NCBI RefSeq assembly: GCF_002019695.1
Contig: NZ_KV917376.1
Location: 3,726,282 to 3,790,281 of the forward strand
Source of the DNA: Evansella clarkii
GTDB lineage: Bacteria; Bacillota; Bacilli; Bacillales; Salisediminibacteriaceae
Reading direction: 5' to 3'
Length of the DNA stretch: 64,000 bases
A program made the position numbers and the translations under genes. The notes beneath the pieces were generated by a model that saw nothing but the letters and a program-made list of their open reading frames with translations, was not told where the DNA came from and ran no database searches. Positions within the stretch are counted from its first letter, which is position 1. Each line of letters begins with the position of its first letter. Shown here piece by piece: positions 1 through 64,000 of the stretch.

Positions 1-34
1 AAAAAGCAACTCCTTAAATACAAGGAGCTGCTTT
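1..34 (-). terminator. Rho-independent terminator
   Basis: An inverted repeat (AAAGCAACTCCTT / AAGGAGCTGCTTT) begins with an A-run that becomes a T-run on the minus strand. It lies directly downstream of the small membrane protein gene ending at 48. The right arm also ends in TTT, so it may work in both directions; the window edge hides what lies beyond. Confidence 0.75.
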
Positions 35-47
35 ACTCTGATAATGC

Positions 48-236
48 CTAACCTCTTTTATACTCAATAACAGGTAAGGCAACTGCACAAACTAATGAAG
101 TATAATAAGGCAGAAACTTGATTCCCACAGCCTGGCCAAAAACTGTTATACCTATGACACCTATAAAGCTTGATAAGGCAATCCCCAGAATAAATCCTCC
201 AATTAACCCCACTATCATTGCTAAAAACATTTTCAT
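48..236 (-). CDS. Small membrane protein, DUF5957-like
   Basis: A 62-residue protein with two hydrophobic stretches, one glycine-rich (about residues 3-26) and one near the C-terminus (about 33-57), separated by a short loop with GQAVGIKFLP. The pattern recalls the small DUF5957 membrane family; that assignment is from memory. The start is placed at the ATG at 236 because AAAGGG lies at proper spacing in front of it; a longer in-frame reading to 263 has no ribosome site. It shares strand with the DUF6220-like gene upstream, only 17 bp away, so the two are probably cotranscribed. Function unknown. Confidence 0.6.
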   Translation of the reverse strand: MKMFLAMIVGLIGGFILGIALSSFIGVIGITVFGQAVGIKFLPYYTSLVCAVALPVIEYKRG

Positions 237-252
237 GTTGCTGCACCCTTTC

Positions 253-657
253 TTACTGTTCAATTTTATTAAAGGTCATCTTGATAATGCTTCTTAAATT
301 AAGACAGGCGATACCTAAAAGGAATAATCCGAATAATGGATGTAATGCTCCGATCCATGGTATTTGAAAGCTCATATTGGCGGTAAAATACATCGCAAAT
401 ATTAAAATAAACAATCCAAAAATATGCCAGTACATCAAACGGGGAAGAGAGCCAAGATAGGCAAACAAAAGTAAAAGCAAAGGGATATTCCAGCCAAAAA
501 GATGCACGAGGCTCCGGTGATAAACCCAATTAGAGGAATCCACAAACATCGCAAGTCCAACTGTAAAAAACTGAAATAATACACATAAAATAAATACACT
601 GATAAAAAACAGATAAAGATATCTATTAACCTTGACTCGTAATGAGGCTCTATTCAA
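253..657 (-). CDS. DUF6220-like four-helix membrane protein
   Basis: A 134-residue integral membrane protein with four predicted hydrophobic helices. The order of conserved features fits DUF6220: an early helix followed by QFFTVGLAMF, a histidine in VYHRSLVHLFG, and a late GALHPLFGLFLLG segment. No biochemical role is established for the family. The start is taken as TTG at 657, since AAGGAGAG sits six bases upstream; reading on to an ATG at 723 adds 22 residues with no ribosome site. Upstream neighbour of the DUF5957-like gene and probably in one transcript. Confidence 0.65.
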   Translation of the reverse strand: MNRASLRVKVNRYLYLFFISVFILCVLFQFFTVGLAMFVDSSNWVYHRSLVHLFGWNIPLLLLLFAYLGSLPRLMYWHIFGLFILIFAMYFTANMSFQIPWIGALHPLFGLFLLGIACLNLRSIIKMTFNKIEQ

Positions 658-777
658 CGGTATCTCTCCTTCTTTTGTATATTTTAAATGACAACTGTTA
701 GTATACTGACAACTTCTGAACAAACTATTAGGAGATTATTAAATATTTCTTAACTATTGGAAGTTCATACAAATAAC

Positions 778-816
778 AAAAAAAGAACAAAAGGTCACTA
801 ACTGCCTTTTGCTCTT
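778..816 (-). terminator. Terminator after response regulator
   Basis: The stem AGAGCAAAAGG / CCTTTTGTTCT (minus strand) is followed by seven T. It lies about 20 bp beyond the response regulator stop codon and ends the two-component operon. Confidence 0.8.
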
Positions 817-835
817 CCATAAAGAACTGCTGCAT

Positions 836-1522
836 TTATTTTTTAAAACGATAGCCTACTCCCCAAATTGTTTCAATGTACTCCGGGGCAGATGGGCTCG
901 CTTCTATTTTTTCTCTTATCCTTCTGATGTGGACAGTAACAGTAGAAATATCTCCCATGGAATCATACCCCCATACCTTTTCAAATAAATGGTCTTTGCT
1001 AAATACCTGGTTTGGATTTGTAGCTAAAAATAAGAGTAAATCAAATTCTTTTCCCCTAAGAACCTTTTCTTCCTCGTTAACAAAAACCGTACGCGAGCTT
1101 TTATCGATAACCAAACCCCGAATCTGTATTTCATTTTGAGATGAATTACTATTAGTCAGCCTGTGATACCTTGATATATGTGCCTTTACTCTTACTACCA
1201 GCTCGTTTGGATTAAAAGGCTTTTCAATATAATCATCGGCTCCCCTGTCAAAGCCTCGAATAATATCGATGTCTTCCTTCCTTGCTGTTACCATTAGAAT
1301 CGGAATGTTTAACTTCTCCCTGATCCTTTTACAAAGTTCAAACCCATCAATCCCTGGTAACATCAAATCCAGAATGATAAGTTGATAATCATGATTCATT
1401 GCCATTTCAAGACCTTCTTCACCGGCTGCAGCTATATCGCATTCAAATCCACTCACCTCTAAATAATCTTTTTCCAATTCTGCAATGCTCTGCTCATCCT
1501 CTATAATCAGGATCTTCCCCAT
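836..1522 (-). CDS. OmpR/PhoB-family response regulator
   Basis: A 228-residue cytoplasmic transcription factor. The N-terminal receiver domain (about 1-115) carries the acidic pair in IIEDEQ, the phospho-acceptor Asp in LIILDLMLPGIDG, and the KPF motif. The C-terminal winged-helix domain (about 130-228) ends with the usual WGVGYRF. The start at 1522 has AGGAGGGG just upstream, and the gene overlaps the 3' end of the kinase gene by 29 bp, implying coupled translation. It probably controls the hrtBA-like exporter genes located upstream. HssR-like function is an inference from that context. Confidence 0.85.
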   Translation of the reverse strand: MGKILIIEDEQSIAELEKDYLEVSGFECDIAAAGEEGLEMAMNHDYQLIILDLMLPGIDGFELCKRIREKLNIPILMVTARKEDIDIIRGFDRGADDYIEKPFNPNELVVRVKAHISRYHRLTNSNSSQNEIQIRGLVIDKSSRTVFVNEEEKVLRGKEFDLLLFLATNPNQVFSKDHLFEKVWGYDSMGDISTVTVHIRRIREKIEASPSAPEYIETIWGVGYRFKK

Positions 1523-2621
1523 TGGTTCCCCTCCTATGACGTGTGGCAGGTAACGAAAAGAAAATACTTGTCCCTTCCCCAGGTTTACTTTTCGCCCAAA
1601 CAGTTCCGCCAAATCCTTGTATGATTTTTTTTACAATAGCCAGGCCTAACCCGCTCCCGCCAGTAGTTAAACTACGCGACGGGTCAATACGGTAAAAGCG
1701 ATTAAAAATCGCCGACAGTAATTCTTCTGGTATGCCAATTCCATTATCCTTTATTTCTACAATGACATTTTCTGCTTCTGACTTTAAATAAATCGATATT
1801 TCTTTGTTTCCTTTATTTATATACTTCAAGCTATTTTGTATAATATTGTCAACTACACGTTTTAGTTTCTCCCGATCAGCCAGCACAATGTATGACTTAT
1901 CTTGCTTCTTCTCATAGAAAACCGTACCTCCAACTGGTTCCAGTTCAAATTGTAATTCCGCTGCATAATCTTCCATATAAGCATGCAAATCAACCTCTTC
2001 CATCTCAAAGGGAACACTTTCAAGATCCAATTTCGAGTAAAGAAATAGTTCTTCTATTAGCTGATTCATCCCTTCTGCTTTTCGATCGATTGTTTCCATA
2101 TAACGATCCAGTTTTTCGGGGGTATTAGCTACTCCATCCTGAATCCCTTTTACGTATCCTCTTATCGAAGTGATTGGGGTCTTTAAGTCATGTGAAATAC
2201 TCGCTATTAATTCCTTCTGATTTTCCTCATACGTTTTTTGAAGCTGTTGGGCTTCCAATAGCTTCTTACGCATGGATTCAAACGTCTCTGCCAGTTGGTC
2301 AAGCTCATCTCTTTTCTCCGTTACATCTAATTTATAATTTAAATTGCCATTACTAATTTCTTCGGCAGCATTCATCAGCTTTTTTATTGGACGAATAATA
2401 CTTTTAGAAACAAAATAAGTAAGCAGTCCATTTGTAATGATAATAACTAACAGCATTCCAATTAACCTGAGAGTCATAAATAACTCAAAATCATCTTCAA
2501 TGTTCCCTCTCAATAGAAAAAATAAAATATAACCTAAAGCAATCTCGATTGCGAGAAATCCTAAAATCGGAATAAGAATCATCCCTGCATTTGAAAGTAA
2601 CAGTCGCTTCCTGATCGTCAT
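1494..2621 (-). CDS. Sensor histidine kinase with short periplasmic loop
   Basis: A 375-residue membrane kinase. Two transmembrane helices (about 10-36 and 47-70) enclose a loop of only about ten residues, followed by a HAMP linker, a HisKA dimerisation domain with the phosphorylated His in SISHDLKTPITS, and an ATPase domain with N box (NIIQNSLKY), DNGIGIP and GGSGLGLAIV. The short loop implies sensing within or near the membrane, or via the adjacent transporter. The start is set at 2621 with AAAGG upstream; the earlier in-frame ATG lacks a site. It follows the exporter genes with a hairpin between and overlaps the response regulator. Confidence 0.82.
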   Translation of the reverse strand: MTIRKRLLLSNAGMILIPILGFLAIEIALGYILFFLLRGNIEDDFELFMTLRLIGMLLVIIITNGLLTYFVSKSIIRPIKKLMNAAEEISNGNLNYKLDVTEKRDELDQLAETFESMRKKLLEAQQLQKTYEENQKELIASISHDLKTPITSIRGYVKGIQDGVANTPEKLDRYMETIDRKAEGMNQLIEELFLYSKLDLESVPFEMEEVDLHAYMEDYAAELQFELEPVGGTVFYEKKQDKSYIVLADREKLKRVVDNIIQNSLKYINKGNKEISIYLKSEAENVIVEIKDNGIGIPEELLSAIFNRFYRIDPSRSLTTGGSGLGLAIVKKIIQGFGGTVWAKSKPGEGTSIFFSLPATRHRRGTNGEDPDYRG

Positions 2622-2687
2622 ACAATCACTGCCTTTATACGTTTTTACAGCCCTGACCATTGGAGTTGTTTTTCTAATCATACTGAA

Positions 2688-2714
2688 AAATGCAGTTGTT
2701 TACCAACTGCATTT
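2688..2714 (-). terminator. Hairpin between exporter and kinase genes
   Basis: The perfect 11-bp stem AAATGCAGTTG / CAACTGCATTT with a 5-nt loop lies seven bases after the ATPase stop. The following T-run is short (TTTTTC), so it may be a partial terminator that lowers kinase and regulator expression relative to the exporter. Confidence 0.6.
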
Positions 2715-2720
2715 CATTAA

Positions 2721-3404
2721 CTATTCCCGGGCAAGGCATCCATCTTTCATCACATAAACTTTATCACATAAATCCAGCATCCGTTCATCATGGGTAACCA
2801 TGATAGCAGCTTTATTTCTTGATTTAACCTCCTGTGATATCATTTCTACAACCTTACGTCCCCGAACAGAATCCAGACTGGCCGTAGGTTCATCCGCCAG
2901 TATAATTGAAGGATCATTCATAAATGCCCTGGCAATTGCCACTCTTTGTTTTTCCCCACCTGATAATTCAGCTGGATAATTGTTCCTTCTTTGAAGGAGA
3001 TCCAGGCGGCTAAGCAGCTCATTTGCCCGTTTCTGGCCTGTCGATTTATTATTTTTAGCAATTTGATTAACTAGCTTCAATTGGCCTGAGACATTTAAAT
3101 ATGGAATGAGATTGTCCGACTGAAAAATAAAGCCTATTTTTCCCGCCCGTAGCTGGTTAAATCGTTTCTTTGACTGCAGATGGACAACCTCCTGATCAAT
3201 CAGTATATCTCCTTCTGTCGGTGTCAACAAAGCGCCTATAACAGAAAGAAGCGTACTTTTTCCAGAACCAGATGGTCCCACTACAGCAATGAACTCTCCT
3301 TGTTTTACGGTTAAATTAATATTTTTCAAAACTCGAATAGTACTATTGCCGTCACCAAAATCTTTTGTGACATGTTTAATCTCTAAAATTGACCTTCCCA
3401 TCAT
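2721..3404 (-). CDS. ABC transporter ATPase, HrtA/MacB type
   Basis: A 227-residue ATPase of the LolD/MacB/HrtA type. It shows Walker A GPSGSGKS (43-50), a Q-loop, the signature LSGGEKQRVAIARA, Walker B ILADEPTASLD and the switch His in MVTHDERM. The start ATG overlaps the permease stop in an ATGATG arrangement, with AGGGAGG five bases upstream. With the adjacent permease it should form an A2B2 membrane exporter. By resemblance of the permease to HrtB, heme or another amphiphile is a plausible substrate; this is inference. Confidence 0.82.
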   Translation of the reverse strand: MMGRSILEIKHVTKDFGDGNSTIRVLKNINLTVKQGEFIAVVGPSGSGKSTLLSVIGALLTPTEGDILIDQEVVHLQSKKRFNQLRAGKIGFIFQSDNLIPYLNVSGQLKLVNQIAKNNKSTGQKRANELLSRLDLLQRRNNYPAELSGGEKQRVAIARAFMNDPSIILADEPTASLDSVRGRKVVEMISQEVKSRNKAAIMVTHDERMLDLCDKVYVMKDGCLARE

Positions 3405-4465
3405 TCCATCCTCCCTATTGCCTCTAATGCATCAATTTTTGCCACTTTCCAAATAGAAAGCATCGCTCCGAACATATTCAGGATTAAAAACAGTCCGCCA
3501 GTTCCAACGATTAGCTGCCAGGATAACTGGACTGGCATTTCTTCTGGCATCAGCTGGACAATTCCGTAGAAAGCAAGACTGCTCAACATCAAACCTAATA
3601 ATGTAATGAAAGCAACCTGCAGTAAAATTGACTTTGCAATATACCATGTTTGTGCTCCGATTGCCTTTAAAATTCCAAACTGGTGTGTTTTCTGGAGTGT
3701 AATAACGTAAAAGAAAACACTGGACACAAAGACAGAAATGATAAACAAAAAGCTTTTCATCATCATAAAAGAACCTTGTGTTTCTGAATAACCAGGAATA
3801 GTCCTTATTGTATCCTCTAATGTCTGCATGTCGTAATGCTCAAGATCCATTTCTGAACCTTGATAAAACACCGCATTATACGTATCCTCCATTCGATAGA
3901 AAGATTGAAATCCAATCGATGCATCAGTAAAAATAACTGGCATATGGGAATAAACATGATCCTCTGTAAATCCGGCAATCGTCATTTCAATATCTGTTCT
4001 GGAATCTTTAATCGTGTCATGTAATTCATAACCAAACCGTTTTAAACTCTCATCAGCCACTACCTCATTATCTTCTAATTCACGTAGATTCTTTCCTTCA
4101 GTTATAGTGACATCTCCGTACCTTTCCGTATCTACTGTAAAATAAGCCACGTCTACAGTGCGCTCATTCACTTTTTCCAAGCCCGATACCGTTATGGCAA
4201 AAGGAGAATATTGTTCACCTAGTAAATCAAAAAGTTCATCTAAATCATCATTATTTAATTCCGATTTAATTAAGACCCCTTCTGCTTCTTCACTTAAAAT
4301 GACATATTCCGTTTTCAGATTACTCATTGCTGCGCTGTCCGCATAGCCCAGCCCGTTTGATAAAGCAGTAATAAAAAAGACCAGAAATAAAACAGCGATC
4401 ATAATCAAACTAAGTAATCCGTAGCGAAGCTTATTCCTCCTGAATTCATTCCATGCTAAAAACAT
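3401..4465 (-). CDS. FtsX-like ABC permease, HrtB-like
   Basis: A 354-residue permease with one N-terminal helix, a large extracytoplasmic domain (about 40-225) and three C-terminal helices, the MacB/FtsX architecture. The segment FFYVITLQKTHQFGILKAIG and the C-terminal DALEAIG closely resemble staphylococcal HrtB, the heme-efflux permease, as does the length. It is first in the operon permease-ATPase-kinase-regulator, whereas in S. aureus hrtAB and hssRS are divergent. AGGAGGAAG precedes the start. The heme role is inferred from similarity, not shown. Confidence 0.75.
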   Translation of the reverse strand: MFLAWNEFRRNKLRYGLLSLIMIAVLFLVFFITALSNGLGYADSAAMSNLKTEYVILSEEAEGVLIKSELNNDDLDELFDLLGEQYSPFAITVSGLEKVNERTVDVAYFTVDTERYGDVTITEGKNLRELEDNEVVADESLKRFGYELHDTIKDSRTDIEMTIAGFTEDHVYSHMPVIFTDASIGFQSFYRMEDTYNAVFYQGSEMDLEHYDMQTLEDTIRTIPGYSETQGSFMMMKSFLFIISVFVSSVFFYVITLQKTHQFGILKAIGAQTWYIAKSILLQVAFITLLGLMLSSLAFYGIVQLMPEEMPVQLSWQLIVGTGGLFLILNMFGAMLSIWKVAKIDALEAIGRME

Positions 4466-4662
4466 AATCTTCCTCCTCTGATTTAATGATCTTACCTGTG
4501 GGATATGACCTGATATCAGAATACAGAGGAAATCTAAATTAACTATTTCCTATTTATTAATAGTTTCTTAAATTTATAGAGATACGATAATTGTTTTTAT
4601 TGTAAGAGGTCTTAGCTCTGATTATGTTTCTTGTTAGGCATCTCCGCCAGAAATTCACACAC

Positions 4663-4692
4663 AAAAACGACAGGTCTCATGCACCTGCCGTT
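4663..4692 (-). terminator. Orphan terminator
   Basis: The stem AACGGCAGGT / ACCTGTCGTT on the minus strand is followed by a T-run. No gene ends just upstream of it, which suggests that the gene it once served has been lost. Confidence 0.6.
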
Positions 4693-4800
4693 CTAAAGAA
4701 ACGGGCATTAATCTTCAATGTTTTCTTTATTCATTTTCTATGTGGGAGAAAAGAGGGGAAAAGGATGGGAACTTTAATGATTCCATTTTATCTTTTCATG

Positions 4801-4851
4801 AAAAAAGATAACCCTATATTGAGTGCGTGGCTCAAAATGGGGTAACTTATC
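4801..4851 (-). repeat. Dispersed terminator-like hairpin, copy 1
   Basis: The inverted repeat runs from GATAACCC to GGGTAACTTATC, with the conserved right half CTCAAAATGGGG. On the minus strand it is followed by six T. Related copies occur at about 9755-9812 and 37368-37417. Copies 1 and 3 also share flanking bases (ACTTTAATGATT) to the left. Confidence 0.65.
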
Positions 4852-4977
4852 ATCATATCCCTGCGCCAGTCCCCTTTGAAGGGATCTAAGCTGTTTCGGC
4901 CGTTATACTGTACCAGCACTAACGATCTTTTTACCACCCGGCAAACATTTGGAACAAGGCATTGATGTCCCCTTTCT

Positions 4978-5165
4978 AAATAAACGGAAATTTTCCGGTT
5001 AAATGGAGATTGGACCTCTTTCCTGGTAGATATAAGGGGAGATTTTCCGGTTAAGCAGCACAAAGTCGTTCATTTTCAAAGTTTTTGAGTAAATAGGCGG
5101 AATCTCTCCGCCTATTTATGCGCTTTTATATAATAATTACGAATTAACAGGAATATTTCCGTCTA
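4978..5165. repeat. Array of four GGAnATnTTCCG-like palindromes
   Basis: Four related 12-bp palindromic cores lie at 4986, 5038, 5099 and 5150, spaced 52, 61 and 51 bp: GGAAATTTTCCG, GGAGATTTTCCG, GGAATCTCTCCG and GGAATATTTCCG. Each sits in an AT-rich context containing TAAATA or similar. The third is nested in a longer palindrome (AGGCGGA ... TCCGCCT). Spacers differ, so this is not a CRISPR array. It could be a set of protein-binding sites or the remains of a mobile-element end. Confidence 0.5.
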
Positions 5166-5216
5166 TTTTTTAACCGTGAAAGAGAGACAGGTCCATTTTG
5201 ACCTCTCTCTCCTTAG

Positions 5217-5387
5217 TCTTCTCTACTGATTGTCTACAATAAGGGCCCTTTCTTTCATGGTACGAAAGCAGAACTAAATATTGGAGATCTTTTAGAACCG
5301 CAACATTTATCAAATTTACAGGATAAAAAAACTAATTATATATATTCTACCGCAACAATAGATGCTACTAGGTCCTTTCAGCATTGA
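5217..5387 (+). pseudogene. arr: Rifampin ADP-ribosyltransferase (Arr) fragment
   Basis: An open frame without a start codon encodes GPFFHGTKAELNIGDLLEP, then SNLQDKKTNYIYSTATIDAT. This is the N-terminal NAD-binding region of Arr, the enzyme that ADP-ribosylates rifamycins. Intact Arr is about 140 residues; here about 45 codons remain. A TAG lies upstream in frame, no ATG is present, and the frame ends in TGA soon after DATR, where the rest of the enzyme should follow. The fragment is dead. It lies in a gene-poor stretch next to other remnants. The only intact neighbours are minus-strand genes. Confidence 0.8.
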
Positions 5388-5420
5388 AAAAAACGATTAC
5401 TTTTAATGTAATCGTCTTTT
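5387..5420. terminator. Bidirectional terminator
   Basis: The stem ACGATTAC / GTAATCGT is flanked by an A-run on the left and TTTT on the right, so it can act on either strand. On the minus strand it would end the 49-codon gene at 5478; on the plus strand it closes the arr remnant. Confidence 0.7.
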
Positions 5421-5477
5421 GGTGGTTGTTATTACGAGTTTCGTTGGACTATTAGTCTTCCTATATTTTCGTTCATA

Positions 5478-5627
5478 TTATTTATCTGTTTGTTTTTGTT
5501 TCTTTTTCAAATACTCCGCACGTAATTTTTCGAGTTGCTGCTTTTTATCAAATTGGGCAGATTTCTGTTTTTCATGAAACTTTGTCACAGCCATCTGACT
5601 TTTAGCATCCAATTGATATTTTCCCAT
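5478..5627 (-). CDS. Small charged protein, 49 residues
   Basis: Reading the minus strand from the ATG at 5627 to TAA at 5478 gives a 49-residue lysine/glutamine-rich protein. It begins MGKYQLDAKSQ and ends KKKQKQTDK, is almost entirely helical in character, and has no hydrophobic segment. AGGTGA lies just ahead of the start and a strong terminator follows the stop, so the gene has a full set of signals. It is downstream of the decayed gene at 5684-5881. Family and function not recognised. Soluble small acidic/basic coil proteins of this kind are common in Bacillaceae. Confidence 0.6.
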   Translation of the reverse strand: MGKYQLDAKSQMAVTKFHEKQKSAQFDKKQQLEKLRAEYLKKKQKQTDK

Positions 5628-5683
5628 TTTCTTCACCTACTTTTCTTGTCTTTGTATTAATTCTTTTATTCATCAAACTTTCG

Positions 5684-5881
5684 CTACGGCTTACATCCTT
5701 CTTCAAGTAAATATTGCTTCGCTTCATTATACGATGGAAACGTTCCGTCCAGTTGTTCACCTGCATAGACGTTCCACATGTCATCTTCAAGAATGATAAC
5801 ACAATTTAGCGATACATCGCGACGTTCTAATTCTGGGAAAGACTCGGTAATTTTAAGCAAATGTAAACATAGTTCTTCCAA
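5684..5881 (-). pseudogene. Deleted copy of the 27.1-kb hypothetical gene
   Basis: The frame matches both ends of the intact 164-residue protein at 27118-27612: ESFPELERRDVSLN near the start and EDDMWNVYAGEQLDGTFPSY near the end. Roughly 90 residues are missing between them. At the original ATG the reading frame soon meets a stop (ATG TTT ACA TTT GCT TAA), so a small indel also broke the N-terminus. About 80 bp of upstream DNA is also shared with the intact locus. This is a duplicated and then decayed gene. Confidence 0.75.
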
Positions 5882-5979
5882 ATAACTCTAATTTAATAAT
5901 TCATTATATCATTAGTAGATATTATCAAAAAATACACTTACTTGCACATTCAACTAATTTTCAGTTGAGCCTGGTAGTG

Positions 5980-6096
5980 GGCTTCCCGGGAAAGAAACGA
6001 AGTTATGAAACGATGGCTTCTTTGCGTGTTGTATTTTACAATCAGGCTGACAGCCCTGTCCTCGGCCCTTACATTTACCTGAACAAAAAGATTTAA
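5980..6096 (+). pseudogene. Possible 3' end of an unidentified gene
   Basis: A plus-strand frame ending at TAA (6094-6096) encodes ETMASLRVVFYNQADSPVLG followed by PYIYLNKKI. The sequence looks protein-like, but there is no start codon or ribosome site and the family was not recognised. It may be the tail of a lost gene. Low confidence. Confidence 0.25.
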
Positions 6097-6110
6097 CGAA
6101 AAATAAGATT

Positions 6111-6138
6111 TAAAAGCCGCCTAAGTAAATAGACGGCA
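6111..6138 (-). terminator. Terminator of the TerB-linked operon
   Basis: The stem GCCGTC / GGCGGC on the minus strand is followed by TTTTAAAT, 14 bp after the last gene of the four-gene operon. Confidence 0.6.
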
Positions 6139-6151
6139 TATCCACTCTGTA

Positions 6152-7174
6152 TTAAAATGTTTTTTGAGCCTGAATTTTATGAAGTGCATCTCTTCCCGTA
6201 TTTAATACTTCTGCAGATTTTCTTGTAATCTCACCATCTTCATCAAGTAATGGTGTATCAATGACACCTTTAATTAACTGAGCAGTTAAAATTACTTTTT
6301 GAATGGCTTCTTTCTCGTCACGTGTAAAATCATTCCAGTTTGTACCTTTGTCTGAAATTATTGATTTCAGTGTATTGATACCAGCGAGAAATACATCATT
6401 TATATCTGTTAATAATGAATGAAGTAAATCAGACCTTCTTCTAATAGCTGATAAAACAGTTGTTGCACTATTCATTTGTTCTGCAATAGTTCTGGCCTCA
6501 CTTAAATTTTCGTATGCAGAATTCAACTTCTTTTTCGATTGGGCAGACATAATTAATCCTCCGACCGCTAAAGCAGGTCCAGCAACAATTCCACCTAATA
6601 CTAAAGTCCCTCCTGCAATTCCATAACCTCCTGCAGACAGTGCTCCGCCACCTAACCAGGCTAAAGTAGCGTTAGTGGCAGCAACCCCACTTAAACCACT
6701 AATTGCCGCACCGGTTGAAGCTGTACCTAAAGCCATTGTACCAGCATAAGCTCCATAAGCTGCCGCAACTCCTGTACCTAATGAAGCCAGGCCTCCACTT
6801 GCAACTTTTACAGCTTTGTATGAATCAGTTTCCAGATCATTTAAAAGATCTCTGGAAACACCAATATGCTTCAACTCTTCGATCCCCACAGTATTTTCGT
6901 TTAATTCAACATTTTTTAGTAATTGAAAGTAAGTTACAAAGTCTTTTACTGAAGAGGAGAGAATACTTATTTTATTTTTCCCTAAAGTTTCAATACTTTC
7001 GTTTGTTGTTTTACGTTCAGTGTTTAATATATGTTCTGCATCGTCTACAATTCCACGAGCCATCTGATTAACATTCTTAGCTTCTTTTGAATTTTTTGCC
7101 GCTTTGACTCCACTTCCAACACCACTAATGGCAGTGGCTGCAATTACTCCGGCAGCAATAAAAGGAATTGGCAT
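6152..7174 (-). CDS. Gly/Ala-rich membrane-active protein, unknown
   Basis: A 340-residue protein. It has a hydrophobic N-terminus (about 1-28, beginning MPIPFIAAGVIAATA), a charged helical region, then a long glycine/alanine-rich hydrophobic block (about 125-212) that could form several membrane hairpins, and a helical C-terminal domain. There is no known catalytic motif. The layout resembles proteins loosely annotated as glycine-zipper or pore-type proteins. It is last in a four-gene operon (51 bp after the preceding gene) with TerB-like and cysteine-cluster proteins. AGGAGATGAG precedes the ATG. Function unknown; a membrane effector role is only inference. Confidence 0.7.
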   Translation of the reverse strand: MPIPFIAAGVIAATAISGVGSGVKAAKNSKEAKNVNQMARGIVDDAEHILNTERKTTNESIETLGKNKISILSSSVKDFVTYFQLLKNVELNENTVGIEELKHIGVSRDLLNDLETDSYKAVKVASGGLASLGTGVAAAYGAYAGTMALGTASTGAAISGLSGVAATNATLAWLGGGALSAGGYGIAGGTLVLGGIVAGPALAVGGLIMSAQSKKKLNSAYENLSEARTIAEQMNSATTVLSAIRRRSDLLHSLLTDINDVFLAGINTLKSIISDKGTNWNDFTRDEKEAIQKVILTAQLIKGVIDTPLLDEDGEITRKSAEVLNTGRDALHKIQAQKTF

Positions 7175-7225
7175 ATTCTCATCTCCTATGATTGTTTAAA
7201 AATATTACCCACTTTAATTAGTAAA

Positions 7226-8860
7226 TCAAAACTTAAATACACTTGAATCGTCAGACATAAAATCATCAAACTCATCGAAGTTCGTAAATTGTAGTTCTAC
7301 TCCAAAAGTAATTGCCAGTTCATCAAGATTTTCTACAAAACTTTGATGGTCGCCAGTAAACAATGCATTATTGATAGCAGAAAAACTTCGTTCAAATACT
7401 TCCTGGCGCTGGTTCATATGTACTTCAATTAACTGGGTTAACTCCTGGTGCTGCATTTTAATTGATTCAATAGCTTCCTCTGCCATTTGCTCGACTATTA
7501 AACGATTTTCTTCTGATAGATTTCCTTCTTTCAATAAATCCATGGAAGATTTATAAATTGTGGAACTTGTCATATATCCAACCATTCCACCGACGACTGT
7601 GCCTACTCCCGGGAAAATAGCAGTACCAACTGCAGCACCCATACTTGCTGCCATCATGCCTGTACCTTTTTCACCTAGTTCTTCTATAAGCTGCAATTCA
7701 TCAAATTCTTCTTCCGTCAAATAACGTTTTATAGACTTTCCGACTTCTAAACTAGCTGTTGCGATCATGGCAGGCATATTAGTTTTAGAAAGATTGCGAA
7801 ATACTTCTTTCCCGCTGCGTTCCATAATTGCTTTAACAGCAGTTCCGGAATAGCCTGTAGCATAACTCAAAGTTGCTGCCCCTGCAGTATCTTTGGCTAC
7901 ATTAAGAGAAACTTTCTTTATATCCTTCTCTTCTCCTCTGGCAATTGCAACAATATTTCTTGAAACAGAAATTGCCCCACCAATAATGGCCCCATTCTTT
8001 GCCTGTTTTAACCCTGCACGATGCGAAACAGAGTGCACCTCTTTTACTGTCTGGAGTTTCGGGTTAGTTCGAGCACTCATAGCGTCTTTACTGGTCACAC
8101 TCTTTTTAATCCGCTTATCAACGGATTCTACGCGTTCTAATTGCGCTTTTTTTGCTTCTGCAGCTTTCATATCCCCCTTTTTTTCAAGGGTCTTTATTTG
8201 CTGTTTTAAGTCACTTTTTTGCTCTTTTAAATATTTTTTAGCAAAATCATACTGCTCAGATGGTATATCCAGAGACTCGGCTTTTTTGTATTTGGAGTAG
8301 TCTTTATTAAATAATTCTTTTACATTATCTTTAGCACTTAGTTCAACAAGTTTCCCTTCTGTTAAATCTTTTGGCGGTTTCCAGTTCGGGTTATTTTTTT
8401 GCTTCATTTTTATGTACTCATCAACATCATAATGCCCACGTAGTTTCATCTGGGAAGTACCTGTAAAATTTCCTTGCTGATCGAGAATTGCTTTCCCATT
8501 AACATCAGTTTTTACATGGTCAAACTCCTGGTGATTCGTTTTCCCTAATGCATCCGTTCTCCGGATCCTGTCTTTGGATTTGTTAATAATGTTTTCAGCA
8601 TTTGTTCTGCTTTCATGCAATACCTCACCAGCAAATCCTGCTTGCTGTTTCAGAGATTGATATGTATCACCTTTTGATCTTGCAATATCTTTAAGTCCTT
8701 TTATTACACTTCCATCAGGACTAATTTCACCTTTATATCCTTTAATAAACTCGGAGGCAGCACTGCCATAACGCTCTACTACCTCAGAAGCCGCAGCACC
8801 TATTGCAGCGTTTACTGCAGAATCTGTATTTTTCTTATTATTGCTTATTTTGTTCTCCAA
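7226..8860 (-). CDS. Large protein with Gly-zipper segments, unknown
   Basis: A 544-residue protein. The N-terminus is AAIGAAASEVVERYGSAASE, followed by a charged, lysine-rich coiled-coil-like middle (about 180-260), then Ala/Gly hydrophobic segments (about 285-305, 325-345 and a strong one near 395-435 with GAAVGTAIFPGVGTVVGG), and an acidic C-terminus. The start is TTG at 8860, with GGGGG upstream, and lies 23 bp inside the cysteine-cluster gene, so translation is coupled. No enzyme motif is recognised. Its membrane-compatible segments parallel those of the next gene, suggesting the two act together at a membrane. Confidence 0.7.
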   Translation of the reverse strand: MENKISNNKKNTDSAVNAAIGAAASEVVERYGSAASEFIKGYKGEISPDGSVIKGLKDIARSKGDTYQSLKQQAGFAGEVLHESRTNAENIINKSKDRIRRTDALGKTNHQEFDHVKTDVNGKAILDQQGNFTGTSQMKLRGHYDVDEYIKMKQKNNPNWKPPKDLTEGKLVELSAKDNVKELFNKDYSKYKKAESLDIPSEQYDFAKKYLKEQKSDLKQQIKTLEKKGDMKAAEAKKAQLERVESVDKRIKKSVTSKDAMSARTNPKLQTVKEVHSVSHRAGLKQAKNGAIIGGAISVSRNIVAIARGEEKDIKKVSLNVAKDTAGAATLSYATGYSGTAVKAIMERSGKEVFRNLSKTNMPAMIATASLEVGKSIKRYLTEEEFDELQLIEELGEKGTGMMAASMGAAVGTAIFPGVGTVVGGMVGYMTSSTIYKSSMDLLKEGNLSEENRLIVEQMAEEAIESIKMQHQELTQLIEVHMNQRQEVFERSFSAINNALFTGDHQSFVENLDELAITFGVELQFTNFDEFDDFMSDDSSVFKF

Positions 8861-9179
8861 TTAATAACCCCCAGTATTTATCTAGATCAATTTGTGCTGC
8901 TTCACTGAGATTATTGTCAACTTGCATTTCTTTACACGCCTTAAGATTTATTAAATAATACTCTTCTTTGGAAAATTGTTTATGATATGTTTTTTCATAC
9001 ATTTCATCAATTCGACAGATCAACGGCCTGGTCTCATATATAGAGCACTTATTATTTATTAAAAATTTGCATGCCCCATCACCATTGTTATAAGCCTCCA
9101 ACTCGACTATATGACCTATGTTTTTGCAACATAACCCACAAGAGTTACAGGGAAACGGATTAGACTCCAACCAGCTCAT
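8838..9179 (-). CDS. YkgJ-type cysteine cluster protein
   Basis: A 113-residue protein with the CxxCGxCC core (CNSCGLCC, about residues 9-16), then CKFLINNKCSIYETRPLICR. This is the pattern of the zinc- or iron-chelating YkgJ/CxxCxxCC family. The family is thought to bind a metal or Fe-S cluster; partners vary. It overlaps the TerB-like gene upstream by 20 bp and the 544-residue gene downstream by 23 bp, so all three are translated as one unit. It may mature or sense through the large partner proteins, but this is not shown. Confidence 0.8.
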   Translation of the reverse strand: MSWLESNPFPCNSCGLCCKNIGHIVELEAYNNGDGACKFLINNKCSIYETRPLICRIDEMYEKTYHKQFSKEEYYLINLKACKEMQVDNNLSEAAQIDLDKYWGLLIGEQNKQ

Positions 9180-9558
9180 TTGCTTGTGAATAAAGTGAAT
9201 TTACTTTAATTACCCAGCCTTTAAATTGTTCATACTCATCATCACTAATTGCCAAAGCTTCTTTTATCTCCTGAATTAAGTTTTTCTGTTCTTCTTGATA
9301 AATACCATCAGCAAAAGCTACAGCTATAGCTTCCAGAAAAACAATACGCTTAATTCTCTCACTCTTAAAAACTTGTACTATTTCCTGCAAAGTCAATTCC
9401 TTTAAATCCTCAATTTTATAATTAACTCCCATTTCACGATCATATGTTTCCAGCATTTTTTGTTCATTCTCATCAATAATACCATTCGAAATCGCTACTA
9501 AATGAGCTAATTCTAAAAAAGCTACTTTTTCTTCAGCATTTAATTCTTGTAAAAACAT
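9160..9558 (-). CDS. TerB-like helical protein
   Basis: A 132-residue all-helical protein with the TerB pattern: two repeated helical units with acidic loops (ISNGIIDENEQKML and FADGIYQEEQKNL), which resemble metal-binding EF-hand-like turns. TerB-fold proteins occur in tellurite resistance and in many membrane-associated stress and conflict systems. It is the first gene of the four-gene operon, with AGGAGG nine bases before the ATG. A sensor or metal-binding role is inferred from the fold. Confidence 0.75.
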   Translation of the reverse strand: MFLQELNAEEKVAFLELAHLVAISNGIIDENEQKMLETYDREMGVNYKIEDLKELTLQEIVQVFKSERIKRIVFLEAIAVAFADGIYQEEQKNLIQEIKEALAISDDEYEQFKGWVIKVNSLYSQANELVGV

Positions 9559-9865
9559 AGTAAAATCCTCCTAGTAAATTTGTATCTGTACATTACCATA
9601 TTATATGAACAGTTAGAATAAATATAGTGTTTTATTATGTTTCAACTATAATTTTTTTTCTGTTTAAAAAGTTCACAATTTTTTTACTGATTTTACGATT
9701 ATTTTTCCTCTAAGATTGTTGGTGTTTACCAATTAACATCCTCTCCCACCATATGAAAAAAGTTGTCCACCCTATTTCTGCCGCTCAAAATGGGGTGACT
9801 TATCTTTATCCAATTCTGGAATAATAGTTCTATTTCCTGCAAAAATGAATCATATCTAAATTAGC
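9559..9865. other. Intergenic stretch upstream of TerB operon
   Basis: AT-rich, no gene seen. It contains the dispersed hairpin repeat (copy 2, 9755-9812) that probably terminates cutC, and presumably the promoter of the TerB-linked operon close to 9600-9660, where long T/A runs make a confident -35/-10 call impossible. Confidence 0.4.
9755..9812 (-). terminator. cutC terminator, hairpin repeat copy 2
   Basis: The conserved right half CTCAAAATGGGGTGACTTAT is paired imperfectly with a left arm that ends in an A-run, giving a T-run on the minus strand. It lies about 55 bp beyond the cutC stop. The left arm is more decayed than in copies 1 and 3. Confidence 0.55.
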
Positions 9866-10567
9866 CTATATGCTCCTGCCGCTATTCAGAACTTGTCTGA
9901 TGTATTCAATTCGTTCTGGATCAAAGCCGGCTGTCATGGATCCACCAATTCGGACACCAGTTCCGAAATGATATTCATCGGCAAGGATTTCTTGATGAAT
10001 CTTTCCGATTGTTTCGGCATTCAAGCCGCTTCCCGGCAAAATAACAGGTCCGTTTGTCTCTCTTTGTAACTGGACAAGTTTTTTTAGAACGGGTTGTCCT
10101 TGGCTGCAGTTTGGCGTACCGCCGGATGTTAATATCCGTTTCACATGTTCCTTGTATGGCATTAAATCCTGATATCCTTTTTGCAGATCGGAAAGTTCAT
10201 CAAAAGCACGGTGAAAAGTAATATTAATCTCGTTATTTTGCTCTATCGCACGTTCAATCAAATCCCTGTCGATTGTTCTGTCTTCCTTAATGGCTCCTAA
10301 TACAATACGGTTCACACCATAACTCTTGAGAAGTTTAATATCCTCCAGTATCACATTTTTTAAATCATCAGTGTAAACAAAAGAATAGGCATCTGGCCTG
10401 ACCATTACTTGAACAGGAATCGTAACAGCATCCACGACTTGTCTGATAAGGGCGATACTTGGTGTTACACCGCCCACTGGATAACTGGATATCAATTCCA
10501 GCCGGTCTGCCCCCAGCTTTTCTGCGGAAACAGCATCCTGTTTATTTTCAACAATCCATTCCATCAT
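9866..10567 (-). CDS. cutC: CutC family protein
   Basis: A TIM-barrel protein of about 233 residues with the CutC landmarks: AEKLGADRLELISSYPVGG near the N-terminus, VMVRPDAYSF, TFHRAFDEL, ILTSGGTPN and ILPGSGLNAETI. The family was named for copper homeostasis, but a direct copper role is disputed; it may be an enzyme of unknown substrate. The start at 10567 (or the adjacent ATG at 10564) has GGTGG/TAGGG upstream; a longer frame to 10606 lacks a site. Monocistronic. Confidence 0.85.
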   Translation of the reverse strand: MMEWIVENKQDAVSAEKLGADRLELISSYPVGGVTPSIALIRQVVDAVTIPVQVMVRPDAYSFVYTDDLKNVILEDIKLLKSYGVNRIVLGAIKEDRTIDRDLIERAIEQNNEINITFHRAFDELSDLQKGYQDLMPYKEHVKRILTSGGTPNCSQGQPVLKKLVQLQRETNGPVILPGSGLNAETIGKIHQEILADEYHFGTGVRIGGSMTAGFDPERIEYIRQVLNSGRSI

Positions 10568-10606
10568 TAGAACCCTACCACCTTTACAGAAAAATAGAAA
10601 AGACAC

Positions 10607-10633
10607 AGGGACAGGATTGATGCGATCTGTCCC
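10607..10633. repeat. GGGACAG-type intergenic inverted repeat
   Basis: The perfect arms AGGGACAG / CTGTCCCT are separated by 11 bases. Similar GGGACAG hairpins recur at 20851-20877 and near 60945 in this window, in line with a dispersed Bacillaceae repeat type. Confidence 0.5.
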
Positions 10634-10669
10634 TCTTTACTTTGCTCAACTGATCTCTATAATAACTAT

Positions 10670-10702
10670 AAAAAACATTATTACAAAAAGTCGTAATAAT
10701 GT
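10670..10702 (-). terminator. Terminator of ABC-2 exporter operon
   Basis: The 10-bp stem ACATTATTAC / GTAATAATGT is followed by six T on the minus strand. It lies downstream of the second permease gene and beyond another hairpin at 10765-10798. Confidence 0.7.
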
Positions 10703-10764
10703 CTTCAGACACTTTCTTCGATTAGCAGGATATTAATCAATTAGTTGGCATTGACTGATAATAG

Positions 10765-10798
10765 CCTGACCCCCAGCACGTTAAAGCTGGGGGTCAGG
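10765..10798. repeat. Strong GC-rich hairpin
   Basis: The perfect 13-bp arms CCTGACCCCCAGC / GCTGGGGGTCAGG are separated by eight bases, 37 bp beyond the permease stop. It lacks a T-run on either strand, so it may stabilise the mRNA 3' end or be a dispersed repeat rather than a terminator. Confidence 0.6.
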
Positions 10799-10834
10799 TA
10801 TTGTTATTCCAAATTATTTTTTCACACGAAATCT

Positions 10835-11941
10835 TTACGCGCGCCGCTCCATCAAATTGATTCCAATCCCCATGCAGACAACGCCGAACAATAGCATAAT
10901 CGATATTGGCTGTACCAACTCAGGCAATCCAAAGTTATAAATCGCTGCCCCTTTCAAAGCATCCAGTCCGTAATAAATCGGCATTCCCTTTGATAAAGCA
11001 AGCAAGATTTCATTCGTGACAATCTCAATCGGCCAATAGGCTCCTCCAAGCATTGCCATCGCCGTTGCCAAGATGGGAACTACCGCCTGCATCTGCTGAG
11101 ATCTCTTTACTAGTCCCATCACCAGCATTCCAAGACTTACAATTGCAAAGGTATAGCAAGCAATAACGAGTAATAACATACCATAACGCTCTCCTAAGTC
11201 AAATCCAAATAAGAATTGGAAAAATAAGAAGGCGACAAGAATTTGAAAATATCCTATAAGAAAGCTGTATAGCAGATGCCCTGTATAGATCTGCCATTTA
11301 TACAGTGGGGAGACAATGAGACGGTCCCATGTTCCCACTCTTTTTTCTTCCGCCACATTCATTAAACTGAACATGATCGTATATATGGAGAAAAACAACG
11401 TCATTCCGAACAACACGTGGAGCTGGTCATCATATATAAATGTGCTTTCCTCGCCACTTAAGGATTCAGTTACTATCTGAATCGCAGGTTCATTCATTAC
11501 TCGTTCCAACTCTGAACGAAATTCCTCTCCGTCTGCCTGTGATGCCACTTCCTGTAACCGCAATTCCTCTGAAAATACTTGATATACATAGTTTTCCACC
11601 GAAACACTAGATGGCTCCTGCACAGCAATTAGAATGCGGTAATCATCGTTCATCAGCTTCAGTGCGAGGCCAGCGTCCCTGCTGGAAACAGCATCGTGTG
11701 CTTCTGATTCTTCCACCCACTTGAAAGTCAGGTTCTCCGCTTCATTCAATCGATCCAGCCACTTCACCTTCATTTCTTCCTCCAAGGATGGATCTCCGTA
11801 GGTGTAAATTGTAAACTGGCTGTTCGGCCCGCCAAATCCTGCAAGCACTGATACAAACAAGATCGTCATTCCAAGGAAGGAAAGAACAAGTATAGGTGCA
11901 CGGCGGAACCGCTGCCACTGTAATATAAAGACTGATTTCAT
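10835..11941 (-). CDS. ABC-2 permease, LnrN-like
   Basis: A 368-residue ABC-2 type permease with one N-terminal helix, an extracytoplasmic domain (about 35-180) and five C-terminal helices (about 180-365). The VGTWDRLIVSPLYKWQIYTG segment is the usual coupling-helix region of this family. It is the last gene of the operon kinase-regulator-ATPase-permease-permease, the same order as lnrJKLMN (formerly yfiJKLMN) of B. subtilis, which exports linearmycin-type polyene antibiotics. It starts directly after the preceding permease with GGAGG upstream. Substrate identity is inferred. Confidence 0.75.
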   Translation of the reverse strand: MKSVFILQWQRFRRAPILVLSFLGMTILFVSVLAGFGGPNSQFTIYTYGDPSLEEEMKVKWLDRLNEAENLTFKWVEESEAHDAVSSRDAGLALKLMNDDYRILIAVQEPSSVSVENYVYQVFSEELRLQEVASQADGEEFRSELERVMNEPAIQIVTESLSGEESTFIYDDQLHVLFGMTLFFSIYTIMFSLMNVAEEKRVGTWDRLIVSPLYKWQIYTGHLLYSFLIGYFQILVAFLFFQFLFGFDLGERYGMLLLVIACYTFAIVSLGMLVMGLVKRSQQMQAVVPILATAMAMLGGAYWPIEIVTNEILLALSKGMPIYYGLDALKGAAIYNFGLPELVQPISIMLLFGVVCMGIGINLMERRA

Positions 11942-13237
11942 CTACACCGACCTCCTTTTTGGAAAAATGAGAATGCTGCTGGCAATAAGGATGACAGATA
12001 ACACTGCAATTCGAAGCAAATACGGGAGAATCACATTCATATCAAGCTCCTGCATCCACTTTAAAAATGCAGTCAATGCCGCGCCATTTGGTGTCCAGTT
12101 CCCCATTGTACCAATGATTGCAGGCATTTCAGAGGTTGGAAAGAAACTTCCTCCAATAAAGGCTAATAACGTCACAATTCCACCTGCGAAAATGTGATTT
12201 AGAGCATCATTTTCGTATTTCACCGTAACCGCAGTTAACAACGCTGCAAAGCCACCAACACAAATGGCAAGAATCATTGCAATGACTGCAATCCCTCCCC
12301 AAAACGCAGGTTCATCGAGAGGAAAGGTACGGAATACTAAGCTCGACACCAGAAAGAGAATGAATAGCTGGAAAAAAGAAATGAATGATGCCGAAATGAT
12401 TTTTCCACCTAAATAAACGATCGGATGTTGATTGGAAAGTATGATTCGGTTAAACACATGTTGCTTTTTTTCTACATAAGCTTTACTCGCAATAGCCGAC
12501 CCAACAAACAATACAAACATTACCGCCATACTAATCGTATAATATTGGAAGGAGGTGACCGGCTCCCTAGCCGAAATGGATTCTACCCCTCCCAGCTCTT
12601 GTGCTTCTATATTTTCTCCTTCACTTCCACTCAAGACTTCCTCATGTCCCAATTTTATTAATGTTTGAGATATAGCCGTTTCAAAATTCATAGTGCTAAC
12701 ATACCGATCTATCATATTGATAAATGCATCTGTTCTGATGGAACCGTAGTCTTTCACGGTGATTAGCAGGTCACTTCCGTCCCCTTCATTCAACAACATT
12801 TTTTGTAGAGAACGATATGTGAAATCTTCGGGTATCGTTAGAATTGCAACGATATCTTCGTTTTCCAGTGCTTCCTCAGCTTCAGAAAAATCAAGTTCTG
12901 CCACCGTTACCATGTCGCTGACGGTTTCGCTTTCCATCAATTGTTCCAACATGGTATAAGGTTTTACTTCCTCTACTGCATGTTCCAGCTCAAGAACAAC
13001 TTCTGGAGGCATCCCTGTGTTTTCTAAATCCGCTATAAATTCTACTATCCCTTGCTGCTCATCATCCTCTATCACAAATGCCACATCCATATGAAAATCA
13101 GAAGTTTCGCCTCCAAGTAATCCCCTTAAAGCGAAACTCAAAATTGCGATTAAAATGATTGGCATGAGCAGGAGAATCATTAGCTCTGTTCGATCACGAA
13201 GCAGAACTAGTATATCCTTTTTCAAAAAGTTTCCCAT
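11942..13237 (-). CDS. ABC-2 permease, LnrM-like
   Basis: An ABC-2 permease of about 431 residues with an N-terminal helix (about 20-45), a large extracytoplasmic domain and about five C-terminal helices including FAGGIVTLLAFIGGSFFPTSE. It pairs with the next permease as a heterodimer driven by the upstream ATPase. The start is placed at ATG 13237, with GAGGTG six bases ahead; a GTG three codons upstream (13246) is an alternative. Spacing to both neighbours is minimal, indicating one transcript. The role in antibiotic export or resistance is inferred from operon layout. Confidence 0.75.
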   Translation of the reverse strand: MGNFLKKDILVLLRDRTELMILLLMPIILIAILSFALRGLLGGETSDFHMDVAFVIEDDEQQGIVEFIADLENTGMPPEVVLELEHAVEEVKPYTMLEQLMESETVSDMVTVAELDFSEAEEALENEDIVAILTIPEDFTYRSLQKMLLNEGDGSDLLITVKDYGSIRTDAFINMIDRYVSTMNFETAISQTLIKLGHEEVLSGSEGENIEAQELGGVESISAREPVTSFQYYTISMAVMFVLFVGSAIASKAYVEKKQHVFNRIILSNQHPIVYLGGKIISASFISFFQLFILFLVSSLVFRTFPLDEPAFWGGIAVIAMILAICVGGFAALLTAVTVKYENDALNHIFAGGIVTLLAFIGGSFFPTSEMPAIIGTMGNWTPNGAALTAFLKWMQELDMNVILPYLLRIAVLSVILIASSILIFPKRRSV

Positions 13238-13247
13238 CACCTTCACC

Positions 13248-14180
13248 TCAATCCCTTAGCTTTCGGCCTGTAAGGTGTAAAAACACGTCTTCCAACGTCG
13301 GCACTTTTACATTGACATTTAAGATTTGCGCCTGATGGCGTTCAGCAACTTGAAAGATGCTTCCAAGGAGCTTACTTCCCTTAGGTACGATTAACTTCAG
13401 GCCTTTCTCCGTTTCAATCGTCTGACGAATCCCATCGTGTGACTGTAAATCCGTAACCAAGTCTGGGTACGGACGGTCCAGGTCGATCAAAATCGTTTCC
13501 TCACCAGATAAAATGCTCTTTAACTCATCCTTGGTTCCTGAAGCAATAATCTGGCCGTGATCCATAATGTAAACCCGATCGCACAGACGCTCCACTTCCT
13601 CCATATAATGACTTGTATAAAGCACAGTTAACCCTTTCTCCTGGTTGAGGTGCCTCACTGTATCCAGAATATGGGTTCTTGATTGTGGATCGATTCCCAC
13701 AGTAGGTTCATCCATGATCAGAAGCTCTGGTTCATGCAGCATCGCTGCTGCCATATTAACCCGACGCTGCATTCCCCCTGAATAAGTTTTGACAATCTCT
13801 TTTTGCCGTTCCTTCAAACCTACTATTTCAAGGACTTCCTGGATTTTTGCCTCAAGCTCTTTTCCTTTCAACCCGTATATTCTTCCAAAAAACTTTAAGT
13901 TTTCGTAGGCTGTCAATTCTTCATACAAAGCAATTTCCTGAGGAACAACACCTAACACATTCCGAATAATGCCTGGATCCTTCAAAACACTCTGGCCTTT
14001 CAGCTTCACATCTCCTGAAGTTGGTTTGATAAGAGAGGAAATCATAGATATAGTTGTTGATTTCCCTGCTCCATTCGGCCCTAATAGTCCGACTGATTCC
14101 CCTTTATCCATATATAAGTTGACACCATTTACGGCAGTCTTTCCTTTAAAAACTTTTTTCAGTTCTTCTGTTTCAAGCAT
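13248..14180 (-). CDS. ABC transporter ATPase, LnrL-like
   Basis: A 310-residue ATPase of the drug-export (DrrA/CcmA) type. Walker A is GPNGAGKS (34-41), the signature YSGGMQRRVNMAAAM and Walker B LLIMDEPTVGIDP; TSHYMEE holds the switch His. The C-terminal about 90 residues form the extra domain typical of ABC-2 exporter ATPases. AAGGAGG precedes the ATG. It stands 186 bp after the response regulator gene, with a terminator and a 14-bp palindrome in the gap, suggesting separate, regulated expression from the kinase and regulator. Confidence 0.85.
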   Translation of the reverse strand: MLETEELKKVFKGKTAVNGVNLYMDKGESVGLLGPNGAGKSTTISMISSLIKPTSGDVKLKGQSVLKDPGIIRNVLGVVPQEIALYEELTAYENLKFFGRIYGLKGKELEAKIQEVLEIVGLKERQKEIVKTYSGGMQRRVNMAAAMLHEPELLIMDEPTVGIDPQSRTHILDTVRHLNQEKGLTVLYTSHYMEEVERLCDRVYIMDHGQIIASGTKDELKSILSGEETILIDLDRPYPDLVTDLQSHDGIRQTIETEKGLKLIVPKGSKLLGSIFQVAERHQAQILNVNVKVPTLEDVFLHLTGRKLRD

Positions 14181-14265
14181 TTCACTACCTCCTTGTTATC
14201 GTAAAATAATTATTTATTACATAAAGCTGCTTCACTTCTTGTTTATGTATCAAAGTATAAACATT

Positions 14266-14287
14266 AAAAGACAGTGTTCCCACTGTC
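14266..14287 (-). terminator. Terminator between regulator and exporter genes
   Basis: The stem GACAGTG / CACTGTC with a GGAA loop is followed by TTTT on the minus strand. It separates the two-component genes from the exporter genes, so the latter probably have their own promoter. Confidence 0.65.
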
Positions 14288-14313
14288 TCCGGTCATCAGT
14301 TTTTTCTATTTTC

Positions 14314-14327
14314 ATGACTTAAGTCAT
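14314..14327. promoter_or_regulatory. Perfect palindrome, candidate operator
   Basis: ATGACTTAAGTCAT is a perfect 14-bp palindrome in the gap between the response regulator and exporter genes. NarL-family regulators bind inverted 7-bp half sites, so this is a reasonable target for the LnrK-like regulator. It lies upstream of the terminator at 14266-14287, which would place the exporter promoter near it. Confidence 0.4.
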
Positions 14328-14366
14328 TTTATTTACAGCTTGCTGTCATTTTTTCAATCAACACAC

Positions 14367-15002
14367 TTATACAACGTTATGTCTGATCGCATAAATCGCA
14401 ATCTGTGTACGGTCTCTCAGCTCCAGCTTATCCAATATTATGCTGATATTATTCTTTATGGTACCAACCGACAAAGAAAGTTCTTCTGAGATTTCCTTAT
14501 TGCTTCTCCCCTCGCCTATGCGACGAATAATATCTAATTCCCTTGGAGTTATCGACGGATCCACCTCTTGGGAGCCTGTCTGTTGTTTAATCAAGCGGGG
14601 CATTACTTTTGCTGCCACTTGGTCCTGTAAGGAGAGGCCTCCTGCCAAACAGCTGCGTATTGCTTTGATAAGGTCATGCGGTTCTGCATCCTTGAGCATG
14701 TAGCCGCTCGCTCCACTTTTCAGTGCCTCTAATGCATATTCATCATCATTAAAAGTTGTCAGCATGAGCACTTTTCGGTCCGGCCAGCGGGAGTGTATGA
14801 TACGGGCAGCTTCCAAGCCATTCATTTCTGGCATGCGAATATCCAATACAATGACATCAAAATGTTGTTTTTCACAAAGAGTAACAGCTTCCTTCCCATT
14901 ACTCGCTTCTCCTGTTACCTTCAACTCAACGTCTGTCTCCACCATCAATTTCAATCCCTGTCTGACCATCCCCTGATCTTCAGCCAGTAAAATACGAATC
15001 AC
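14367..15002 (-). CDS. NarL/LuxR-type response regulator, LnrK-like
   Basis: A 211-residue regulator. The receiver domain carries LLAEDQ and the phospho-acceptor Asp in IVLDIRMPEMNGL, plus the Lys in GYMLKDA. The C-terminal LuxR helix-turn-helix (about 148-205) contains TPRELDIIRRIGEGRSNKEI. It starts with GTG at 15002, overlapping the kinase stop (GTGA), with GAGGGGG upstream. By synteny with B. subtilis it should activate the exporter genes downstream when lipid-active antibiotics are sensed by its kinase. Confidence 0.85.
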   Translation of the reverse strand: MIRILLAEDQGMVRQGLKLMVETDVELKVTGEASNGKEAVTLCEKQHFDVIVLDIRMPEMNGLEAARIIHSRWPDRKVLMLTTFNDDEYALEALKSGASGYMLKDAEPHDLIKAIRSCLAGGLSLQDQVAAKVMPRLIKQQTGSQEVDPSITPRELDIIRRIGEGRSNKEISEELSLSVGTIKNNISIILDKLELRDRTQIAIYAIRHNVV

Positions 15003-16153
15003 TCCATTTTCCCCCTCTTCATGTCGAGAAGTGGTAACGTCCCGCGCACGATAAAATTCCCATCATAATGATTAACTTCCAGTTTTCCACCAGTTTGTTC
15101 AATACGTTCTCTCATAGAAGACAATCCAAATCCTTCTTGATGCTGTCTTGACGTTTTCACTGGGTTCGATACTTCAAATCTGAATACGCCGCCAGCTGGT
15201 GCTTCAAAGATAATATTCACTTCACGCCCGCCGGAATGGCGCATTACATTTGTCAGTGCTTCCTGCACAGCACGGTACACTGCAATAGCCTGCTCATTTC
15301 CCAATGGAGCAGTTAACGCTCCATGTCGAATGGAAAACTGAATTCGCATATAGCTTTCAGCTTCCAGTTTTCGAATCAGCCTGATAATCGCTGACAACCC
15401 TCCTGCTTCATCTTGCTTCAATGTTTTTACTGCATTGCGGGTTTCCTCCAGACTATCCTTTGCAAGTTTTTTTAATTCCAGAAGCCTTTGATCAGCAGCT
15501 TCATCCTTTTGTTCCATTCGAACTACTTCCAGCTGCATGAGCAAAGCTGTTAGTTTGTGCCCGACAGAATCATGGATTTCTCTTGCGATCTGAGTACGTT
15601 CCTCCTGCCGGGCAGCATTTTCATCTTCCACGAGGCGCCGCTTCATTTTTTTATATTCACTCATTAGCGCTTCGTTCCTCGCTTCAATTTCATCTGCCCT
15701 GATTTTCGTAAAACGGTAATTCGCCAAAGCAACTCCTGCAAACAACACATACAACACAATAAATATTTGTGAATGACTTGGATATCCGAAAAAAGAAGGT
15801 ACGATCATGCCCGCAAGTAAAATTGCCGCGACAATAAGACTCTGCCAAGCCTTAAGATAAATAACTGCCATTCCTGCTATGATTGCAAAAACAAGGAGAG
15901 TATAAAGGTTGATTATTCCCTGACTCTCAGGCCACAAAGTTAATACCGCCAGTACAGCCATAATACTAGTGATGATCATAAATATTATTTGCTGTTTCTT
16001 TAATAAAGGTGATAGGAAAAACAGGGCAAAAAAAGCTGCACTTCCTATTAGGCGATCAGGAATATCTAATAAACCCCCTTGAAACTGCAATAGGGCAAAT
16101 AACCATGATATTAAAAGTAATAATAGCCAAATCCAATATGTATACAAGCCCAT
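14999..16153 (-). CDS. NarL-family sensor histidine kinase, LnrJ-like
   Basis: A 384-residue membrane kinase. It has about five to six N-terminal transmembrane helices (about 5-150), a short coiled linker, a HisKA_3 domain with the phosphorylated His in QIAREIHDSVGHKL, and a C-terminal ATPase domain with EALTNVMRHSGG and GFGLSSMRERI. The many helices and lack of an extracellular domain suggest detection of membrane perturbation. First gene of the five-gene set; GGGGGAG precedes the ATG. Confidence 0.82.
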   Translation of the reverse strand: MGLYTYWIWLLLLLISWLFALLQFQGGLLDIPDRLIGSAAFFALFFLSPLLKKQQIIFMIITSIMAVLAVLTLWPESQGIINLYTLLVFAIIAGMAVIYLKAWQSLIVAAILLAGMIVPSFFGYPSHSQIFIVLYVLFAGVALANYRFTKIRADEIEARNEALMSEYKKMKRRLVEDENAARQEERTQIAREIHDSVGHKLTALLMQLEVVRMEQKDEAADQRLLELKKLAKDSLEETRNAVKTLKQDEAGGLSAIIRLIRKLEAESYMRIQFSIRHGALTAPLGNEQAIAVYRAVQEALTNVMRHSGGREVNIIFEAPAGGVFRFEVSNPVKTSRQHQEGFGLSSMRERIEQTGGKLEVNHYDGNFIVRGTLPLLDMKRGKME

Positions 16154-16560
16154 TCTTCTCCCCCAGCCTTATTTTGAATGATGATTCCCGCGTGTTCTTG
16201 AACTTTAGCTAGTCATATCATAGCAAATTAGATTAGGGGAAAAAACAGGAAATTAAAATAGTGAGGGGGATGAAAAAGAACTTTATTTGCATAATCATTC
16301 TCATCTTAAACTTATAATTATCTCTCTCTTCTTTAAAGGCGGGTATTTTTAATAGCTGAAAAAAAGTGTTGGTTAAAATAAGTACAACGAGGTGATGGTT
16401 CAGAAAGAAGTTCGTCAACGACAGTGAACTTTCCGAAACACCTGTAATTTAATATGACTTCTGACGACCTAAAACAAAAAGACGCTTTTCCTGTTGTAGA
16501 AAAACGCCAGATTGTTGAAGTTTGTTGGTATTAAAATTACCTGTTGTTTTCAAGATAGAG
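16154..16560. other. Intergenic stretch with helD terminator
   Basis: No gene is supported. A 61-codon minus-strand frame (16233-16418) lacks a ribosome site and is rejected. The helD terminator lies at 16476-16508. The promoter of the kinase/regulator genes should be in 16160-16230. Confidence 0.4.
16476..16508 (-). terminator. helD terminator
   Basis: The stem GGCGTTTTTC / GAAAAGCGTC on the minus strand is followed by TTTTTG, 52 bp after the helD stop codon. Confidence 0.7.
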
Positions 16561-18894
16561 TCAAGCTTGAATGAAACCTTCCCGCAAGCCATGTTGTAAT
16601 AACGGGCTCGGTTCACCTACGCTGTAAAGAAGCAAATAATGCATCGCTCTTGTGCAGACAGTGTATAAAACTCTGCGCAGACTCTCATCACCGTATACCT
16701 GCTCTGATGCATCATAAATGATGACGGCATCGAATTCGATTCCCTTGGACAAATACGATGGTACAACAACAACTCCTTGCTCATATTCAATCGAGCTGCT
16801 CTTTAAAAGTTTAATCTCATCAATACCAGTCAGGGATTCATATGCACGTGCACTTTCCTCAGCAGATTTGCATATAATCGCAATGCTATTAAGTCCAAGA
16901 CTACGAAATTCTTCAACTTTGGCTGCAGTGCACCTGTGCAGTTCTGAGTGATCTGCCACTTGTTTCAGCACCGGTTTCTCACCTTCCCGTTCAAATGGAA
17001 CAATCTTATCTCCATTAGGAACGAGTCTTCGAGTAAATTCAATAATCGGTTTCGTAGAACGGTAACTTTGTGTGATATTGATCAATTCCGTTTCATCTGA
17101 TCCGTAAAGGCTTGTTAGTGTGTTGAAATCAGCTCTTTCGCTGGCATGGGCGAATATCGCCTGATTAAAGTCGCCAAGTACTGTCATCCTTGCCGCCGGA
17201 AACAATCGTCTCAAAAACTCAAATTGAAATGGTGAATAATCCTGAGCCTCATCAACAACAATCTGTTTGATTGAGCTGTTCGTCTGAAAGCCCTGTATCA
17301 GCTCTTTCAAAAGTAAAAATGGAGTTGCATCCTCATAAAATAATTTATTTTCATCCAGCATTTTCAGCGTCACTTGGCAAATATCCGTCCACTGTACCGG
17401 TGTTTCCCCTTCAACCCAACGTTCAATTTGCTTAGGATCTGCAAAAAGCTGCTTGTACATTTCCTTAAAATCAATGAAACGAAACGCTCGGACTCGTTTT
17501 CGTAACGGCTTCAATTTTTGGTGAACAATCAATTGGGCAAGTGCTTTTGGCTCCATCTCATAGTCGGCAATTGCTTCCCTTTTAAAGCCTCGTTTTTCTG
17601 CTAAGTAACGATGCGCCATATGGTATTCATCGTTGCTAAGGAGCTCGATTTCCTCCTGTACCCACGATTTTTTCCATTCGACCCTTTGGACCTCTTTTAT
17701 TTCTTTTAGCAGCCATTCCACCAATTTATCAAGTCTGTTATGAAAGCGGAGTGAAGTATCATTACTGTAAAACCTTTCTGCTATTTGTTGAGCAGTTACA
17801 ATTGGCTTTCCACTGAAGTTAATGTCGAAAAATCTCATTCCTGATAATTCCAGTGACTGTCTATATAATTGAATCGCATCAAAAAACCGGGTAGACGCTT
17901 TAAAACGGATACTTTCAAGTCTTGATCTGTACGAAGGAGTATTCGCCTGAGTTAAAACATACTCCAATTGCTCATATGGATTTTCAACTTGAAACTCTTT
18001 ACTCAGACGACGATTCAAGTATTCCTGAAATGTGACCTGCTGCATATTCTCTTCACCAAGTTCTGGGAGCACATTGGACACGTAACTGCTAAACATCGAA
18101 TTAGGCGAAAAAAGAATGATTTGATCAGCATTCAGCCGATCTCGGTATTTGTAGAGCAAATAAGCAATCCGTTGCAGGGCGGCTGATGTCTTGCCGCTGC
18201 CTGCTGCACCGTGAACAATCAGCAGCCTCCCGCGGTCATGGCGAATAATCCGGTTTTGCTCCTGTTGAATGGTCGCTGCGATATTGTGCATCTGTTTGTC
18301 AGTACCTTTACCGAGAACCTGCTGTAAAACCTCGTCTCTAATGGTAAGACTCGTATCGAACATCGATTGAAGAACGCCCTCGCGGATAAGATATTGCCAC
18401 TTTTTCTCCAATTTGCCTTCGATTGTACCACCAGGTGTTTCATACTTAGCCGGACCAGGCTGATAATCGTAGTAGACACTCGAAACCGGAGCTCTCCAGT
18501 CGTAGACCAGGAAATCTCCATTATGATCCTTAAGCGAGGAAAGACCAATATAGAATTGTTCCTCAGTTACATCCCCTTCTTCGACAAAATCGATCCGGCC
18601 AAAATAAGGAATCTCCTTCATTCGCTTTAGTGTTGATAAGCGTTTTGAAGCATGTCTATGAGTACTTTGGCTAACAGACAGAGCTTGAGCTTCTTGCCGC
18701 AAGCCAATAACGGTCTCAAGGTAATCATCAAAGGTATCCGTATTCACTTTGACTTCATCCCAAAAGTGCTTGCGGATCTGTATCACTTCTTTCTTACGCC
18801 TGGAAGTTTCTTCTTCCAATCTGTTGATTTCATCCGTGATTGTTTTCATTACACTTTCTACTCGCTTTTGCTCCAGCTGAAGTTTCAAATTCAA
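16561..18894 (-). CDS. helD: HelD, RNA polymerase-recycling UvrD-like ATPase
   Basis: A 777-residue superfamily 1 helicase-like protein, matching the length of Bacillus HelD. It has an N-terminal coiled coil (about 1-60) that in HelD inserts into RNA polymerase, Walker A GAAGSGKT (about 229-236), the VDEAQDYSPFQ motif, QSYRST and a C-terminal motif VI region. HelD removes stalled RNA polymerase from DNA using ATP and can protect against rifamycins. The start is TTG at 18894 with AGGAG eight bases upstream; an ATG 33 codons earlier has no site. Single gene with its own terminator. Confidence 0.85.
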   Translation of the reverse strand: MNLKLQLEQKRVESVMKTITDEINRLEEETSRRKKEVIQIRKHFWDEVKVNTDTFDDYLETVIGLRQEAQALSVSQSTHRHASKRLSTLKRMKEIPYFGRIDFVEEGDVTEEQFYIGLSSLKDHNGDFLVYDWRAPVSSVYYDYQPGPAKYETPGGTIEGKLEKKWQYLIREGVLQSMFDTSLTIRDEVLQQVLGKGTDKQMHNIAATIQQEQNRIIRHDRGRLLIVHGAAGSGKTSAALQRIAYLLYKYRDRLNADQIILFSPNSMFSSYVSNVLPELGEENMQQVTFQEYLNRRLSKEFQVENPYEQLEYVLTQANTPSYRSRLESIRFKASTRFFDAIQLYRQSLELSGMRFFDINFSGKPIVTAQQIAERFYSNDTSLRFHNRLDKLVEWLLKEIKEVQRVEWKKSWVQEEIELLSNDEYHMAHRYLAEKRGFKREAIADYEMEPKALAQLIVHQKLKPLRKRVRAFRFIDFKEMYKQLFADPKQIERWVEGETPVQWTDICQVTLKMLDENKLFYEDATPFLLLKELIQGFQTNSSIKQIVVDEAQDYSPFQFEFLRRLFPAARMTVLGDFNQAIFAHASERADFNTLTSLYGSDETELINITQSYRSTKPIIEFTRRLVPNGDKIVPFEREGEKPVLKQVADHSELHRCTAAKVEEFRSLGLNSIAIICKSAEESARAYESLTGIDEIKLLKSSSIEYEQGVVVVPSYLSKGIEFDAVIIYDASEQVYGDESLRRVLYTVCTRAMHYLLLYSVGEPSPLLQHGLREGFIQA

Positions 18895-18930
18895 GGCAAG
18901 CACTCCTCGTAAAAAATTTGATAAAAAGGG

Positions 18931-18960
18931 TTGACTAACACATCGATAGTATTGTATAGT
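18931..18960 (+). promoter_or_regulatory. Sigma-A-type promoter, plus strand
   Basis: TTGACT and TATAGT are separated by 18 bp. No protein gene follows on the plus strand; about 180 bp further on stands a strong terminator. It is divergent from helD and probably drives a small RNA. Confidence 0.5.
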
Positions 18961-18966
18961 TATAGT

Positions 18967-19166
18967 AGGAAAAGTATGTTTAAATTCCAACAAGTGAACA
19001 CATACTTATATAATTTACCATAGAACCTCACTCTTTTCAATATATTTGTGAGGAATTTTAGGATTAAAAGATCCACGATTCTTTCTGGTTCTTTTAATCC
19101 TTGGTTCACGGCTTTATCTAAACTTCTTTTATAATCAAAACCACCCGTAATAGCGGGTGGTTTTTT
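18967..19166 (+). ncRNA. Candidate structured small RNA, about 200 nt
   Basis: The interval from the promoter at 18931-18960 to the terminator ending at 19166 contains no ORF with a ribosome site but several stems. These are AAGTATGT / ACATACTT (18973-18980 with 19006-19013), an 11-bp stem GGATTAAAAGA / TCTTTTAATCC (19061-19071 with 19090-19100), and the terminator itself. It does not match a small RNA that I recognise. Promoter, stems and terminator together support an independent RNA. It could instead be a 5' leader cut off from its gene. Confidence 0.4.
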
Positions 19167-19275
19167 CTGCCAGAAGCCTTTGGTACTGGCCTGACCTAAA
19201 GGCTTTTACATTATCCTCACTTTCAATGAATTCAATTACACTGTTGTCGGTTTCTTTCATCTTCGGTTCATACAT
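19135..19275 (-). pseudogene. N-terminal fragment of a DUF1801-type protein
   Basis: An ATG at 19275 with AGGTGGG upstream starts MYEPKMKETDNSVIEFIES, the conserved N-terminus of DUF1801 (YdhG/YjbR-like 'iron chaperone' fold) proteins. After about 27 residues the similarity stops and the frame runs through the terminator palindrome to TGA at 19135. The full family is about 110-140 residues, so the C-terminal three quarters are gone. Its ribosome site survives, so a 46-residue peptide might still be made. Confidence 0.55.
19137..19166. terminator. Strong terminator
   Basis: The stem AACCACCCG / CGGGTGGTT has a 6-nt loop with TTTTTT on the right and AAAA on the left. It is well placed to end the plus-strand small RNA and any minus-strand readthrough of the fragment gene. 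Confidence 0.8.
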
Positions 19276-19354
19276 ATATGCGCCCACCTATTTTCTAAGT
19301 AAATACTTGTAACATTCTTCATGGAGTTTACACCTTGGGTTATTTTGCAGGCAG

Positions 19355-19381
19355 AAAAAAAGAGTTGCAGCTGCAACTCTT
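19355..19381 (-). terminator. Terminator of VOC gene
   Basis: The perfect palindrome AGAGTTGCAGCTGCAACTCT is followed by seven T on the minus strand. It lies about 100 bp downstream of the VOC gene ending at 19485. Confidence 0.75.
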
Positions 19382-19484
19382 AATTTTACTCCAGCCATCA
19401 ATATTATTTCATATTCGTTCAAATAAGCTTCCGATACAAAAGTTACGTTACTTGAAGATGTCTGTAACTTTTTATCAATATTAT

Positions 19485-19895
19485 TTATTGTTTTGCCTGA
19501 ACCCACCAAAGATTTTGAAATGGGTCAACGAAACCACCCATATTACCAGTTTCTTCAGATGGTTCCATTAACGGGGTTGCCCCTTGGGAAATTGCATTTT
19601 TGTAAGTATCAGTAACATTTTCCACAAAAACATACATTTGTATAGGAACTAAACCATCATTATTTAAATCTCCACATACTCCCGGGCCACAGCTTCCATC
19701 TGCAGATGTATCTGCAAAGTATATGGTACTGTTTCCTATTTTCATTTCTGCATGAATGACACCCTCTGTGCCTTCCAACTTATCAATTCTTACTACTTCT
19801 GCCTGGAAAACCTTCTTAGTAAATTCAATAAATTGTGGTGCATTCAGTACCATAAAATAAGGTACTATTGTTTGGCCCACTTGTTGATTGTTCAT
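19485..19895 (-). CDS. VOC/PhnB-like glyoxalase-fold protein
   Basis: A 136-residue single-domain protein of the vicinal oxygen chelate superfamily, PhnB/YdhG-glyoxalase subtype. It has IVPYFMVLNAPQFIEFTKKV at the start, an acidic middle, and the typical end GGFVDPFQNLWWV. Members bind a metal or small ligand; many are annotated as glyoxalase or bleomycin-resistance relatives, but substrate cannot be told from sequence. A ribosome site (GGAGCGG) precedes the ATG at 19895. It is divergent from the MerR-type regulator at 20064, which may control it. Confidence 0.75.
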   Translation of the reverse strand: MNNQQVGQTIVPYFMVLNAPQFIEFTKKVFQAEVVRIDKLEGTEGVIHAEMKIGNSTIYFADTSADGSCGPGVCGDLNNDGLVPIQMYVFVENVTDTYKNAISQGATPLMEPSEETGNMGGFVDPFQNLWWVQAKQ

Positions 19896-20063
19896 AAAAT
19901 CCGCTCCTTTTAAATTAATTTTAACCTTACCTTTCTATAGTATAATATTAATGCAAATGCTAATGTTTCATATATTTTTCGTTAAAAATATTATATTATA
20001 TAACTATAACCCGTCATGAACTTTAACTTTAAATTGTAGGTTAAGTAAAGGAGGATACCTTTT

Positions 20064-20783
20064 ATGAAAGGTATTGAAATTGCCAGGAAATTGAATATAA
20101 GCACCAGTGCCTTAAGGCATTATGAATCATGGGGACTAATTCCAAAAGTGGAGAGAGCAGAAAATGGATACCGCATTTATACAAAGGAACATGAGGCATA
20201 TTTTCAATGTATACGTGCATTGAATGCTGGATTCGGAATGGATTTGGTTAAAAAGATTATGCCACTTATAATAAATAGGAAAATTCATGATGCCTTATGG
20301 CTAATTAACAAAGCACAAGTTGATCTTTATACCGAAAAGGAAACAGTACAAAAAACAGTGGAAATACTCGATTCTAAAGAGTTCAACGAATTGACTGATA
20401 TAAAAAAGTACCGTGGCAAAGATTATTTCTCAATTGGTGAAGTGGCTAAAGAGGCTAATGTCTCTCCTTCATCAATTCGGCATTGGGAAAAGGAAGGGTT
20501 AATTGAACCTGAACGGCATAATGAAAGTGGGTTTCGTATATACAGCTCATCTGATATTAGAAGAGTATTTATTATTCGGACGGTCCAAAGGGTCGTTTAC
20601 TCTCTGGATATTGTTCGTGAGGTATTATCGGATATTGATAAAAACAACATTGTTCGGACGAAGGAAATGGCTCTTCAATCTCTTCAATACATTGATCAGG
20701 CACTTGTTGAGCAAATTCGGGGTATCGCTTCATTGCAAAATCTTCTGGAAGTTGTGTCAAAAAAAGATGAACAGGAGATATAA
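20064..20783 (+). CDS. Regulator with two MerR-type DNA-binding heads
   Basis: A 239-residue protein carrying two separate MerR-like winged helix-turn-helix domains. The first is at residues 3-70 (IARKLNISTSALRHYESWGL then NGYRIYTKEHE). The second is at about 122-190 (FSIGEVAKEANVSPSSIRHW, EKEGLIEPERHNESGFRIY). The usual MerR protein has one head and dimerises; this one could bind DNA as a pseudo-dimer. No metal-binding cysteines are seen. AAAGGAGG lies upstream of the ATG. It is transcribed divergently from the VOC gene at 19485, its likely target. Confidence 0.82.
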   Translation: MKGIEIARKLNISTSALRHYESWGLIPKVERAENGYRIYTKEHEAYFQCIRALNAGFGMDLVKKIMPLIINRKIHDALWLINKAQVDLYTEKETVQKTVEILDSKEFNELTDIKKYRGKDYFSIGEVAKEANVSPSSIRHWEKEGLIEPERHNESGFRIYSSSDIRRVFIIRTVQRVVYSLDIVREVLSDIDKNNIVRTKEMALQSLQYIDQALVEQIRGIASLQNLLEVVSKKDEQEI

Positions 20784-21174
20784 TCCATTTACAGTTTTAT
20801 AAGAGTTTATGCGCTGTTTTAGGTCCCCTTCATCTTACATATTTCCCAATGGCAAACGGGGACAGTTCCCGTTTGCCACTTATCGCACTTTGCTAATTAG
20901 TTGTAATATTGTTTTTTTGTTATTTATAACTCCTCTAAGATTTGAAGGGTAGCAATTACTCTCAAATGTTCAACTACTATAAATTCCTGGCAATTACCAT
21001 TAATATGAACCCCCTTTAAGAAGTACTTTAAAGTATATGACTACTTTAGTTTTTTAAACATCCAATTAACGGCTTTTGTATTCACTAACCTTAGCATTTG
21101 CTTCAATTTAATAGAATAGAAAGAGTAGTATGCAATTTTTAAAAGAATAGAAAATGTAAGGATGTGATGTTTAG
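20784..21174. other. Intergenic stretch with hairpin
   Basis: No gene seen. It contains the perfect 10-bp inverted repeat at 20851-20877 and AT-rich DNA ahead of the VOC-TPR gene. Confidence 0.4.
20851..20877. repeat. GGGACAG-type perfect inverted repeat
   Basis: The arms GGCAAACGGG / CCCGTTTGCC enclose GACAGTT. It is placed 68 bp after the MerR-type gene. No T-run follows, so it resembles the dispersed GGGACAG hairpin repeats of Bacillaceae rather than a classical terminator. Confidence 0.55.
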
Positions 21175-21945
21175 GTGGATAAGGAAAAATTAGTTGAAAA
21201 AAACCGTAACCGTTCTGTCCCTCTTTTCGAATGTGATTACAACTTATTTGATCATCATCTGGAATTTTATACTGCTCTGGGGTTTGAAATTATTTACTAC
21301 CAGAAGGCACCGTACCGTTTTGCTTCTGTTATTAAAGAAGGAATTGGAGAATTTGGCTTTTACGGAAATAAAAACTTTAAGGAAAATGGCAATAGGGGTG
21401 GTTGTTACATCTATGTACCTAATATTCAAGAGGTATTTGCCGATTTAAAATCCAATTTGAAAGCCTATTATGGAAAAATCCCCTCGAAAGGCATACCAAG
21501 AATCTCCCGGATAAACAAAACAGCGGAAGACTGGAGAGTAAATATTACGGACCCTGGTGAGAATACCATCATAATTGGAGAAACGTTCGGTGATTCAACC
21601 ACACTGATGGAAGCAGAAGATGAACGAGTAAGAGAACTTGAATCAAAATTTGAAAAAGCCTACGCTGCAGCTTATCGATTAGCCTACTCCAAAGAAGATT
21701 TCCTTGCTGCAAGAAATACATTAGAAGTTGCATTTCGCAAATTCACTGCCGGCCTTAATAGTGATATTTTATTTAAGGCGAAAGTTCTGCAAGCTGAAGT
21801 TTTTGCATCTTTAGGACAAAAAAAGCAAGCAAAAGGAGCAATACGAGAAGCAAATGAAATACAACTAACCGAACATGAAAAAGTCCAGCTTAATAGGTTT
21901 TATGAACGTCTTAAAGAAATTAACGAACAAGTTGAAACAGATTAG
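21175..21945 (+). CDS. VOC domain protein with TPR-like C-terminus
   Basis: A 256-residue protein. Residues about 15-130 form a glyoxalase/bleomycin-resistance (VOC) domain (SVPLFECDYNLFDHHLEFYT, then NITDPGENTIIIGE). Residues about 140-256 are helical, with the TPR-like pattern FEKAYAAAYRLAYSKEDFLA and ILFKAKVLQAEVFASLGQKK. This fusion is unusual. The start is GTG at 21175 with AAGGATG upstream. A truncated copy of its C-terminal two thirds occurs at 31247-31704. Function unknown. Confidence 0.65.
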   Translation: MDKEKLVEKNRNRSVPLFECDYNLFDHHLEFYTALGFEIIYYQKAPYRFASVIKEGIGEFGFYGNKNFKENGNRGGCYIYVPNIQEVFADLKSNLKAYYGKIPSKGIPRISRINKTAEDWRVNITDPGENTIIIGETFGDSTTLMEAEDERVRELESKFEKAYAAAYRLAYSKEDFLAARNTLEVAFRKFTAGLNSDILFKAKVLQAEVFASLGQKKQAKGAIREANEIQLTEHEKVQLNRFYERLKEINEQVETD

Positions 21946-21962
21946 CCGCATTTTATTAAAAG

Positions 21963-21993
21963 AAAGAAGGTCTGCATTAATGCAGACCTTCTT
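21963..21993 (+). terminator. Terminator of VOC-TPR gene
   Basis: The palindrome AAGGTCTGCATTAATGCAGACCTT is flanked by AAAGAAAG and CTTTACTC, 20 bp after the stop. The homologous palindrome at the duplicated locus is the target of the IS1182-type insertion. Confidence 0.7.
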
Positions 21994-22174
21994 TACTCTA
22001 GACCTCTCGAGAAAAATTAATATATTAAAACAAAGTTAACATGCTAAGTAAAAGAATATTTTTCCATGCAGAGTATCGTTGTACTGTTCAGTAAAATCAT
22101 TTGTGTGTTTTATGAAGAAAGAATTAAATACTTTAGAGACATCTAATGTCTTTAATTAAACAAAAAATAATTGC

Positions 22175-22750
22175 TTACTCCGTCTTCTGTGCAACTAGCA
22201 TGTATAGAGATTCTGCTGGAAAGAATTTTTCCGTTACTTTGAATCCTGCTTCGTTCATTTCACGCTCCATGCCTTCCAAGGTAATTCTCGGTGCTTTACC
22301 GGCACTTACCTTTGGTTCTAATTCCAGACAGATTAGATAACCTTCTTTTTTCAGTACGTTTTTCATTTGCTGTAATTGCGGTGCGAGTGGCTGAATTTCA
22401 TGCAGGACCAAAGAAGCAATAATGATATCGATAGAACCATCTTCTAAAGGAAGTGCCTCCATACTCCCCTGCACTGTGACAACATTTGTCACCTGTTCCT
22501 TCAAAGCTTTCTCATTGATTATTTCCAGCATAGCAGCATCGATATCTAATGCGTATACGTTGCCCTTAATCCTTTTCGCAGCAGGGATGGAAAAATAACC
22601 GGTTCCAGCACCAAAATCCAACATGCTGTCCGTTTCTTTTAAAGGAATCATGTTCAGCAGTTGTTCTGGAGAGAATTCCTTTCTTCGTTCGGGACTTTCC
22701 AAGTACGATACTTTTCCTTTACTGTGCTTACCATGCGAGTGATGCATCAT
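22175..22750 (-). CDS. Class I SAM-dependent methyltransferase
   Basis: A 191-residue cytoplasmic protein with the Rossmann methyltransferase motifs: MLDFGAGTGYFSIPAAKRI (motif I), VYALDIDAAML (motif II), and a post-I region IDIIIASLVLHEI. The histidine-rich N-terminus MMHHSHGKHSKG may bind metal. It is a UbiE/YcgJ-like type of unknown substrate. It is last in an Rrf2-oxidoreductase-methyltransferase operon, 23 bp after the oxidoreductase, with GGAGG before the start, suggesting a role in redox or electrophile stress. Confidence 0.75.
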   Translation of the reverse strand: MMHHSHGKHSKGKVSYLESPERRKEFSPEQLLNMIPLKETDSMLDFGAGTGYFSIPAAKRIKGNVYALDIDAAMLEIINEKALKEQVTNVVTVQGSMEALPLEDGSIDIIIASLVLHEIQPLAPQLQQMKNVLKKEGYLICLELEPKVSAGKAPRITLEGMEREMNEAGFKVTEKFFPAESLYMLVAQKTE

Positions 22751-22773
22751 ATAAATCCTCCTATTCTTTATTG

Positions 22774-23682
22774 TTATATCTCCTGGCTGAATTTTTCTTC
22801 TATAAGTGCTGCATTCACAGCAATGGCGGCCATACTACCTTCCCCTGCCGCAATAATTAACTGGGAAGGACCGGCAATTCGCGTATCACCGCAAGCATAG
22901 AGCCCTTCTGTTTTCGTGCGTTGCCAGCTGTCAGTTGTAATCCCTCCCTGCTCATTTAACGTATAGTCGAGTGAATCAAAAGAAGCAGCCTGCTTCCATT
23001 CCGCGGTGATAAACCCTCCTTCACGGAGCACTGAGGTTCCATCTTCAAGCTGGACTTTTTCCAGCATCCCCTCTTTGCCACTGAGTGAGGAAATCTTCTT
23101 TTCATTAATACTGATGCAATTGTTTTTGAGCAATTCTTGTTCTTCGAGCGAAAAGATTTTCCTGCCGTTAGTAAAAATAATTAGATCATTCGTCCAGTTG
23201 GACACCACTTTCGAAAAATGAAAAGCCTTTTGATCTTCAGTGATCACTGCCAGCGGCCGATCTCTTAATTCCCAGCCATCACAGAAAGGACAGCTGAACA
23301 GGCTCTTGCCATAGAACTCTTTCACCCGTGGAACATCTGGAAGGATTTCTTTAAAGCCGGTGGCGAGTATGACCTTTTTCGCGCCGTAAACTTCCCCATT
23401 TTCTGTTTCTACTTGAAACAAGTTGTTTTCTTTATTTATACTATGCACCCGATGCTGTTCAACCCTCACATCCGGGTACCTGCTCAATTCTTCCTGGGCA
23501 ATCCTTTTGAATTCCTGCGGATGTATACCATCCCTTGTGATAAACCCGTGGGACTCAGATGTCACCGCATTTCTCGGTTTATTGTCATCAAACAGGATCG
23601 TTTTCCGTCTTGACCTTCCCAATACTAAAGCAGCATTCAATCCAGCCGGTCCTCCGCCAATCACAGCGCAGTCTAATGTCAT
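22774..23682 (-). CDS. FAD/NAD(P) thioredoxin reductase-like oxidoreductase
   Basis: A 302-residue flavoprotein. It has the FAD-binding GGGPAG near the N-terminus, a CPFC redox pair (about 131-134) at the place of the thioredoxin reductase active site, the ATGFKE motif, and a C-terminal GLYACGDTR FAD motif. It lacks a separate thioredoxin or AhpF domain, so its partner is unknown. The start is set at ATG 23682 with GAGGGAG seven bases upstream; a GTG three codons earlier sits on top of that site. Controlled with its neighbours by the upstream Rrf2 regulator. Confidence 0.8.
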   Translation of the reverse strand: MTLDCAVIGGGPAGLNAALVLGRSRRKTILFDDNKPRNAVTSESHGFITRDGIHPQEFKRIAQEELSRYPDVRVEQHRVHSINKENNLFQVETENGEVYGAKKVILATGFKEILPDVPRVKEFYGKSLFSCPFCDGWELRDRPLAVITEDQKAFHFSKVVSNWTNDLIIFTNGRKIFSLEEQELLKNNCISINEKKISSLSGKEGMLEKVQLEDGTSVLREGGFITAEWKQAASFDSLDYTLNEQGGITTDSWQRTKTEGLYACGDTRIAGPSQLIIAAGEGSMAAIAVNAALIEEKFSQEI

Positions 23683-23716
23683 TTTGTTCACTCCCTCTAT
23701 AAATTTAACTTATTAC

Positions 23717-24118
23717 TTATTTCTGATTCGATTCTGCCTCTTTAGCAATATCGATCAAAAGCTTTGATGCCAGTTCATCTTTCATGTTTTCTTCTGCCTG
23801 TCTCATGACGTTCTCAATCAAGCAGCCTTCATGATGAATGGAGCAGTCGAATAAGCTAGTCTCTCCTTCAATCGCATGAATAACATCCAAAAAGGATATT
23901 TCATGTTTTGTTCTGGAGATCTTATAGCCTCCCTTCGCTCCTGGTGTCGATTCAATCAAACCCGCTTTCGCAAGTTTGGTTAAAACCTTGGAAAGGTACG
24001 TCGGGGAAAGATGCTGCATTTCGGCTAATTCCTGCACTCCCACTGAGCTCCCCCCAGGCTTCAGCATTAAATGGACCATCGTATGCAAAGCGTAGTTAGT
24101 TGCGTTTGAATATCTCAT
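23717..24118 (-). CDS. Rrf2-family transcriptional regulator
   Basis: A 133-residue winged-helix regulator: MRYSNATNYALHTMVHLM, helix-turn-helix VQELAEMQHLSPTYLSKVL, and wing GLIESTPGAKGGYKI. Two cysteines in the C-terminal region (CSIHHEGC) fall where IscR/NsrR members hold an Fe-S cluster; a third is not obvious, so it may instead sense by thiol chemistry. It is the first gene of its operon, with a palindrome between promoter and start that looks like its own operator. Confidence 0.85.
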   Translation of the reverse strand: MRYSNATNYALHTMVHLMLKPGGSSVGVQELAEMQHLSPTYLSKVLTKLAKAGLIESTPGAKGGYKISRTKHEISFLDVIHAIEGETSLFDCSIHHEGCLIENVMRQAEENMKDELASKLLIDIAKEAESNQK

Positions 24119-24144
24119 ACATAACCTCCTTAGACATAAAAGAT

Positions 24145-24160
24145 ATTAAAGACTCTTAAT
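24145..24160. promoter_or_regulatory. Operator palindrome of the Rrf2 operon
   Basis: ATTAAAGACTCTTAAT is a near-perfect palindrome located between the promoter and the Rrf2 start codon. It overlaps the expected transcription start region, where repressor binding would block initiation. Confidence 0.5.
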
Positions 24161-24176
24161 GTCTGTAATTTGTTTT

Positions 24177-24205
24177 AGTTTATCACCTGGCTTAAAGGAA
24201 GTCAA
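24177..24205 (-). promoter_or_regulatory. Sigma-A promoter of the Rrf2 operon
   Basis: On the minus strand, TTGACT and TAAACT are separated by 17 bp, followed downstream by the operator palindrome and the AAGGAGG site of the Rrf2 gene. Confidence 0.6.
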
Positions 24206-24676
24206 CTAGAGAATCTTTAAACTTCGACTAAACACCGCTACCTTAAATACAATATTTTACAAAGAAGAGTAAATTTATTTGGTCGTTCAAGATCAGGATG
24301 AACCTCACCTAACTCAACTCTTCGAATATAATACTCTGATAGAACAGTAGACTATTTATTCTATGTATTTTCAACTTCGATGTTGGGTACAACTCTTTTA
24401 AAGCTGCGACAAAATTTGATAAATATTTGTTCTCCTTGGTTCATAATAATCAACTCTCCTTAGATTTTATTAGTAAACTAAGGATTACTTCAATAAATAC
24501 ATTTTTTTTAGAATAGGATAGTTTCGTATCTTGCTAGGCCAGGTGTTCTTTATGTAAGAAGAAAGACGATTACGCTAAGCATAATCGTCTTTCAATGATT
24601 GTGTATTGCCAGTATCGTTGCTGCATATTACTTTTTCTTATATCCCGCTCTCCTTGCAAATCAGCATTACAAATTA
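24206..24676. other. Intergenic stretch, possible short remnant
   Basis: No robust gene. On the minus strand a 27-codon frame starting MNQGEQIFIKFCRSF, at about 24448, follows AAGGAG, but spacing is long and no family is recognised. The ilvD terminator is at 24561-24593. Confidence 0.3.
24561..24593 (-). terminator. ilvD terminator
   Basis: The stem GAAAGACGATTA(T/C)G / (C)ATAATCGTCTTTC has a short loop, about 85 bp after the ilvD stop. The stem sequence resembles that of the terminator at 5387-5420. Confidence 0.65.
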
Positions 24677-26347
24677 CTAATCTGTTATTGCCCCTTTCGA
24701 TGCAGAGGAAACTAAACGTGCGTATTTAGAAAGATACCCTTTTAAATTTTGTTGTGGAGCAGACCATTCCTTTGCTCTTACCTTAAATTCTTCTGGTGAA
24801 ATATCGACCTGGAGTTCCTGAGTCTTACTATTGATCGTTATCATATCTCCTTCTTTAATTAATGCTATTGGTCCACCTGCCTGTGCTTCAGGAGAGATAT
24901 GGCCAACGACTAATCCATGTGTACCCCCTGAAAATCTCCCATCAGTTATTAAACCGACCTTTTCGCCTAAACCTTTTCCGACTACGATGGCAGTAATAGA
25001 CAGCATTTCAGCCATCCCTGGTCCACCCTTGGGACCTACATAACGGATTACTATAATATCTCCTGAATTAATCTCATTGTTTAACACAGCATTAGTAGCA
25101 TCTGTTTCTGTATCAAACACACGAGCAGGTCCGGTTATTTCTTTTATTTTTAATCCTGACATTTTTGCTAAAGCTCCCTCAGGTGCCAGGTTTCCTTTCA
25201 AAATAACTAAAGGCCCTGTTTTACGCTTAGGATTTTCAAAAGAGATAATTTCCTGACCTTCCCTTAATGGTTCCACTTCAGCAAGATTTTGTTCGAGTGT
25301 TTTCCCAGTAACTGTCATACACTCACCGTGAAGAAGCCCCTTTTCAAGAAGTAATTTCATGACTCCCGGTACGCCTCCAATTTCTGACAAGTCTTCCATA
25401 ACATATCGCCCGCTTGGTTTAAGATCTGCAATATGCGGCACACGCTCTCTGATTCGCTCAAAATCATCTAGCTCAAGGTCAACATCAACTGTATGAGCAA
25501 TAGCGAGTAAATGGAGCACTGCGTTAGTAGATCCACCAAGAGCCATTACAACTGTTATTGCATTCTCAAACGCTTGTTTAGTCATAATATCCTTTGGAGT
25601 AATCCCTTTATCCAGTAAATTCATCACTGCTTTGCCTGCTTCTGTACAATCTGTTAACTTTTCTTTCGTTTCAGCTGGATTGGAAGAACTTCCTGGCAGA
25701 CTCATTCCCATTGCTTCGATGGCCGAGGCCATTGTATTTGCTGTATACATCCCGCCACATGACCCAGCTCCCGGACAGGCCTGACATTCAATTTTATGTA
25801 GTTCATCACGGTCTATATCTCCATTATTGTATTTTCCGACTGCCTCAAAGGCAGAAACAATATCTATGTCTTTCCCATCTGCTTTTCCTGGTCGAATCGT
25901 CCCCCCATACACAAATACAGACGGCAAATTTAAACGCCCTATCGCAATCATACATCCTGGCATATTTTTATCGCATCCACCAATAGCTACAACACCGTCA
26001 TAATTTTGTGCACCGATTACTGTTTCAATTGAATCCGCTATGACTTCCCTACTCGGTAATGAATAACGCATCCCTTCCGTTCCCATAGAGATACCATCTG
26101 ATACTGTAATCGTATTGAAAATAAAAGGAGTTCCCCCATTCTCTAAAGTTCCTTCCTTTGTCTTTAGAGCTAACTTATCAATATGCATGTTACACGGTGT
26201 AACTTCACTCCATGTGCTGGCAATTCCTACAAAGGGTTTATTAAAATCCTCGTCATTAATCCCCATTGCCCTGATCATTGCACGATTTGGGGCACGGTTA
26301 ATATCGTTAAAAACTGAACTACGGCTTTTTGAAATATTTTTACTCAT
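24677..26347 (-). CDS. ilvD: Dihydroxy-acid dehydratase
   Basis: A 556-residue enzyme of the IlvD/Edd family, full length. It converts 2,3-dihydroxy-isovalerate and 2,3-dihydroxy-3-methylvalerate to the 2-keto acids in valine and isoleucine synthesis. Cluster-ligand cysteines occur in [10 protein letters not shown] and [17 protein letters not shown]; substrate and Mg-site segments ([26 protein letters not shown]) are intact. AAGGAG precedes the ATG. It stands alone, away from an ilv-leu operon. A symmetrical element at 26488-26508 may regulate it. Confidence 0.95.
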
Positions 26348-26487
26348 TTGAACACATTCTCCTTCATCTTTATATTTTTAAAATATATGTATAACTAGAT
26401 AATTCTATCTAAAAACAAGTTAAAGTATCTCGTTGACCAATCTTGGTAGTACATACACTATACATCCAATTGCAAACTTACACTTCC

Positions 26488-26508
26488 AAGTAAACATTAA
26501 GTTTACTT
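26488..26508. promoter_or_regulatory. Dyad upstream of ilvD, candidate operator
   Basis: The perfect 8-bp arms AAGTAAAC / GTTTACTT are separated by ATTAA, 140 bp upstream of ilvD. It has no T-run, so a protein-binding site is more likely than a terminator. Confidence 0.4.
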
Positions 26509-26608
26509 TAATTAGAAAAAACAACCCCTCAACTTGAAAGATCCTGAATTTTTGTAAAATTTTATTGAAAAATAAAGAATATATATATATCACACAACAT
26601 ACTTCAAC

Positions 26609-26642
26609 AAAAAAAGCATTAATCCTTCTTTAGATCAATGCT
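26609..26642 (-). terminator. Terminator, owner unclear
   Basis: The stem AGCATTGATC / GATTAATGCT on the minus strand is followed by seven T. No gene ends directly before it; TTGACT stands just upstream on the minus strand at about 26666, so a very short transcript is possible. Confidence 0.5.
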
Positions 26643-27035
26643 ATTTTTAGAAAGTATATAGTCAATCAATCTTTGCCGCTGTTAAACAAATTGAATCGGT
26701 CTCATTCTCTGTGGGGTATCTCTGGTTGTAAAATACATGAATGACTACGCAGTAAATACTTTGGCATTTCTTCATATTCCAAATAAGCAACCTTTAGCAA
26801 TTAAATCGATCAACCACCTCAAAGAGTCTGAAGTTAGGGGATCTTCCGACAAGATAAGGCGTAAAGAGCGTGAACGTGTCTGAAGAGTTCATCTTGTTCT
26901 CAAACTCTTAAATTCTTTCACAAAGTCACTTTAGAATGAAGACTATGCTGCACAGTATCTAGTCTACGGTTTATTATGGACAAAGCGAAAATCTTATTCA
27001 GCTATTGTGATCGTAATTAATGTAGTGATTTAGTA

Positions 27036-27070
27036 CAAAAAAAATCCTTACACGAAAGAATGAGTAAGGA
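27036..27070 (-). terminator. Terminator of the 27.1-kb hypothetical gene
   Basis: The stem TCCTTAC / GTAAGGA on the minus strand is followed by eight or more T, about 50 bp after the stop at 27118. Confidence 0.75.
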
Positions 27071-27117
27071 CGGAAGAGATGCTCACATTGCTGGCCATCT
27101 CTTCCCTGTTAATATTA

Positions 27118-27612
27118 TTATTTCATTTTTTTATCAAACTTTCGCTTCGGCTTAAATCCTTCTTCAAGTAGATATTGCTTCGCTTCATTATACGATGGAA
27201 ACGTTCCGTCCAGTTGTTCACCTGCATAGACGTTCCACATGTCATCTTCATGAATAATGGTAAGCTTATGTCCTTCTTTGTCCATCCATATTTCATCAAT
27301 ATTTTGAAGAGTTTCCTCTGCTTCACTAACTGCGTTTGATTGCAGAGACTCAATTGAGCGTTGAATGATCGAACGTAATTCCTCTTCTGAAAAATCACGG
27401 ATGTTAACCATCCCTTTAGGATCTTTTTTCGGCACTTTAAGTGTTGCAGCATAAACAAACCCATTTCCGTTTGGGTGCAGATGGTAGACGACATTTTTTT
27501 TATCACTGTCGCCTCCCACATAATGAAAATTAACACGATTTAGCGAAACATCGCGACGTTCTAATTCTGGGAAAGACTCGATAATCGCAAGTTTTTGATC
27601 AAATGTAAGCAT
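27118..27612 (-). CDS. Conserved hypothetical protein, 164 residues
   Basis: A soluble protein starting MLTFDQKLAIIESFPELERR, with a middle containing VVYHLHPNGNGFVYAATL, and a C-terminal EDDMWNVYAGEQLDGTFPSY segment that reads like a small beta-rich module. No family name is recognised with confidence. AGGAGG-like GGAGGAAAT precedes the ATG. A decayed, internally deleted copy lies at 5684-5881. The two share upstream DNA as well, so the duplication included the promoter region. Confidence 0.7.
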   Translation of the reverse strand: MLTFDQKLAIIESFPELERRDVSLNRVNFHYVGGDSDKKNVVYHLHPNGNGFVYAATLKVPKKDPKGMVNIRDFSEEELRSIIQRSIESLQSNAVSEAEETLQNIDEIWMDKEGHKLTIIHEDDMWNVYAGEQLDGTFPSYNEAKQYLLEEGFKPKRKFDKKMK

Positions 27613-27725
27613 ATTTCCTCCAAATAATTCTAATTTAATAATTCATTATATCATTAGTAGATATTAACAAAAGATACACTAACTTACTTGCACATTCAAC
27701 TGGTTTTCATTTGCTCCTGGTTAAA
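27613..27725. repeat. Upstream segment duplicated from 5882-5975
   Basis: About 80-90 bp (for example TAATTCATTATATCATTAGT) is nearly identical to the DNA upstream of the pseudogene at 5684-5881, showing that both loci derive from one duplication that included the promoter. Confidence 0.65.
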
Positions 27726-28167
27726 CAATCATCTTCCTCACCAAAGCGGGACACAGCCACTGGTTCCCTTGTCCCTCAGGATGGTTTCTTACAGTTTTCT
27801 CCTTTGGCATTTAAAAAAAAACCAACAAAGTAATTATTTTATCTGTTCTACCTTATTAGGAGCATATCAAAGATTATTATCACACTTAAAATTTATTAGG
27901 TTTTTTGACGAAAATATGGTATGCTCTATCTAACCATTTTAACACCTGTATCATATTTTGGTTTCTGAGGCTGGCTATAATGTCTAATCCATTTATTACG
28001 AAAATATAGACCTTTTCTTTCCTTTGGTCTATTTTTAAGTTTTAATCAGGGTTCGGCATTAATTAGTCAGCTTTTTTTATACATATGAATCAATTTCATA
28101 ATTCAAGATATTCATAATTAATACGAACATTATCTTAAAATGTTACTTTGGTGTTCGATTTACGCTT

Positions 28168-28365
28168 CAGACGGACGCGTTCTGCGGGCACGGCTTCAAC
28201 TAATTTTTGACGGCTGAACGCCGTCAAAAATGGATTTTCAGCTTTCCATGCTTTTCCCGCAAGAACGAGCATCTTCATCACGCAAATGCATCGAGTTGTC
28301 TAGACGGATATTCTCCAGAGCTAAGCTGGCAGAGGAAGAGACAGTCACCGCCGTCTTCCGCTGTG
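28168..28365. repeat. Dispersed intergenic repeat, copy A
   Basis: Begins CAGACGGACGCGTTCTGCGG and contains TTTTCCCGCAAGAACG, then ends near CCGCCGTCTTCCGC. The same framework (CAGACGGACGCTTTCCGCGG ... TTTTCCCGCAGGAG ... CGCCGTCTTTC) occurs at 31866-31994 inside the IS element. It has a central stem TTTTTGACGGC / GCCGTCAAAAA. It is higher in GC than its surroundings. Such repeats are familiar from several Bacillaceae genomes. Confidence 0.6.
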
Positions 28366-28472
28366 ATCGAAAAGTATGCTCGTCTTTTTTTATGCAAAGT
28401 CTAATCTATATATGAAATTCATTCATATATTTTAAAGAACCAGCTTGCGGCGGACAGTCAAAATAAGAAAAC

Positions 28473-28499
28473 AAAAAGGACTCTATAAAAGAGTCCTTT
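28473..28499 (-). terminator. Cold-shock gene terminator
   Basis: The stem AAAGGACTC / GAGTCCTTT on the minus strand is followed by TTTTTG, six bases after the stop codon of the cold-shock gene. Confidence 0.8.
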
Positions 28500-28504
28500 A
28501 ATAA

Positions 28505-28705
28505 TTATGCCTTGTTAACGTTAGTAGCTTGAGGTCCGCGTTGACCTTGCTCTACGTCAAAAGTAACTGTTTGGCCTTCTTCTAAAGTTTTGAAGCCTTC
28601 GCCTTGAATAGCTGAGAAATGTACGAATACATCGTCTCCACCTTCAACCTCGATGAATCCAAATCCCTTATCAGCGTTAAACCATTTTACTGTACCTTGT
28701 TGCAT
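28505..28705 (-). CDS. CspA-family cold-shock protein
   Basis: A 66-residue five-stranded OB-fold protein. RNP1 is [11 protein letters not shown]2 is DVFVHFSAI, followed by GPQATNV. It binds single-stranded RNA and DNA and melts structure in cold or at growth-phase change. AGGAGG lies upstream of the ATG at 28705. There is about 285 bp to the next gene, room for the long 5' leader usual for csp genes. It cannot be assigned to cspB, cspC or cspD by sequence alone. Confidence 0.95.
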
Positions 28706-28990
28706 GTTTGTTTCCTCCTGTGTGGATCTTTTCCACTATTTAATACTATTATTGCTCAGTTTTCAAAGGAGAAAAGCATATTTACTAATTTTTCCTTAAA
28801 GACACGAACAAAAATAATTCTTATTAAGAATAACAGTTAAAATTCATAAAGTCAAACTTTTTAAAAATAAGTCGAGCTCATTCACTATGATATTTAACCT
28901 TAACAGCAATTCTTCGTTATCTTGAATCAGTTTGTGTAGGTCCTTATGGGTTGCCCCATCTTTTTCCGAATACCCCATAGAACTGTTCCA

Positions 28991-30436
28991 CTATTTTCTG
29001 GCTGCACTAACCTTCAGTTTTTTACCTTTGATCGTTGTATGTTGCATTGCTTCTAACACTAACGAACCTTTTCCATTATGAATATCAACGTAGGTTAACG
29101 CATCCTGGATAGTGATAATCCCAATATCCTCTGCAGTCACCCCTGGAATATTGGCAATCGTTCCAACAAAATCAACTGGCCGAAGCTTCTTCTTTTTCCC
29201 GCCACTAAAATGGAGCTTCATAATATCTTTATTTACCCTTGCTGTTTTATTATTTCTGACGACTCGACGGCCGCTCATTTTTTCCTCAAAAGCAGCTTTT
29301 CCTCTGGAAACTTCCTCTTTAAGTGGTGCCTCCATGACCGGTATAGAAAAACCAATGTACTTTTCGATTCCTTTAAGGTATTTTCCATCGTTTGGTGTTG
29401 CCAGCGTAATCGCTTTTCCTTTATGACCGGATCGGCCCGTTCTTCCTGTCCGGTGAACATAACCTTCTTTTTCCATGGGTACGTCATAGTTGATGACTAA
29501 AGTTACATTGTCAACATCAATTCCCCTGGCAGCTACATCCGTCGCTATAAGATAACGGAAATTTCCCCTCTTAAAACCATCCATTACGGAAAAACGGTCT
29601 TCCTGCTCTAATCCACCATGAAGTTTTTCACAAGAGAAATTAGCGCGCTCCAGTTCGGAAAACACCGCATCCACATTCTCTTTCGTATTACAGAAAACAA
29701 TACAGCTGTCCGGATTCTCCACTACGCTTATATCTTTAAGAAGTGTTAACTTTTCTTTTGGGTTAACCTCAATCAAATGATGTTCAATCGAAGCGGTAGT
29801 TATCCCTGAAGACGCTACCTCAATATGCCGGGGATTTTCCATATATTTATGACAGAGATTTTCCACATCTTTTGGCAGCGTCGCGGAAAACACCATCGTA
29901 ACCCTGCCAGCAGGAAGTGCTTTAATAATCGCTTCCATATCGTTGATAAAACCCATATTCAGCATCTCATCTGCTTCATCAATAACGAGGTACTTTATTT
30001 TCTCCAATGCTAAGGTTTCTCTTTCTATATGGTCCAGTACCCGGCCAGGTGTCCCAACAACAACATGATTCCTTTGTTTCATTTCCTCTTTTTGTTTCGC
30101 GAATGGCTCTTTTCCATAAACAGCAATAGCTTTAATCCGCTTAAACCTTCCAATATTAGCGATATCTTCACGAACTTGGGCGGCAAGCTCCCTCGTTGGT
30201 GTAAGTATTAACGCCTGAGGTTTTCTTTCCTCCCAATGCATCATTTCACATATTGGGATGCCAAATGCTGCCGTCTTTCCGCTGCCCGTTTGAGATTTAA
30301 CTACCAGATCTTCCTTATTCATGGCTAAAGGGATGACTTTCTCTTGAACCTCTGTGGGCTTTTCATATTTCATTAATGAAAGTGCCCGATTTATTTCCTC
30401 ACTTAACTGATACTTATCAAAACTTTGTTCACTCAT
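28991..30436 (-). CDS. dbpA: DEAD-box RNA helicase DbpA/YxiN
   Basis: A 481-residue RNA helicase. Motif Q is near the N-terminus, motif I SQTGSGKT (about 48-55), motif II DEAD, motif III SAT, motif [10 protein letters not shown]. The C-terminal about 80 residues ([20 protein letters not shown] and [10 protein letters not shown]) form the RNA-recognition domain that targets 23S rRNA hairpin 92. Acts in large-subunit assembly. Length matches Bacillus YxiN. It lies 79 bp downstream of the HEAT-repeat gene. Confidence 0.93.
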
Positions 30437-30515
30437 ACCGTAACCCCATTTTTTATAGTGATTGTTAATGTTGGCTTTTGCTTCAGAAACTTGCTTTCCA
30501 GGTGGAGTCTTTAAA

Positions 30516-30959
30516 TTACCTTGTCCTTAATTCAGACCACAACTGCTCAAGCCACTTATCAAATTCCTCACCTTTATTTCCTTCATAAGTATCATACACA
30601 TCAATTCTCATCTTTTTCAGTTTTTCTTTAAATTCTTCATAAGAATGATCCTTAGGCAGGCTCTTTTTTATGCGAACAAGAATTTTTTTTGTATTTTTAA
30701 CGGCATCTTCTTCCTTCGGTTCCGGCTTCGATACATTTTCTCCTAAGGCCAGAAGCTGACGGTATGCAGCTTCCCGAACTTTATAGACAGAATCACCTGC
30801 CATACTATATTTCAACAGTTCAATCGTCTCTCTTGTTTTCCAGTTCCCTAACTCTTCTACCGCATCCAGTCGTTCCCGCCAATTTGCTGTTCTGTTGATG
30901 GACTTTTTCAGCTCATCAAAATTCGCAGGTAAATCTGTTCTTTCTTCATAATTACTCAA
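30516..30959 (-). CDS. HEAT-repeat domain protein
   Basis: A 147-residue soluble helical protein. Residues about 20-75 contain one or two HEAT-like repeats ([20 protein letters not shown] and [18 protein letters not shown]); the rest is charged. Probably a small protein-interaction module. It starts with TTG at 30959 after GAGGGGG. It is upstream of dbpA on the same strand and may be cotranscribed. Function unknown. Confidence 0.7.
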
Positions 30960-31031
30960 CTCATTTGCCCCCTCTTCTCTTTATATATTCGCCCAAATAC
31001 TTAACAGATATTAAAGAAATGTTCGCTAAGA

Positions 31032-31246
31032 CAAGGGAACCAAATGCTGGTGCCACTCTCTTTATACATCTGCTAACTATGAAATTTTAATTGACGGCTG
31101 TCTGAATGCAGGTGTTAAGGTCAATGCGATCGGTATTCAGACACACCAGCATCAAGGATATTGTGGGTGGGAAAAATCAGAAGAAGTATTAGAACGCTTC
31201 TCCCAGTTTGGTCTGCCTATCCATTTTATCGAAAACACCCTTCGAA
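31032..31246 (+). pseudogene. GH10 endo-xylanase fragment (copy 1)
   Basis: The frames encode PNAGATLFIH, then after a frameshift TSANYEILIDGCLNAGVKVN, AIGIQTHQHQGY and EVLERFSQFGLPIHF. This is the central catalytic region of a glycoside hydrolase family 10 endo-1,4-beta-xylanase, including the strand before the nucleophile (the last residues are IENT, where GH10 has its catalytic Glu). N- and C-terminal parts are missing. At 31246 it is fused directly to a VOC-TPR gene fragment. A second dead copy is at 49294-49866, with up to about 80% identity over the shared 70 bp. Confidence 0.75.
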
Positions 31247-31704
31247 AGGAATACCAAGAATCTCCAGGATAAACAAAACAGCGGAAGACTGGAGAGTAAA
31301 TATTACGGACCCTGGTGAGAATACCATCATCATTGGAGAAACGTTCGGTGATTCAACCACACTGATGGAAGCAGAAGATGAACGAGTAAGAGAACTTGAA
31401 TCAAAATTTGAAAAGGCCTACGCTGCCGCTTATCGATTAGCCTGCTCAAAAGAAGATTTCCTTGCTGCAAGAAATACATTAGAAGTTGCATTTCGCAAAT
31501 TCACTGACGGCCTTAATAGTAATATTTTATTTAAGGCGAAAGTTCTGCAAGCTGAGGTTTTTGCATCTTTAGGACAAAAAAAGCAAGCAAAAGGAGCAAT
31601 ACAAGAAGCAAATGAAATTACAATTAACCGAATATGAAAAAGTACAGCTTAATAGCTTTTATGAACGTCTTAAAGAAATTAACGAACAAGTTGAAACAGA
31701 TTAA
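31247..31704 (+). pseudogene. Truncated, frameshifted copy of the VOC-TPR gene
   Basis: Nearly identical to 21482-21945, from SKGIPRISRINKTAEDW through the TPR-like C-terminus, but the first third is replaced by GH10 DNA. A one-base insertion near 31615 shifts the frame (ANEITINRI then stop, instead of ANEIQLTEHEK). The downstream terminator palindrome is also shared, and it is there that the IS element sits. A 158-codon frame beginning at 31161 spans the junction but has no independent support. Confidence 0.75.
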
Positions 31705-31734
31705 AAGATATAGCCGCAATTTATTAAAAGAAAG

Positions 31735-31758
31735 AAGGCCTGCATTAATGCAGACCTT
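31735..31758. repeat. Target-site duplication, left copy
   Basis: A 24-bp palindrome (AAGGCCTGCATTAATGCAGA then CCTT) directly left of the IS element, identical to 33505-33528. The sequence is the terminator stem of the VOC-TPR gene copy. Confidence 0.8.
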
Positions 31759-31865
31759 CAGGCTGTTGAGAAAGTCTTCTCAACAGCCTGTTTTTTTGAT
31801 TAATTATCCAATTATTCAGATAAAAATAGTATAATAAAGATAGGGTTCTTAAAATTTGTACAATC

Positions 31866-31994
31866 TCATTCGCTACAGACGGACGCTTTCCGCGGGCAAT
31901 GCTTCAGCTACCTCCGGAGCTGAAAAGCGCTCCGGAGGGGATCTTCAGCTATTGCTTTTCCCGCAGGAGTCGCCGTCTTTCTCTTCTTCGATTG
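31866..31994. repeat. Dispersed intergenic repeat, copy B, inside IS
   Basis: CAGACGGACGCTTTCCGCGG ... TTTTCCCGCAGGAGTCGCCG TC, with an internal stem of CTCCGGAG type. It shares framework with copy A at 28168-28365. It lies between the IS left end and the transposase, so either the repeat travels with this IS or entered it. Confidence 0.55.
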
Positions 31995-32046
31995 CAAGAT
32001 ATACATAAAGTTTTGATTCAAAAATTCCTTATCCGAGGTGAAAAGA

Positions 32047-33396
32047 ATGTTACGTCCAATAAGGGAAAAACAAGTTGAACTTGAAATGGTTTCTATTGAT
32101 CAGCTCGTGCCGGAAGACCATATGGTTCGAAAAATAGACGAAAAGATCGATTTTAACTTCATTTATGACAGAGTGAAGCCTTTTTACTGTGAAGATAATG
32201 GCAGGCCGCCAATTGATCCGGTAATGCTTTTTAAGATGATGCTTGTTGGTTACTTCTTTGGGATCCGGTCAGAGCGGCAGCTGGAAAAAGAGATTCAAAC
32301 CAATGTAGCTTATCGATGGTTTCTTGGATTAAATTTAACAGATAAAGTTCCCCACCATTCCACGATTAGCTTTAATCGCCATAAACGTTTTAACGATACT
32401 ACCGTCTTTCAGGATATTTTTGATGACATTGTCCTGCTTGCGGCTGAAAACGGGATGGTAGGAGGAAGAGTTCTTTTTACAGATTCCACTCATTTAAAGG
32501 CAAATGCTAATAAGCATAAGTTCGTTAAGAAAAAAGTACAGGTAGAAACGCAGGAATATATAGAAGAGCTTGATAAAGCCGTTGAGGAGGATCGCAAAGC
32601 CCATGGAAAAAAGCCCTTAAGAAAAAAAGAGAAGGAGGTGGAAGAAAAGGAAGTCAAGGTTAGTACAACCGATAAAGATAGCGGATATATGTACCGGGAA
32701 GGGAAACCAGAAGGCTTCTTTTATCTGGATCATCGCACGACAGATATGAAATATAACATTATTACAGATGTCTATGTCACTCCCGGAAACGTCCATGATT
32801 CCCGTCCTTATTTGTCTCGTTTGGACCGCCAGCGAGAGCGTTTTGGTTTTGAAGTAGAAGCTGTTGGACTGGATGCAGGTTACTTAACCGTCCCTATTTG
32901 CCATGGGCTGGAGAAGCGAAACATTATGGGCGTCATCGCCCATCGGCGCTTTACTCCCAAGAAAGGCTTATTTCCAAAATGGAAGTTTACCTATGATAAA
33001 AAGACAGACAGCTATACTTGTCCCAACGGAAGCACGTTGACCTACTCTACAACGAACCGGGAAGGTTACAGGCAGTACCATTCAGATCCGAGTAATTGCA
33101 GGGTTTGTCCTTTCCTCTCCCAATGTACGTCTTCCAGAAATCATAAAAAGGTGATGACGAGGCATGTATGGGAAGAAAGTAAAGAGATGGTCAGGGAAAA
33201 CCGGCTGTCTCCCGAAGGGAAACTACTTTATAAAAAGAGAAAAGAAACGATTGAGCGAAACTTTGCGGATGCGAAACAACTCCACGGGCTTCGCTACTGC
33301 CGGTTGAGGAGTGTGAAGGGCGCCAGTGAACAAGCACTGATGACAGCCATCGCACAGAACATAAAGAAGATCGCAAACCACCTTACGAGGGGGTAA
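32047..33396 (+). CDS. IS1182-family transposase
   Basis: A transposase of about 449 residues. The N-terminal DUF772-type region ([40 protein letters not shown]) is followed by a DDE-type core with [27 protein letters not shown] and [18 protein letters not shown], plus a cysteine pair region [10 protein letters not shown]. No stop or frameshift is seen, so it is probably active. The start at 32047 has GAGGTG at a suitable distance; an ATG three codons earlier (32038) is less likely. Confidence 0.92.
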
Positions 33397-33504
33397 GATG
33401 GTTTGCGATCTCCTTTAACCCACTAAGAACCTGTCTTTATTAAATCATTTTTATAGAAAGAGAAACCCTCTGCTTTAAAAAAGCAGGGGTTTCTCGACAA
33501 TCTG

Positions 33505-33528
33505 AAGGCCTGCATTAATGCAGACCTT
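33505..33528. repeat. Target-site duplication, right copy
   Basis: The 24-bp palindrome identical to 31735-31758, followed by CTTTACTCCAGACCTCTCGA, which matches the DNA after the intact VOC-TPR terminator at 21990-22012. Confidence 0.8.
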
Positions 33529-33640
33529 CTTTACTCCAGACCTCTCGAGAAAAATTTATATATTAAAGCAAAGTTTTCTTTATCACCCTCAAATAGTAAA
33601 AGTACTTCCCAGTCATTTATTAAAGGACCTTCAGAAACAA

Positions 33641-34036
33641 CTATGATTGATTGGATTGATATAAATCAAACTGATTACCGTCTAAATCCTCAAATCCTAC
33701 CCCTCTGCCACCTGGAACAGTTTTTACCTCTCCATGAAAGACTACACCTCGTGCTTTCATTTCCTGGTAATCCAGCTCAATATTATCTGTAGCAAACATC
33801 ACAAGAACCTGATTTGCTGCCTGTTTTCCTATCAATTGTTTCTGTTCTGGCGTTTCCGCTTGGAACAATTCTAGTTTCATTTCGTTTTCCTTCTGTGGGG
33901 CAACAGTAATATAACTCCACCCTGGTGCAAATTCTGCCTCCTCACAAACAACAAACCCCAATTTCTCCACATAAAACTTTTTAGCTTTTTCCTGATTTTT
34001 AACAAAAACCGTTATTTGAATTCCTTTGGTAATCAT
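33641..34036 (-). CDS. VOC/glyoxalase-fold protein
   Basis: A 131-residue single-domain VOC protein. The N-terminus QITVFVKNQEKAKKFYVEKL is typical, as are GFEDLDGNQFDLYQ and the GGRGVGFED turn. Substrate unknown; relatives include glyoxalase I-like and fosfomycin/bleomycin-resistance proteins, but metal ligands cannot be assigned securely. It follows the SnoaL-like gene on the same strand (40 bp gap), so the pair is likely cotranscribed and under the AraC-type regulator upstream. Confidence 0.75.
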   Translation of the reverse strand: MITKGIQITVFVKNQEKAKKFYVEKLGFVVCEEAEFAPGWSYITVAPQKENEMKLELFQAETPEQKQLIGKQAANQVLVMFATDNIELDYQEMKARGVVFHGEVKTVPGGRGVGFEDLDGNQFDLYQSNQS

Positions 34037-34076
34037 CCTATTCTCCTTTATTCAATAGACTAAATAACCTAATCGC

Positions 34077-34787
34077 TTATTTCCCACTCGTTAATTCAAT
34101 CAGATAAGCGGATAGTTTTTTTATTTTGCTATCGCTCGACTGATCAAAAGTATATATATCGCAAAAAGCATACATCTTTTCTTCACCATTCTCACTTGGG
34201 GTTTTCATCGTCCCCTCGATGACCGCATTATTTCCCTGAACAATAATATTTTCAATCGCATTCTCTACAGCAACAACATCACGCATCGGCTCAAGCATAT
34301 TACTAGCAGCTTCTTTGCCATCTATTACGGATTCTCCAACAAAATTCCATTGAACATCTTCAGCTAAATTTTCAACAATATAATCCGTATTACCTGTCAC
34401 AAATGCCTCATTTAATCTCTTTACTTTCGCATTTGCAACAGAATCATCCTTTAAATCGAAGCCGAAATAGACCGTGATTTCGCTTATTTTCCCGTCAAAA
34501 AACAAAAAGTGTTCCATATTTTGAAAAGTTGCACCAGACTTTAGAGTACATTCGTATCGAATGATAACTTCATCTCCATCTGTAAATAGATTTTGGATAT
34601 GATATTTCTGTATGTCCCTACAACTTGGCCAACACCTTTCAAAATATGTCTCACGATTGATTTTGTCATCAACCGGGCTGTTAAACGTGAAATCATGGCT
34701 TAACAATCCCTCTAAAGTCTCCCTTTCCTTTGTTTCATACGCTTTAAAATAGTTTCGTACAAGTTCCGATAGATTGAATTGACTCAT
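34077..34787 (-). CDS. Double SnoaL/NTF2-like protein
   Basis: A 236-residue soluble protein made of two NTF2-like (SnoaL) cone-fold domains: about 5-110 (YFKAYETKERETLEGLLSHD, FFDGKISEITVYFGF) and about 120-235 (LNEAFVTGNTDYIVENLAED, VIDGKEA). Such domains bind small ligands or act as isomerases and hydrolases. GGAGGG precedes the ATG. It sits between the AraC-type regulator and the VOC gene on the same strand. No catalytic assignment possible. Confidence 0.7.
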   Translation of the reverse strand: MSQFNLSELVRNYFKAYETKERETLEGLLSHDFTFNSPVDDKINRETYFERCWPSCRDIQKYHIQNLFTDGDEVIIRYECTLKSGATFQNMEHFLFFDGKISEITVYFGFDLKDDSVANAKVKRLNEAFVTGNTDYIVENLAEDVQWNFVGESVIDGKEAASNMLEPMRDVVAVENAIENIIVQGNNAVIEGTMKTPSENGEEKMYAFCDIYTFDQSSDSKIKKLSAYLIELTSGK

Positions 34788-34910
34788 TCGTTTATCCCTC
34801 CATTAGTATTTTACCGATAGGCTTACACTACCTGGTTAGTAAAAGGCATATTAAAAGCCAAGTTTTCCATATTCTAGCACGTTAAGCAGTGCAATATTTC
34901 TTAAAAATTG

Positions 34911-35690
34911 CTATTGTTTCAGATTTAAAAAGTTTTTCATAAGTAGCGGTAAAGAAATAAGAATTGGAGGGTCATCCAGGCGTGGTTCACGAAGTGTAAT
35001 GTTTTGTTTGGGTATTTTTATCTTTGAATTAACTTTAATTGGAGTGCTGGCTTTTCCACGTAAATTTTGATTGGGGACAAGTATCTCATTCGACTTCATC
35101 TCCCAAGTAACTGCAGTTACCATTAAGTAGTAAATACCTGGCCGAACATGTGGAAAGATAAAATCTCCTAACGATGTGAGTATGGTGCCATATTGAGGAA
35201 GACCAGCAGGAATTGGTTTGGTGAATAATCCAACTAAAATAACACCATGAAAGGGAATTTTCGCTTCAATGGATCCCTCTACTATATTAGAATGTGCAGC
35301 CATTATTGATTGGTGTGACAAATTGGTGTGAGTTTTTAAGGACTTCAAATACTTATTGATGTGTGAGGGGGATTTTCTGAATTGGGAAGGCGAAATACCG
35401 ACTCTTTCTGTGAATCGGGTCGTAAAGGTACCTAAGCTTTGTTGTCCAATTTCCATACCAATATCACGAATTGTTAATTCGGTATTCAATAGTAAGTCTT
35501 TTGCTCTTTGAAGTTTTAACGAAGATACGTAATGATGAGGTGAAAGACCAGTTCTTTGTTTAAAAATACGCGAAAAATGATAAGGACTATATCGCGCATA
35601 ATCTGCTAAATGGGAAAGTGACAGCGGACCATCAATATTATTATGAATATATTTGATCACTTCATCTATTTCGGAATAGATATGATTCAT
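34911..35690 (-). CDS. AraC-family transcriptional regulator
   Basis: A 259-residue regulator with the AraC DNA-binding pair at the N-terminus (about 8-105: IHNNIDGPLSLSHLADYARY, GLSPHHYVSSLKLQRAKDLL, IGMEIGQQSLGTFTTRFTER) rather than the more usual C-terminus. The C-terminal about 130 residues, a possible ligand-binding part, are beta-rich and proline-rich and do not match a family I can name. It is 123 bp upstream of the SnoaL-like gene on the same strand, its likely target. Confidence 0.8.
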   Translation of the reverse strand: MNHIYSEIDEVIKYIHNNIDGPLSLSHLADYARYSPYHFSRIFKQRTGLSPHHYVSSLKLQRAKDLLLNTELTIRDIGMEIGQQSLGTFTTRFTERVGISPSQFRKSPSHINKYLKSLKTHTNLSHQSIMAAHSNIVEGSIEAKIPFHGVILVGLFTKPIPAGLPQYGTILTSLGDFIFPHVRPGIYYLMVTAVTWEMKSNEILVPNQNLRGKASTPIKVNSKIKIPKQNITLREPRLDDPPILISLPLLMKNFLNLKQ

Positions 35691-36065
35691 TTATCCCTTT
35701 TCTCCTATCATTATACTTTTCTTTAACCATAGCTTAACTCAATACATGTTTTGTTGGAATACATTTACTTTCATTTCACCTATATTTTTTTAGATAAAAG
35801 AGATTTCATGAAGAAAAATTAAATAACCCTGGAAGTAAGTTTTGAGCGATAGCCTCTATGGGACAAAAATAACTTCAAGTATATAAAGGACATTAATATG
35901 AGCAATTTTAATGAAGGAATATTCGCTTATAGTACAGATCTGCTAACAAATTTCAATGTAAACTCCCATTAGTGGCAAAGTGTTTACAATTCTTTTCATC
36001 TGAAAAAAGAAGAACGTTCCTTCTCATGACAGGAACGCATTCACTACAAGAATATAAAATCCTTC
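35691..36065. other. Intergenic stretch with terminator
   Basis: No gene seen. It carries the terminator of the deacetylase at 36003-36038 (minus strand); the rest is AT-rich. Confidence 0.4.
36003..36038 (-). terminator. Deacetylase gene terminator
   Basis: The stem GCGTTCCT / AGGAACGT on the minus strand is followed by TCTTCTTTTTT, about 30 bp after the stop at 36066. Confidence 0.7.
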
Positions 36066-36779
36066 TTAAAGTCCATATTCTAAGAGTTCTGAAATTGTTA
36101 CAAATGTATACCCTTCTTCTTTTAAAGTACTAATAATACCTTCCACTGAATTGAGAGATTCTCTTCTGCTTTCATACATGACATGCAACAAAATGATGGA
36201 ACCAGGTTTTATTTTTTCTGCTACATAGTTTACGATTTCATCAGCATCATCAGCAACTTCGGGATAAGATTCAGGCTCTATATTCATAAAAATAGTATCC
36301 CTGTCTTGCCTGGATAGATAATACGGCAGCAAAACTAACCTTCTTCCATACGGCGGACGGAAAGTGATTTCTCCCTCATAACCGATTTCCCGTATTAATT
36401 CATCTGTTTTATCTATTTCATCTTTTATAAAAGATGGAGATTTAAAAACCATTCTTTGATGAGAATAAGAGTGATTTCCAATTTCGTGTCCTTCATCTAC
36501 TATTTTACTCGCATCATCAAAATATTTTTCAATCTCATCTCCTGTTAAGTAGAAAGTGCCTTTCACATCATGTATTCTTAATATATCTAATATTTCATGT
36601 GTATTTACCCCAGGCCCATCATCAAAGGTTAAAGCTACAACTTTCTCGTCTGTTTCTACACTGGTAACTAAACCACCAAAAAATTGGAACGTTCTTGATT
36701 GAGATAATTCATTTAATAAATAACTTACAGCAATCAGGATTATGATGGTTATGCTGCAGATTTTAATTATTTTTTTCAT
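36066..36779 (-). CDS. Membrane-anchored polysaccharide deacetylase
   Basis: A 237-residue NodB-domain protein. An N-terminal hydrophobic segment (about 5-24) is a signal anchor, so the domain works outside the cell. Motif 1 is ALTFDDGPG, motif 2 HEIGNHSYSH with two metal-binding His, motif 3 RPPYGRR; a late IILLHVMYES supplies the usual C-terminal His. Likely removes acetyl groups from peptidoglycan or chitin-like glycans. Single gene with its own terminator; GGGGGAC before the ATG. Confidence 0.85.
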   Translation of the reverse strand: MKKIIKICSITIIILIAVSYLLNELSQSRTFQFFGGLVTSVETDEKVVALTFDDGPGVNTHEILDILRIHDVKGTFYLTGDEIEKYFDDASKIVDEGHEIGNHSYSHQRMVFKSPSFIKDEIDKTDELIREIGYEGEITFRPPYGRRLVLLPYYLSRQDRDTIFMNIEPESYPEVADDADEIVNYVAEKIKPGSIILLHVMYESRRESLNSVEGIISTLKEEGYTFVTISELLEYGL

Positions 36780-37595
36780 AAGTCCCCCATAATTAAACGA
36801 TATTCCACTTATTTTACTGTTTTCTTTTCAAAATAGAGTATTGTGTCTTCCTGATTCTGGCTCTTCATACACACTTTCCTCTAGTATCTTCTATCTATTA
36901 TAGCAGACGAATCAGGAAATTCTCCTTCTGCTTCCTAAAAGCAAAAATGCAACACTGAACAACAGCATTATTACTAAAGGGACAGCCAGCTCTTCCACTG
37001 CACATGAAAGGAAACACACCCGCATCGCTTCTGAAAATATGCGTACCCATGGCTTTTACAACCAGATGGTTGCATCAGGGGGAGAGCCTGCTTGGCGGAG
37101 TAGCATTTATAAGATCGAAAACATACAAGGCATTCACCTTAAATGACGTGGCAGGTCTGGGAAATCGTTTCCAGATTCTAAAAGGGCTGGATGAAGAATA
37201 GTGTGGAGAAAAATGAAGAACAGAATGAGTATAATTCACAAACAGCAAGCTTAACTCAGAAAAAACACTTTTTGTAACCCCCCCCATCAGGGATATTTAC
37301 TTGCAGTTTTCCTATGGAGGAAGCATTAACTTTAATGATTTTATAGTAGCCATATTATCTAATTATGAAAAAAGATAAGCCCCAAATTGAGTATGCACTC
37401 AAAATGGGTAACTTATCTTCTTATCCCGGTGTACCAGTCAATTGCGACCATCAGTCATTTGGAATACCAGCTTTCAGTATCCTTTTTCTTAACCTTTCTC
37501 TCGCCCAATTACATTATCTTTTTGCTTTCCACATTCAGAAATCAGCTAACATATATTTAAGGTAGTCTCATTACTCAATGATTAAGTATTTCAAA
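36780..37595. other. Intergenic stretch, no supported gene
   Basis: A plus-strand frame of 65 codons (37004-37201, ending AGLGNRFQILKGLDEE) looks slightly protein-like but has no ribosome site or recognised family; it may be a gene remnant. Copy 3 of the dispersed hairpin is at 37368-37417. Confidence 0.35.
37368..37417 (-). terminator. HAD gene terminator, hairpin repeat copy 3
   Basis: The arms GATAAGCCCCAAATTGAG and CTCAAAATGGG(-)TAACTTATC enclose a 6-nt loop, with six A on the left giving a T-run on the minus strand. It is the best-paired copy of the three and lies about 180 bp after the last gene of the sorbitol operon. Confidence 0.6.
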
Positions 37596-38267
37596 TTAAG
37601 AATTATAGCATTCCACAACTTCATTTATTAATTCTTCTAAACTTCTATCTGACATGGAATTTAGTTTAATATCATGATTTTCAAAAGGTAACTTAGCTGT
37701 AACTTTATTAGGGACGATGACACAGGAAGCACCAGCTGCTTTTGCTGCCTTTAACCCGTTTAAAGAGTCTTCAAAGATAATAGTCTCGTTTGCATGAACA
37801 CCAAGAGTAGATAATGTTTTATTGTAGAGCTCAGGATCAGGTTTCACTTTTTCTACATCATCTCTTGTGTGAATAACGTCAAAGTATTTAATAATATCGA
37901 ATTTCTCTAAATGTCCTAATACCCACTCTCTAGTGGAACTTGAAGCTATTCCTAATTTTAAGCCTTTTTCCTTTGCTGATTCTAAGTATTCTTGTACACC
38001 ACTACGTAATTTTTCTTTTTTCATAGCTTCAGTTATTTTGGCTGTCAACTCTGCCTGCATTTCTTTGAGGTCAACGTTTTGAGCTGAATTTATTTTCAGA
38101 TGGTTAAAAGGATCAAAATCAGCAAACGAACTTCCTACACACTGAACATATAAATCTAACGGTAAATCGAGTCCATGGGATTCATAAATTTCACAGAAAG
38201 CATGATATTGCACTGTCTCTGTATCAATTAATAAGCCATCACAATCAAATATAAGTGCCTTTATCAT
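37596..38267 (-). CDS. HAD-superfamily sugar phosphatase-like hydrolase
   Basis: A 223-residue haloacid dehalogenase-type hydrolase with nucleophile motif FDCDGLLIDTE (first Asp attacks phosphate), cap domain, motif II GIASSSTREWV, motif III Lys in KVKPDPELY, and motif IV IIFEDSLNGLKAAKAAG. It resembles beta-phosphoglucomutase and sugar-phosphate phosphatases. It is last in the sorbitol operon, 62 bp after the aldolase-like gene, so its substrate is probably a polyol or hexose phosphate. Substrate not determinable from sequence. Confidence 0.8.
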   Translation of the reverse strand: MIKALIFDCDGLLIDTETVQYHAFCEIYESHGLDLPLDLYVQCVGSSFADFDPFNHLKINSAQNVDLKEMQAELTAKITEAMKKEKLRSGVQEYLESAKEKGLKLGIASSSTREWVLGHLEKFDIIKYFDVIHTRDDVEKVKPDPELYNKTLSTLGVHANETIIFEDSLNGLKAAKAAGASCVIVPNKVTAKLPFENHDIKLNSMSDRSLEELINEVVECYNS

Positions 38268-38329
38268 TTTATTCCTCTCCTATCCACTCTTCAAATAGCA
38301 TTGATTATTTTGATTTAATATGAATACGA

Positions 38330-39007
38330 CTATTTATAAAATGGAACAGAATTTTCCCCAAATGCCTTCTTCCAATCTGAGCTGAATTGGTTCACGCTCC
38401 ATTCAGTAAGTAAATGTTCTTGAATTCCGTCAATCATATCCGGGCTTGCTGTTATTGCATGACTACCATTTAATGCAACTTGTTTGATTTGATCAACATT
38501 TTTAAAGCTGGCACCTAATACTTTTGTTGAAAGCTGATAAATGTTAAATAAGTTGACAATTTCCCCCACTACTTTTGTTCCATCAACAGAAAGGTTACTC
38601 ACGCGATTGACATACGGGGCGACATAATCAGCTCCAGCCTTTGCTGCCATCAATGCTTGTAACGGGGTAATAACAGCTGTTGCAGTCAACTTCACTCCTT
38701 CTTGATGAAGTGTTTTCATCGCTTTAATTCCCTCAGGTATTACAGGAATTTTCACGTAAACATTTCCATCTAATTGATCAGTTAATTGCAATGCTTCATT
38801 AACAATATCATTTGCTTCAGTGGATAACGTTTGAACATGGAGCGTTTTTTCATATCCAATATGACGCTTAATCTCCTGAACGAGAGGCAGAAAGGTTTCT
38901 TTTTCTTTCGCAATAATAGTGGGATTCGTTGTGACCCCGTCGATCGGATAAAGATCAATCAACCTGCTTATCTCTTTAATATTTGCACTGTCTATAAGTA
39001 TTTCCAT
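38330..39007 (-). CDS. Fructose-6-phosphate aldolase / transaldolase-like
   Basis: A 225-residue TIM-barrel protein of the small transaldolase (FSA/TalC/MipB) subfamily. The N-terminus is MEILIDSANIKEISRLIDLY and IDGVTTNPTI; the Schiff-base Lys is in VYVKIPVIPEG (about residue 86). Homologues either act as transaldolase or split fructose-6-phosphate to dihydroxyacetone and glyceraldehyde-3-phosphate. Since the operon makes fructose-6-phosphate from sorbitol, either role would fit. Starts with GAAGGGAG upstream. Confidence 0.82.
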   Translation of the reverse strand: MEILIDSANIKEISRLIDLYPIDGVTTNPTIIAKEKETFLPLVQEIKRHIGYEKTLHVQTLSTEANDIVNEALQLTDQLDGNVYVKIPVIPEGIKAMKTLHQEGVKLTATAVITPLQALMAAKAGADYVAPYVNRVSNLSVDGTKVVGEIVNLFNIYQLSTKVLGASFKNVDQIKQVALNGSHAITASPDMIDGIQEHLLTEWSVNQFSSDWKKAFGENSVPFYK

Positions 39008-39114
39008 TGTTAGCTCCCTTCTTTTTCGACAGATTATAAAATAAGCTTATTAGAATAAGCAGTGAAGGACACCTCCACTGCTACATTTTTCATCTAAACA
39101 ATACGTAAAACATA

Positions 39115-39480
39115 TTATCTCCTAATAATAGAAATTGTTGCCCCTTCGTTTATTGGCTCAATTGGCTGATCCTCTAAAACTAGCGTTCCAGGCAAATCTG
39201 CATTGTTTTCCCCATTAAACTTAAGAGTAATATGTCCTAAATCCTGAAGGTTTTTATTCACTGCATCACCTACCGCAGTAACTTTATACTCTTTTTCATT
39301 CAGGAATAAGCTGTCGCCTGTTTGAATTTCTCCGTCCAATTGGTTTTTAGCATGAAGAACACAATATTCCTGCAATTCTTCCGGAGCACCTTCTTTAAAC
39401 AAAATCACCATTTTTTCCCCATAAAATTCTTCAACTAATGGGCCAACTTTTGAGACGTTCGTTTCATAAATTGTAGTCAC
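39115..39480 (-). CDS. srlB: PTS glucitol/sorbitol IIA component
   Basis: A 121-residue soluble PTS protein. It matches the PTSIIA glucitol family in length and layout; the likely phosphorylated His is in EYCVLHAKN (about residue 43). It receives phosphate from HPr and passes it to the IIB domain during sorbitol uptake. It starts with GTG at 39480, with GAAGGAG in front. Located between the IIB gene and the aldolase-like gene. Confidence 0.85.
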   Translation of the reverse strand: MTTIYETNVSKVGPLVEEFYGEKMVILFKEGAPEELQEYCVLHAKNQLDGEIQTGDSLFLNEKEYKVTAVGDAVNKNLQDLGHITLKFNGENNADLPGTLVLEDQPIEPINEGATISIIRR

Positions 39481-39552
39481 ATATATTCACTCCTTCACAA
39501 ATATTTTATTTCAGATGTAACCTCCTAGTTATACAGGTTATATCTATATCTT

Positions 39553-40599
39553 TTAATAATCAGTAAATAACATGAAGCTTGCGAGCCAGGCGACAAAGAC
39601 GGTAGGCGCCCCGGTGAGGAACCTTGAATACAGAACGGAAGGCACCCCGACTTCTACTGTTTCAGTTTCTGCTTCCGCTAACCCTAAACCGACTGGGATA
39701 AAGTCCGCAGCAGCTTGTGAGTTAATTGCAAACAAAGCAGGTAACGCTAGTTGTGGCGGGATGTTACCTTGTCCAATTTGTACACCAATTAATGTTCCTA
39801 CAACTTGTGCGATAACTGCACCAGGTCCTAAGAACGGGGACAGTAACGGGAATGAACATACTAACGCAATAAGTAATAACCCAGGTAAAGAACCAGCTAG
39901 CGGCGATAAGATAGTTGCAAATAAATCACCGATCCCGGAATATAAGATAACCCCGATTAACATAGCAACGAAAGCCATAAATGGCAGTATCGTTTTTACA
40001 ACGGTATCAATTGTTTCTCGTCCTGCCTGGAAAAGAGTATTAACGATGTTCCCCATGAACATGCCGACTTTAACCATTAACCCTTTTGGCTCTGTTTGTT
40101 CACTTATTTTTTTGTTTGTGCTATACTTTTGCTTAGATGTACCTTCAGTTTCTACTAAAGATGCTGATTCTGATTTATTTTCTTCTTCATTATGTTGCAC
40201 AGGTGTTGCCGCACCTTCGTGCAACATAATATTTTCTTCTTTAACCCCAGAAACATAAATATCTTCTGTTATATACTTTGCTAATGGCCCACTTTGCCCT
40301 GTTTGCATAATATTGATCGTCTTAATACGCTTTTGTGGGTAAATACCGCATCGCAATGTGCCACCGCAATCAATAATGACACAAGCAATCTCTTCTTCCG
40401 GAACCTTTGTTTTAAACCCATCTACTAATTCTGCGCCTGTTAAATTTGCAAGCTTTGTTGCAATACCAGGCTTACTTCCTCCAGTTATATAAACGATTTT
40501 ATTTTGCGTTTCACTCGGACTGATGACAAGTGGTCCGCCAAACCCGCCAGAACCTGCATGAACAACTGCTGATTGAAACGTTTCTACTGTTGCTGACAT
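39553..40599 (-). CDS. srlE: PTS glucitol/sorbitol IIB(C) component
   Basis: A 348-residue protein. The N-terminal IIB domain begins near [20 protein letters not shown], with the phosphorylated Cys in [14 protein letters not shown] (about residue 78). It is followed by a linker rich in Glu/Ser and a C-terminal membrane part with several helices (about 200-345). It phosphorylates sorbitol to sorbitol-6-phosphate at the membrane with the separate IIC protein. The gene follows IIC by 12 bp. Confidence 0.88.
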
Positions 40600-40611
40600 T
40601 TTGCTCCCTCC

Positions 40612-41157
40612 TTAAAGTTCAACTTTATCTTTTAATATAACTCCTTGTTGTTTTGCAACATAGGCAGTTGTGAAATCTGTAACCCATCCTCTGAAAAAGT
40701 TAGTAATAATACCAACTATGAAATAAAATAATGCCAATTCAGCTACTGGCAGACCTAATGTTGTTATTCCAGCTGCAACTCCTAAGAATACGAATAGTTC
40801 TCCTGGATTGACGTGAGGGAAAAGCCCATTATGAGTGTGACAGGAAAAAGATGCTGAAGCATAGTAGCTTGGCTTATATTTTTCCGGCAGGAATCTGCCT
40901 AAAGATAATGTCATTGGATTTGCGAAGAAGAAAGTACCAACAACTGGTAATACAAAATATCTTGTAAAAGGATTCTTCCCTGATTTTTTCGCTAATTTCT
41001 CTACTCGCTTAGTACCTACTAACTTAACGATGGCATTCATGGCAACTAATAAACAGATTAATAATGGCACAATCCCAGTTACTAAATCTATAAACACTTC
41101 TCCACCCTGCTCAAACATACCCATAAAGCCGGATGCTAAATCTGTTAAAAAGTTCAC
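40612..41157 (-). CDS. srlA: PTS glucitol/sorbitol IIC component
   Basis: A 181-residue membrane protein with about four helices and the conserved [20 protein letters not shown] and [20 protein letters not shown] segments of the glucitol IIC2 family. Forms the sorbitol channel with the membrane part of the IIB/C protein. Start GTG at 41157, GAGGAGG upstream. Directly follows GutM (20 bp). Confidence 0.88.
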
Positions 41158-41177
41158 TTTTGTTCCTCCTCTTGCCC

Positions 41178-41612
41178 TTATTTTTTAAATATTGATATCA
41201 TTTTTTCGAATAAAGTTTTCTTTGGCTTTAATTCACCTCCTTTAGAAATAATGTCATAACTGGCTACCGCATCTTGAATGGCTGCAGCGGTTAATCGGTG
41301 AAACTGATTTAAGTCTTCTTGTTTCAATTTCAGTAAATGCTTATTTTCTAAGCCTTTCATCGGTTTTACACGAGCTAACACAGTAAGCCCTTCCATTTTT
41401 CTGGCATCGATTATTTCATTTTTACTATTAATCGCCAGCATAACTACTGTACCGGCAGTTAACATCCCTTTTCTTCTTCCAATCGCCACTCTGCCTTTTG
41501 CTCTCATTTCAATATAATTTTGGTTGAAGTTTTTTATTTGGAAAAAACCAAATACACTTTGCACCAGCCATGCCAGTGCCATTAAACCACCTAGTAACAA
41601 AATGACTTCCAT
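41178..41612 (-). CDS. gutM: GutM-like sorbitol operon protein
   Basis: A 144-residue protein with one N-terminal membrane helix (about 1-22) followed by [33 protein letters not shown] and a C-terminal helical region. This is the GutM family, described as an activator of glucitol operons in enteric bacteria, here membrane-anchored. The start is put at ATG 41612 because AAAGGGTG lies six bases upstream; 14 further codons to 41654 have no ribosome site. Confidence 0.82.
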
Positions 41613-41675
41613 ACTCGACACCCTTTTCTCTTTCCTAAGTAATCCAAAAGACATACAGAAATGCAGGATTAGTTA

Positions 41676-43592
41676 TTAACCTTTTTCATAATGTTTCATA
41701 AAGTCATCATAATCAGTACACTTTATTAAATTACTCAATAATGCCTTGTCGTTTGCTGTTCGAATGATCTCATCATATATCTTCACTAATAAATGTTCTG
41801 TATTTATCGATTCCTGCTCTGGTACACCTAATAGAAAAACGAGTTTTACTTTTTTGTTATCTGCCGTGACTGCCTTAGGAAAGACTCCGATAGCGAGCTC
41901 TATTTTACTCGACAACGTGTTATGGGTATGCGGGAAAGCGATATAATTATCGAAAACCAACGACCCTTTTTTCTCACGTTCAATTAATCTTTTATGGAAA
42001 CCGCTGTCAAAAGTCCCTTTGTCAATTAATGACTCGACCATGTCATAAATATTTTCTTTATAACTTTTCTCACTGTTTAAAACAAAAAACTTATCCTTAT
42101 CTACTAATTTTTTAATAAATGACGAATGAAGATCGTTATTAGTGAACGGAAGGTGATGTACATACATTACTTCTTCTATTTTTTTTGCAACACTGTGCTC
42201 ATCAAAAATTTCATTGATCATAACAATTGGAGTTTCTGTTTTTACTCCTAATTTAACAGTAGAAAAGATAATGTCATACTCACTTAACAGCTCTTTTGAA
42301 ATATCCACATCAGAATATAAATCTATTTCAGTATTTTGCTTCAATACTCTTTCAAGTTGCATAGATACTAATCTGGATGTTCCTCTTCCAGTACCGCAAA
42401 CCACCGCTGCTTTGTTAATCTTTTTTACTTCGCTCTCACTTTTAGCGATAAAAATCCCAAAATAAAATGCGATATAACCGAGTTCATCATCCGTAACTTT
42501 AACTTTATATTCTCTTTCAATAACGTCACCAGCCAGTTCCGCCAATTTAAAAGCAAGTGGATATTTCTCTTTAACTTCAGCTAATAATGGATTTTTCAGA
42601 CGCAAACCATAAAGAAGCCGATTCAGCATAAAGGTTAGATGATATTGCAAATCTTCAAAAATTGTTTCGTTCTCCAGAATCACTTGTTTATTGAAACCTA
42701 ATTGCTCAACAATGTTATTTAACAATCGAGTTACATCTTCCGGGATAGTAATGTCAGCCATTGTACGATTATTTGTAGGTGTTCGCCGACCAGCAATTGG
42801 TATTGTTATAAACAAGATTTCATACTCTGGTATTTTAATCGGCAGCTTCGCCTCAATTATTTCTACAATATTTTTAGCGATTTTGTAATCATTCGTATCT
42901 ATTAATTCTTTATGCTTTTCACTTAGCTCAACGAGTGGGTGATCTTTAAGCATACGGTCCAGCATCACATTAACAAATTGCAGTAATGCTGATTGCGTTG
43001 TTGATTCTAAATCATACTCATTGGAGATCCTCACAATTTCGTTTTTCACATCTTCGTCTAATGCAAAATCTTCGAACAAAAAGTCGTATATATTATCTAA
43101 AATGAAGAAACGTAAATTGATTTCATTACCATCCAGAAAAATTCCATGGCTTTGTTTTCCTACAATCGACAGGTTATATGCTTCCAGAGATACCTTTGCT
43201 TTCTTCAATTCGTTGACTAGCGTACTCCTGCCAATATTCATTTCGTGAGCAAGTTCATCCATTGTTACCAGGTTTTCTTTATTCAGTAAGCGGTCAAAAA
43301 TATATGCGATTCTTCCTTTCGGTGAATCAGAAGACTTGCTCTCTGCTTCCATGTTCTCGATCAAACTTGCAAACTTTTGTTCATCTTCAACTTTTAAATA
43401 AAAACCTTTACCTTTTTCATTGACAAACACTGCTATGCCGTTTAATTCACTATTTAACTGCTTTATATCATTACGAATAGATCTCGTGCTGACACCTAAT
43501 GTCGAGGCTAGGTAATCAATTGAAGTATGTGGTTTTTTTCTTGCTATATTAATTATCTGGACGATTCGATCGTCTAATGAATAGTTAATCAC
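41676..43592 (-). CDS. PRD-domain transcriptional activator of the sorbitol operon
   Basis: A protein of about 638 residues. From the N-terminus: HTH domains (IVQIINIARKKPHTSIDYLA, STLGVSTRSIRNDIKQL, then MNIGRSTLVNELKK), two PTS regulation domains (about 195-410) with conserved His regions, a glucitol-type IIB-like domain (AAVVCGTGRGTSRLVSM) and a C-terminal IIA-like domain (NYIAFPHTHN). PTS phosphorylation of its PRD and EII domains couples its activity to sorbitol uptake. The start is taken as GTG 43592 after GAGGGTGG; longer readings lack a site. Confidence 0.82.
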   Translation of the reverse strand: MINYSLDDRIVQIINIARKKPHTSIDYLASTLGVSTRSIRNDIKQLNSELNGIAVFVNEKGKGFYLKVEDEQKFASLIENMEAESKSSDSPKGRIAYIFDRLLNKENLVTMDELAHEMNIGRSTLVNELKKAKVSLEAYNLSIVGKQSHGIFLDGNEINLRFFILDNIYDFLFEDFALDEDVKNEIVRISNEYDLESTTQSALLQFVNVMLDRMLKDHPLVELSEKHKELIDTNDYKIAKNIVEIIEAKLPIKIPEYEILFITIPIAGRRTPTNNRTMADITIPEDVTRLLNNIVEQLGFNKQVILENETIFEDLQYHLTFMLNRLLYGLRLKNPLLAEVKEKYPLAFKLAELAGDVIEREYKVKVTDDELGYIAFYFGIFIAKSESEVKKINKAAVVCGTGRGTSRLVSMQLERVLKQNTEIDLYSDVDISKELLSEYDIIFSTVKLGVKTETPIVMINEIFDEHSVAKKIEEVMYVHHLPFTNNDLHSSFIKKLVDKDKFFVLNSEKSYKENIYDMVESLIDKGTFDSGFHKRLIEREKKGSLVFDNYIAFPHTHNTLSSKIELAIGVFPKAVTADNKKVKLVFLLGVPEQESINTEHLLVKIYDEIIRTANDKALLSNLIKCTDYDDFMKHYEKG

Positions 43593-43793
43593 ATTACCAC
43601 CCTCTAACAAAACCTGACTTATCGCCAAGTTCTTATAACGAATACTTTCCTGGCGTTTTACAAGCATTCTATAATGTATAAAAAGTAAAACACGTGACTC
43701 ATCATACATATAAAGCAAATTAATGTAAAGGTTAGGTACTAGTGCATCATTTGCCTCGTTTATTTTACCGTGATACGTAAATTTCCTGATGAT

Positions 43794-44594
43794 TTAACCT
43801 CTTGATTTACCACCGGATATATTCAAAGTCGTTCCAGTAATATAGCTTGAGCGATCTGATGATAAGTACGCTACTAAGTCACCAACTTCATTTAGTTGTC
43901 CTTCTCTGCCAAGTGGAATTGACTTGCTGTAGTCTGTAGTTAATCCTTCCACTGTAACACCTCTTGTATACGCCAAAGCTTCATTGTAACTCTCTGTTCT
44001 TAAACCAGTTTCTTCTAAAATTCCAGGAGCGATACCGACAACACGAATATTATGTTTACCAAGCTCTTTTGCCCATGCACGGGTAAATGATATTACTGCG
44101 CCTTTTGTTGCTGAGTAACAACTTTGCCCTGCAGAACCTTCTTGTCCAGCTTCAGAGGAAACATTAATGATAACCCCTTTATCCTGTTTTAACATTTGCT
44201 TCGCTGCAGCCTGGGCAAACAAATAAGGTCCTTTTTGATTAATCGCAACCATAAAGTCAAAGTCTTTTTCACTCAATTCATATTCTGGTCGTTCACCTTT
44301 GTCATCAACTAATAGTCTTGGTAAGTTTACTCCGGCGTTATTAACGAGAATATCAACAGACCCGAATAATTCTACAGTTTTTTCTACCGTCTCATCAACA
44401 TTCTTCTTACTAGTTACATCACATTTTAAAGCGTATGTCCCGTCCTCTTGTTCACCATCTTCTACACTTAAATCTGCTACAACGACCGTTGCACCATTAT
44501 TTTGCAGTTCTTTAACGATACTTAAACCAATCCCGGATGCTCCACCCGTGACGATTGCTACTTTGTTTTCCAGACCTAACCATGAAGTATTCAT
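43794..44594 (-). CDS. srlD: Sorbitol-6-phosphate 2-dehydrogenase (SDR)
   Basis: A 266-residue short-chain dehydrogenase. Cofactor motif TGGASGIG (about 16-23), NNAGV, catalytic Ser/Tyr/Lys in INVSSEAG and SCYSATKG. Close in layout to clostridial and lactobacillal sorbitol-6-phosphate dehydrogenases, which oxidise sorbitol-6-phosphate to fructose-6-phosphate with NAD. First gene of the operon; a 22-bp-arm inverted repeat stands 70 bp upstream. Assignment of substrate comes from the operon. Confidence 0.82.
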   Translation of the reverse strand: MNTSWLGLENKVAIVTGGASGIGLSIVKELQNNGATVVVADLSVEDGEQEDGTYALKCDVTSKKNVDETVEKTVELFGSVDILVNNAGVNLPRLLVDDKGERPEYELSEKDFDFMVAINQKGPYLFAQAAAKQMLKQDKGVIINVSSEAGQEGSAGQSCYSATKGAVISFTRAWAKELGKHNIRVVGIAPGILEETGLRTESYNEALAYTRGVTVEGLTTDYSKSIPLGREGQLNEVGDLVAYLSSDRSSYITGTTLNISGGKSRG

Positions 44595-44664
44595 TTCGCT
44601 TTCCCTGCCTTTTTTGTAATCACTTTCATAAGATAGTTATAGTATAAAAGTAGTAAGCGGATAC

Positions 44665-44710
44665 ATTAATACACCCTTTTGCAATTGAAATTGCAAAAGG
44701 GTGTATTAAT
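44665..44710. promoter_or_regulatory. 22-bp-arm perfect inverted repeat
   Basis: Two perfectly complementary 22-base arms, ATTAATACACCCTTTTGCAA(TT) and its complement, are separated by only two bases. It lies 70 bp upstream of the sorbitol-6-phosphate dehydrogenase start. There is no T-run on either strand, so it is unlike an intrinsic terminator. It may be the binding site of the PRD activator or a hairpin acting in the leader RNA. Confidence 0.6.
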
Positions 44711-44842
44711 CATAATATGTAATGATTTAGCGGATTTAAGTTACTCAACTTTATCAGCTGCTGTTCTGATTTCTTAAGCTTTCTCAATTCACTACTAGAC
44801 ATTGAATAGGACTTTTAGCTGCCCTTCTTATTCAGGAAATAC

Positions 44843-44885
44843 AAAAAAGAGCTTTCCAGTAAGTCAGGCTTCTGAAAAACTCCTT
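44843..44885 (-). terminator. Adenine deaminase terminator
   Basis: The imperfect stem AGGAGTTTTTCAG / CTGGAAAGCTCT on the minus strand is followed by TTTTTTG, about 80 bp after the stop at 44962. Confidence 0.6.
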
Positions 44886-44961
44886 TGTGTTTATATAGCC
44901 AATATTAAAATACATTATTTAATGTGATTAAAGTATGTTGAAATTCTGGCAGAGGCAATGC

Positions 44962-46767
44962 TTATACAAACAACGGTACGATTTCAAAACCTGTGTCCGT
45001 AATTCGCACTAACCCTTTGTCAGATAGACGAATTTCGGGTATAACGACAAGAGATAACAAGGATAACGTCATAAAGGCATAATTCATCGTGCATCCGGCA
45101 TCTTGCAGAGCTTTACTGATTGCTTTAGAACCTGCTGCCACTTCTTCAAATGGAGCTTCCGAGATTAAGCCGGCAATCGGCAATGGGAGTTCTGTCACTT
45201 CCTCTTTCGTAACGATTACAATCCCGCCTTGCATACTAATAATTCGATTAGCTGCTTGTGCCATTAAATCATCATCATTTCCGATCACCATTAAGTTATG
45301 GCTATCATGCCCTACCGTTGTAGCCATTGCTGCTGGCTTTGTGAAACCAACGCCTGATAATAACCCTTGCCCAATGTTTCCATTTCTACCGTGGCGCTCG
45401 AACACTGCCATTTTAGACAGGGCATCCTCCAGCTGGACGTGGCCATTCTGACACTTCACTGAAACATGTTTTTCCAAGCTGCCTACATGGTTTTCCCTTA
45501 CTTCAATCACTCTGGCCTCGGCTGTACCCGTGTCCACTGGCCCCTTTATGACAAAATCTTCTGGAACAATATTACGGTCTATATGCACTGATTCAACTGC
45601 TGACTTGGGGTACTCAAACTTTGGTAACTCTACTTTCATCGCACCATCCGCTGCAACTACTTCCCCAGCTGCAATAGTCATCCCAACTTTCATATCAACT
45701 AACGGCCCATCCAAAATGACAATATCCGCAAACCGGCCTGGTGCAATCATACCGATATCATTGGAGAGCCCGAACCGTTCCGCTGTATTAATCGTTGCCA
45801 TCTGAATCGCAACAACTGGAGGAACCCCTTGTGATATAGCATGGCGGATGACAAAATCCATGTGGCCTTCATCCACTAACGATTCAGGACTGCGATCATC
45901 TGTTACCAACATCATTCTTCTCGTATCAAGTTTTAACTCTGTATAAGCTTTAATCGTTTCTGCCACATCATGCCAGGCAGAACCTCTGCGCATCTTTACA
46001 TATTGTCCTAATCGCAGCCGGTTCACTACATCTTCCACACTCGTTACCTCATGATCTCCACTCACCCCAGCAGCCACATATGCAGAGAGCTTAGCGTCAT
46101 CATCCGCTGGCCACGTATAGTGTCCATCGACGATCCGTTTAGCTTTCAAAGTCTCTTCTATTTCACCTAGCATCTTCTCGTCCCCATAGACAACACCTGG
46201 AAAATTCATTACTTCACCTAATGCAACGACATCTTCTCCCAAGGTAAATGCTTCTGCTACTTCTTTTGCTCCAATGGAAGCACCATTCGTTTCAAATTCA
46301 TCACTCGTGGAAGGCACAGAGGATGCAATTTGCATATAGGCTGCCATTGGTGTTGTACGGGCCTCTTCCAGCATCAGTTTTAATCCATCAATCCCTAACA
46401 CATTGATGATTTCATGGGGATCAAAAAATCCACCGGTTGTTCCCTTTGGCAGCACAGCTCTGGCAAATTGTACTGGAGTTATTTGACTGCTCTCAATATG
46501 GCAATGACCATCCAGAAAACCTGGAGTTACATATCGGCCTGCTGCATCAATGACTCTTGTTTTTCCACCAATGGTGTGACCTGCATCTTTCCCAACATAA
46601 GCAATTCTCGCACCCTGAACAGCAATGTCTACATTAGGAAGGATTTCACCTGTTGTCACATTTACTAACTTTGCTCGCTGAATAACGAGTGTTGCATGTT
46701 GATCACCACGCGCCGTGGCATTCAACTCTCGTAAGGTTTCATATTGCGGTGTACGTTTATAAGCCAT
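44962..46767 (-). CDS. ade: Adenine deaminase
   Basis: A 601-residue amidohydrolase of the Ade type: GFLDGHCHIESSQITP and FFDPHEIINVLG (metal ligands), the central DGHYTW, GDHEVTS and MLVTDDRSPE motifs, and the C-terminal family domain with GLLSGVGFTKPAAMATTVGH. Converts adenine to hypoxanthine and ammonia in purine salvage. Preceded by a purine riboswitch with a terminator, so transcription should fall when guanine or hypoxanthine is plentiful. Confidence 0.92.
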   Translation of the reverse strand: MAYKRTPQYETLRELNATARGDQHATLVIQRAKLVNVTTGEILPNVDIAVQGARIAYVGKDAGHTIGGKTRVIDAAGRYVTPGFLDGHCHIESSQITPVQFARAVLPKGTTGGFFDPHEIINVLGIDGLKLMLEEARTTPMAAYMQIASSVPSTSDEFETNGASIGAKEVAEAFTLGEDVVALGEVMNFPGVVYGDEKMLGEIEETLKAKRIVDGHYTWPADDDAKLSAYVAAGVSGDHEVTSVEDVVNRLRLGQYVKMRRGSAWHDVAETIKAYTELKLDTRRMMLVTDDRSPESLVDEGHMDFVIRHAISQGVPPVVAIQMATINTAERFGLSNDIGMIAPGRFADIVILDGPLVDMKVGMTIAAGEVVAADGAMKVELPKFEYPKSAVESVHIDRNIVPEDFVIKGPVDTGTAEARVIEVRENHVGSLEKHVSVKCQNGHVQLEDALSKMAVFERHGRNGNIGQGLLSGVGFTKPAAMATTVGHDSHNLMVIGNDDDLMAQAANRIISMQGGIVIVTKEEVTELPLPIAGLISEAPFEEVAAGSKAISKALQDAGCTMNYAFMTLSLLSLVVIPEIRLSDKGLVRITDTGFEIVPLFV

Positions 46768-46840
46768 TTTTTACTTCCTTCCTTCTATGGATAGAATAAT
46801 TATAGTACCCACTAACCATGTGTCTTTCATATCATCTGCG

Positions 46841-47012
46841 AAAAAACTCGAAGCGCACGCTTTACTATGTAAAAAGCATGTACTTCGAGCTTTATAGTTC
46901 GATATTATAAAACATCCGTCTGAATGTTATCCGTACTAGCTTTCCATAGTCAGTTTATTTACGGTAAACTGGTAGAAACTTGCAGGCCATATCCCCGCGA
47001 TTATATGAAAAA
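46841..47012 (-). promoter_or_regulatory. Purine riboswitch with terminator (C-type)
   Basis: The aptamer lies at 46940-47012 on the minus strand. P1 is formed by TTTTCATA and TATGGAAA; the core contains ATATAATCGCGG, GATATGG, GTTTCTACC, CCGTAAA and GACTATGG. In GACTATG the base that pairs with the ligand is C, the guanine/hypoxanthine class; adenine aptamers have GATTATG. The expression platform (46841-46890) is a strong stem (CTCGAAG / CTTCGAG) followed by six T, so ligand binding should switch adenine deaminase off. Confidence 0.9.
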
Positions 47013-47142
47013 CATGATTTAGTTTGTAATTAGTATATCATCCAAACATTGTATTTCAACAATTTGTTTCCAGTGATGTGTTTTCGTATCCAGTTTACTT
47101 TCTTCAGCAAGATTAAATACACAAACCTTTTCTGATTCTACC

Positions 47143-47901
47143 TTACTCATTATTCTCTTTCTCATTATAATATGATTTCAATGCCTTATAAATATAGTCA
47201 GCTATGTTTTCAGGAAAATAAATAGTAAATTCATGATTGTACTTTGCTAAAAAATGATCATCCTCCACAAGTCTTAAAAAGTTTCTAATCGCAGGGAATA
47301 GGTTATCCATTTTATCTAGAATTTCCTGTACTTTTTTTCTGCTTGCAGAATCATCATAATGAATAGCATTTCTGATCGCTCGAATTAATTGCCAGATTTC
47401 TCTATCCATCTGCTCCTTGTATTCAGGATCATTAAGCAGCTTTATTTCTTTCAGGATCTCCTTGTCATTTATAAAATGTTCTTCCCATATTTGGATTTGT
47501 GATTTTTCCCGCCTGAATAAATCAAGCATAATAAAAGCAAATTCATTTAATTCTTCCTCAGAAATACCTTCTATATTGTACAGCCTCTCCATTCTCGTAA
47601 TTACTTCTAACTTATCATTTAATTCCGCTTGTTTTTTTTCAATTAATTGCTTTTGTACCAGCAATAAATCTCTATTTTTTAACTTTTCATTAGTCAACTG
47701 TTCTTTTATTTCTTTTAAGGATAAACCAAAATGTTTCAAAATCATTATTTGCTGAAAAAGTTCCCAGTCTAAACGTGTATATACTTTTCGGCCGTTTTTA
47801 TTATATTTTTTTGGGGTTAGTAACTCAATTTTATCGTAGTATCGTAATGTTCTTACTGTCGAACCTGTTAATTTTGCAAATTGACCAATTGTCATTTCCA
47901 T
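47143..47901 (-). CDS. MerR-family regulator of the MFS gene
   Basis: A 252-residue regulator. The N-terminal MerR domain (about 3-72: TIGQFAKLTGSTVRTLRYYD, then GRKVYTRLDWELFQQI) is followed by a coiled coil (about 75-110) and a 140-residue TipAS-like helical ligand domain. AAGGTGG before the ATG. It is divergent from the MFS transporter. Both promoters have the 19-bp spacer that MerR proteins correct by DNA distortion, so it likely controls itself and the transporter in response to a drug-like ligand. Confidence 0.85.
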   Translation of the reverse strand: MEMTIGQFAKLTGSTVRTLRYYDKIELLTPKKYNKNGRKVYTRLDWELFQQIMILKHFGLSLKEIKEQLTNEKLKNRDLLLVQKQLIEKKQAELNDKLEVITRMERLYNIEGISEEELNEFAFIMLDLFRREKSQIQIWEEHFINDKEILKEIKLLNDPEYKEQMDREIWQLIRAIRNAIHYDDSASRKKVQEILDKMDNLFPAIRNFLRLVEDDHFLAKYNHEFTIYFPENIADYIYKALKSYYNEKENNE

Positions 47902-47920
47902 GTAAACACCACCTTACTAA

Positions 47921-47951
47921 ATTATAAACTGTTACGCAGGGTCACAATCAA
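47921..47951 (-). promoter_or_regulatory. MerR-type promoter, 19-bp spacer, minus strand
   Basis: TTGATT and TATAAT are separated by 19 bp, with a dyad GTGAC ... GTAAC in the spacer. This is the typical MerR-controlled architecture. Drives the merR gene at 47901. Confidence 0.65.
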
Positions 47952-47971
47952 TACACTTTAATAATAAAAGT

Positions 47972-48002
47972 TTGCTTACGACATTACGTCACAATTTATG
48001 AT
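47972..48002 (+). promoter_or_regulatory. MerR-type promoter, 19-bp spacer, plus strand
   Basis: TTGCTT and TATGAT are separated by 19 bp with TTACG ... CGTCA symmetry in the spacer, matching the arrangement on the other strand. Drives the MFS transporter starting at 48038. Confidence 0.65.
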
Positions 48003-48037
48003 TGGTTCTATAAATAAGTTTGAGAGGAAGATTATCT

Positions 48038-49255
48038 ATGGAACAACAATCATTATTTCGAAATCGCCCTTTTATATTTCTATTTATCGGTGGGTTTTTG
48101 GCAATTATTGGTTTCAGCATGTTTTTCATGACCACATCCTGGTTTGTCATTTCTGATTTAGGTTCTGCCCGTTCATTGGGCATTATTCTTATTGCCATTA
48201 CTGTGCCACGTATTCTCATGATGGCATTTGGTGGAGTTCTCGCCGATAAATTCAAGAAGACGACAATAATGTTCAGTACGAGTTCAATCCAGGGAGTTCT
48301 GCTAGTTATCATATTTTTATTGCACCATGCAGATCAATTAACATTTGCATACTTGATCATTTTGGGATTTTTTTTCGGAACATTAGATGCCTTTTCCGGA
48401 CCAGCCGGGACATCATTAATTCCGAAAATAGTACAGAAGAATCAAATAAAACAAGCAAATGCCGTTATTCAGGGACTGGGTCAAATTGGTTTTGTTATTG
48501 GACCTGTTATCTCTGGAAGTGTCATGGAATACGGTGGTGTAACAACTAGTTATTTAGTCTCGGCCATTTTTGTTCTATTGTCTGCCTTTTTTATGTTTCC
48601 ACCATTCTTAAAAGAAGGTCCTGTAGTGAATACAATAAAGCAAACACCATTTAAAGATCTCAAAGAAGGTTTTTTCTATGTAAAAACAAGTAAATTTTTG
48701 ATTACAGGGATCCTTATTTTAATTACGTTAAACTTTTTTGCCTTCGGAGCGATATCCATTGCAATCCCTATTTTAGTAGAAACGTATGGAGGGTCACCCA
48801 TTAATCTTAGTTACATTGAAGCTGCTTTAGGGGTTGGGATGCTAATAAGTACAGCAGTAATCGGTATGATCAAAATACGCCGCAGGGGATTAACATCAAT
48901 TGCAGGCTTAATTGCAACATTAATCGTGGCTATAGCTTTTAGTCAAATTCCTAATTTGTATGTTTTAACAGCGTTAGCGTTCTTAATTGGATTTACCATG
49001 ACATTTGTAGCCATCCCATTTTTCACTTCAGCACAAGAAGATACTGACCCCCGCATTATGGGAAGGGTCATGAGTATTGTCTTTTTAGCAATGAACGGTT
49101 TTGATCCGCTCGCCTATGGAAGTGTAACTTTACTCGTTTCCAGAGGATATGATATTCAATTAGTCATTCTGTCCTTTTCTATTGTTGGATTAATTATTGC
49201 TCTTGCCATTTTATGGAGAGGGAAGACGTTTAGAGATTACAAGTCTAACTACTAA
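48038..49255 (+). CDS. MFS transporter
   Basis: A 405-residue membrane protein with about twelve hydrophobic helices. The cytoplasmic loop between helices 2 and 3 is GGVLADKFKKTT, the usual MFS motif A. Belongs to the MFS_3-like efflux group (MdtH/YfiS-type), often drug or siderophore exporters. The start is ATG at 48038 with GAGAGGAAG upstream. Controlled by the divergent MerR-type regulator. Confidence 0.85.
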   Translation: MEQQSLFRNRPFIFLFIGGFLAIIGFSMFFMTTSWFVISDLGSARSLGIILIAITVPRILMMAFGGVLADKFKKTTIMFSTSSIQGVLLVIIFLLHHADQLTFAYLIILGFFFGTLDAFSGPAGTSLIPKIVQKNQIKQANAVIQGLGQIGFVIGPVISGSVMEYGGVTTSYLVSAIFVLLSAFFMFPPFLKEGPVVNTIKQTPFKDLKEGFFYVKTSKFLITGILILITLNFFAFGAISIAIPILVETYGGSPINLSYIEAALGVGMLISTAVIGMIKIRRRGLTSIAGLIATLIVAIAFSQIPNLYVLTALAFLIGFTMTFVAIPFFTSAQEDTDPRIMGRVMSIVFLAMNGFDPLAYGSVTLLVSRGYDIQLVILSFSIVGLIIALAILWRGKTFRDYKSNY

Positions 49256-49293
49256 TATACCTTCAGGAAAGTTTTTTTGGATTTATGGCTTTA

Positions 49294-49866
49294 AGGACAA
49301 TCGAATTAGTTGATGCATCAGGGGATTCCGCTTCCGGAAATGAGGTGACGTTTAAACAAACCGTAAGTTTTTGGGTGTGAAAAATTAGAAGAAGTATTAT
49401 AACGATTTTCCCAGTTTGGTCTGCCTATCCATTTTCCCGAAAACACCCTGTTATCCGGCCACCTTATGCCACCTGAAATTGTGGATCCAAATGACTATAA
49501 AGTAACAGATTGGCCGTCTACTCCTGAATGTGAAGAACGCAAGGCAAAAGAATCAGAGGAAATGTAAATCATACTATTTGAACATCCTTTAGTAGAAGCC
49601 ATCTCCTCCTGGCAATTCAGTGACGATGGAGCCTGGATTAATGCGCCTTCCGATTCATCCGAAAAGATTATAGTCCGAAACCGTCATACGAAGTATTAAA
49701 GAAACTGATCAAAGAAGATTGGTATACAAACGTGACACACAAGACAGATGACAACGGAAAGGTCACTTTTGAAGGATTCCTAGGTGATTACGAACTTATC
49801 TGTGGAGATAAAAAAGAAAGCTTCCGACTGGATAATGATGCTGAGACTGTGCGGTTGGTGATCTAA
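49294..49866 (+). pseudogene. GH10 endo-xylanase pseudogene (copy 2)
   Basis: An N-terminal piece (RTIELVDASGDSASGNEVTF KQT, 49294-49362) is joined by a large deletion to the C-terminal half (49373-49866). That half contains GLPIHFPENTLLSGHLMPPE, NDYKVTDWPSTPECEERKAK and KVTFEGFLGDYELICGDKKE in different frames. This is a GH10 xylanase with the catalytic centre mostly lost and several stops and shifts. The segment 49374-49450 is homologous to 31165-31240, so the xylanase gene had at least two copies. Confidence 0.8.
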
Positions 49867-49935
49867 AATTAGATAAGATAAGATAAGCAAAAAATAGGAA
49901 GTGCTAAGACGCCGGTGTTGTTTATTAAATAGGAG

Positions 49936-50223
49936 GAGTTTATCAGATATAAAGATTTACAATTTAACAATGAGGACTTCGCACCTGATGAATGGATATT
50001 ATTCCATGCTGGTGTAATAACAGACATCCCTAAATATGTAAGGTCCCTGCATGTACGAGGTGTTTTAGTGAAAGCTAAAAATGTGAAATATGGATGTTAA
50101 AGTCGGACCGATTTCTACACCGCCATTCCAGGCCAATGCTTGAAAGAAGCTGAATTTTCTATAGTTGGACAATGCGGGAAATACTTAACCCTTTACCTGT
50201 CACCAGAAATTATGGAGGACTAA
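49936..50223 (+). pseudogene. Decayed small gene, unknown
   Basis: A strong ribosome site AGGAGGAG is followed three bases later by ATC where an ATG would be expected (49942). The frame then reads RYKDLQFNNEDFAPDEWILF and KYVRSLHVRGVLVKAKN, meets TAA at 50098, and continues in the same frame to a second TAA at 50221. So about 95 codons survive with a lost start and one internal stop. Family not recognised. Confidence 0.45.
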
Positions 50224-50244
50224 GAGGCTTTATACTAATCAAAC

Positions 50245-50294
50245 AAAGTAAGCACACCGAGCGACTTTCCAATGCTTATTGTGCTTACTTTTTA
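50245..50294 (+). terminator. Terminator
   Basis: The long stem AAAGTAAGCACA / TGTGCTTACTTT with a 24-base loop is followed by TTATTTT, downstream of the decayed gene on the plus strand. Confidence 0.6.
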
Positions 50295-50372
50295 TTTTCT
50301 CTGTTTTCTTCCAATTCTCAAGTGTTCGTCGCTCTAACAGCACCTAAACTTACGAATATAAAGTAGTTAATA

Positions 50373-52805
50373 TTATAAATATTTATCTAATTCAAACCGG
50401 TATAAACCGCTTATTCTCTTTTTATACTCTTTGAATTCCTCATTAGTTTGAATGTTGTTTTTATCATCAAAAGTAATATTAGCTAATTGATCATCCTTTT
50501 GGAGTTGATTAATTAAATTTAAAGATAATCCAGTTTTTATAAACTCAATTTTTTTTAGGTCTTTTGTTCCGTAAATAGCTAAGTAATATGAATCCTCTGT
50601 AATTAAATTATAATCAAACAAAGCGATAATTAACTTATTAAGTTTGTGATCAACGAAATTATCCTCCAACTTTAACTTTACAATTGCCAGGTTAATAATC
50701 TCGACATCAGTTTTCTTTGATAAATCAACATAAACTCTTTTGGGGCTTATATAACGATTATTCTCATTTACTACCTCACCATAAGATTCACCCATAAAAA
50801 ATAAACTGTTATTAGATTTAGCTCTTCTCTTAAAGTATGTATAGGTGGATTCGATATTTTCTTTTAATGATTTTTTACGGCTATTTAGTATATGCATTTT
50901 ATAAAAGTTTCTTGACTCAATATATTTTAAACGATAAAATTCATAATCTGTAACATAATCTTCTAAACCGTAAATAAAAATACAGTAAATTTTATCTATT
51001 AAGTCCATGTTTGACCAATTTTTTATAAATTCTCTAAAACCACCTTTTAATCTTTCTAAGATTTTTTCTAACACAAATTCATCTAACTTATATATAGGTT
51101 CTATGCCTGAATTAATTAAGTATCTTCTAAGTTTACTTAATTCATCTTGCTCTTCATTAAAAACAAAATCTTCATTTTCTTTTATGTTTATTAATTTTTC
51201 TTTGAGGTTTTGGCTTCCTCTAACCTTTTCAATATCAAATGTATTCAATACTGGGTTTTTAATTTCATCTTTAAATATATTACTTCTAAGAGTTGTTATT
51301 TGATTTTCCATTTTACTGTTCGTTCGATTATAAGTCTCATGGTTAACAAAATGTATACGAGGCAGTAATTTTTCAAGACGATTTTCATTTTTGGAACCGA
51401 ATATATTATTTAATCTATTCACTCTTCCAATTAAATTCGTAAGTTTCTTTTCTTTTAACTCATATGTATTAAGAATAAAAAGAGTATCTATAGGCAAATT
51501 TATCCCTTCTAAAATTACACTATTAGCCACAACAAATTTTAAATCACTAATTTTCTTGAATTTAAATTCTAAATATTCTTTTAATATATCCGGTAGTTTT
51601 CCATGCAGATACATTACACCTTTTAATAGTAAATCAATCATAAAGAAGTCTTTATGCACAAACCTTTTAAGTTCATCAAGCAGTTCTTCTAAATCGTCTG
51701 TTTTCTTTATTAACTTTAGTTCATCTGCAAACTCATTAGCAAACATTTCAATTTTTTTGGGAGAACGTATATATATAAAGTTTTTTTTCCTTTTCTCTGC
51801 AATAATATATGATAAGCTATCGGAAGAAGACTTTAGATAAAAGAATTCGTTAACAAATCTGTTATATTGATATACTTCACCGTTCAATCTATATTCATAA
51901 ATTTCAGGTTCCTTAAGATTATGTGTGATTCTTTGCTCACTGATTTCTTGCAAATCATCAAATTTTAAATTATTACTATCAGTAATTAAAGGTGATAGGT
52001 AAACCACTTTCTGTTGAGGATTTATTACTCTATTTTTTCGAATTAGTCTAGAAAGCATTATATTTCGCGGATCATTATCAAAAATGTTATGTGCTTCATC
52101 AATATACAAAATGTCAAATGCGGTATCATGTTTATCCAATAATCTTAAAGCTCTTTCTTGTGTTAATACAGCAATAAATTCTTCGTCTTGTTGATACATT
52201 TCATCATGTATTAACATTCTTTTTTTGAGATTAGCTTCCCTAATTAATTTATACGTTTGAGTCAACAGTGATTTAGTTGGAACAATTATTCCAACCCTTT
52301 TATTGATATTACTTAAAAGATGCTCAATTATTAAAGAACTTTTACCAAACGAAGTTGGAGCAACATAACTCATTTCTTGATTACTATTATTTATTAAATT
52401 AAGTCTAGCCTTATTTTGCTCATATGTTTCAATATATCCATTATTTATGTAACTATCTAGCTTTAATTCGATTAGGCTATCATTTAATTTAACCTCGTCT
52501 AATAAATTATGATTAATTATCTCTTTAGCTATTGGATAAAAACCAAAGTTAAGAGCAAAATCAAATAATGGAGAATAATCTTGATATTGTATAGAATATT
52601 TTAATATAATATAATACCCAAACTCTAAATAACTTGTATATCTACGATCTTGCTCATAATGCTGAATAAACATAATTGCACAACTAAGAATATAACTTTT
52701 CTCATTATTTTCTAGCGATTCCCCTTTAGTTATTTTTTTTAATATACTATTGAATACATCAATTTTGTTTATACTAGTTAGCTTCCTTTTTTCTTTTTCG
52801 TCCAT
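50373..52805 (-). CDS. HamB-like DEAD/DEAH-box helicase (Hachiman-like)
   Basis: An 810-residue superfamily 2 helicase. Motif I is APTSFGKS (about 149-156), a motif with LTQERALRLL near 215, motif II DEAH (about 236-239), SPL (motif III) and a second RecA domain with INLPIDTLFI and NLIGRVNRLN (motif VI). The upstream partner encodes a PD-(D/E)xK nuclease of HamA type and is 9 bp away. The pair matches the two-gene layout of Hachiman defence, in which HamB monitors DNA and unleashes HamA. AGGTGC precedes the start. Confidence 0.72.
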   Translation of the reverse strand: MDEKEKRKLTSINKIDVFNSILKKITKGESLENNEKSYILSCAIMFIQHYEQDRRYTSYLEFGYYIILKYSIQYQDYSPLFDFALNFGFYPIAKEIINHNLLDEVKLNDSLIELKLDSYINNGYIETYEQNKARLNLINNSNQEMSYVAPTSFGKSSLIIEHLLSNINKRVGIIVPTKSLLTQTYKLIREANLKKRMLIHDEMYQQDEEFIAVLTQERALRLLDKHDTAFDILYIDEAHNIFDNDPRNIMLSRLIRKNRVINPQQKVVYLSPLITDSNNLKFDDLQEISEQRITHNLKEPEIYEYRLNGEVYQYNRFVNEFFYLKSSSDSLSYIIAEKRKKNFIYIRSPKKIEMFANEFADELKLIKKTDDLEELLDELKRFVHKDFFMIDLLLKGVMYLHGKLPDILKEYLEFKFKKISDLKFVVANSVILEGINLPIDTLFILNTYELKEKKLTNLIGRVNRLNNIFGSKNENRLEKLLPRIHFVNHETYNRTNSKMENQITTLRSNIFKDEIKNPVLNTFDIEKVRGSQNLKEKLINIKENEDFVFNEEQDELSKLRRYLINSGIEPIYKLDEFVLEKILERLKGGFREFIKNWSNMDLIDKIYCIFIYGLEDYVTDYEFYRLKYIESRNFYKMHILNSRKKSLKENIESTYTYFKRRAKSNNSLFFMGESYGEVVNENNRYISPKRVYVDLSKKTDVEIINLAIVKLKLEDNFVDHKLNKLIIALFDYNLITEDSYYLAIYGTKDLKKIEFIKTGLSLNLINQLQKDDQLANITFDDKNNIQTNEEFKEYKKRISGLYRFELDKYL

Positions 52806-52814
52806 TTCAGCACC

Positions 52815-53585
52815 TCACAAATCATATAAAAAATCCATAAATAAGTCTATTGATTTTTTAGTAACACAAATTACTATTATCTCTTTGAATTTAAATTCGG
52901 AAATGCTTTTAATTAGTTTTGATCTTAAATCTTCATAATCATAATTTTCCCAATCACCCTCTAAGTAAATAGTAGAAGCAGGAATAATATGAAAATCATT
53001 TATAGAAGCAAATTTTTTATTAGTGAAATTATCTGATAACTTTTTAATGTTATCTCTAATATTTTTCTCAGTACCTACATCTATTTGAGAAGCATGATTA
53101 TAAGCATTTTTCCACGGGTTATTTTTTACCTCCCCATTAAATTTATCGACTAAATCATCATAGGCCTTGGTAATTTTATTATGATGACTACTATTCTTGC
53201 TGTCTTTACTCCCCGATTTACTCTCCATTATCCATTCAACTTCTTCAAACGAATAATAACCATCGAAGCCTTTTTTTATTGAGTTTTCTTCTAAATTAAA
53301 GAACATACATTCCTGTTTAAATCCTAAATTTTTTAAATATAAATGTACAAAGAATTCAGCAATTGCACCCATTTTTGTACCGATTGCTTTACTCTCTAAA
53401 AATTCAAGTGCTCTTTTTTTCACTGTCTCTACATTACTTCCACTTGCACCTTCGCAAATATTAACAAAATGTTCATTAATAAAATCGATAAGTTCAAGAC
53501 TATATTCTTTCACATCTACTACATGTATTTCAAAATAATTATCTATAACCTTCTTTGAATGGAATAGAATGGACTTTTCACTCAT
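52815..53585 (-). CDS. HamA-like nuclease (DUF1837-type)
   Basis: A 256-residue protein. A nuclease core of the PD-(D/E)xK kind is visible: Glu in MGAIAEFFVHLYL (about 77), Asp in KKGFDGYY (108) and ExK in IMESKSG (121-123). The size and gene order match HamA of Hachiman systems (DUF1837). In Hachiman, HamA degrades DNA non-specifically once released by HamB, killing the infected cell. The family link is by layout and motif; sequence identity to known HamA was not computed. Confidence 0.62.
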   Translation of the reverse strand: MSEKSILFHSKKVIDNYFEIHVVDVKEYSLELIDFINEHFVNICEGASGSNVETVKKRALEFLESKAIGTKMGAIAEFFVHLYLKNLGFKQECMFFNLEENSIKKGFDGYYSFEEVEWIMESKSGSKDSKNSSHHNKITKAYDDLVDKFNGEVKNNPWKNAYNHASQIDVGTEKNIRDNIKKLSDNFTNKKFASINDFHIIPASTIYLEGDWENYDYEDLRSKLIKSISEFKFKEIIVICVTKKSIDLFMDFLYDL

Positions 53586-54233
53586 CTTTAATTCACACCT
53601 TAAATTATAGGACTTTATTATTGATTACAAACTAATATGTTTTATAACCCTTTCTTAATTAATTTCTACATAATTGATAATTTTTCCTTTTTAGAAAGAA
53701 AATTCATGTAATTTATTACTATTTACGGGCCTAAATGTGTAACTAATCTTCCTGAAAATAAATTTAATATTTTTTAGTAGTTTAATCGTATATAGTTATT
53801 TTCGTTTCACAGTAGGTAATATTAACTTTTAACTATATATTTCCCAGGATATTACTTGCATTGTTAATGCCCAGTGCTGTACTGAAGAAGAATGAAACAT
53901 TAACACTGCACACAAGATGAGTGGTGGTTAATGGGGACCGATGGGTGGCAGGGTTAGAAGCTGTCCAGAGCGGTACGAGGATGAAGTACCCATTGCTGTC
54001 CTGAAAATTCAGAAAAATACAGCATTAATAAACGTTTACTATATTTTCAGGTTATTAGTTGAACGGAATCGACAAAGTACCTTTTAACCCGACGATTTTA
54101 TGTGAAATTAAACGTCCTGGACAGCTGAAATTTACCTTGTCTTAAAGAAATATAAAAGGATAGAAAACACAAAAATTAAATAAATGAAGAGGTAGCCCAA
54201 ACCTCTTCACCATAAATAATATAGAGTTCTCTT
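53586..54233. other. Intergenic stretch, nothing recognised
   Basis: About 650 bp with no supported gene. A short coding-like plus-strand segment near 53940-54080 contains stops in all frames. The region 53600-53800 is very AT-rich and should hold the hamA promoter. The DUF2290 gene terminator lies at 54186-54208. Confidence 0.35.
54186..54208 (-). terminator. Terminator of DUF2290-like gene
   Basis: The perfect stem GAAGAGGT / ACCTCTTC with a 7-nt loop is followed by ATTTATTTAATTTTT on the minus strand, about 25 bp after the stop. Confidence 0.55.
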
Positions 54234-54920
54234 CTAAAAGTGTTGTGAAATAACTAGCTGATCTTTTAAATTATACGATATTTCTTGTGTAGATTTGGCC
54301 AAAATAGGTGCACTAGGAAAATCATCCTCAGAAAAATTTATCGTTGGATAATAATGATTCAAAATAAATCTTATAAATGTGTTAAAACATATGGGCTTAA
54401 TGGTATTCATCCTTGACTTTGGATGTTGAGTATGAATATGTGCTTTAGGATGATTGGGTGTATCATTGCTTAAATCAAAGTCAACTCTTATTGGGGATCT
54501 CATTCTCAAATTTTCTCGATCTTCAATATACAGTTTAACAATTTCAAAAGGAGAAAATTCTCCGTCGTCTTCAAAATCAACGTAAACTGGGCACGGCCAC
54601 CAAAGTAAATTTTGAGAAATTAATTTATTATGTTCAAATGTAAACGAAAATCGTATTATGGAGTAATCATTCATTAGTATATGATAAGCTCCATGCTCTA
54701 ATAGAGTAAGGTATTGAGAAATCTTTAAAAAAGCATTACTACTTACCTCTCTTCCACCTTTATGGTTAAACCATGATAATATTGTTTTATCCATTCCTTG
54801 ATCATAATCCACTTTAACTGGATTATAGAATTTTATTAATTTTAGATTTAGTAGAACCTCGAGAGAATTTTCAATTTGTTCTTTTATAGATAAGACGTTT
54901 TTATTCACTGTCTTCCTCAA
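54234..54920 (-). CDS. DUF2290-like protein
   Basis: A 228-residue soluble protein. The C-terminal half has the DUF2290 signature: IRVDFDLSNDTPNHPKAHIH, then PICFNTFIRFILNHYYP, that is a His-Pro-Lys-X-His cluster followed by the FIRFIL...YY helix. DUF2290 has no established activity. It starts with TTG at 54920, overlapping the helicase gene by 20 bp, so it is translationally coupled. It is the second gene of a two-gene unit in a defence-rich island. Confidence 0.65.
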   Translation of the reverse strand: MRKTVNKNVLSIKEQIENSLEVLLNLKLIKFYNPVKVDYDQGMDKTILSWFNHKGGREVSSNAFLKISQYLTLLEHGAYHILMNDYSIIRFSFTFEHNKLISQNLLWWPCPVYVDFEDDGEFSPFEIVKLYIEDRENLRMRSPIRVDFDLSNDTPNHPKAHIHTQHPKSRMNTIKPICFNTFIRFILNHYYPTINFSEDDFPSAPILAKSTQEISYNLKDQLVISQHF

Positions 54921-57039
54921 TGTCTTTTCTAGACTTTAATGTATTTATCAATGCTTCAAGTTCAGGAACTGTACTAGGATCTACTATACCTTTTTCAACT
55001 AACTCAATAATTTCAGAAAGGTTAAGCGCAGCTTGGTTAATTATTTTCTTCTCTTCTTCTGACCTATCTCCATGAATCAACTGCATTCGTTCTAACTCCT
55101 CAAGAGTCGGTATTTTAAATACTAATTTATAATCGCGATGAATACATTTATTAACTTCGCTTTCAATAATTTTCATATTATTTCCTACTCCACAAATCTT
55201 TACCCAAGCTCTCGAACGTGTTATGGCTGTAAAAAGAGTATTTCTTAATTTAATCATTTCGGTCCCAGTTGCACAGTGTTCAGAGTTAACAATATATACT
55301 TTTGGAGCTTCGTTACCTTTTGCACGAAAAATATTAGCGCAAGTCACGATATCATCTACTCTAAATGTGTCTCTATCTGTGGTAACACCTGCTAGAAGTG
55401 ACTCTATGTTTTTAGCTAAGAGATATTTTCTAAAATCCATATACTCACTTCTCGAATAATATGCATCGGGAAAAATAACGAGAATATCATCATAATCTAA
55501 CTCTTCATTCTGAATATCATTTTCGATTTGTTGTGCAACCCAATAGTATTGTTCCTGAACGTTGCTAAAAGATTTAACTTCTATTGCTTCAGAGGCCCCT
55601 ACTAGTTCATCAAAATAACTCGGTGACGATTCATCTTTTCTTTTTAACGACACTTCTTTCCCATATTCCAACAATCCAGAAACTTTTCTATATCCAATAT
55701 CATCCCATAACTTTAAATCTTTAAAAAGTTGCACTAAGCCACCAGTCCGATAAATACCAAATCCTAAAGCATGAGCAAGAGTTAAAGTCCATCTGGAATT
55801 TCTATAACATATTGGTAAGACAATATCTTGTTGTGCACTATTTTCTGCACTATCTAAAGTTACTAACGGCGCACCTTGTTTATCTACACCAAATAATTCC
55901 TTTACTTCAGGCATACCATCATTTGTTAAGTTTTGCAATTCATCATAGGCAAACACAATTCTTTTTGGGTCTTTTGTAATTCTATAACAAATTTTAAAGA
56001 AGCTTTTTGGCATATCCTGAGCCTCATCTATCAGGACTGCATCATAATATGGAGTATATGTGTCATTCATACTCTGAAGCAACTCATTACAAATACCTTC
56101 AAAAGAACCCTCTCTACCGTATTTAGTTTTTGCTGCATTAAAGGTGACAGGCACCATATTTAATGTCCTAGATGTTACGGAATAAACCCCCTCCTCATTT
56201 GCTGTCCCCCAGGCATGTAATATATGTAATTTTTTAAAATTGGGTTCATGTCCTAAATATTCAAAAGAGAAGTTTCTTATCATATTGCGAAATTGTTGTC
56301 CAAGTGCACGAGTATAAAATGTAACAGCAATTTCCCATTCTGGATGCTGCGCGTGAAGATATGCTGCTTTTAAAGCTAAAACTACTGTTTTACCAGACCC
56401 AGCTAAACCTCTTACTCGTTGAGGGCCTTCCGGAACTTCAAAAGCAGCTTTCTTTTGCCATTGATCAAGATTTGCGATTTCTTTCTCAATTATTTTAATT
56501 TTATGACCTAATGAATTCTCCTTAGTAACATTTTCTCTCTCTTTCTTAGGCTTCATTGTGGAAACTTTTTGTAATGCTTCTTGTAATCTTGCATATAGGT
56601 TAGAGTCAAAACCATCTAAACGATCAATTACGTCTTTAATGTTAGTTGAATCTGCAAATAAATACTCATTTCCGTCTCTAGAGCTCGGAATTTCTGTTGC
56701 ATCTTTTAATGGAAAGAATGTAATTACGTTAGGCTCGAATGCAAGCCTTCTACCTCTCCTTAGAGAATTATATTGCATTAATGTACTTTCTAATTGGAAA
56801 AACATCTGATCATATTGATCATATACTTCTTCTTTATCATGCGTTGCAAAAATAAAAGCAATTAATCCAAACTGTTCAGAAACTAACATAGCATCTACAG
56901 TAATAACTTTTGAATCAGCAGCTTTTAGTAAATACCCTAAGAAAAGTGTTCCATTTATATTACTTTCATTTAAATCTTCTATTAACAAGTCCGTAGCCTG
57001 TCTATTGCGTACAATACCTCTGACTATATCTAACTCCAT
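54901..57039 (-). CDS. SF1 (UvrD-like) helicase of the DUF2290 pair
   Basis: A 712-residue protein. The N-terminal about 190 residues have mixed alpha/beta character and may be a regulatory or nuclease-like domain without a clear catalytic motif. The helicase core has Walker A GLAGSGKT (about 211-218), VTFYTRALGQQF, motif II LIDEAQDMP (about 336-344), CYRNSRWTL and late FRAKGNEAPKVYIV and LFTAITRSRAWV. The start is ATG 57039 with AAGGAG eight bases upstream. Linked to the DUF2290-like gene by overlap. Confidence 0.78.
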   Translation of the reverse strand: MELDIVRGIVRNRQATDLLIEDLNESNINGTLFLGYLLKAADSKVITVDAMLVSEQFGLIAFIFATHDKEEVYDQYDQMFFQLESTLMQYNSLRRGRRLAFEPNVITFFPLKDATEIPSSRDGNEYLFADSTNIKDVIDRLDGFDSNLYARLQEALQKVSTMKPKKERENVTKENSLGHKIKIIEKEIANLDQWQKKAAFEVPEGPQRVRGLAGSGKTVVLALKAAYLHAQHPEWEIAVTFYTRALGQQFRNMIRNFSFEYLGHEPNFKKLHILHAWGTANEEGVYSVTSRTLNMVPVTFNAAKTKYGREGSFEGICNELLQSMNDTYTPYYDAVLIDEAQDMPKSFFKICYRITKDPKRIVFAYDELQNLTNDGMPEVKELFGVDKQGAPLVTLDSAENSAQQDIVLPICYRNSRWTLTLAHALGFGIYRTGGLVQLFKDLKLWDDIGYRKVSGLLEYGKEVSLKRKDESSPSYFDELVGASEAIEVKSFSNVQEQYYWVAQQIENDIQNEELDYDDILVIFPDAYYSRSEYMDFRKYLLAKNIESLLAGVTTDRDTFRVDDIVTCANIFRAKGNEAPKVYIVNSEHCATGTEMIKLRNTLFTAITRSRAWVKICGVGNNMKIIESEVNKCIHRDYKLVFKIPTLEELERMQLIHGDRSEEEKKIINQAALNLSEIIELVEKGIVDPSTVPELEALINTLKSRKDIEEDSE

Positions 57040-58184
57040 ACAATAAGCTCCTTCCATTGGATAAAATTTAAGTACTACTTTTCTTTTAACTCATTCAATT
57101 TTAATTATATCTAAATTTTTATTGGTGAGGTATTTTATTTTATGGTTATAATAACATAAATAAATCTATTGATAGCCATATCTGTTTTGCCATGAAATCC
57201 CAAACCAATACTTCCTGTTTCAGTTTACAGTGTTAAAAAGGGATAAAAAAAGATCCATAACATGTTCTTATAAAACCTTAATCCACCCGAATATTTCATC
57301 CAAATTAATACTGAATTTGCAATCACCGTATATTCAAAGAACCGGATAATAGCAGTGAGTTGAATTATACGCTTTACTGTAACCAAACCTCCATTTCTCC
57401 CTAAAAAGCCCCCACTAAAATTCAGACATTTTCAATCATTAATTTCAACTTACTAATTAGACTGCTAAACCCGTCCTTGAATTCTCGTTCGCCCCATATC
57501 GTCTGCCAATATCAATTCGCCCTAACCTCCAAATTTAGCCCCACTCATGCTCGAACTTCTTCTTATATGCTATCTTCTAGTACTCCTCAATTACATCCGA
57601 ACCATTTTAAAACCACCAGACTTACGCATTCTTTAGGGACAGAATCGCAAATAAACCGGTGATGCAACGGTTTGTGACGTTTATTTTCACTTTTTTAATT
57701 TTAGTTTTAAATATCACAGTCCCTCCACTGCTCCGTACTCCACCATTTCAAATACGTAATAACATTCTCCATAATTACTCTCTACTATCACCGCCTCTTT
57801 TTTTATCCAGTCCCGCAAATCTTAGAATTACAAACATACAAATGGACCGACTGTCCTCCGTTTTTTCAAAACAGCTCAAATACAACGAGGAGACCAAGCC
57901 TCTTCCTCTTGGCCTTTAACCTTATACGATTTGATGACGAGCTGGAAATGCCGTAGCCTTTATGCTCCTACTAGAAAGCAACATTTAGGTTTGGCACCCC
58001 CGGTCGCATTTACCTAAAAATGAAAAACCCTCGGCCAAGTATCTTTACTTTTATAAATGTGCTCTAATATACCTGTTATTGGAATCTATATAAGATACAG
58101 AAAATCTTTATTCTTAACACATGAACCCAAGTGAGAATGAGAAAAATGAATTTACCGAAAAATAAAGAGATATGGATTTTGATT
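57040..58184. other. Gene-free stretch including decayed paralogue
   Basis: From about 57370 to 57900 lies a decayed copy of the neighbouring winged-helix gene. 57060-57360 is AT-rich and contains the helicase promoter region. 57900-58184 shows no gene. Confidence 0.4.
57370..57900 (-). pseudogene. Decayed copy of the winged-helix gene at 58185
   Basis: Segments align with the 58185-59072 gene: GTGATGCAACGGTTTGTGAC corresponds to GTGATCCAACGGTTCGTTAC, and CTTATATGCTATCTTCTAGT corresponds to the CTTATACGC...CTTCCAGT stretch; TTTTAGTTTTAAA also matches. Stops and indels break every frame. The homology shows a tandem duplication followed by decay. Confidence 0.6.
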
Positions 58185-59072
58185 TTACTCCTCCCACTCT
58201 TCCACCATCCTGTCAAACTCCCCCTTAAACTTCCTGTTCACCACACCATAGAAATAAGCGATTGGCTTCCTAACCCGCCCTTTTTTCAATGCCCGCACAA
58301 TCTGCCGAAACCCTGACAAACCTACCTCCAACATAACCTCAGGCTCCTGGTCAAACACTTTCTTATACGCGGCGATTTTCACCATCTTCCAGTATTCCTC
58401 AATCACAGCTGCCGAATCATAAAAGCACTTCGCAAGGCTCACGAATTTCTTAGGAACAAATTCACACGTAAATTTGTGATCCAACGGTTCGTTACGTTTA
58501 TTATCTTTTTCTTTTGTTTTAGTTTTAAAAGAAGAATAAGTTTTATGGTGGTTCAATTGTTCCTGGTTGGGTAGTTCATCGTTCCCATACGTACCAGACA
58601 CAACAACGTCACTACCATACTCCGCCTTAGTTTCCTCCACAACACCTACACGATAACCCGCCTTTTCTTCCTTCACTTCCACCGCCGACGAAACAACCAA
58701 CCCCTCCTCTCCCCCATACCGCTGAAACACATACAAATTACTCGACTGGCCGCCCTTCTCCCGCTCCAGCTCAAATACACAGAGCATCCCAATCTCCTTC
58801 GCCTTCACAACCATCCGCTTAAACGTTGACCGGGAAATCCCATTGCCAGCGTACTCCTCATGAATCGCCTTCAGAAACGTACCAATCCTCCCGGTCGCAA
58901 CACCCGTCACCTTCACCGCATAGCGAAGTAGGCGGCTGAGGCCAACCCTCTCCCCCTTCGTAAACCTCTCGCCATACACATCTAGCCAGCACCGCACATG
59001 CTCATTAAACTCACTAACACTCCCGAAATGGGAAAACTCGCGGAAACTCTCAACAGAACCAATCTTCATCAT
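58185..59072 (-). CDS. Winged-helix protein, replication-initiator-like
   Basis: A protein of about 295 residues. The N-terminal half has a helix-turn-helix: FTKGERVGLSRLLRYAVKVT, and ISRSTFKRMVVKAKEIGMLC with a wing EREKGGQSSNLYVFQRYGGE. The C-terminal half is charged and helical, ending KKGRVRKPIAYFYGVVNRKF. It resembles plasmid or phage-type replication and regulatory wHTH proteins, but no named family is certain. The start is ATG at 59072 with AAGGAGAA seven bases upstream. It is downstream of comK on the same strand. A decayed duplicate lies just beyond. Confidence 0.6.
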   Translation of the reverse strand: MMKIGSVESFREFSHFGSVSEFNEHVRCWLDVYGERFTKGERVGLSRLLRYAVKVTGVATGRIGTFLKAIHEEYAGNGISRSTFKRMVVKAKEIGMLCVFELEREKGGQSSNLYVFQRYGGEEGLVVSSAVEVKEEKAGYRVGVVEETKAEYGSDVVVSGTYGNDELPNQEQLNHHKTYSSFKTKTKEKDNKRNEPLDHKFTCEFVPKKFVSLAKCFYDSAAVIEEYWKMVKIAAYKKVFDQEPEVMLEVGLSGFRQIVRALKKGRVRKPIAYFYGVVNRKFKGEFDRMVEEWEE

Positions 59073-59221
59073 GGGACACTTCTCCTTCAAAATGGGGTAA
59101 ATTGCGGGGCACTTCTTAAAGACCTTACGGGGAAAGATAAAGTGGGAATGAAAATAGAAGGCGGGAGCTTTCTGTAGCCTGGCAATCACACATCTAAACT
59201 ATGTCAGCTCCCTGCTCTCAG

Positions 59222-59722
59222 TTAAAGCATCTTCGTGGAACTATGGAGATCCGTAAGTTCAAGACCAAATTTCGTTTTTACATAGCCGGTTTTATACATT
59301 TGTTTTACTAAGAGCCATGGGGCAATATCAAGTTCAAGCCGTCGTTCATTTATAAAGGTAATTTGGGATTTATTCGGGTTATCTGGGTGAGGGGTAATAC
59401 AGAAGATCTGGGAGTAGAAAAGCCAGTGGCAGTCATACTGTTTCGGTGAATGAGTGGGAAATGCGTATATATCCTTCTCACGGTTAACAGGGATCGGCAC
59501 CTTGCGCCTGATATCCAGCTGGCACATAACCGCCCGCCGCCTACCATTATAATCAGCACCACCGGAAATACAGGCCGACTCAATCAGCTTCATCGGCTTC
59601 GCTTTTACATAAATTGTTTTCGAGCCTTCCATCACTACAGACTGATAGTCAATATGGTAAACCGGCAGGATCGCCAAAGTCTGCCCATTAATTCGATAGT
59701 TTTCCAGAATAATTTCGTTCAT
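59222..59722 (-). CDS. comK: Competence transcription factor ComK
   Basis: A 166-residue ComK-family protein: MNEIILENYRINGQTLAILP, CISGGADYNGRRRAVMCQLD, VPIPVNREKDIYAFPTHSPK, and LVKQMYKTGYVKTKFGLEL. ComK binds AAAA-N5-TTTT boxes and activates DNA-uptake genes. It is about 25 residues shorter than the B. subtilis protein at the C-terminus, as in some other Bacillaceae; a functional product is likely. GGAGC precedes the ATG. It lies in a defence island, next to a wHTH gene. Confidence 0.85.
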   Translation of the reverse strand: MNEIILENYRINGQTLAILPVYHIDYQSVVMEGSKTIYVKAKPMKLIESACISGGADYNGRRRAVMCQLDIRRKVPIPVNREKDIYAFPTHSPKQYDCHWLFYSQIFCITPHPDNPNKSQITFINERRLELDIAPWLLVKQMYKTGYVKTKFGLELTDLHSSTKML

Positions 59723-59830
59723 TGAAACAGCTCCTTATTGGTGGGATGGGTAGTGAATGGGAATGTATATGGGTGAAACATGAGGCAAACAAGAGGTTGA
59801 AGTTCTAGCAAAGGAGCGGGAGAGGCTTCC

Positions 59831-60100
59831 CTACTCCTTGTCTATGTTCTTTTTTTCGTTATATAAATCATCCAGCGGCTTAATTATTGTTGTTGGCTTA
59901 ACATCAAGCCCTTTTGATAAATCATAAAGAGTACTTGTAGTAAAACCGGATCTGCCCTTTTCAATATCAATGAGCTGACGGTAAGTAAAATTTGCGCGAA
60001 ATGCTAACTCCTCCTGGGAAAAGTCTTTATCATTTCTTAGATTACGAATATGTCTCCCTAAAACTACGTTTATTTCTTCTGCTAATTTATCATCCTTCAA
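59831..60100 (-). CDS. XRE-type helix-turn-helix regulator
   Basis: An 89-residue DNA-binding protein with a Cro/CI domain: LGRHIRNLRNDKDFSQEELA, FRANFTYRQLIDIEKGRSGF and TTSTLYDLSKGLDVKPTTII. It starts with TTG at 60100 with AAAGGAG in front. A single-domain regulator of unknown target, upstream of comK on the same strand; it may control local genes. The segment 59723-59830 between it and comK holds no gene. Confidence 0.8.
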   Translation of the reverse strand: MKDDKLAEEINVVLGRHIRNLRNDKDFSQEELAFRANFTYRQLIDIEKGRSGFTTSTLYDLSKGLDVKPTTIIKPLDDLYNEKKNIDKE

Positions 60101-60384
60101 CAGCTATGCTCCTTTTTACAAACATTATCTATTCGCAAAAAGGTTTGCACCATGAAGAAAAGTTCACATTTTTACAGTATATGTAAAATAATCTTAGTTT
60201 TTTTAAAAATTTTAAAGGAACTATATTGTCTCTTGCAGAATTTCTTCTTTGAAAAATTACGGAAGATCCATTTTTTAAAGCTGTAAAATAAAATAACTCC
60301 TGCACTTTCTTGTTTTACTTCTTAAATTAATTTCTTTAAACTAGTGGTTGAGAAAGTAAAAGATATTAATTGTGGGAGGAACAA

Positions 60385-60780
60385 ATGAACAAAGCAGTAA
60401 AAGTAGTAGCAGCCATCATAGAAAATGACGAAAATGAAATTTTATGTGCCTTAAGGTCACCTGAAATGAGCATACCAAACATGTGGGAGTTCCCAGGCGG
60501 GAAGGTTGAAAAAGACGAAGATATTTATGAAGCATTAAGAAGAGAAATTAAAGAAGAAATGGATTGTGAAATACATACTGAAGAAGTCTTTAATGATAAT
60601 ACTCATGATTATGAAAATTTCACCATCAATTTAATTGCTATTAAGGCAAAATTAGTGAGGGGTACGCCAACGGCTACTGAGCATTCAAAGCTGATTTGGT
60701 TCAAACGAGAGAACCTTAAATCTTTAGTCTGGGCACCGGCCGATATACCGGCTGTTGAACAATTAGTTAATGAAAAATAG
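60385..60780 (+). CDS. MutT-type Nudix hydrolase
   Basis: A 131-residue Nudix protein. The Nudix box is complete (about residues 38-60): GGKVEKDEDIYEALRREIKE EM, including the Mg-binding REIKEE. The N-terminal VVAAIIENDENEILCALRSP and C-terminal LIWFKRENLKSLVW resemble MutT, which removes 8-oxo-dGTP; other nucleotide substrates are possible. The start at 60385 follows GGGAGGAACAA; an earlier in-frame ATG (60370) has no site. It is the only plus-strand gene in this part, alone between regulatory and defence genes. Confidence 0.85.
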   Translation: MNKAVKVVAAIIENDENEILCALRSPEMSIPNMWEFPGGKVEKDEDIYEALRREIKEEMDCEIHTEEVFNDNTHDYENFTINLIAIKAKLVRGTPTATEHSKLIWFKRENLKSLVWAPADIPAVEQLVNEK

Positions 60781-61095
60781 TCTTCATGAACCTTAATAAA
60801 AAAGCCTGCTTCTGATCCGAAAATAATTTATTATCAGATGCACAGCTTATATCGTATATAGTAACGTCGTAAACCTTACTATTACTTGTTAGTGCATTTT
60901 CTCATTTCTTCTATTGAAGAACTGAGTATCCCGTTTCATCTTTGGGAGGACAGAGACGGTTCTGTTCTACACCTTCGATTAGATGAAATTTTAGAAGCAG
61001 AGAACCGTCACATGCATAATTAAATTTCTTCTTTCGCCATAAATTTAAAATGATTTAATCAAAATAATGTTTTTAGTTCTCCCATAAATTATTCT
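60781..61095. other. Intergenic stretch with GACGGTTCT repeat
   Basis: No gene is supported. At 60945-61015 it has the arms GACGGTTCT / AGAACCGTC about 40 bp apart, close to the GGGACAG-type Bacillaceae repeats. A frame across it (ELSIPFHLWEDRDGSVLHLR) is a consequence of the repeat, not a gene. Confidence 0.4.
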
Positions 61096-61899
61096 TTATA
61101 AATTCATTTCTTTATTACGAACCACTTCGACCAACATAGCATTATATTCTTTAAAATCCCTTCCATGATGACAACGTCTATGACAATTTGGACATATTGC
61201 CCCAACAGATTCAGGGTGGTCAGGTCCACCATCAGACAACCTTCTTAAATGATGAACTTCAAGAAAGGGTTGTCCCTCTTTTGTATAAAAAGGTGCTTCA
61301 GTATCACAGGCCTCACAAATGCCCTTTGCCCTTTTTAAAGCATATAACTTAATCGCCTTACTTCTTTTCACAGACTTTGTTACTCTTTCTGTTACTGTGA
61401 CTTCTTCTTCGGCAGAGTCAACGGCTTTTTTTCTAAGTTCACTTAATGAATCATTATTAATTTCACCATTTATCTCTTCCTCGACTCCTTCTGTTAACTC
61501 TTCAGTTCTAACTAATTCAAATACTATCGTCTCTCTCATATGACCTAAACGATCTGTAGAACGCCTATTGTGGTAACCTATGCAAGTCATATTGTCTATA
61601 AACTCTACATGGCCTGTCTTTACATATTCAAATAGATAAATATCCTTACCGTTTTCAACATGATCACGAATGGCTTTATTACCTTTATTAAAATTCATAT
61701 CTCCTTCTTGCCCTTCTCCGGTATAATAAAAAACACCATTATCTTGCCATCCGTCTTTATAACCATATTCTTCACCACTATCTCCAGTGAAAATCATTAT
61801 AAATGGAAAGCTCCTCGGAGTACTTATACCACTTTGATTTTGTCCACCATATTTCTCATGTATACTTCTTCGTCTGTAAACTTTTCCTGGTTTAAACAT
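61096..61899 (-). CDS. SRA-like / HNH modification-dependent endonuclease
   Basis: A 267-residue two-domain protein. The N-terminal about 140 residues read as an SRA-like (YDG/PUA-superfamily) domain for modified DNA: MFKPGKVYRRRSIHEKYGGQ, RSFPFIMIFTGDSGEEYGY, KGNKAIRDHVENGKDIYLFE, and EFIDNMTCIGYH. The C-terminal HNH domain has CEACDTEAPF, FLEVHHLRRLSDGGPDHPE and CPNCHRRCHHG, with Zn-binding Cys and catalytic His. This architecture is that of type IV enzymes of the ScoMcrA C-terminal kind, which cut DNA carrying modified bases. No cognate methylase seen nearby. Confidence 0.82.
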   Translation of the reverse strand: MFKPGKVYRRRSIHEKYGGQNQSGISTPRSFPFIMIFTGDSGEEYGYKDGWQDNGVFYYTGEGQEGDMNFNKGNKAIRDHVENGKDIYLFEYVKTGHVEFIDNMTCIGYHNRRSTDRLGHMRETIVFELVRTEELTEGVEEEINGEINNDSLSELRKKAVDSAEEEVTVTERVTKSVKRSKAIKLYALKRAKGICEACDTEAPFYTKEGQPFLEVHHLRRLSDGGPDHPESVGAICPNCHRRCHHGRDFKEYNAMLVEVVRNKEMNL

Positions 61900-62010
61900 T
61901 CTTATCTCTCCCTTTTATTTTATTCCAATGATATAACTTAATTTTACTAACAACCATAAATACACGCAGAATTTAAATAAAAACATAAAGCTCTAATTAC
62001 AAAAAAAATG

Positions 62011-63843
62011 TCAAATTGTATTTGCTTGTTCTAAAGGCGTAAGCCCACATTTCTTTAAAAATTGAAACGTTTCTTCCAATGGGGGAACTGGTGGTACGAA
62101 TATAATTAGACCATCTCTTCCCCTGGATAGAAGTACACGATAACTATTTAACCTTAATTGTTTTGTATTTTTTGCACCTTTTGTACTTACCTTTGCTTCC
62201 CATACTTCATTTTCTCTAATTAAGTCGGCATCCCAACAAACTATTGGCAAATCAAGCTCTAACCCTTGACAAGAAAACTCTGTAGCAACTTGGTTAAAAC
62301 TACAACATGAATCCCTAGAGTTTGGTGGTTCATTAAACCACTTACCTTCATGCATCCTTTTTGTTGAATTAAAATCATTGTATACACCAAATGAAGGTAA
62401 CATTCTACTTTTGGAAGAAGCAAGAAGACCATAACGCTTATACTCTTTACCTTCATACCTATCAACCAAGTACCTTTTAGCATCGTTTAATTCTGTTGTT
62501 ATGTACATAGGGTATCCTTGCTTTTGAATCTTTTCTGATAGTTGGCAAGCAAAGTTGCTATTGCCATCCAAGACAGCGCCAATCCAGGATTGGACATCTT
62601 CTGCTATATGTGTTCTTAAGGAGGCTGATAGGTTTAGTAATGGATTAACTTCATGTTCTACCCCTCTAAATTGATCTACCACATGTTCTGGACAATGTAC
62701 TTTCCAATTGTTATCTGATTTTATTAACGCATCAAACCACTGTCCTAGGCCGCCTTCTTCCCCTAAATGTATTTCCTGTCCCTCACCAACTAACCCTATT
62801 ACCACCGACCAATTATTAATTGAATCTGCAGTGGATATAATTAATTCTGGTTCAGATTTGAAAATATTATAACGATTATTTATTCTCTCTTTATCCCATG
62901 CTCTTTGAGCTTCATCAAAAATAATAATATTTTCCTTTGGAATTTCACGTTGATGTATTGCATGGTGAGCAACATAGTTTTTTAATGGTTTAACATAAAC
63001 ATCTGATTGTAAGGCATATTGTAATACCTTTACCAATGGACCATTTCCAGACAGAAAAATCGCTTTCTGGTTTTCACTTTCTTCTCTACCATATTCATGT
63101 GAGAACTGGAGCCCAACTAATGTTTTTCCTGCACCTGGGACCCCTGTAATTAACACTAAATTCCGCTCGTTTTTTTGTTTGGAATCCTCAGCGATCCTAT
63201 GTAATTCTTGTAACGTTTGTGGAATACCCGCACTATGTGCCCGTTTAATTTGTGGTAAGTCTTTTTCTATAAAAATTGTTTGTGCTGCTTGAATAATACT
63301 TGGTAATGGAGCATACTCCGAGTTGATCCATTCTTTAATATTAATTTGTGGAGTGTTGATCTGAAGAATGTCAAAATATTTATGTAAGTCATTGGGGTTT
63401 AACACAAGCATCCTGTTCGCCTTATGTGAACTTCTAGTCATTTTAGTTGGTAATAATACAGAAATAACCTGTTTCGACTGAGAGATTTTATGATAGTGTT
63501 GGAGATTTCGTGAGTACTCAAAAAGCTGATCAAGATCAGCTTGAGAATAATTGTGCTTTCGTTTGAACTCTATAACTATAACGGCATCACCAGTAAGAAG
63601 GATAACATCTGGCCTTCTCCCCCCTTCTCGCGGGAGTTCATATTCAAATATTAGTCCACAATGTTTCAAGTATCTATTGTTAGTCTTGTTTACTTCCCTC
63701 TGTAATACATCATAACAGTCTACCCAAGAATCTTTCTGTTCCTCACTGACAGTAAAGCGTGTATTTCTTTTTAATTCATTTAACCATTCTTTTGCGTCAG
63801 CAGATAGAAACTGCTCAATAGTACCTTTCCACGAAACAGACAA
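62011..63843 (-). CDS. DUF2075 helicase with N-terminal nuclease-like domain
   Basis: A 610-residue protein. The N-terminus has a PD-(D/E)xK-like pattern: IFEYELPREGGRRPDVILLT (RRPD, about 76-79) and VIVIEFKRKHN (E-x-K, about 92-94). The C-terminal DUF2075 ATPase has Walker A GVPGAGKT (about 234-241), Walker B IIFDEAQRAWD (about 310-316) and late SRGRDGLIIFVPP. Such nuclease-helicase fusions are common in phage defence. The start is TTG 63843 with AGGAGG seven bases upstream; the ATG 28 codons earlier lacks a site. Forms a probable unit with the SRA/HNH gene. Confidence 0.78.
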   Translation of the reverse strand: MSVSWKGTIEQFLSADAKEWLNELKRNTRFTVSEEQKDSWVDCYDVLQREVNKTNNRYLKHCGLIFEYELPREGGRRPDVILLTGDAVIVIEFKRKHNYSQADLDQLFEYSRNLQHYHKISQSKQVISVLLPTKMTRSSHKANRMLVLNPNDLHKYFDILQINTPQINIKEWINSEYAPLPSIIQAAQTIFIEKDLPQIKRAHSAGIPQTLQELHRIAEDSKQKNERNLVLITGVPGAGKTLVGLQFSHEYGREESENQKAIFLSGNGPLVKVLQYALQSDVYVKPLKNYVAHHAIHQREIPKENIIIFDEAQRAWDKERINNRYNIFKSEPELIISTADSINNWSVVIGLVGEGQEIHLGEEGGLGQWFDALIKSDNNWKVHCPEHVVDQFRGVEHEVNPLLNLSASLRTHIAEDVQSWIGAVLDGNSNFACQLSEKIQKQGYPMYITTELNDAKRYLVDRYEGKEYKRYGLLASSKSRMLPSFGVYNDFNSTKRMHEGKWFNEPPNSRDSCCSFNQVATEFSCQGLELDLPIVCWDADLIRENEVWEAKVSTKGAKNTKQLRLNSYRVLLSRGRDGLIIFVPPVPPLEETFQFLKKCGLTPLEQANTI

Positions 63844-63938
63844 TGAAAAGCCTCCTCTTTTTCTTCTTATATATATTGTATAATATATGTGATATTTTTG
63901 GTAAAATATAGATATAAAATAACACATAGGAGTTATTT

Positions 63939-64000
63939 ATGAATACTTTTATAGTAGGAACAGGAGAAGAACTTCCTGTACTTTTTTGTTCAGACTTGCC
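63939..64000 (+). CDS. Partial gene at window edge
   Basis: ATG at 63939 is preceded by TAGGAG and opens MNTFIVGTGEELPVLFCSDL, continuing past the window end. It is divergent from the DUF2075 gene with about 95 bp between, suggesting shared regulation. Too short to assign a family. Confidence 0.5.
   Translation, partial: MNTFIVGTGEELPVLFCSDL

Follow-up and report, generated by a model that had tools for sequence, protein, structure and literature searches.

A four-gene operon of Evansella clarkii represents one version of a recurrent mix-and-match module with a probable role in defense

The four genes analyzed here constitute one version of a widespread and recurrent mix-and-match module. 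They are encoded on the reverse strand of a 64,000-nucleotide stretch of the Evansella clarkii genome (hereafter, the window) and specify a TerB-like protein, a YkgJ-type cysteine-cluster protein and two larger proteins, which we refer to as B and A (Table 1). We infer that the module probably functions in chromosomal defense against invading DNA, whether from phages or from other sources, by means of a membrane core and an exchangeable enzyme, a role that we propose with moderate confidence. A previous reading of the sequence alone (the sequence-only reading) had proposed a stress, toxin-type or defense module; our results favor the last of these options, based on the match of A to the candidate family PDC-M09A, the relationship to BnzB, the adjacent WYL regulator and the sporadic distribution of the genes.

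Table 1. Positions in the window of the genes, protein regions and terminator-like hairpin
Feature	Coordinates	Strand	Details
TerB-like gene	9160..9558	-	132 aa; ORF as in the sequence-only reading
YkgJ-type CxxCxxCC cysteine-cluster gene	8838..9179	-	113 aa
Protein B gene	7226..8860	-	544 aa; TTG start; GGGGG run 5' of start
B residues 56-205, predicted PD-(D/E)XK-like nuclease domain	8246..8695	-	G75, E79, D114, Q137, K139, Y191
B residues 267-440, Gly-zipper helical, membrane-compatible region	7541..8062	-	AlphaFold helices
B residues 441-544, C-terminal helical domain	7229..7540	-	Profile matches
Protein A gene	6152..7174	-	340 aa
A residues 7-83, long N-terminal helix	6926..7156	-	AlphaFold model
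A residues 128-207, charge-free Gly/Ala-rich head	6554..6793	-	80 residues, 0 charged
A residues 206-276, second long helix	6347..6559	-	AlphaFold model
Intrinsic-terminator-like hairpin, then TTTT	6116..6137	-	8 pairs; consensus match only; 3' of the A gene (last gene)

The four open reading frames and their coordinates were confirmed, as were the overlaps of 20 bp (TerB/YkgJ) and 23 bp (YkgJ/B) and the 51-bp gap between B and A. The terminator that had been placed after the last gene corresponds to a hairpin followed by a T run (6137-6116), identified as a consensus match only. Ribosome-binding-site-like runs precede TerB (AGGAGG) and A (AGGAG) in addition to B, and no obvious run of this type was observed upstream of the YkgJ gene. 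A gene of the CutC family is located upstream of the operon. When searching for an empty site, we did not find the FtsX-side and cutC-side flanks together in any other genome of the same genus.

We analyzed the recurrence of these genes across loci that were fetched with protein A alone and that represent the best 80 of at least 369 relatives; 19 of these 80 loci are close to the end of a contig or stretch. In this sample of the best 80 of at least 369, which spans 11 phyla, a relative of B was found near A in 76 loci and all four genes were found together in 21. A and the C-terminal domain of B recur together in nearly all of these 80 loci. The core genes are encoded on the same strand in 80/80 loci of the sample (best 80 of at least 369), and 152 of their 173 gaps are of 60 bp or less. 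The sequence-only reading had raised the recurrence of the gene set in distant taxa: this is supported for the co-occurrence of the genes but not for the exact order of the window (TerB, YkgJ, 544 aa, 340 aa), which was found in none of the 80 loci (best 80 of at least 369).

Protein A matches the PADLOC candidate PDC-M09A (E = 9.6e-27; residues 26-297). The Gly/Ala-rich block reported previously is indeed present, with 23 glycines, 21 alanines and no charged residue across residues 125-210, and the number of charges in the head remains low across 76 aligned A sequences (median 0, maximum 1). The AlphaFold model presents pLDDT values below 50 at residues 149-207. Like the alpha-helical pore formers ClyA, AhlB and SmhB, A appears to combine long helices with an apolar head, but its structural similarity to these proteins is not significant (weak Foldseek rows; best E = 0.063). 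The match to the NCBIfam family of alpha-xenorhabdolysin A is likewise weak (E = 0.035; 13.4 bits for a cut-off of 125). Programmed cell death protein 10 was retrieved from the PDB with the profile of A (E = 0.0029; helical residues 217-322), a match that we attribute to helix composition. The joint membrane role suggested earlier for the two large proteins is supported for A, by its sequence only.

The C-terminal domain of B is common to PDC-M09B-type and BnzB-type (Bunzi) proteins, and it stands nearly alone in short B proteins. It is preceded by a hydrophobic stretch (residues 401-429) in which G420 and G424 are nearly invariant, and the AlphaFold model has a pLDDT below 50 at residues 412-450. 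The NCBIfam family PdsO weakly matches residues 406-515 (24 bits for a cut-off of 152). The sequence-only reading had recognized no known enzyme motif in the large proteins, a statement that is contradicted for B: its N-terminal part carries the conserved pattern GxxxE...D...QxK, as found in PD-(D/E)XK nucleases. Among 64 B-type proteins that were not selected on this motif, the residues were found in 54 (G), 56 (E), 57 (D), 49 (Q), 53 (K) and 57 (Y) sequences. Within classes, the motif residues are conserved in 33-34 of 34 sequences of one chosen class and in 14 of 14 of the other, and this conservation is partly a matter of choice, because the rows of the first class were picked with a pattern requiring G..E and those of the second partly by pattern or by eye using QxK. 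The class alignment omits L007, L008, L049, L063 and L067; QxK is located two columns off in the last three of these, and also in L039, which was kept. The order of alpha and beta elements in the AlphaFold model fits a restriction-endonuclease-like fold, with structure and profile matches that are not significant. PDB sequence searches with the B N-terminus retrieved no solved nuclease (best E = 0.51 in one search, no match in another). Comparisons with UPF0102 and Mrr_cat using hhalign yielded probabilities of 0.2-1.6%, hardly above those of three negative controls, in a test that is insensitive since UPF0102 and Mrr, which we take to be accepted PD-(D/E)XK families, reached only 10.6% when compared to each other.

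The N-terminal enzyme domain of B is exchangeable. In other loci, this end of the protein is HNH-like, LRAT, M48-bearing or a BnzB-type domain, or it is missing. The LRAT domain was matched at E = 4.4e-19 and 8.5e-21 and the M48 peptidase at E = 1.2e-12 and 1.3e-14, and the HNH-like label is based on D101-H102, N129, N133, N142 and K145, which are invariant in four sequences; Pfam returned no HNH family for these four proteins, and a PDB sequence search with this class yielded no match. The enzyme end changed at least 14 times over eight states on a tree of A containing 81 rows, which omits L005, L006, L031, L071, L084 and L092 (no class), as well as L008, which lacks A, L091, where A is split, and L046, whose A falls outside the length range. 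The B protein of L055 weakly matches another PADLOC candidate, PDC-M40B (E = 3.1e-7; residues 33-220).

We further surveyed flanking genes of at least 110 aa. A WYL regulator directly adjoins 22 of the 80 loci (best 80 of at least 369), and WYL represents 22 of 143 flanking genes; for comparison, 20 genomes contain one to five WYL genes each. The WYL regulator is an optional part of the module. No other flanking family of this size was found in more than six of these loci (best 80 of at least 369), and no immunity gene was therefore seen among flanking genes of at least 110 aa. This absence bears on the possibility of a polymorphic toxin-like or secreted competition system, in which B would be a toxin with an exchangeable catalytic domain and A its delivery or pore subunit. 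Exchangeable enzyme domains and Gly-zipper helices are known in polymorphic toxins, and the weak alpha-xenorhabdolysin A match, together with the alpha-pore toxins among the weak Foldseek rows of A, points in the same direction. However, polymorphic toxins usually vary at their C-terminus whereas the enzyme of B is N-terminal, and we consider this scenario unlikely.

The TerB and CxxCxxCC identities initially assigned to the two small proteins are both upheld by Pfam scores above the respective cut-offs (PF05099: 32.9 bits, cut-off 24.4; PF03692: 32.9 bits, cut-off 23). Of 49 aligned TerB proteins, including that of the window, 29 are recognized by the Pfam TerB profile at a threshold of E = 0.01, and PDB sequence searches retrieved solved TerB-type proteins (E = 0.013 and 0.026). 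The seven-cysteine pattern is kept in 44 of 45 YkgJ sequences. A PDB sequence search with YkgJ retrieved zinc fingers (best E = 0.046). TerB and YkgJ are optional accessory genes, since they are absent from many relatives: of the 80 loci (best 80 of at least 369), 47 contain TerB and 42 contain YkgJ, and the two genes changed at least 14 and 16 times, respectively, on the A tree. These two domains and the upstream CutC-family gene (CutC is linked to copper) would also be compatible with a metal or membrane-stress response operon, where TerB and YkgJ handle metals while A and B remodel the membrane. This alternative appears very unlikely: besides the patchy presence of both genes, Pfam detected none of TerC, TerD and TerZ in the four proteins, such a response does not account for nuclease-like, protease and LRAT warheads, and genome G005 possesses a CutC gene without the operon.

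The module is sporadically distributed, with B found in 1 of 35 genomes of the family and A-like proteins in 4 of 35. The operon of Enterobacter had no match in E. coli genomes. We found one partial match in viral contigs and none in 50,697 phage records. Some relatives are located on plasmids, one of which was typed as conjugative, and one plasmid-borne relative immediately follows a gene set with a restriction-modification annotation. The plasmid-borne relatives and the lack of matches in phage records would also be expected from a function in the maintenance or exclusion of plasmids or mobile elements rather than in anti-phage defense, but the contig that carries the window is at least 3.79 Mb long, and we view this explanation as rather unlikely.

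Under the defense function that we favor, A and the C-terminal part of B would form a membrane-associated complex through the charge-free Gly/Ala head of A and the Gly zipper of B, and this complex would stay inactive as long as the cell is healthy. Its release would follow an infection cue, which might be an altered metal, redox or membrane state perceived via TerB and YkgJ as optional regulators. A would then insert in the inner membrane and the warhead of B (here, the predicted PD-(D/E)XK nuclease) would cut DNA at the membrane, such that the incoming DNA would be degraded or the infected cell killed. Short loci carry A and only the C-terminal domain of B, which suggests that the membrane step of these two components is the minimal activity and that the enzyme is an added payload. 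Since natural loci provide this core both with and without each of TerB and YkgJ, the role of these two domains in bacterial conflict is testable.

The A/B pair does not represent an undescribed system, as had been claimed, because the same core is already catalogued by PADLOC as the unvalidated phage defense candidate PDC-M09. Relatives of B match PDC-M09B in Azospirillum (L007; E = 2.4e-21) and Enterobacter (L035; E = 1.8e-15), whereas the B protein of the window has no match up to E = 1 (0 families) and its operon also includes TerB and YkgJ. Bunzi is composed of BnzA and BnzB and is tabulated with a TerB domain (PMC10952713). Some B relatives match BnzB; BnzB-type proteins (e.g., L024) carry the C-terminal domain of B and adjoin relatives of TerB and A, and a BnzB-type gene precedes an A relative in two genomes of the same genus. 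In contrast, the B protein of the window does not match BnzB, and BnzA (PDLC03833) was not found in its genome. Defining parts of both systems are thus lacking, and the operon is not a member of Bunzi or PDC-M09. Shango likewise includes a TerB-domain gene in an anti-phage operon, with an ATPase and a helicase (PMC10250203) that Pfam did not detect among the four genes of the window. Dionysus, reported as a defense system with a TerB homologue in a review (PMC12926258), may be identical to our module. The Ter tellurite-resistance operon combines TerB with TerC/TerD/TerZ, whereas only TerB is found among the four genes. Our literature search, which covered only a minority of subscription papers, found no study of PDC-M09, none joining YkgJ, TerB and defense, and only a retron-editing preprint for YkgJ and anti-phage functions; among the matches listed, titles for BnzA and BnzB were off topic and those of a broader search did not include YkgJ. 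Tentatively, BnzB-type (Bunzi) loci, PDC-M09 and the operon of the window could be branches of one immune architecture, in which a constant membrane-insertion core (A, mostly with the C-terminal domain of B) is combined with plug-in enzymes (two PD-(D/E)XK-like classes, HNH-like, LRAT, M48 protease and BnzB-type) and varying regulators (TerB, YkgJ and WYL). If true, this architecture would parallel, in membrane-anchored form, other systems in which effectors are exchanged while the core is shared. The module offers a concrete setting for YkgJ-type genes, for which Pfam describes only a putative zinc- or iron-chelating domain, and it links the mechanistically obscure Bunzi with the database candidate PDC-M09 through shared parts.

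The four open reading frames of the operon all lie on the reverse strand, exactly where the sequence-only reading had placed them, and the overlaps of 20 and 23 bp and the following 51-bp gap that it described were borne out. The terminator proposed behind the last gene corresponds to a terminator-like hairpin at that place, and the TerB and CxxCxxCC domains each scored above the Pfam cut-off. No Pfam family was matched above cut-off by either large protein, i.e., the 340-aa protein (A) and the 544-aa protein (B). The region around the operon contains nine terminator-like sites (2.5 expected in shuffles), several of them within coding genes.

Coordinates of the operon genes and of related features in other loci
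Feature	Source	Positions	Strand
A, 340-aa protein	window	6152-7174	-
B, 544-aa protein	window	7226-8860	-
YkgJ-type CxxCxxCC protein	window	8838-9179	-
TerB-like protein	window	9160-9558	-
Region with terminator-like sites	window	5900-9950	
BnzB-type gene, then A relative	L104	7451-9999	
BnzB-type gene, then A relative	L105	8437-10985	
NUDIX and BnzB-type frame	L065	5170-7179	
Two TerB match pieces	L067, Pseudomonas putida 31753	4823-7990	
540-544-aa protein	L119, Allochromatium vinosum pALVIN02	7157-8791	
B-type protein and genes ahead of it	L008, Ruminococcus albus plasmid pRUMAL01	3124-9311	

Relatives of A alone were fetched from genome contigs using a five-sequence alignment as query, and B, TerB and YkgJ were then sought with the window's own copies as queries in iterated profile searches. 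Among the best 80 loci of at least 369 A relatives, B was found on the same strand within 3 kb of A in 76, TerB in 47, YkgJ in 42 and all four genes in 21. B, TerB and YkgJ played no part in the selection of the loci, so their co-occurrence with A is an independent result. The 80 loci span 11 phyla, mostly Pseudomonadota (36) and Bacillota (32). Recurrence in distant taxa, raised by the sequence-only reading, holds for the co-occurrence of the genes but not for the window's exact order, which was found in none of the 80 loci. The core genes are co-oriented in all 80, and 152 of the 173 gaps between consecutive core genes are of 60 bp or less; content and order combined yield 19 distinct gene strings, loci that were cut off included. 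Four loci were counted without B: in L084 and L091, A lies near the end of the available stretch, and in L042 and L067 a B-type gene is present at greater distance. The TerB match of L067 is split into two pieces about 2.4 kb apart that enclose other ORFs, as though an insertion had broken it up. Two A-type ORFs are present in each of L033 and L037, and two TerB-type genes in each of L060 and L074.

The N-terminal part of B, an exchangeable enzyme domain or "warhead", varies among loci, and the membrane and C-terminal part is retained. LRAT warheads were identified by Pfam in L013 and L088, with which L015 clusters, and warheads with an HNH-like motif in L055, L026, L058 and L083, the last matching the profile of B residues 1-400 only and not the C-terminal profile. 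A BnzB-type warhead defines a cluster of 12 loci: all three scanned (L024, L040, L042) match PADLOC BnzB, and five of the 12 contain an M48-type HExxH stretch, confirmed by Pfam in both loci scanned (L027, L040). In L065, also one of the 12, an N-terminal NUDIX domain (E = 3.3e-24) precedes the BnzB-type part, reflecting either a true fusion or a miscalled start codon. The N-terminal domain matches none of these named types in L023, L034 and L038, and B is reduced to little beyond its C-terminal domain in L009, L010, L011 and L085. A quick A tree requires at least 14 changes of warhead class over eight states (minimum 7), at least 14 of TerB presence and at least 16 of YkgJ presence, counts that are approximate because many branches are weak. 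In this tree, L077, of PD-(D/E)XK type, is nested in a supported BnzB group, and LRAT is nested in PD-(D/E)XK class 2.

The N-terminal domain of the window's B is predicted to be a nuclease. Its AlphaFold model presents the order helix-strand-strand-strand-helix, which fits a PD-(D/E)XK core, and across 64 B-type proteins gathered irrespective of motif, G75 (54), E79 (56), D114 (57), Q137 (49), K139 (53) and Y191 (57) are largely kept. The same residues occur in 33-34 of the 34 members of the window's class and the same pattern in 14/14 of a second class, the rows of both being partly picked by such motifs; hhalign links the two classes (98.2%, E = 4e-14). Searches of Pfam, the PDB and two trial families, the trial being of low power, matched B to no known nuclease.

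In the AlphaFold model of A, two long helices (7-83 and 206-276) flank a low-confidence head. This head (128-207) contains no charged residue (median of 0 over 76 sequences) and many invariant Gly, Thr and Asn residues, as would be expected of a membrane-inserting hairpin. The alpha-helical pore formers SmhB, AhlB and ClyA were among the better Foldseek matches to A (E = 0.063 and worse); because these matches are not significant, we only infer that A may form pores.

Several defence systems are regulated by WYL proteins (CapW, BrxR). Flanking genes were collected from 75 loci (143 genes, six of them between core genes), and a WYL domain occurs in 22 of these genes, one in each of 22 loci. The WYL genes fall into two BLAST clusters, in which 11 of 26 members were individually matched to WYL; a cluster member flanks 26 of the 80 loci, in 19 directly upstream on the same strand. 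The genomic background is 1-5 WYL genes per genome in 20 of the genomes (57 in total). Two genomes of the same genus have a WYL gene near their BnzB-A pair, at distances of 0.9 and 3.8 kb, and none was recognised adjoining the window's operon.

Within the family, B was found in one of 35 genomes and A-like proteins in four, the window's included. The remaining three of these four are represented by L004, L005 and L006. A BnzB-matching gene immediately precedes A in L004, whose A relative matches PDC-M09A (E = 2.6e-72); L005 has a near-identical pair, and no BnzB-matching gene was found within the 3.6-kb stretch of L006. Among 398 genomes of the class, the B profile finds a match in 27 at E = 0.001, and in eight of these, including the window's, below 1e-50. 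Two queries recovered A relatives in 5 and 9 plasmid records, respectively, and a search of 50,697 phage records yielded none. The Vitreoscilla locus has annotated helicase, DNA methyltransferase and specificity subunit genes, a set resembling a type I restriction operon, and directly behind them A, a 154-aa protein with the C-terminal domain of B (E = 4.9e-10), and YkgJ. A and YkgJ are also close together in Acetobacter (on a plasmid classed as conjugative), Allochromatium and Cupriavidus, where neither B profile picks up any ORF; a different kind of protein, of 540 aa, separates A from YkgJ in Acetobacter and Allochromatium. The 540-544-aa protein between the A relative and YkgJ of L119 contains an HNH-like stretch, DHVISAKEIH, and matches neither B profile nor any Pfam family above cut-off. 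The B-type protein of L008 is preceded by a HerA-like ATPase and by a protein of 543 aa, and no relative of A was found in the stretch; this is a different operon sharing the nuclease-like domain of B.

A is the constant part, and B's C-terminal domain is present in 77 of the best 80 loci of at least 369; variation lies in the enzyme, in TerB and YkgJ and in the regulator. Co-occurrence, modularity, the conserved motif and the apolar head are observed, and membrane insertion, nuclease activity, sensing and defence are proposed steps. In the simplest reading, the core would associate with the membrane and carry the payload enzyme, TerB and YkgJ would act as its tuners or sensors, and infection would be the trigger of a putative defence.

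The window's operon falls outside the PADLOC candidate PDC-M09, since its B fails the PDC-M09B model, although A matches PDC-M09A (E = 9.6e-27), and outside Bunzi, for which both proteins (BnzA, BnzB) fail. Relatives of the operon nevertheless bridge to both. In L104 and L105, from two genomes of the same genus (G003, G008), an A relative stands behind a BnzB-type gene and a WYL gene is nearby; neither genome matches BnzA, and these are possibly Bunzi-like pairs without BnzA. The genome of L042 contains a 1034-aa frame with two separate matches to PADLOC BnzA (E = 6.9e-11 and 1.9e-6). With Shango (PMC10250203), TerB is the only feature in common with the window's operon. A review (PMC12926258) mentions a system named Dionysus that has a TerB homologue, and our module may be identical to it. 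The bridges to PDC-M09 and Bunzi and this possible identity limit the claim of novelty. The four-gene form and the exchangeable warheads were not found in print in our literature search, and any novelty would be limited to these two features, within a kind of system that is already known.
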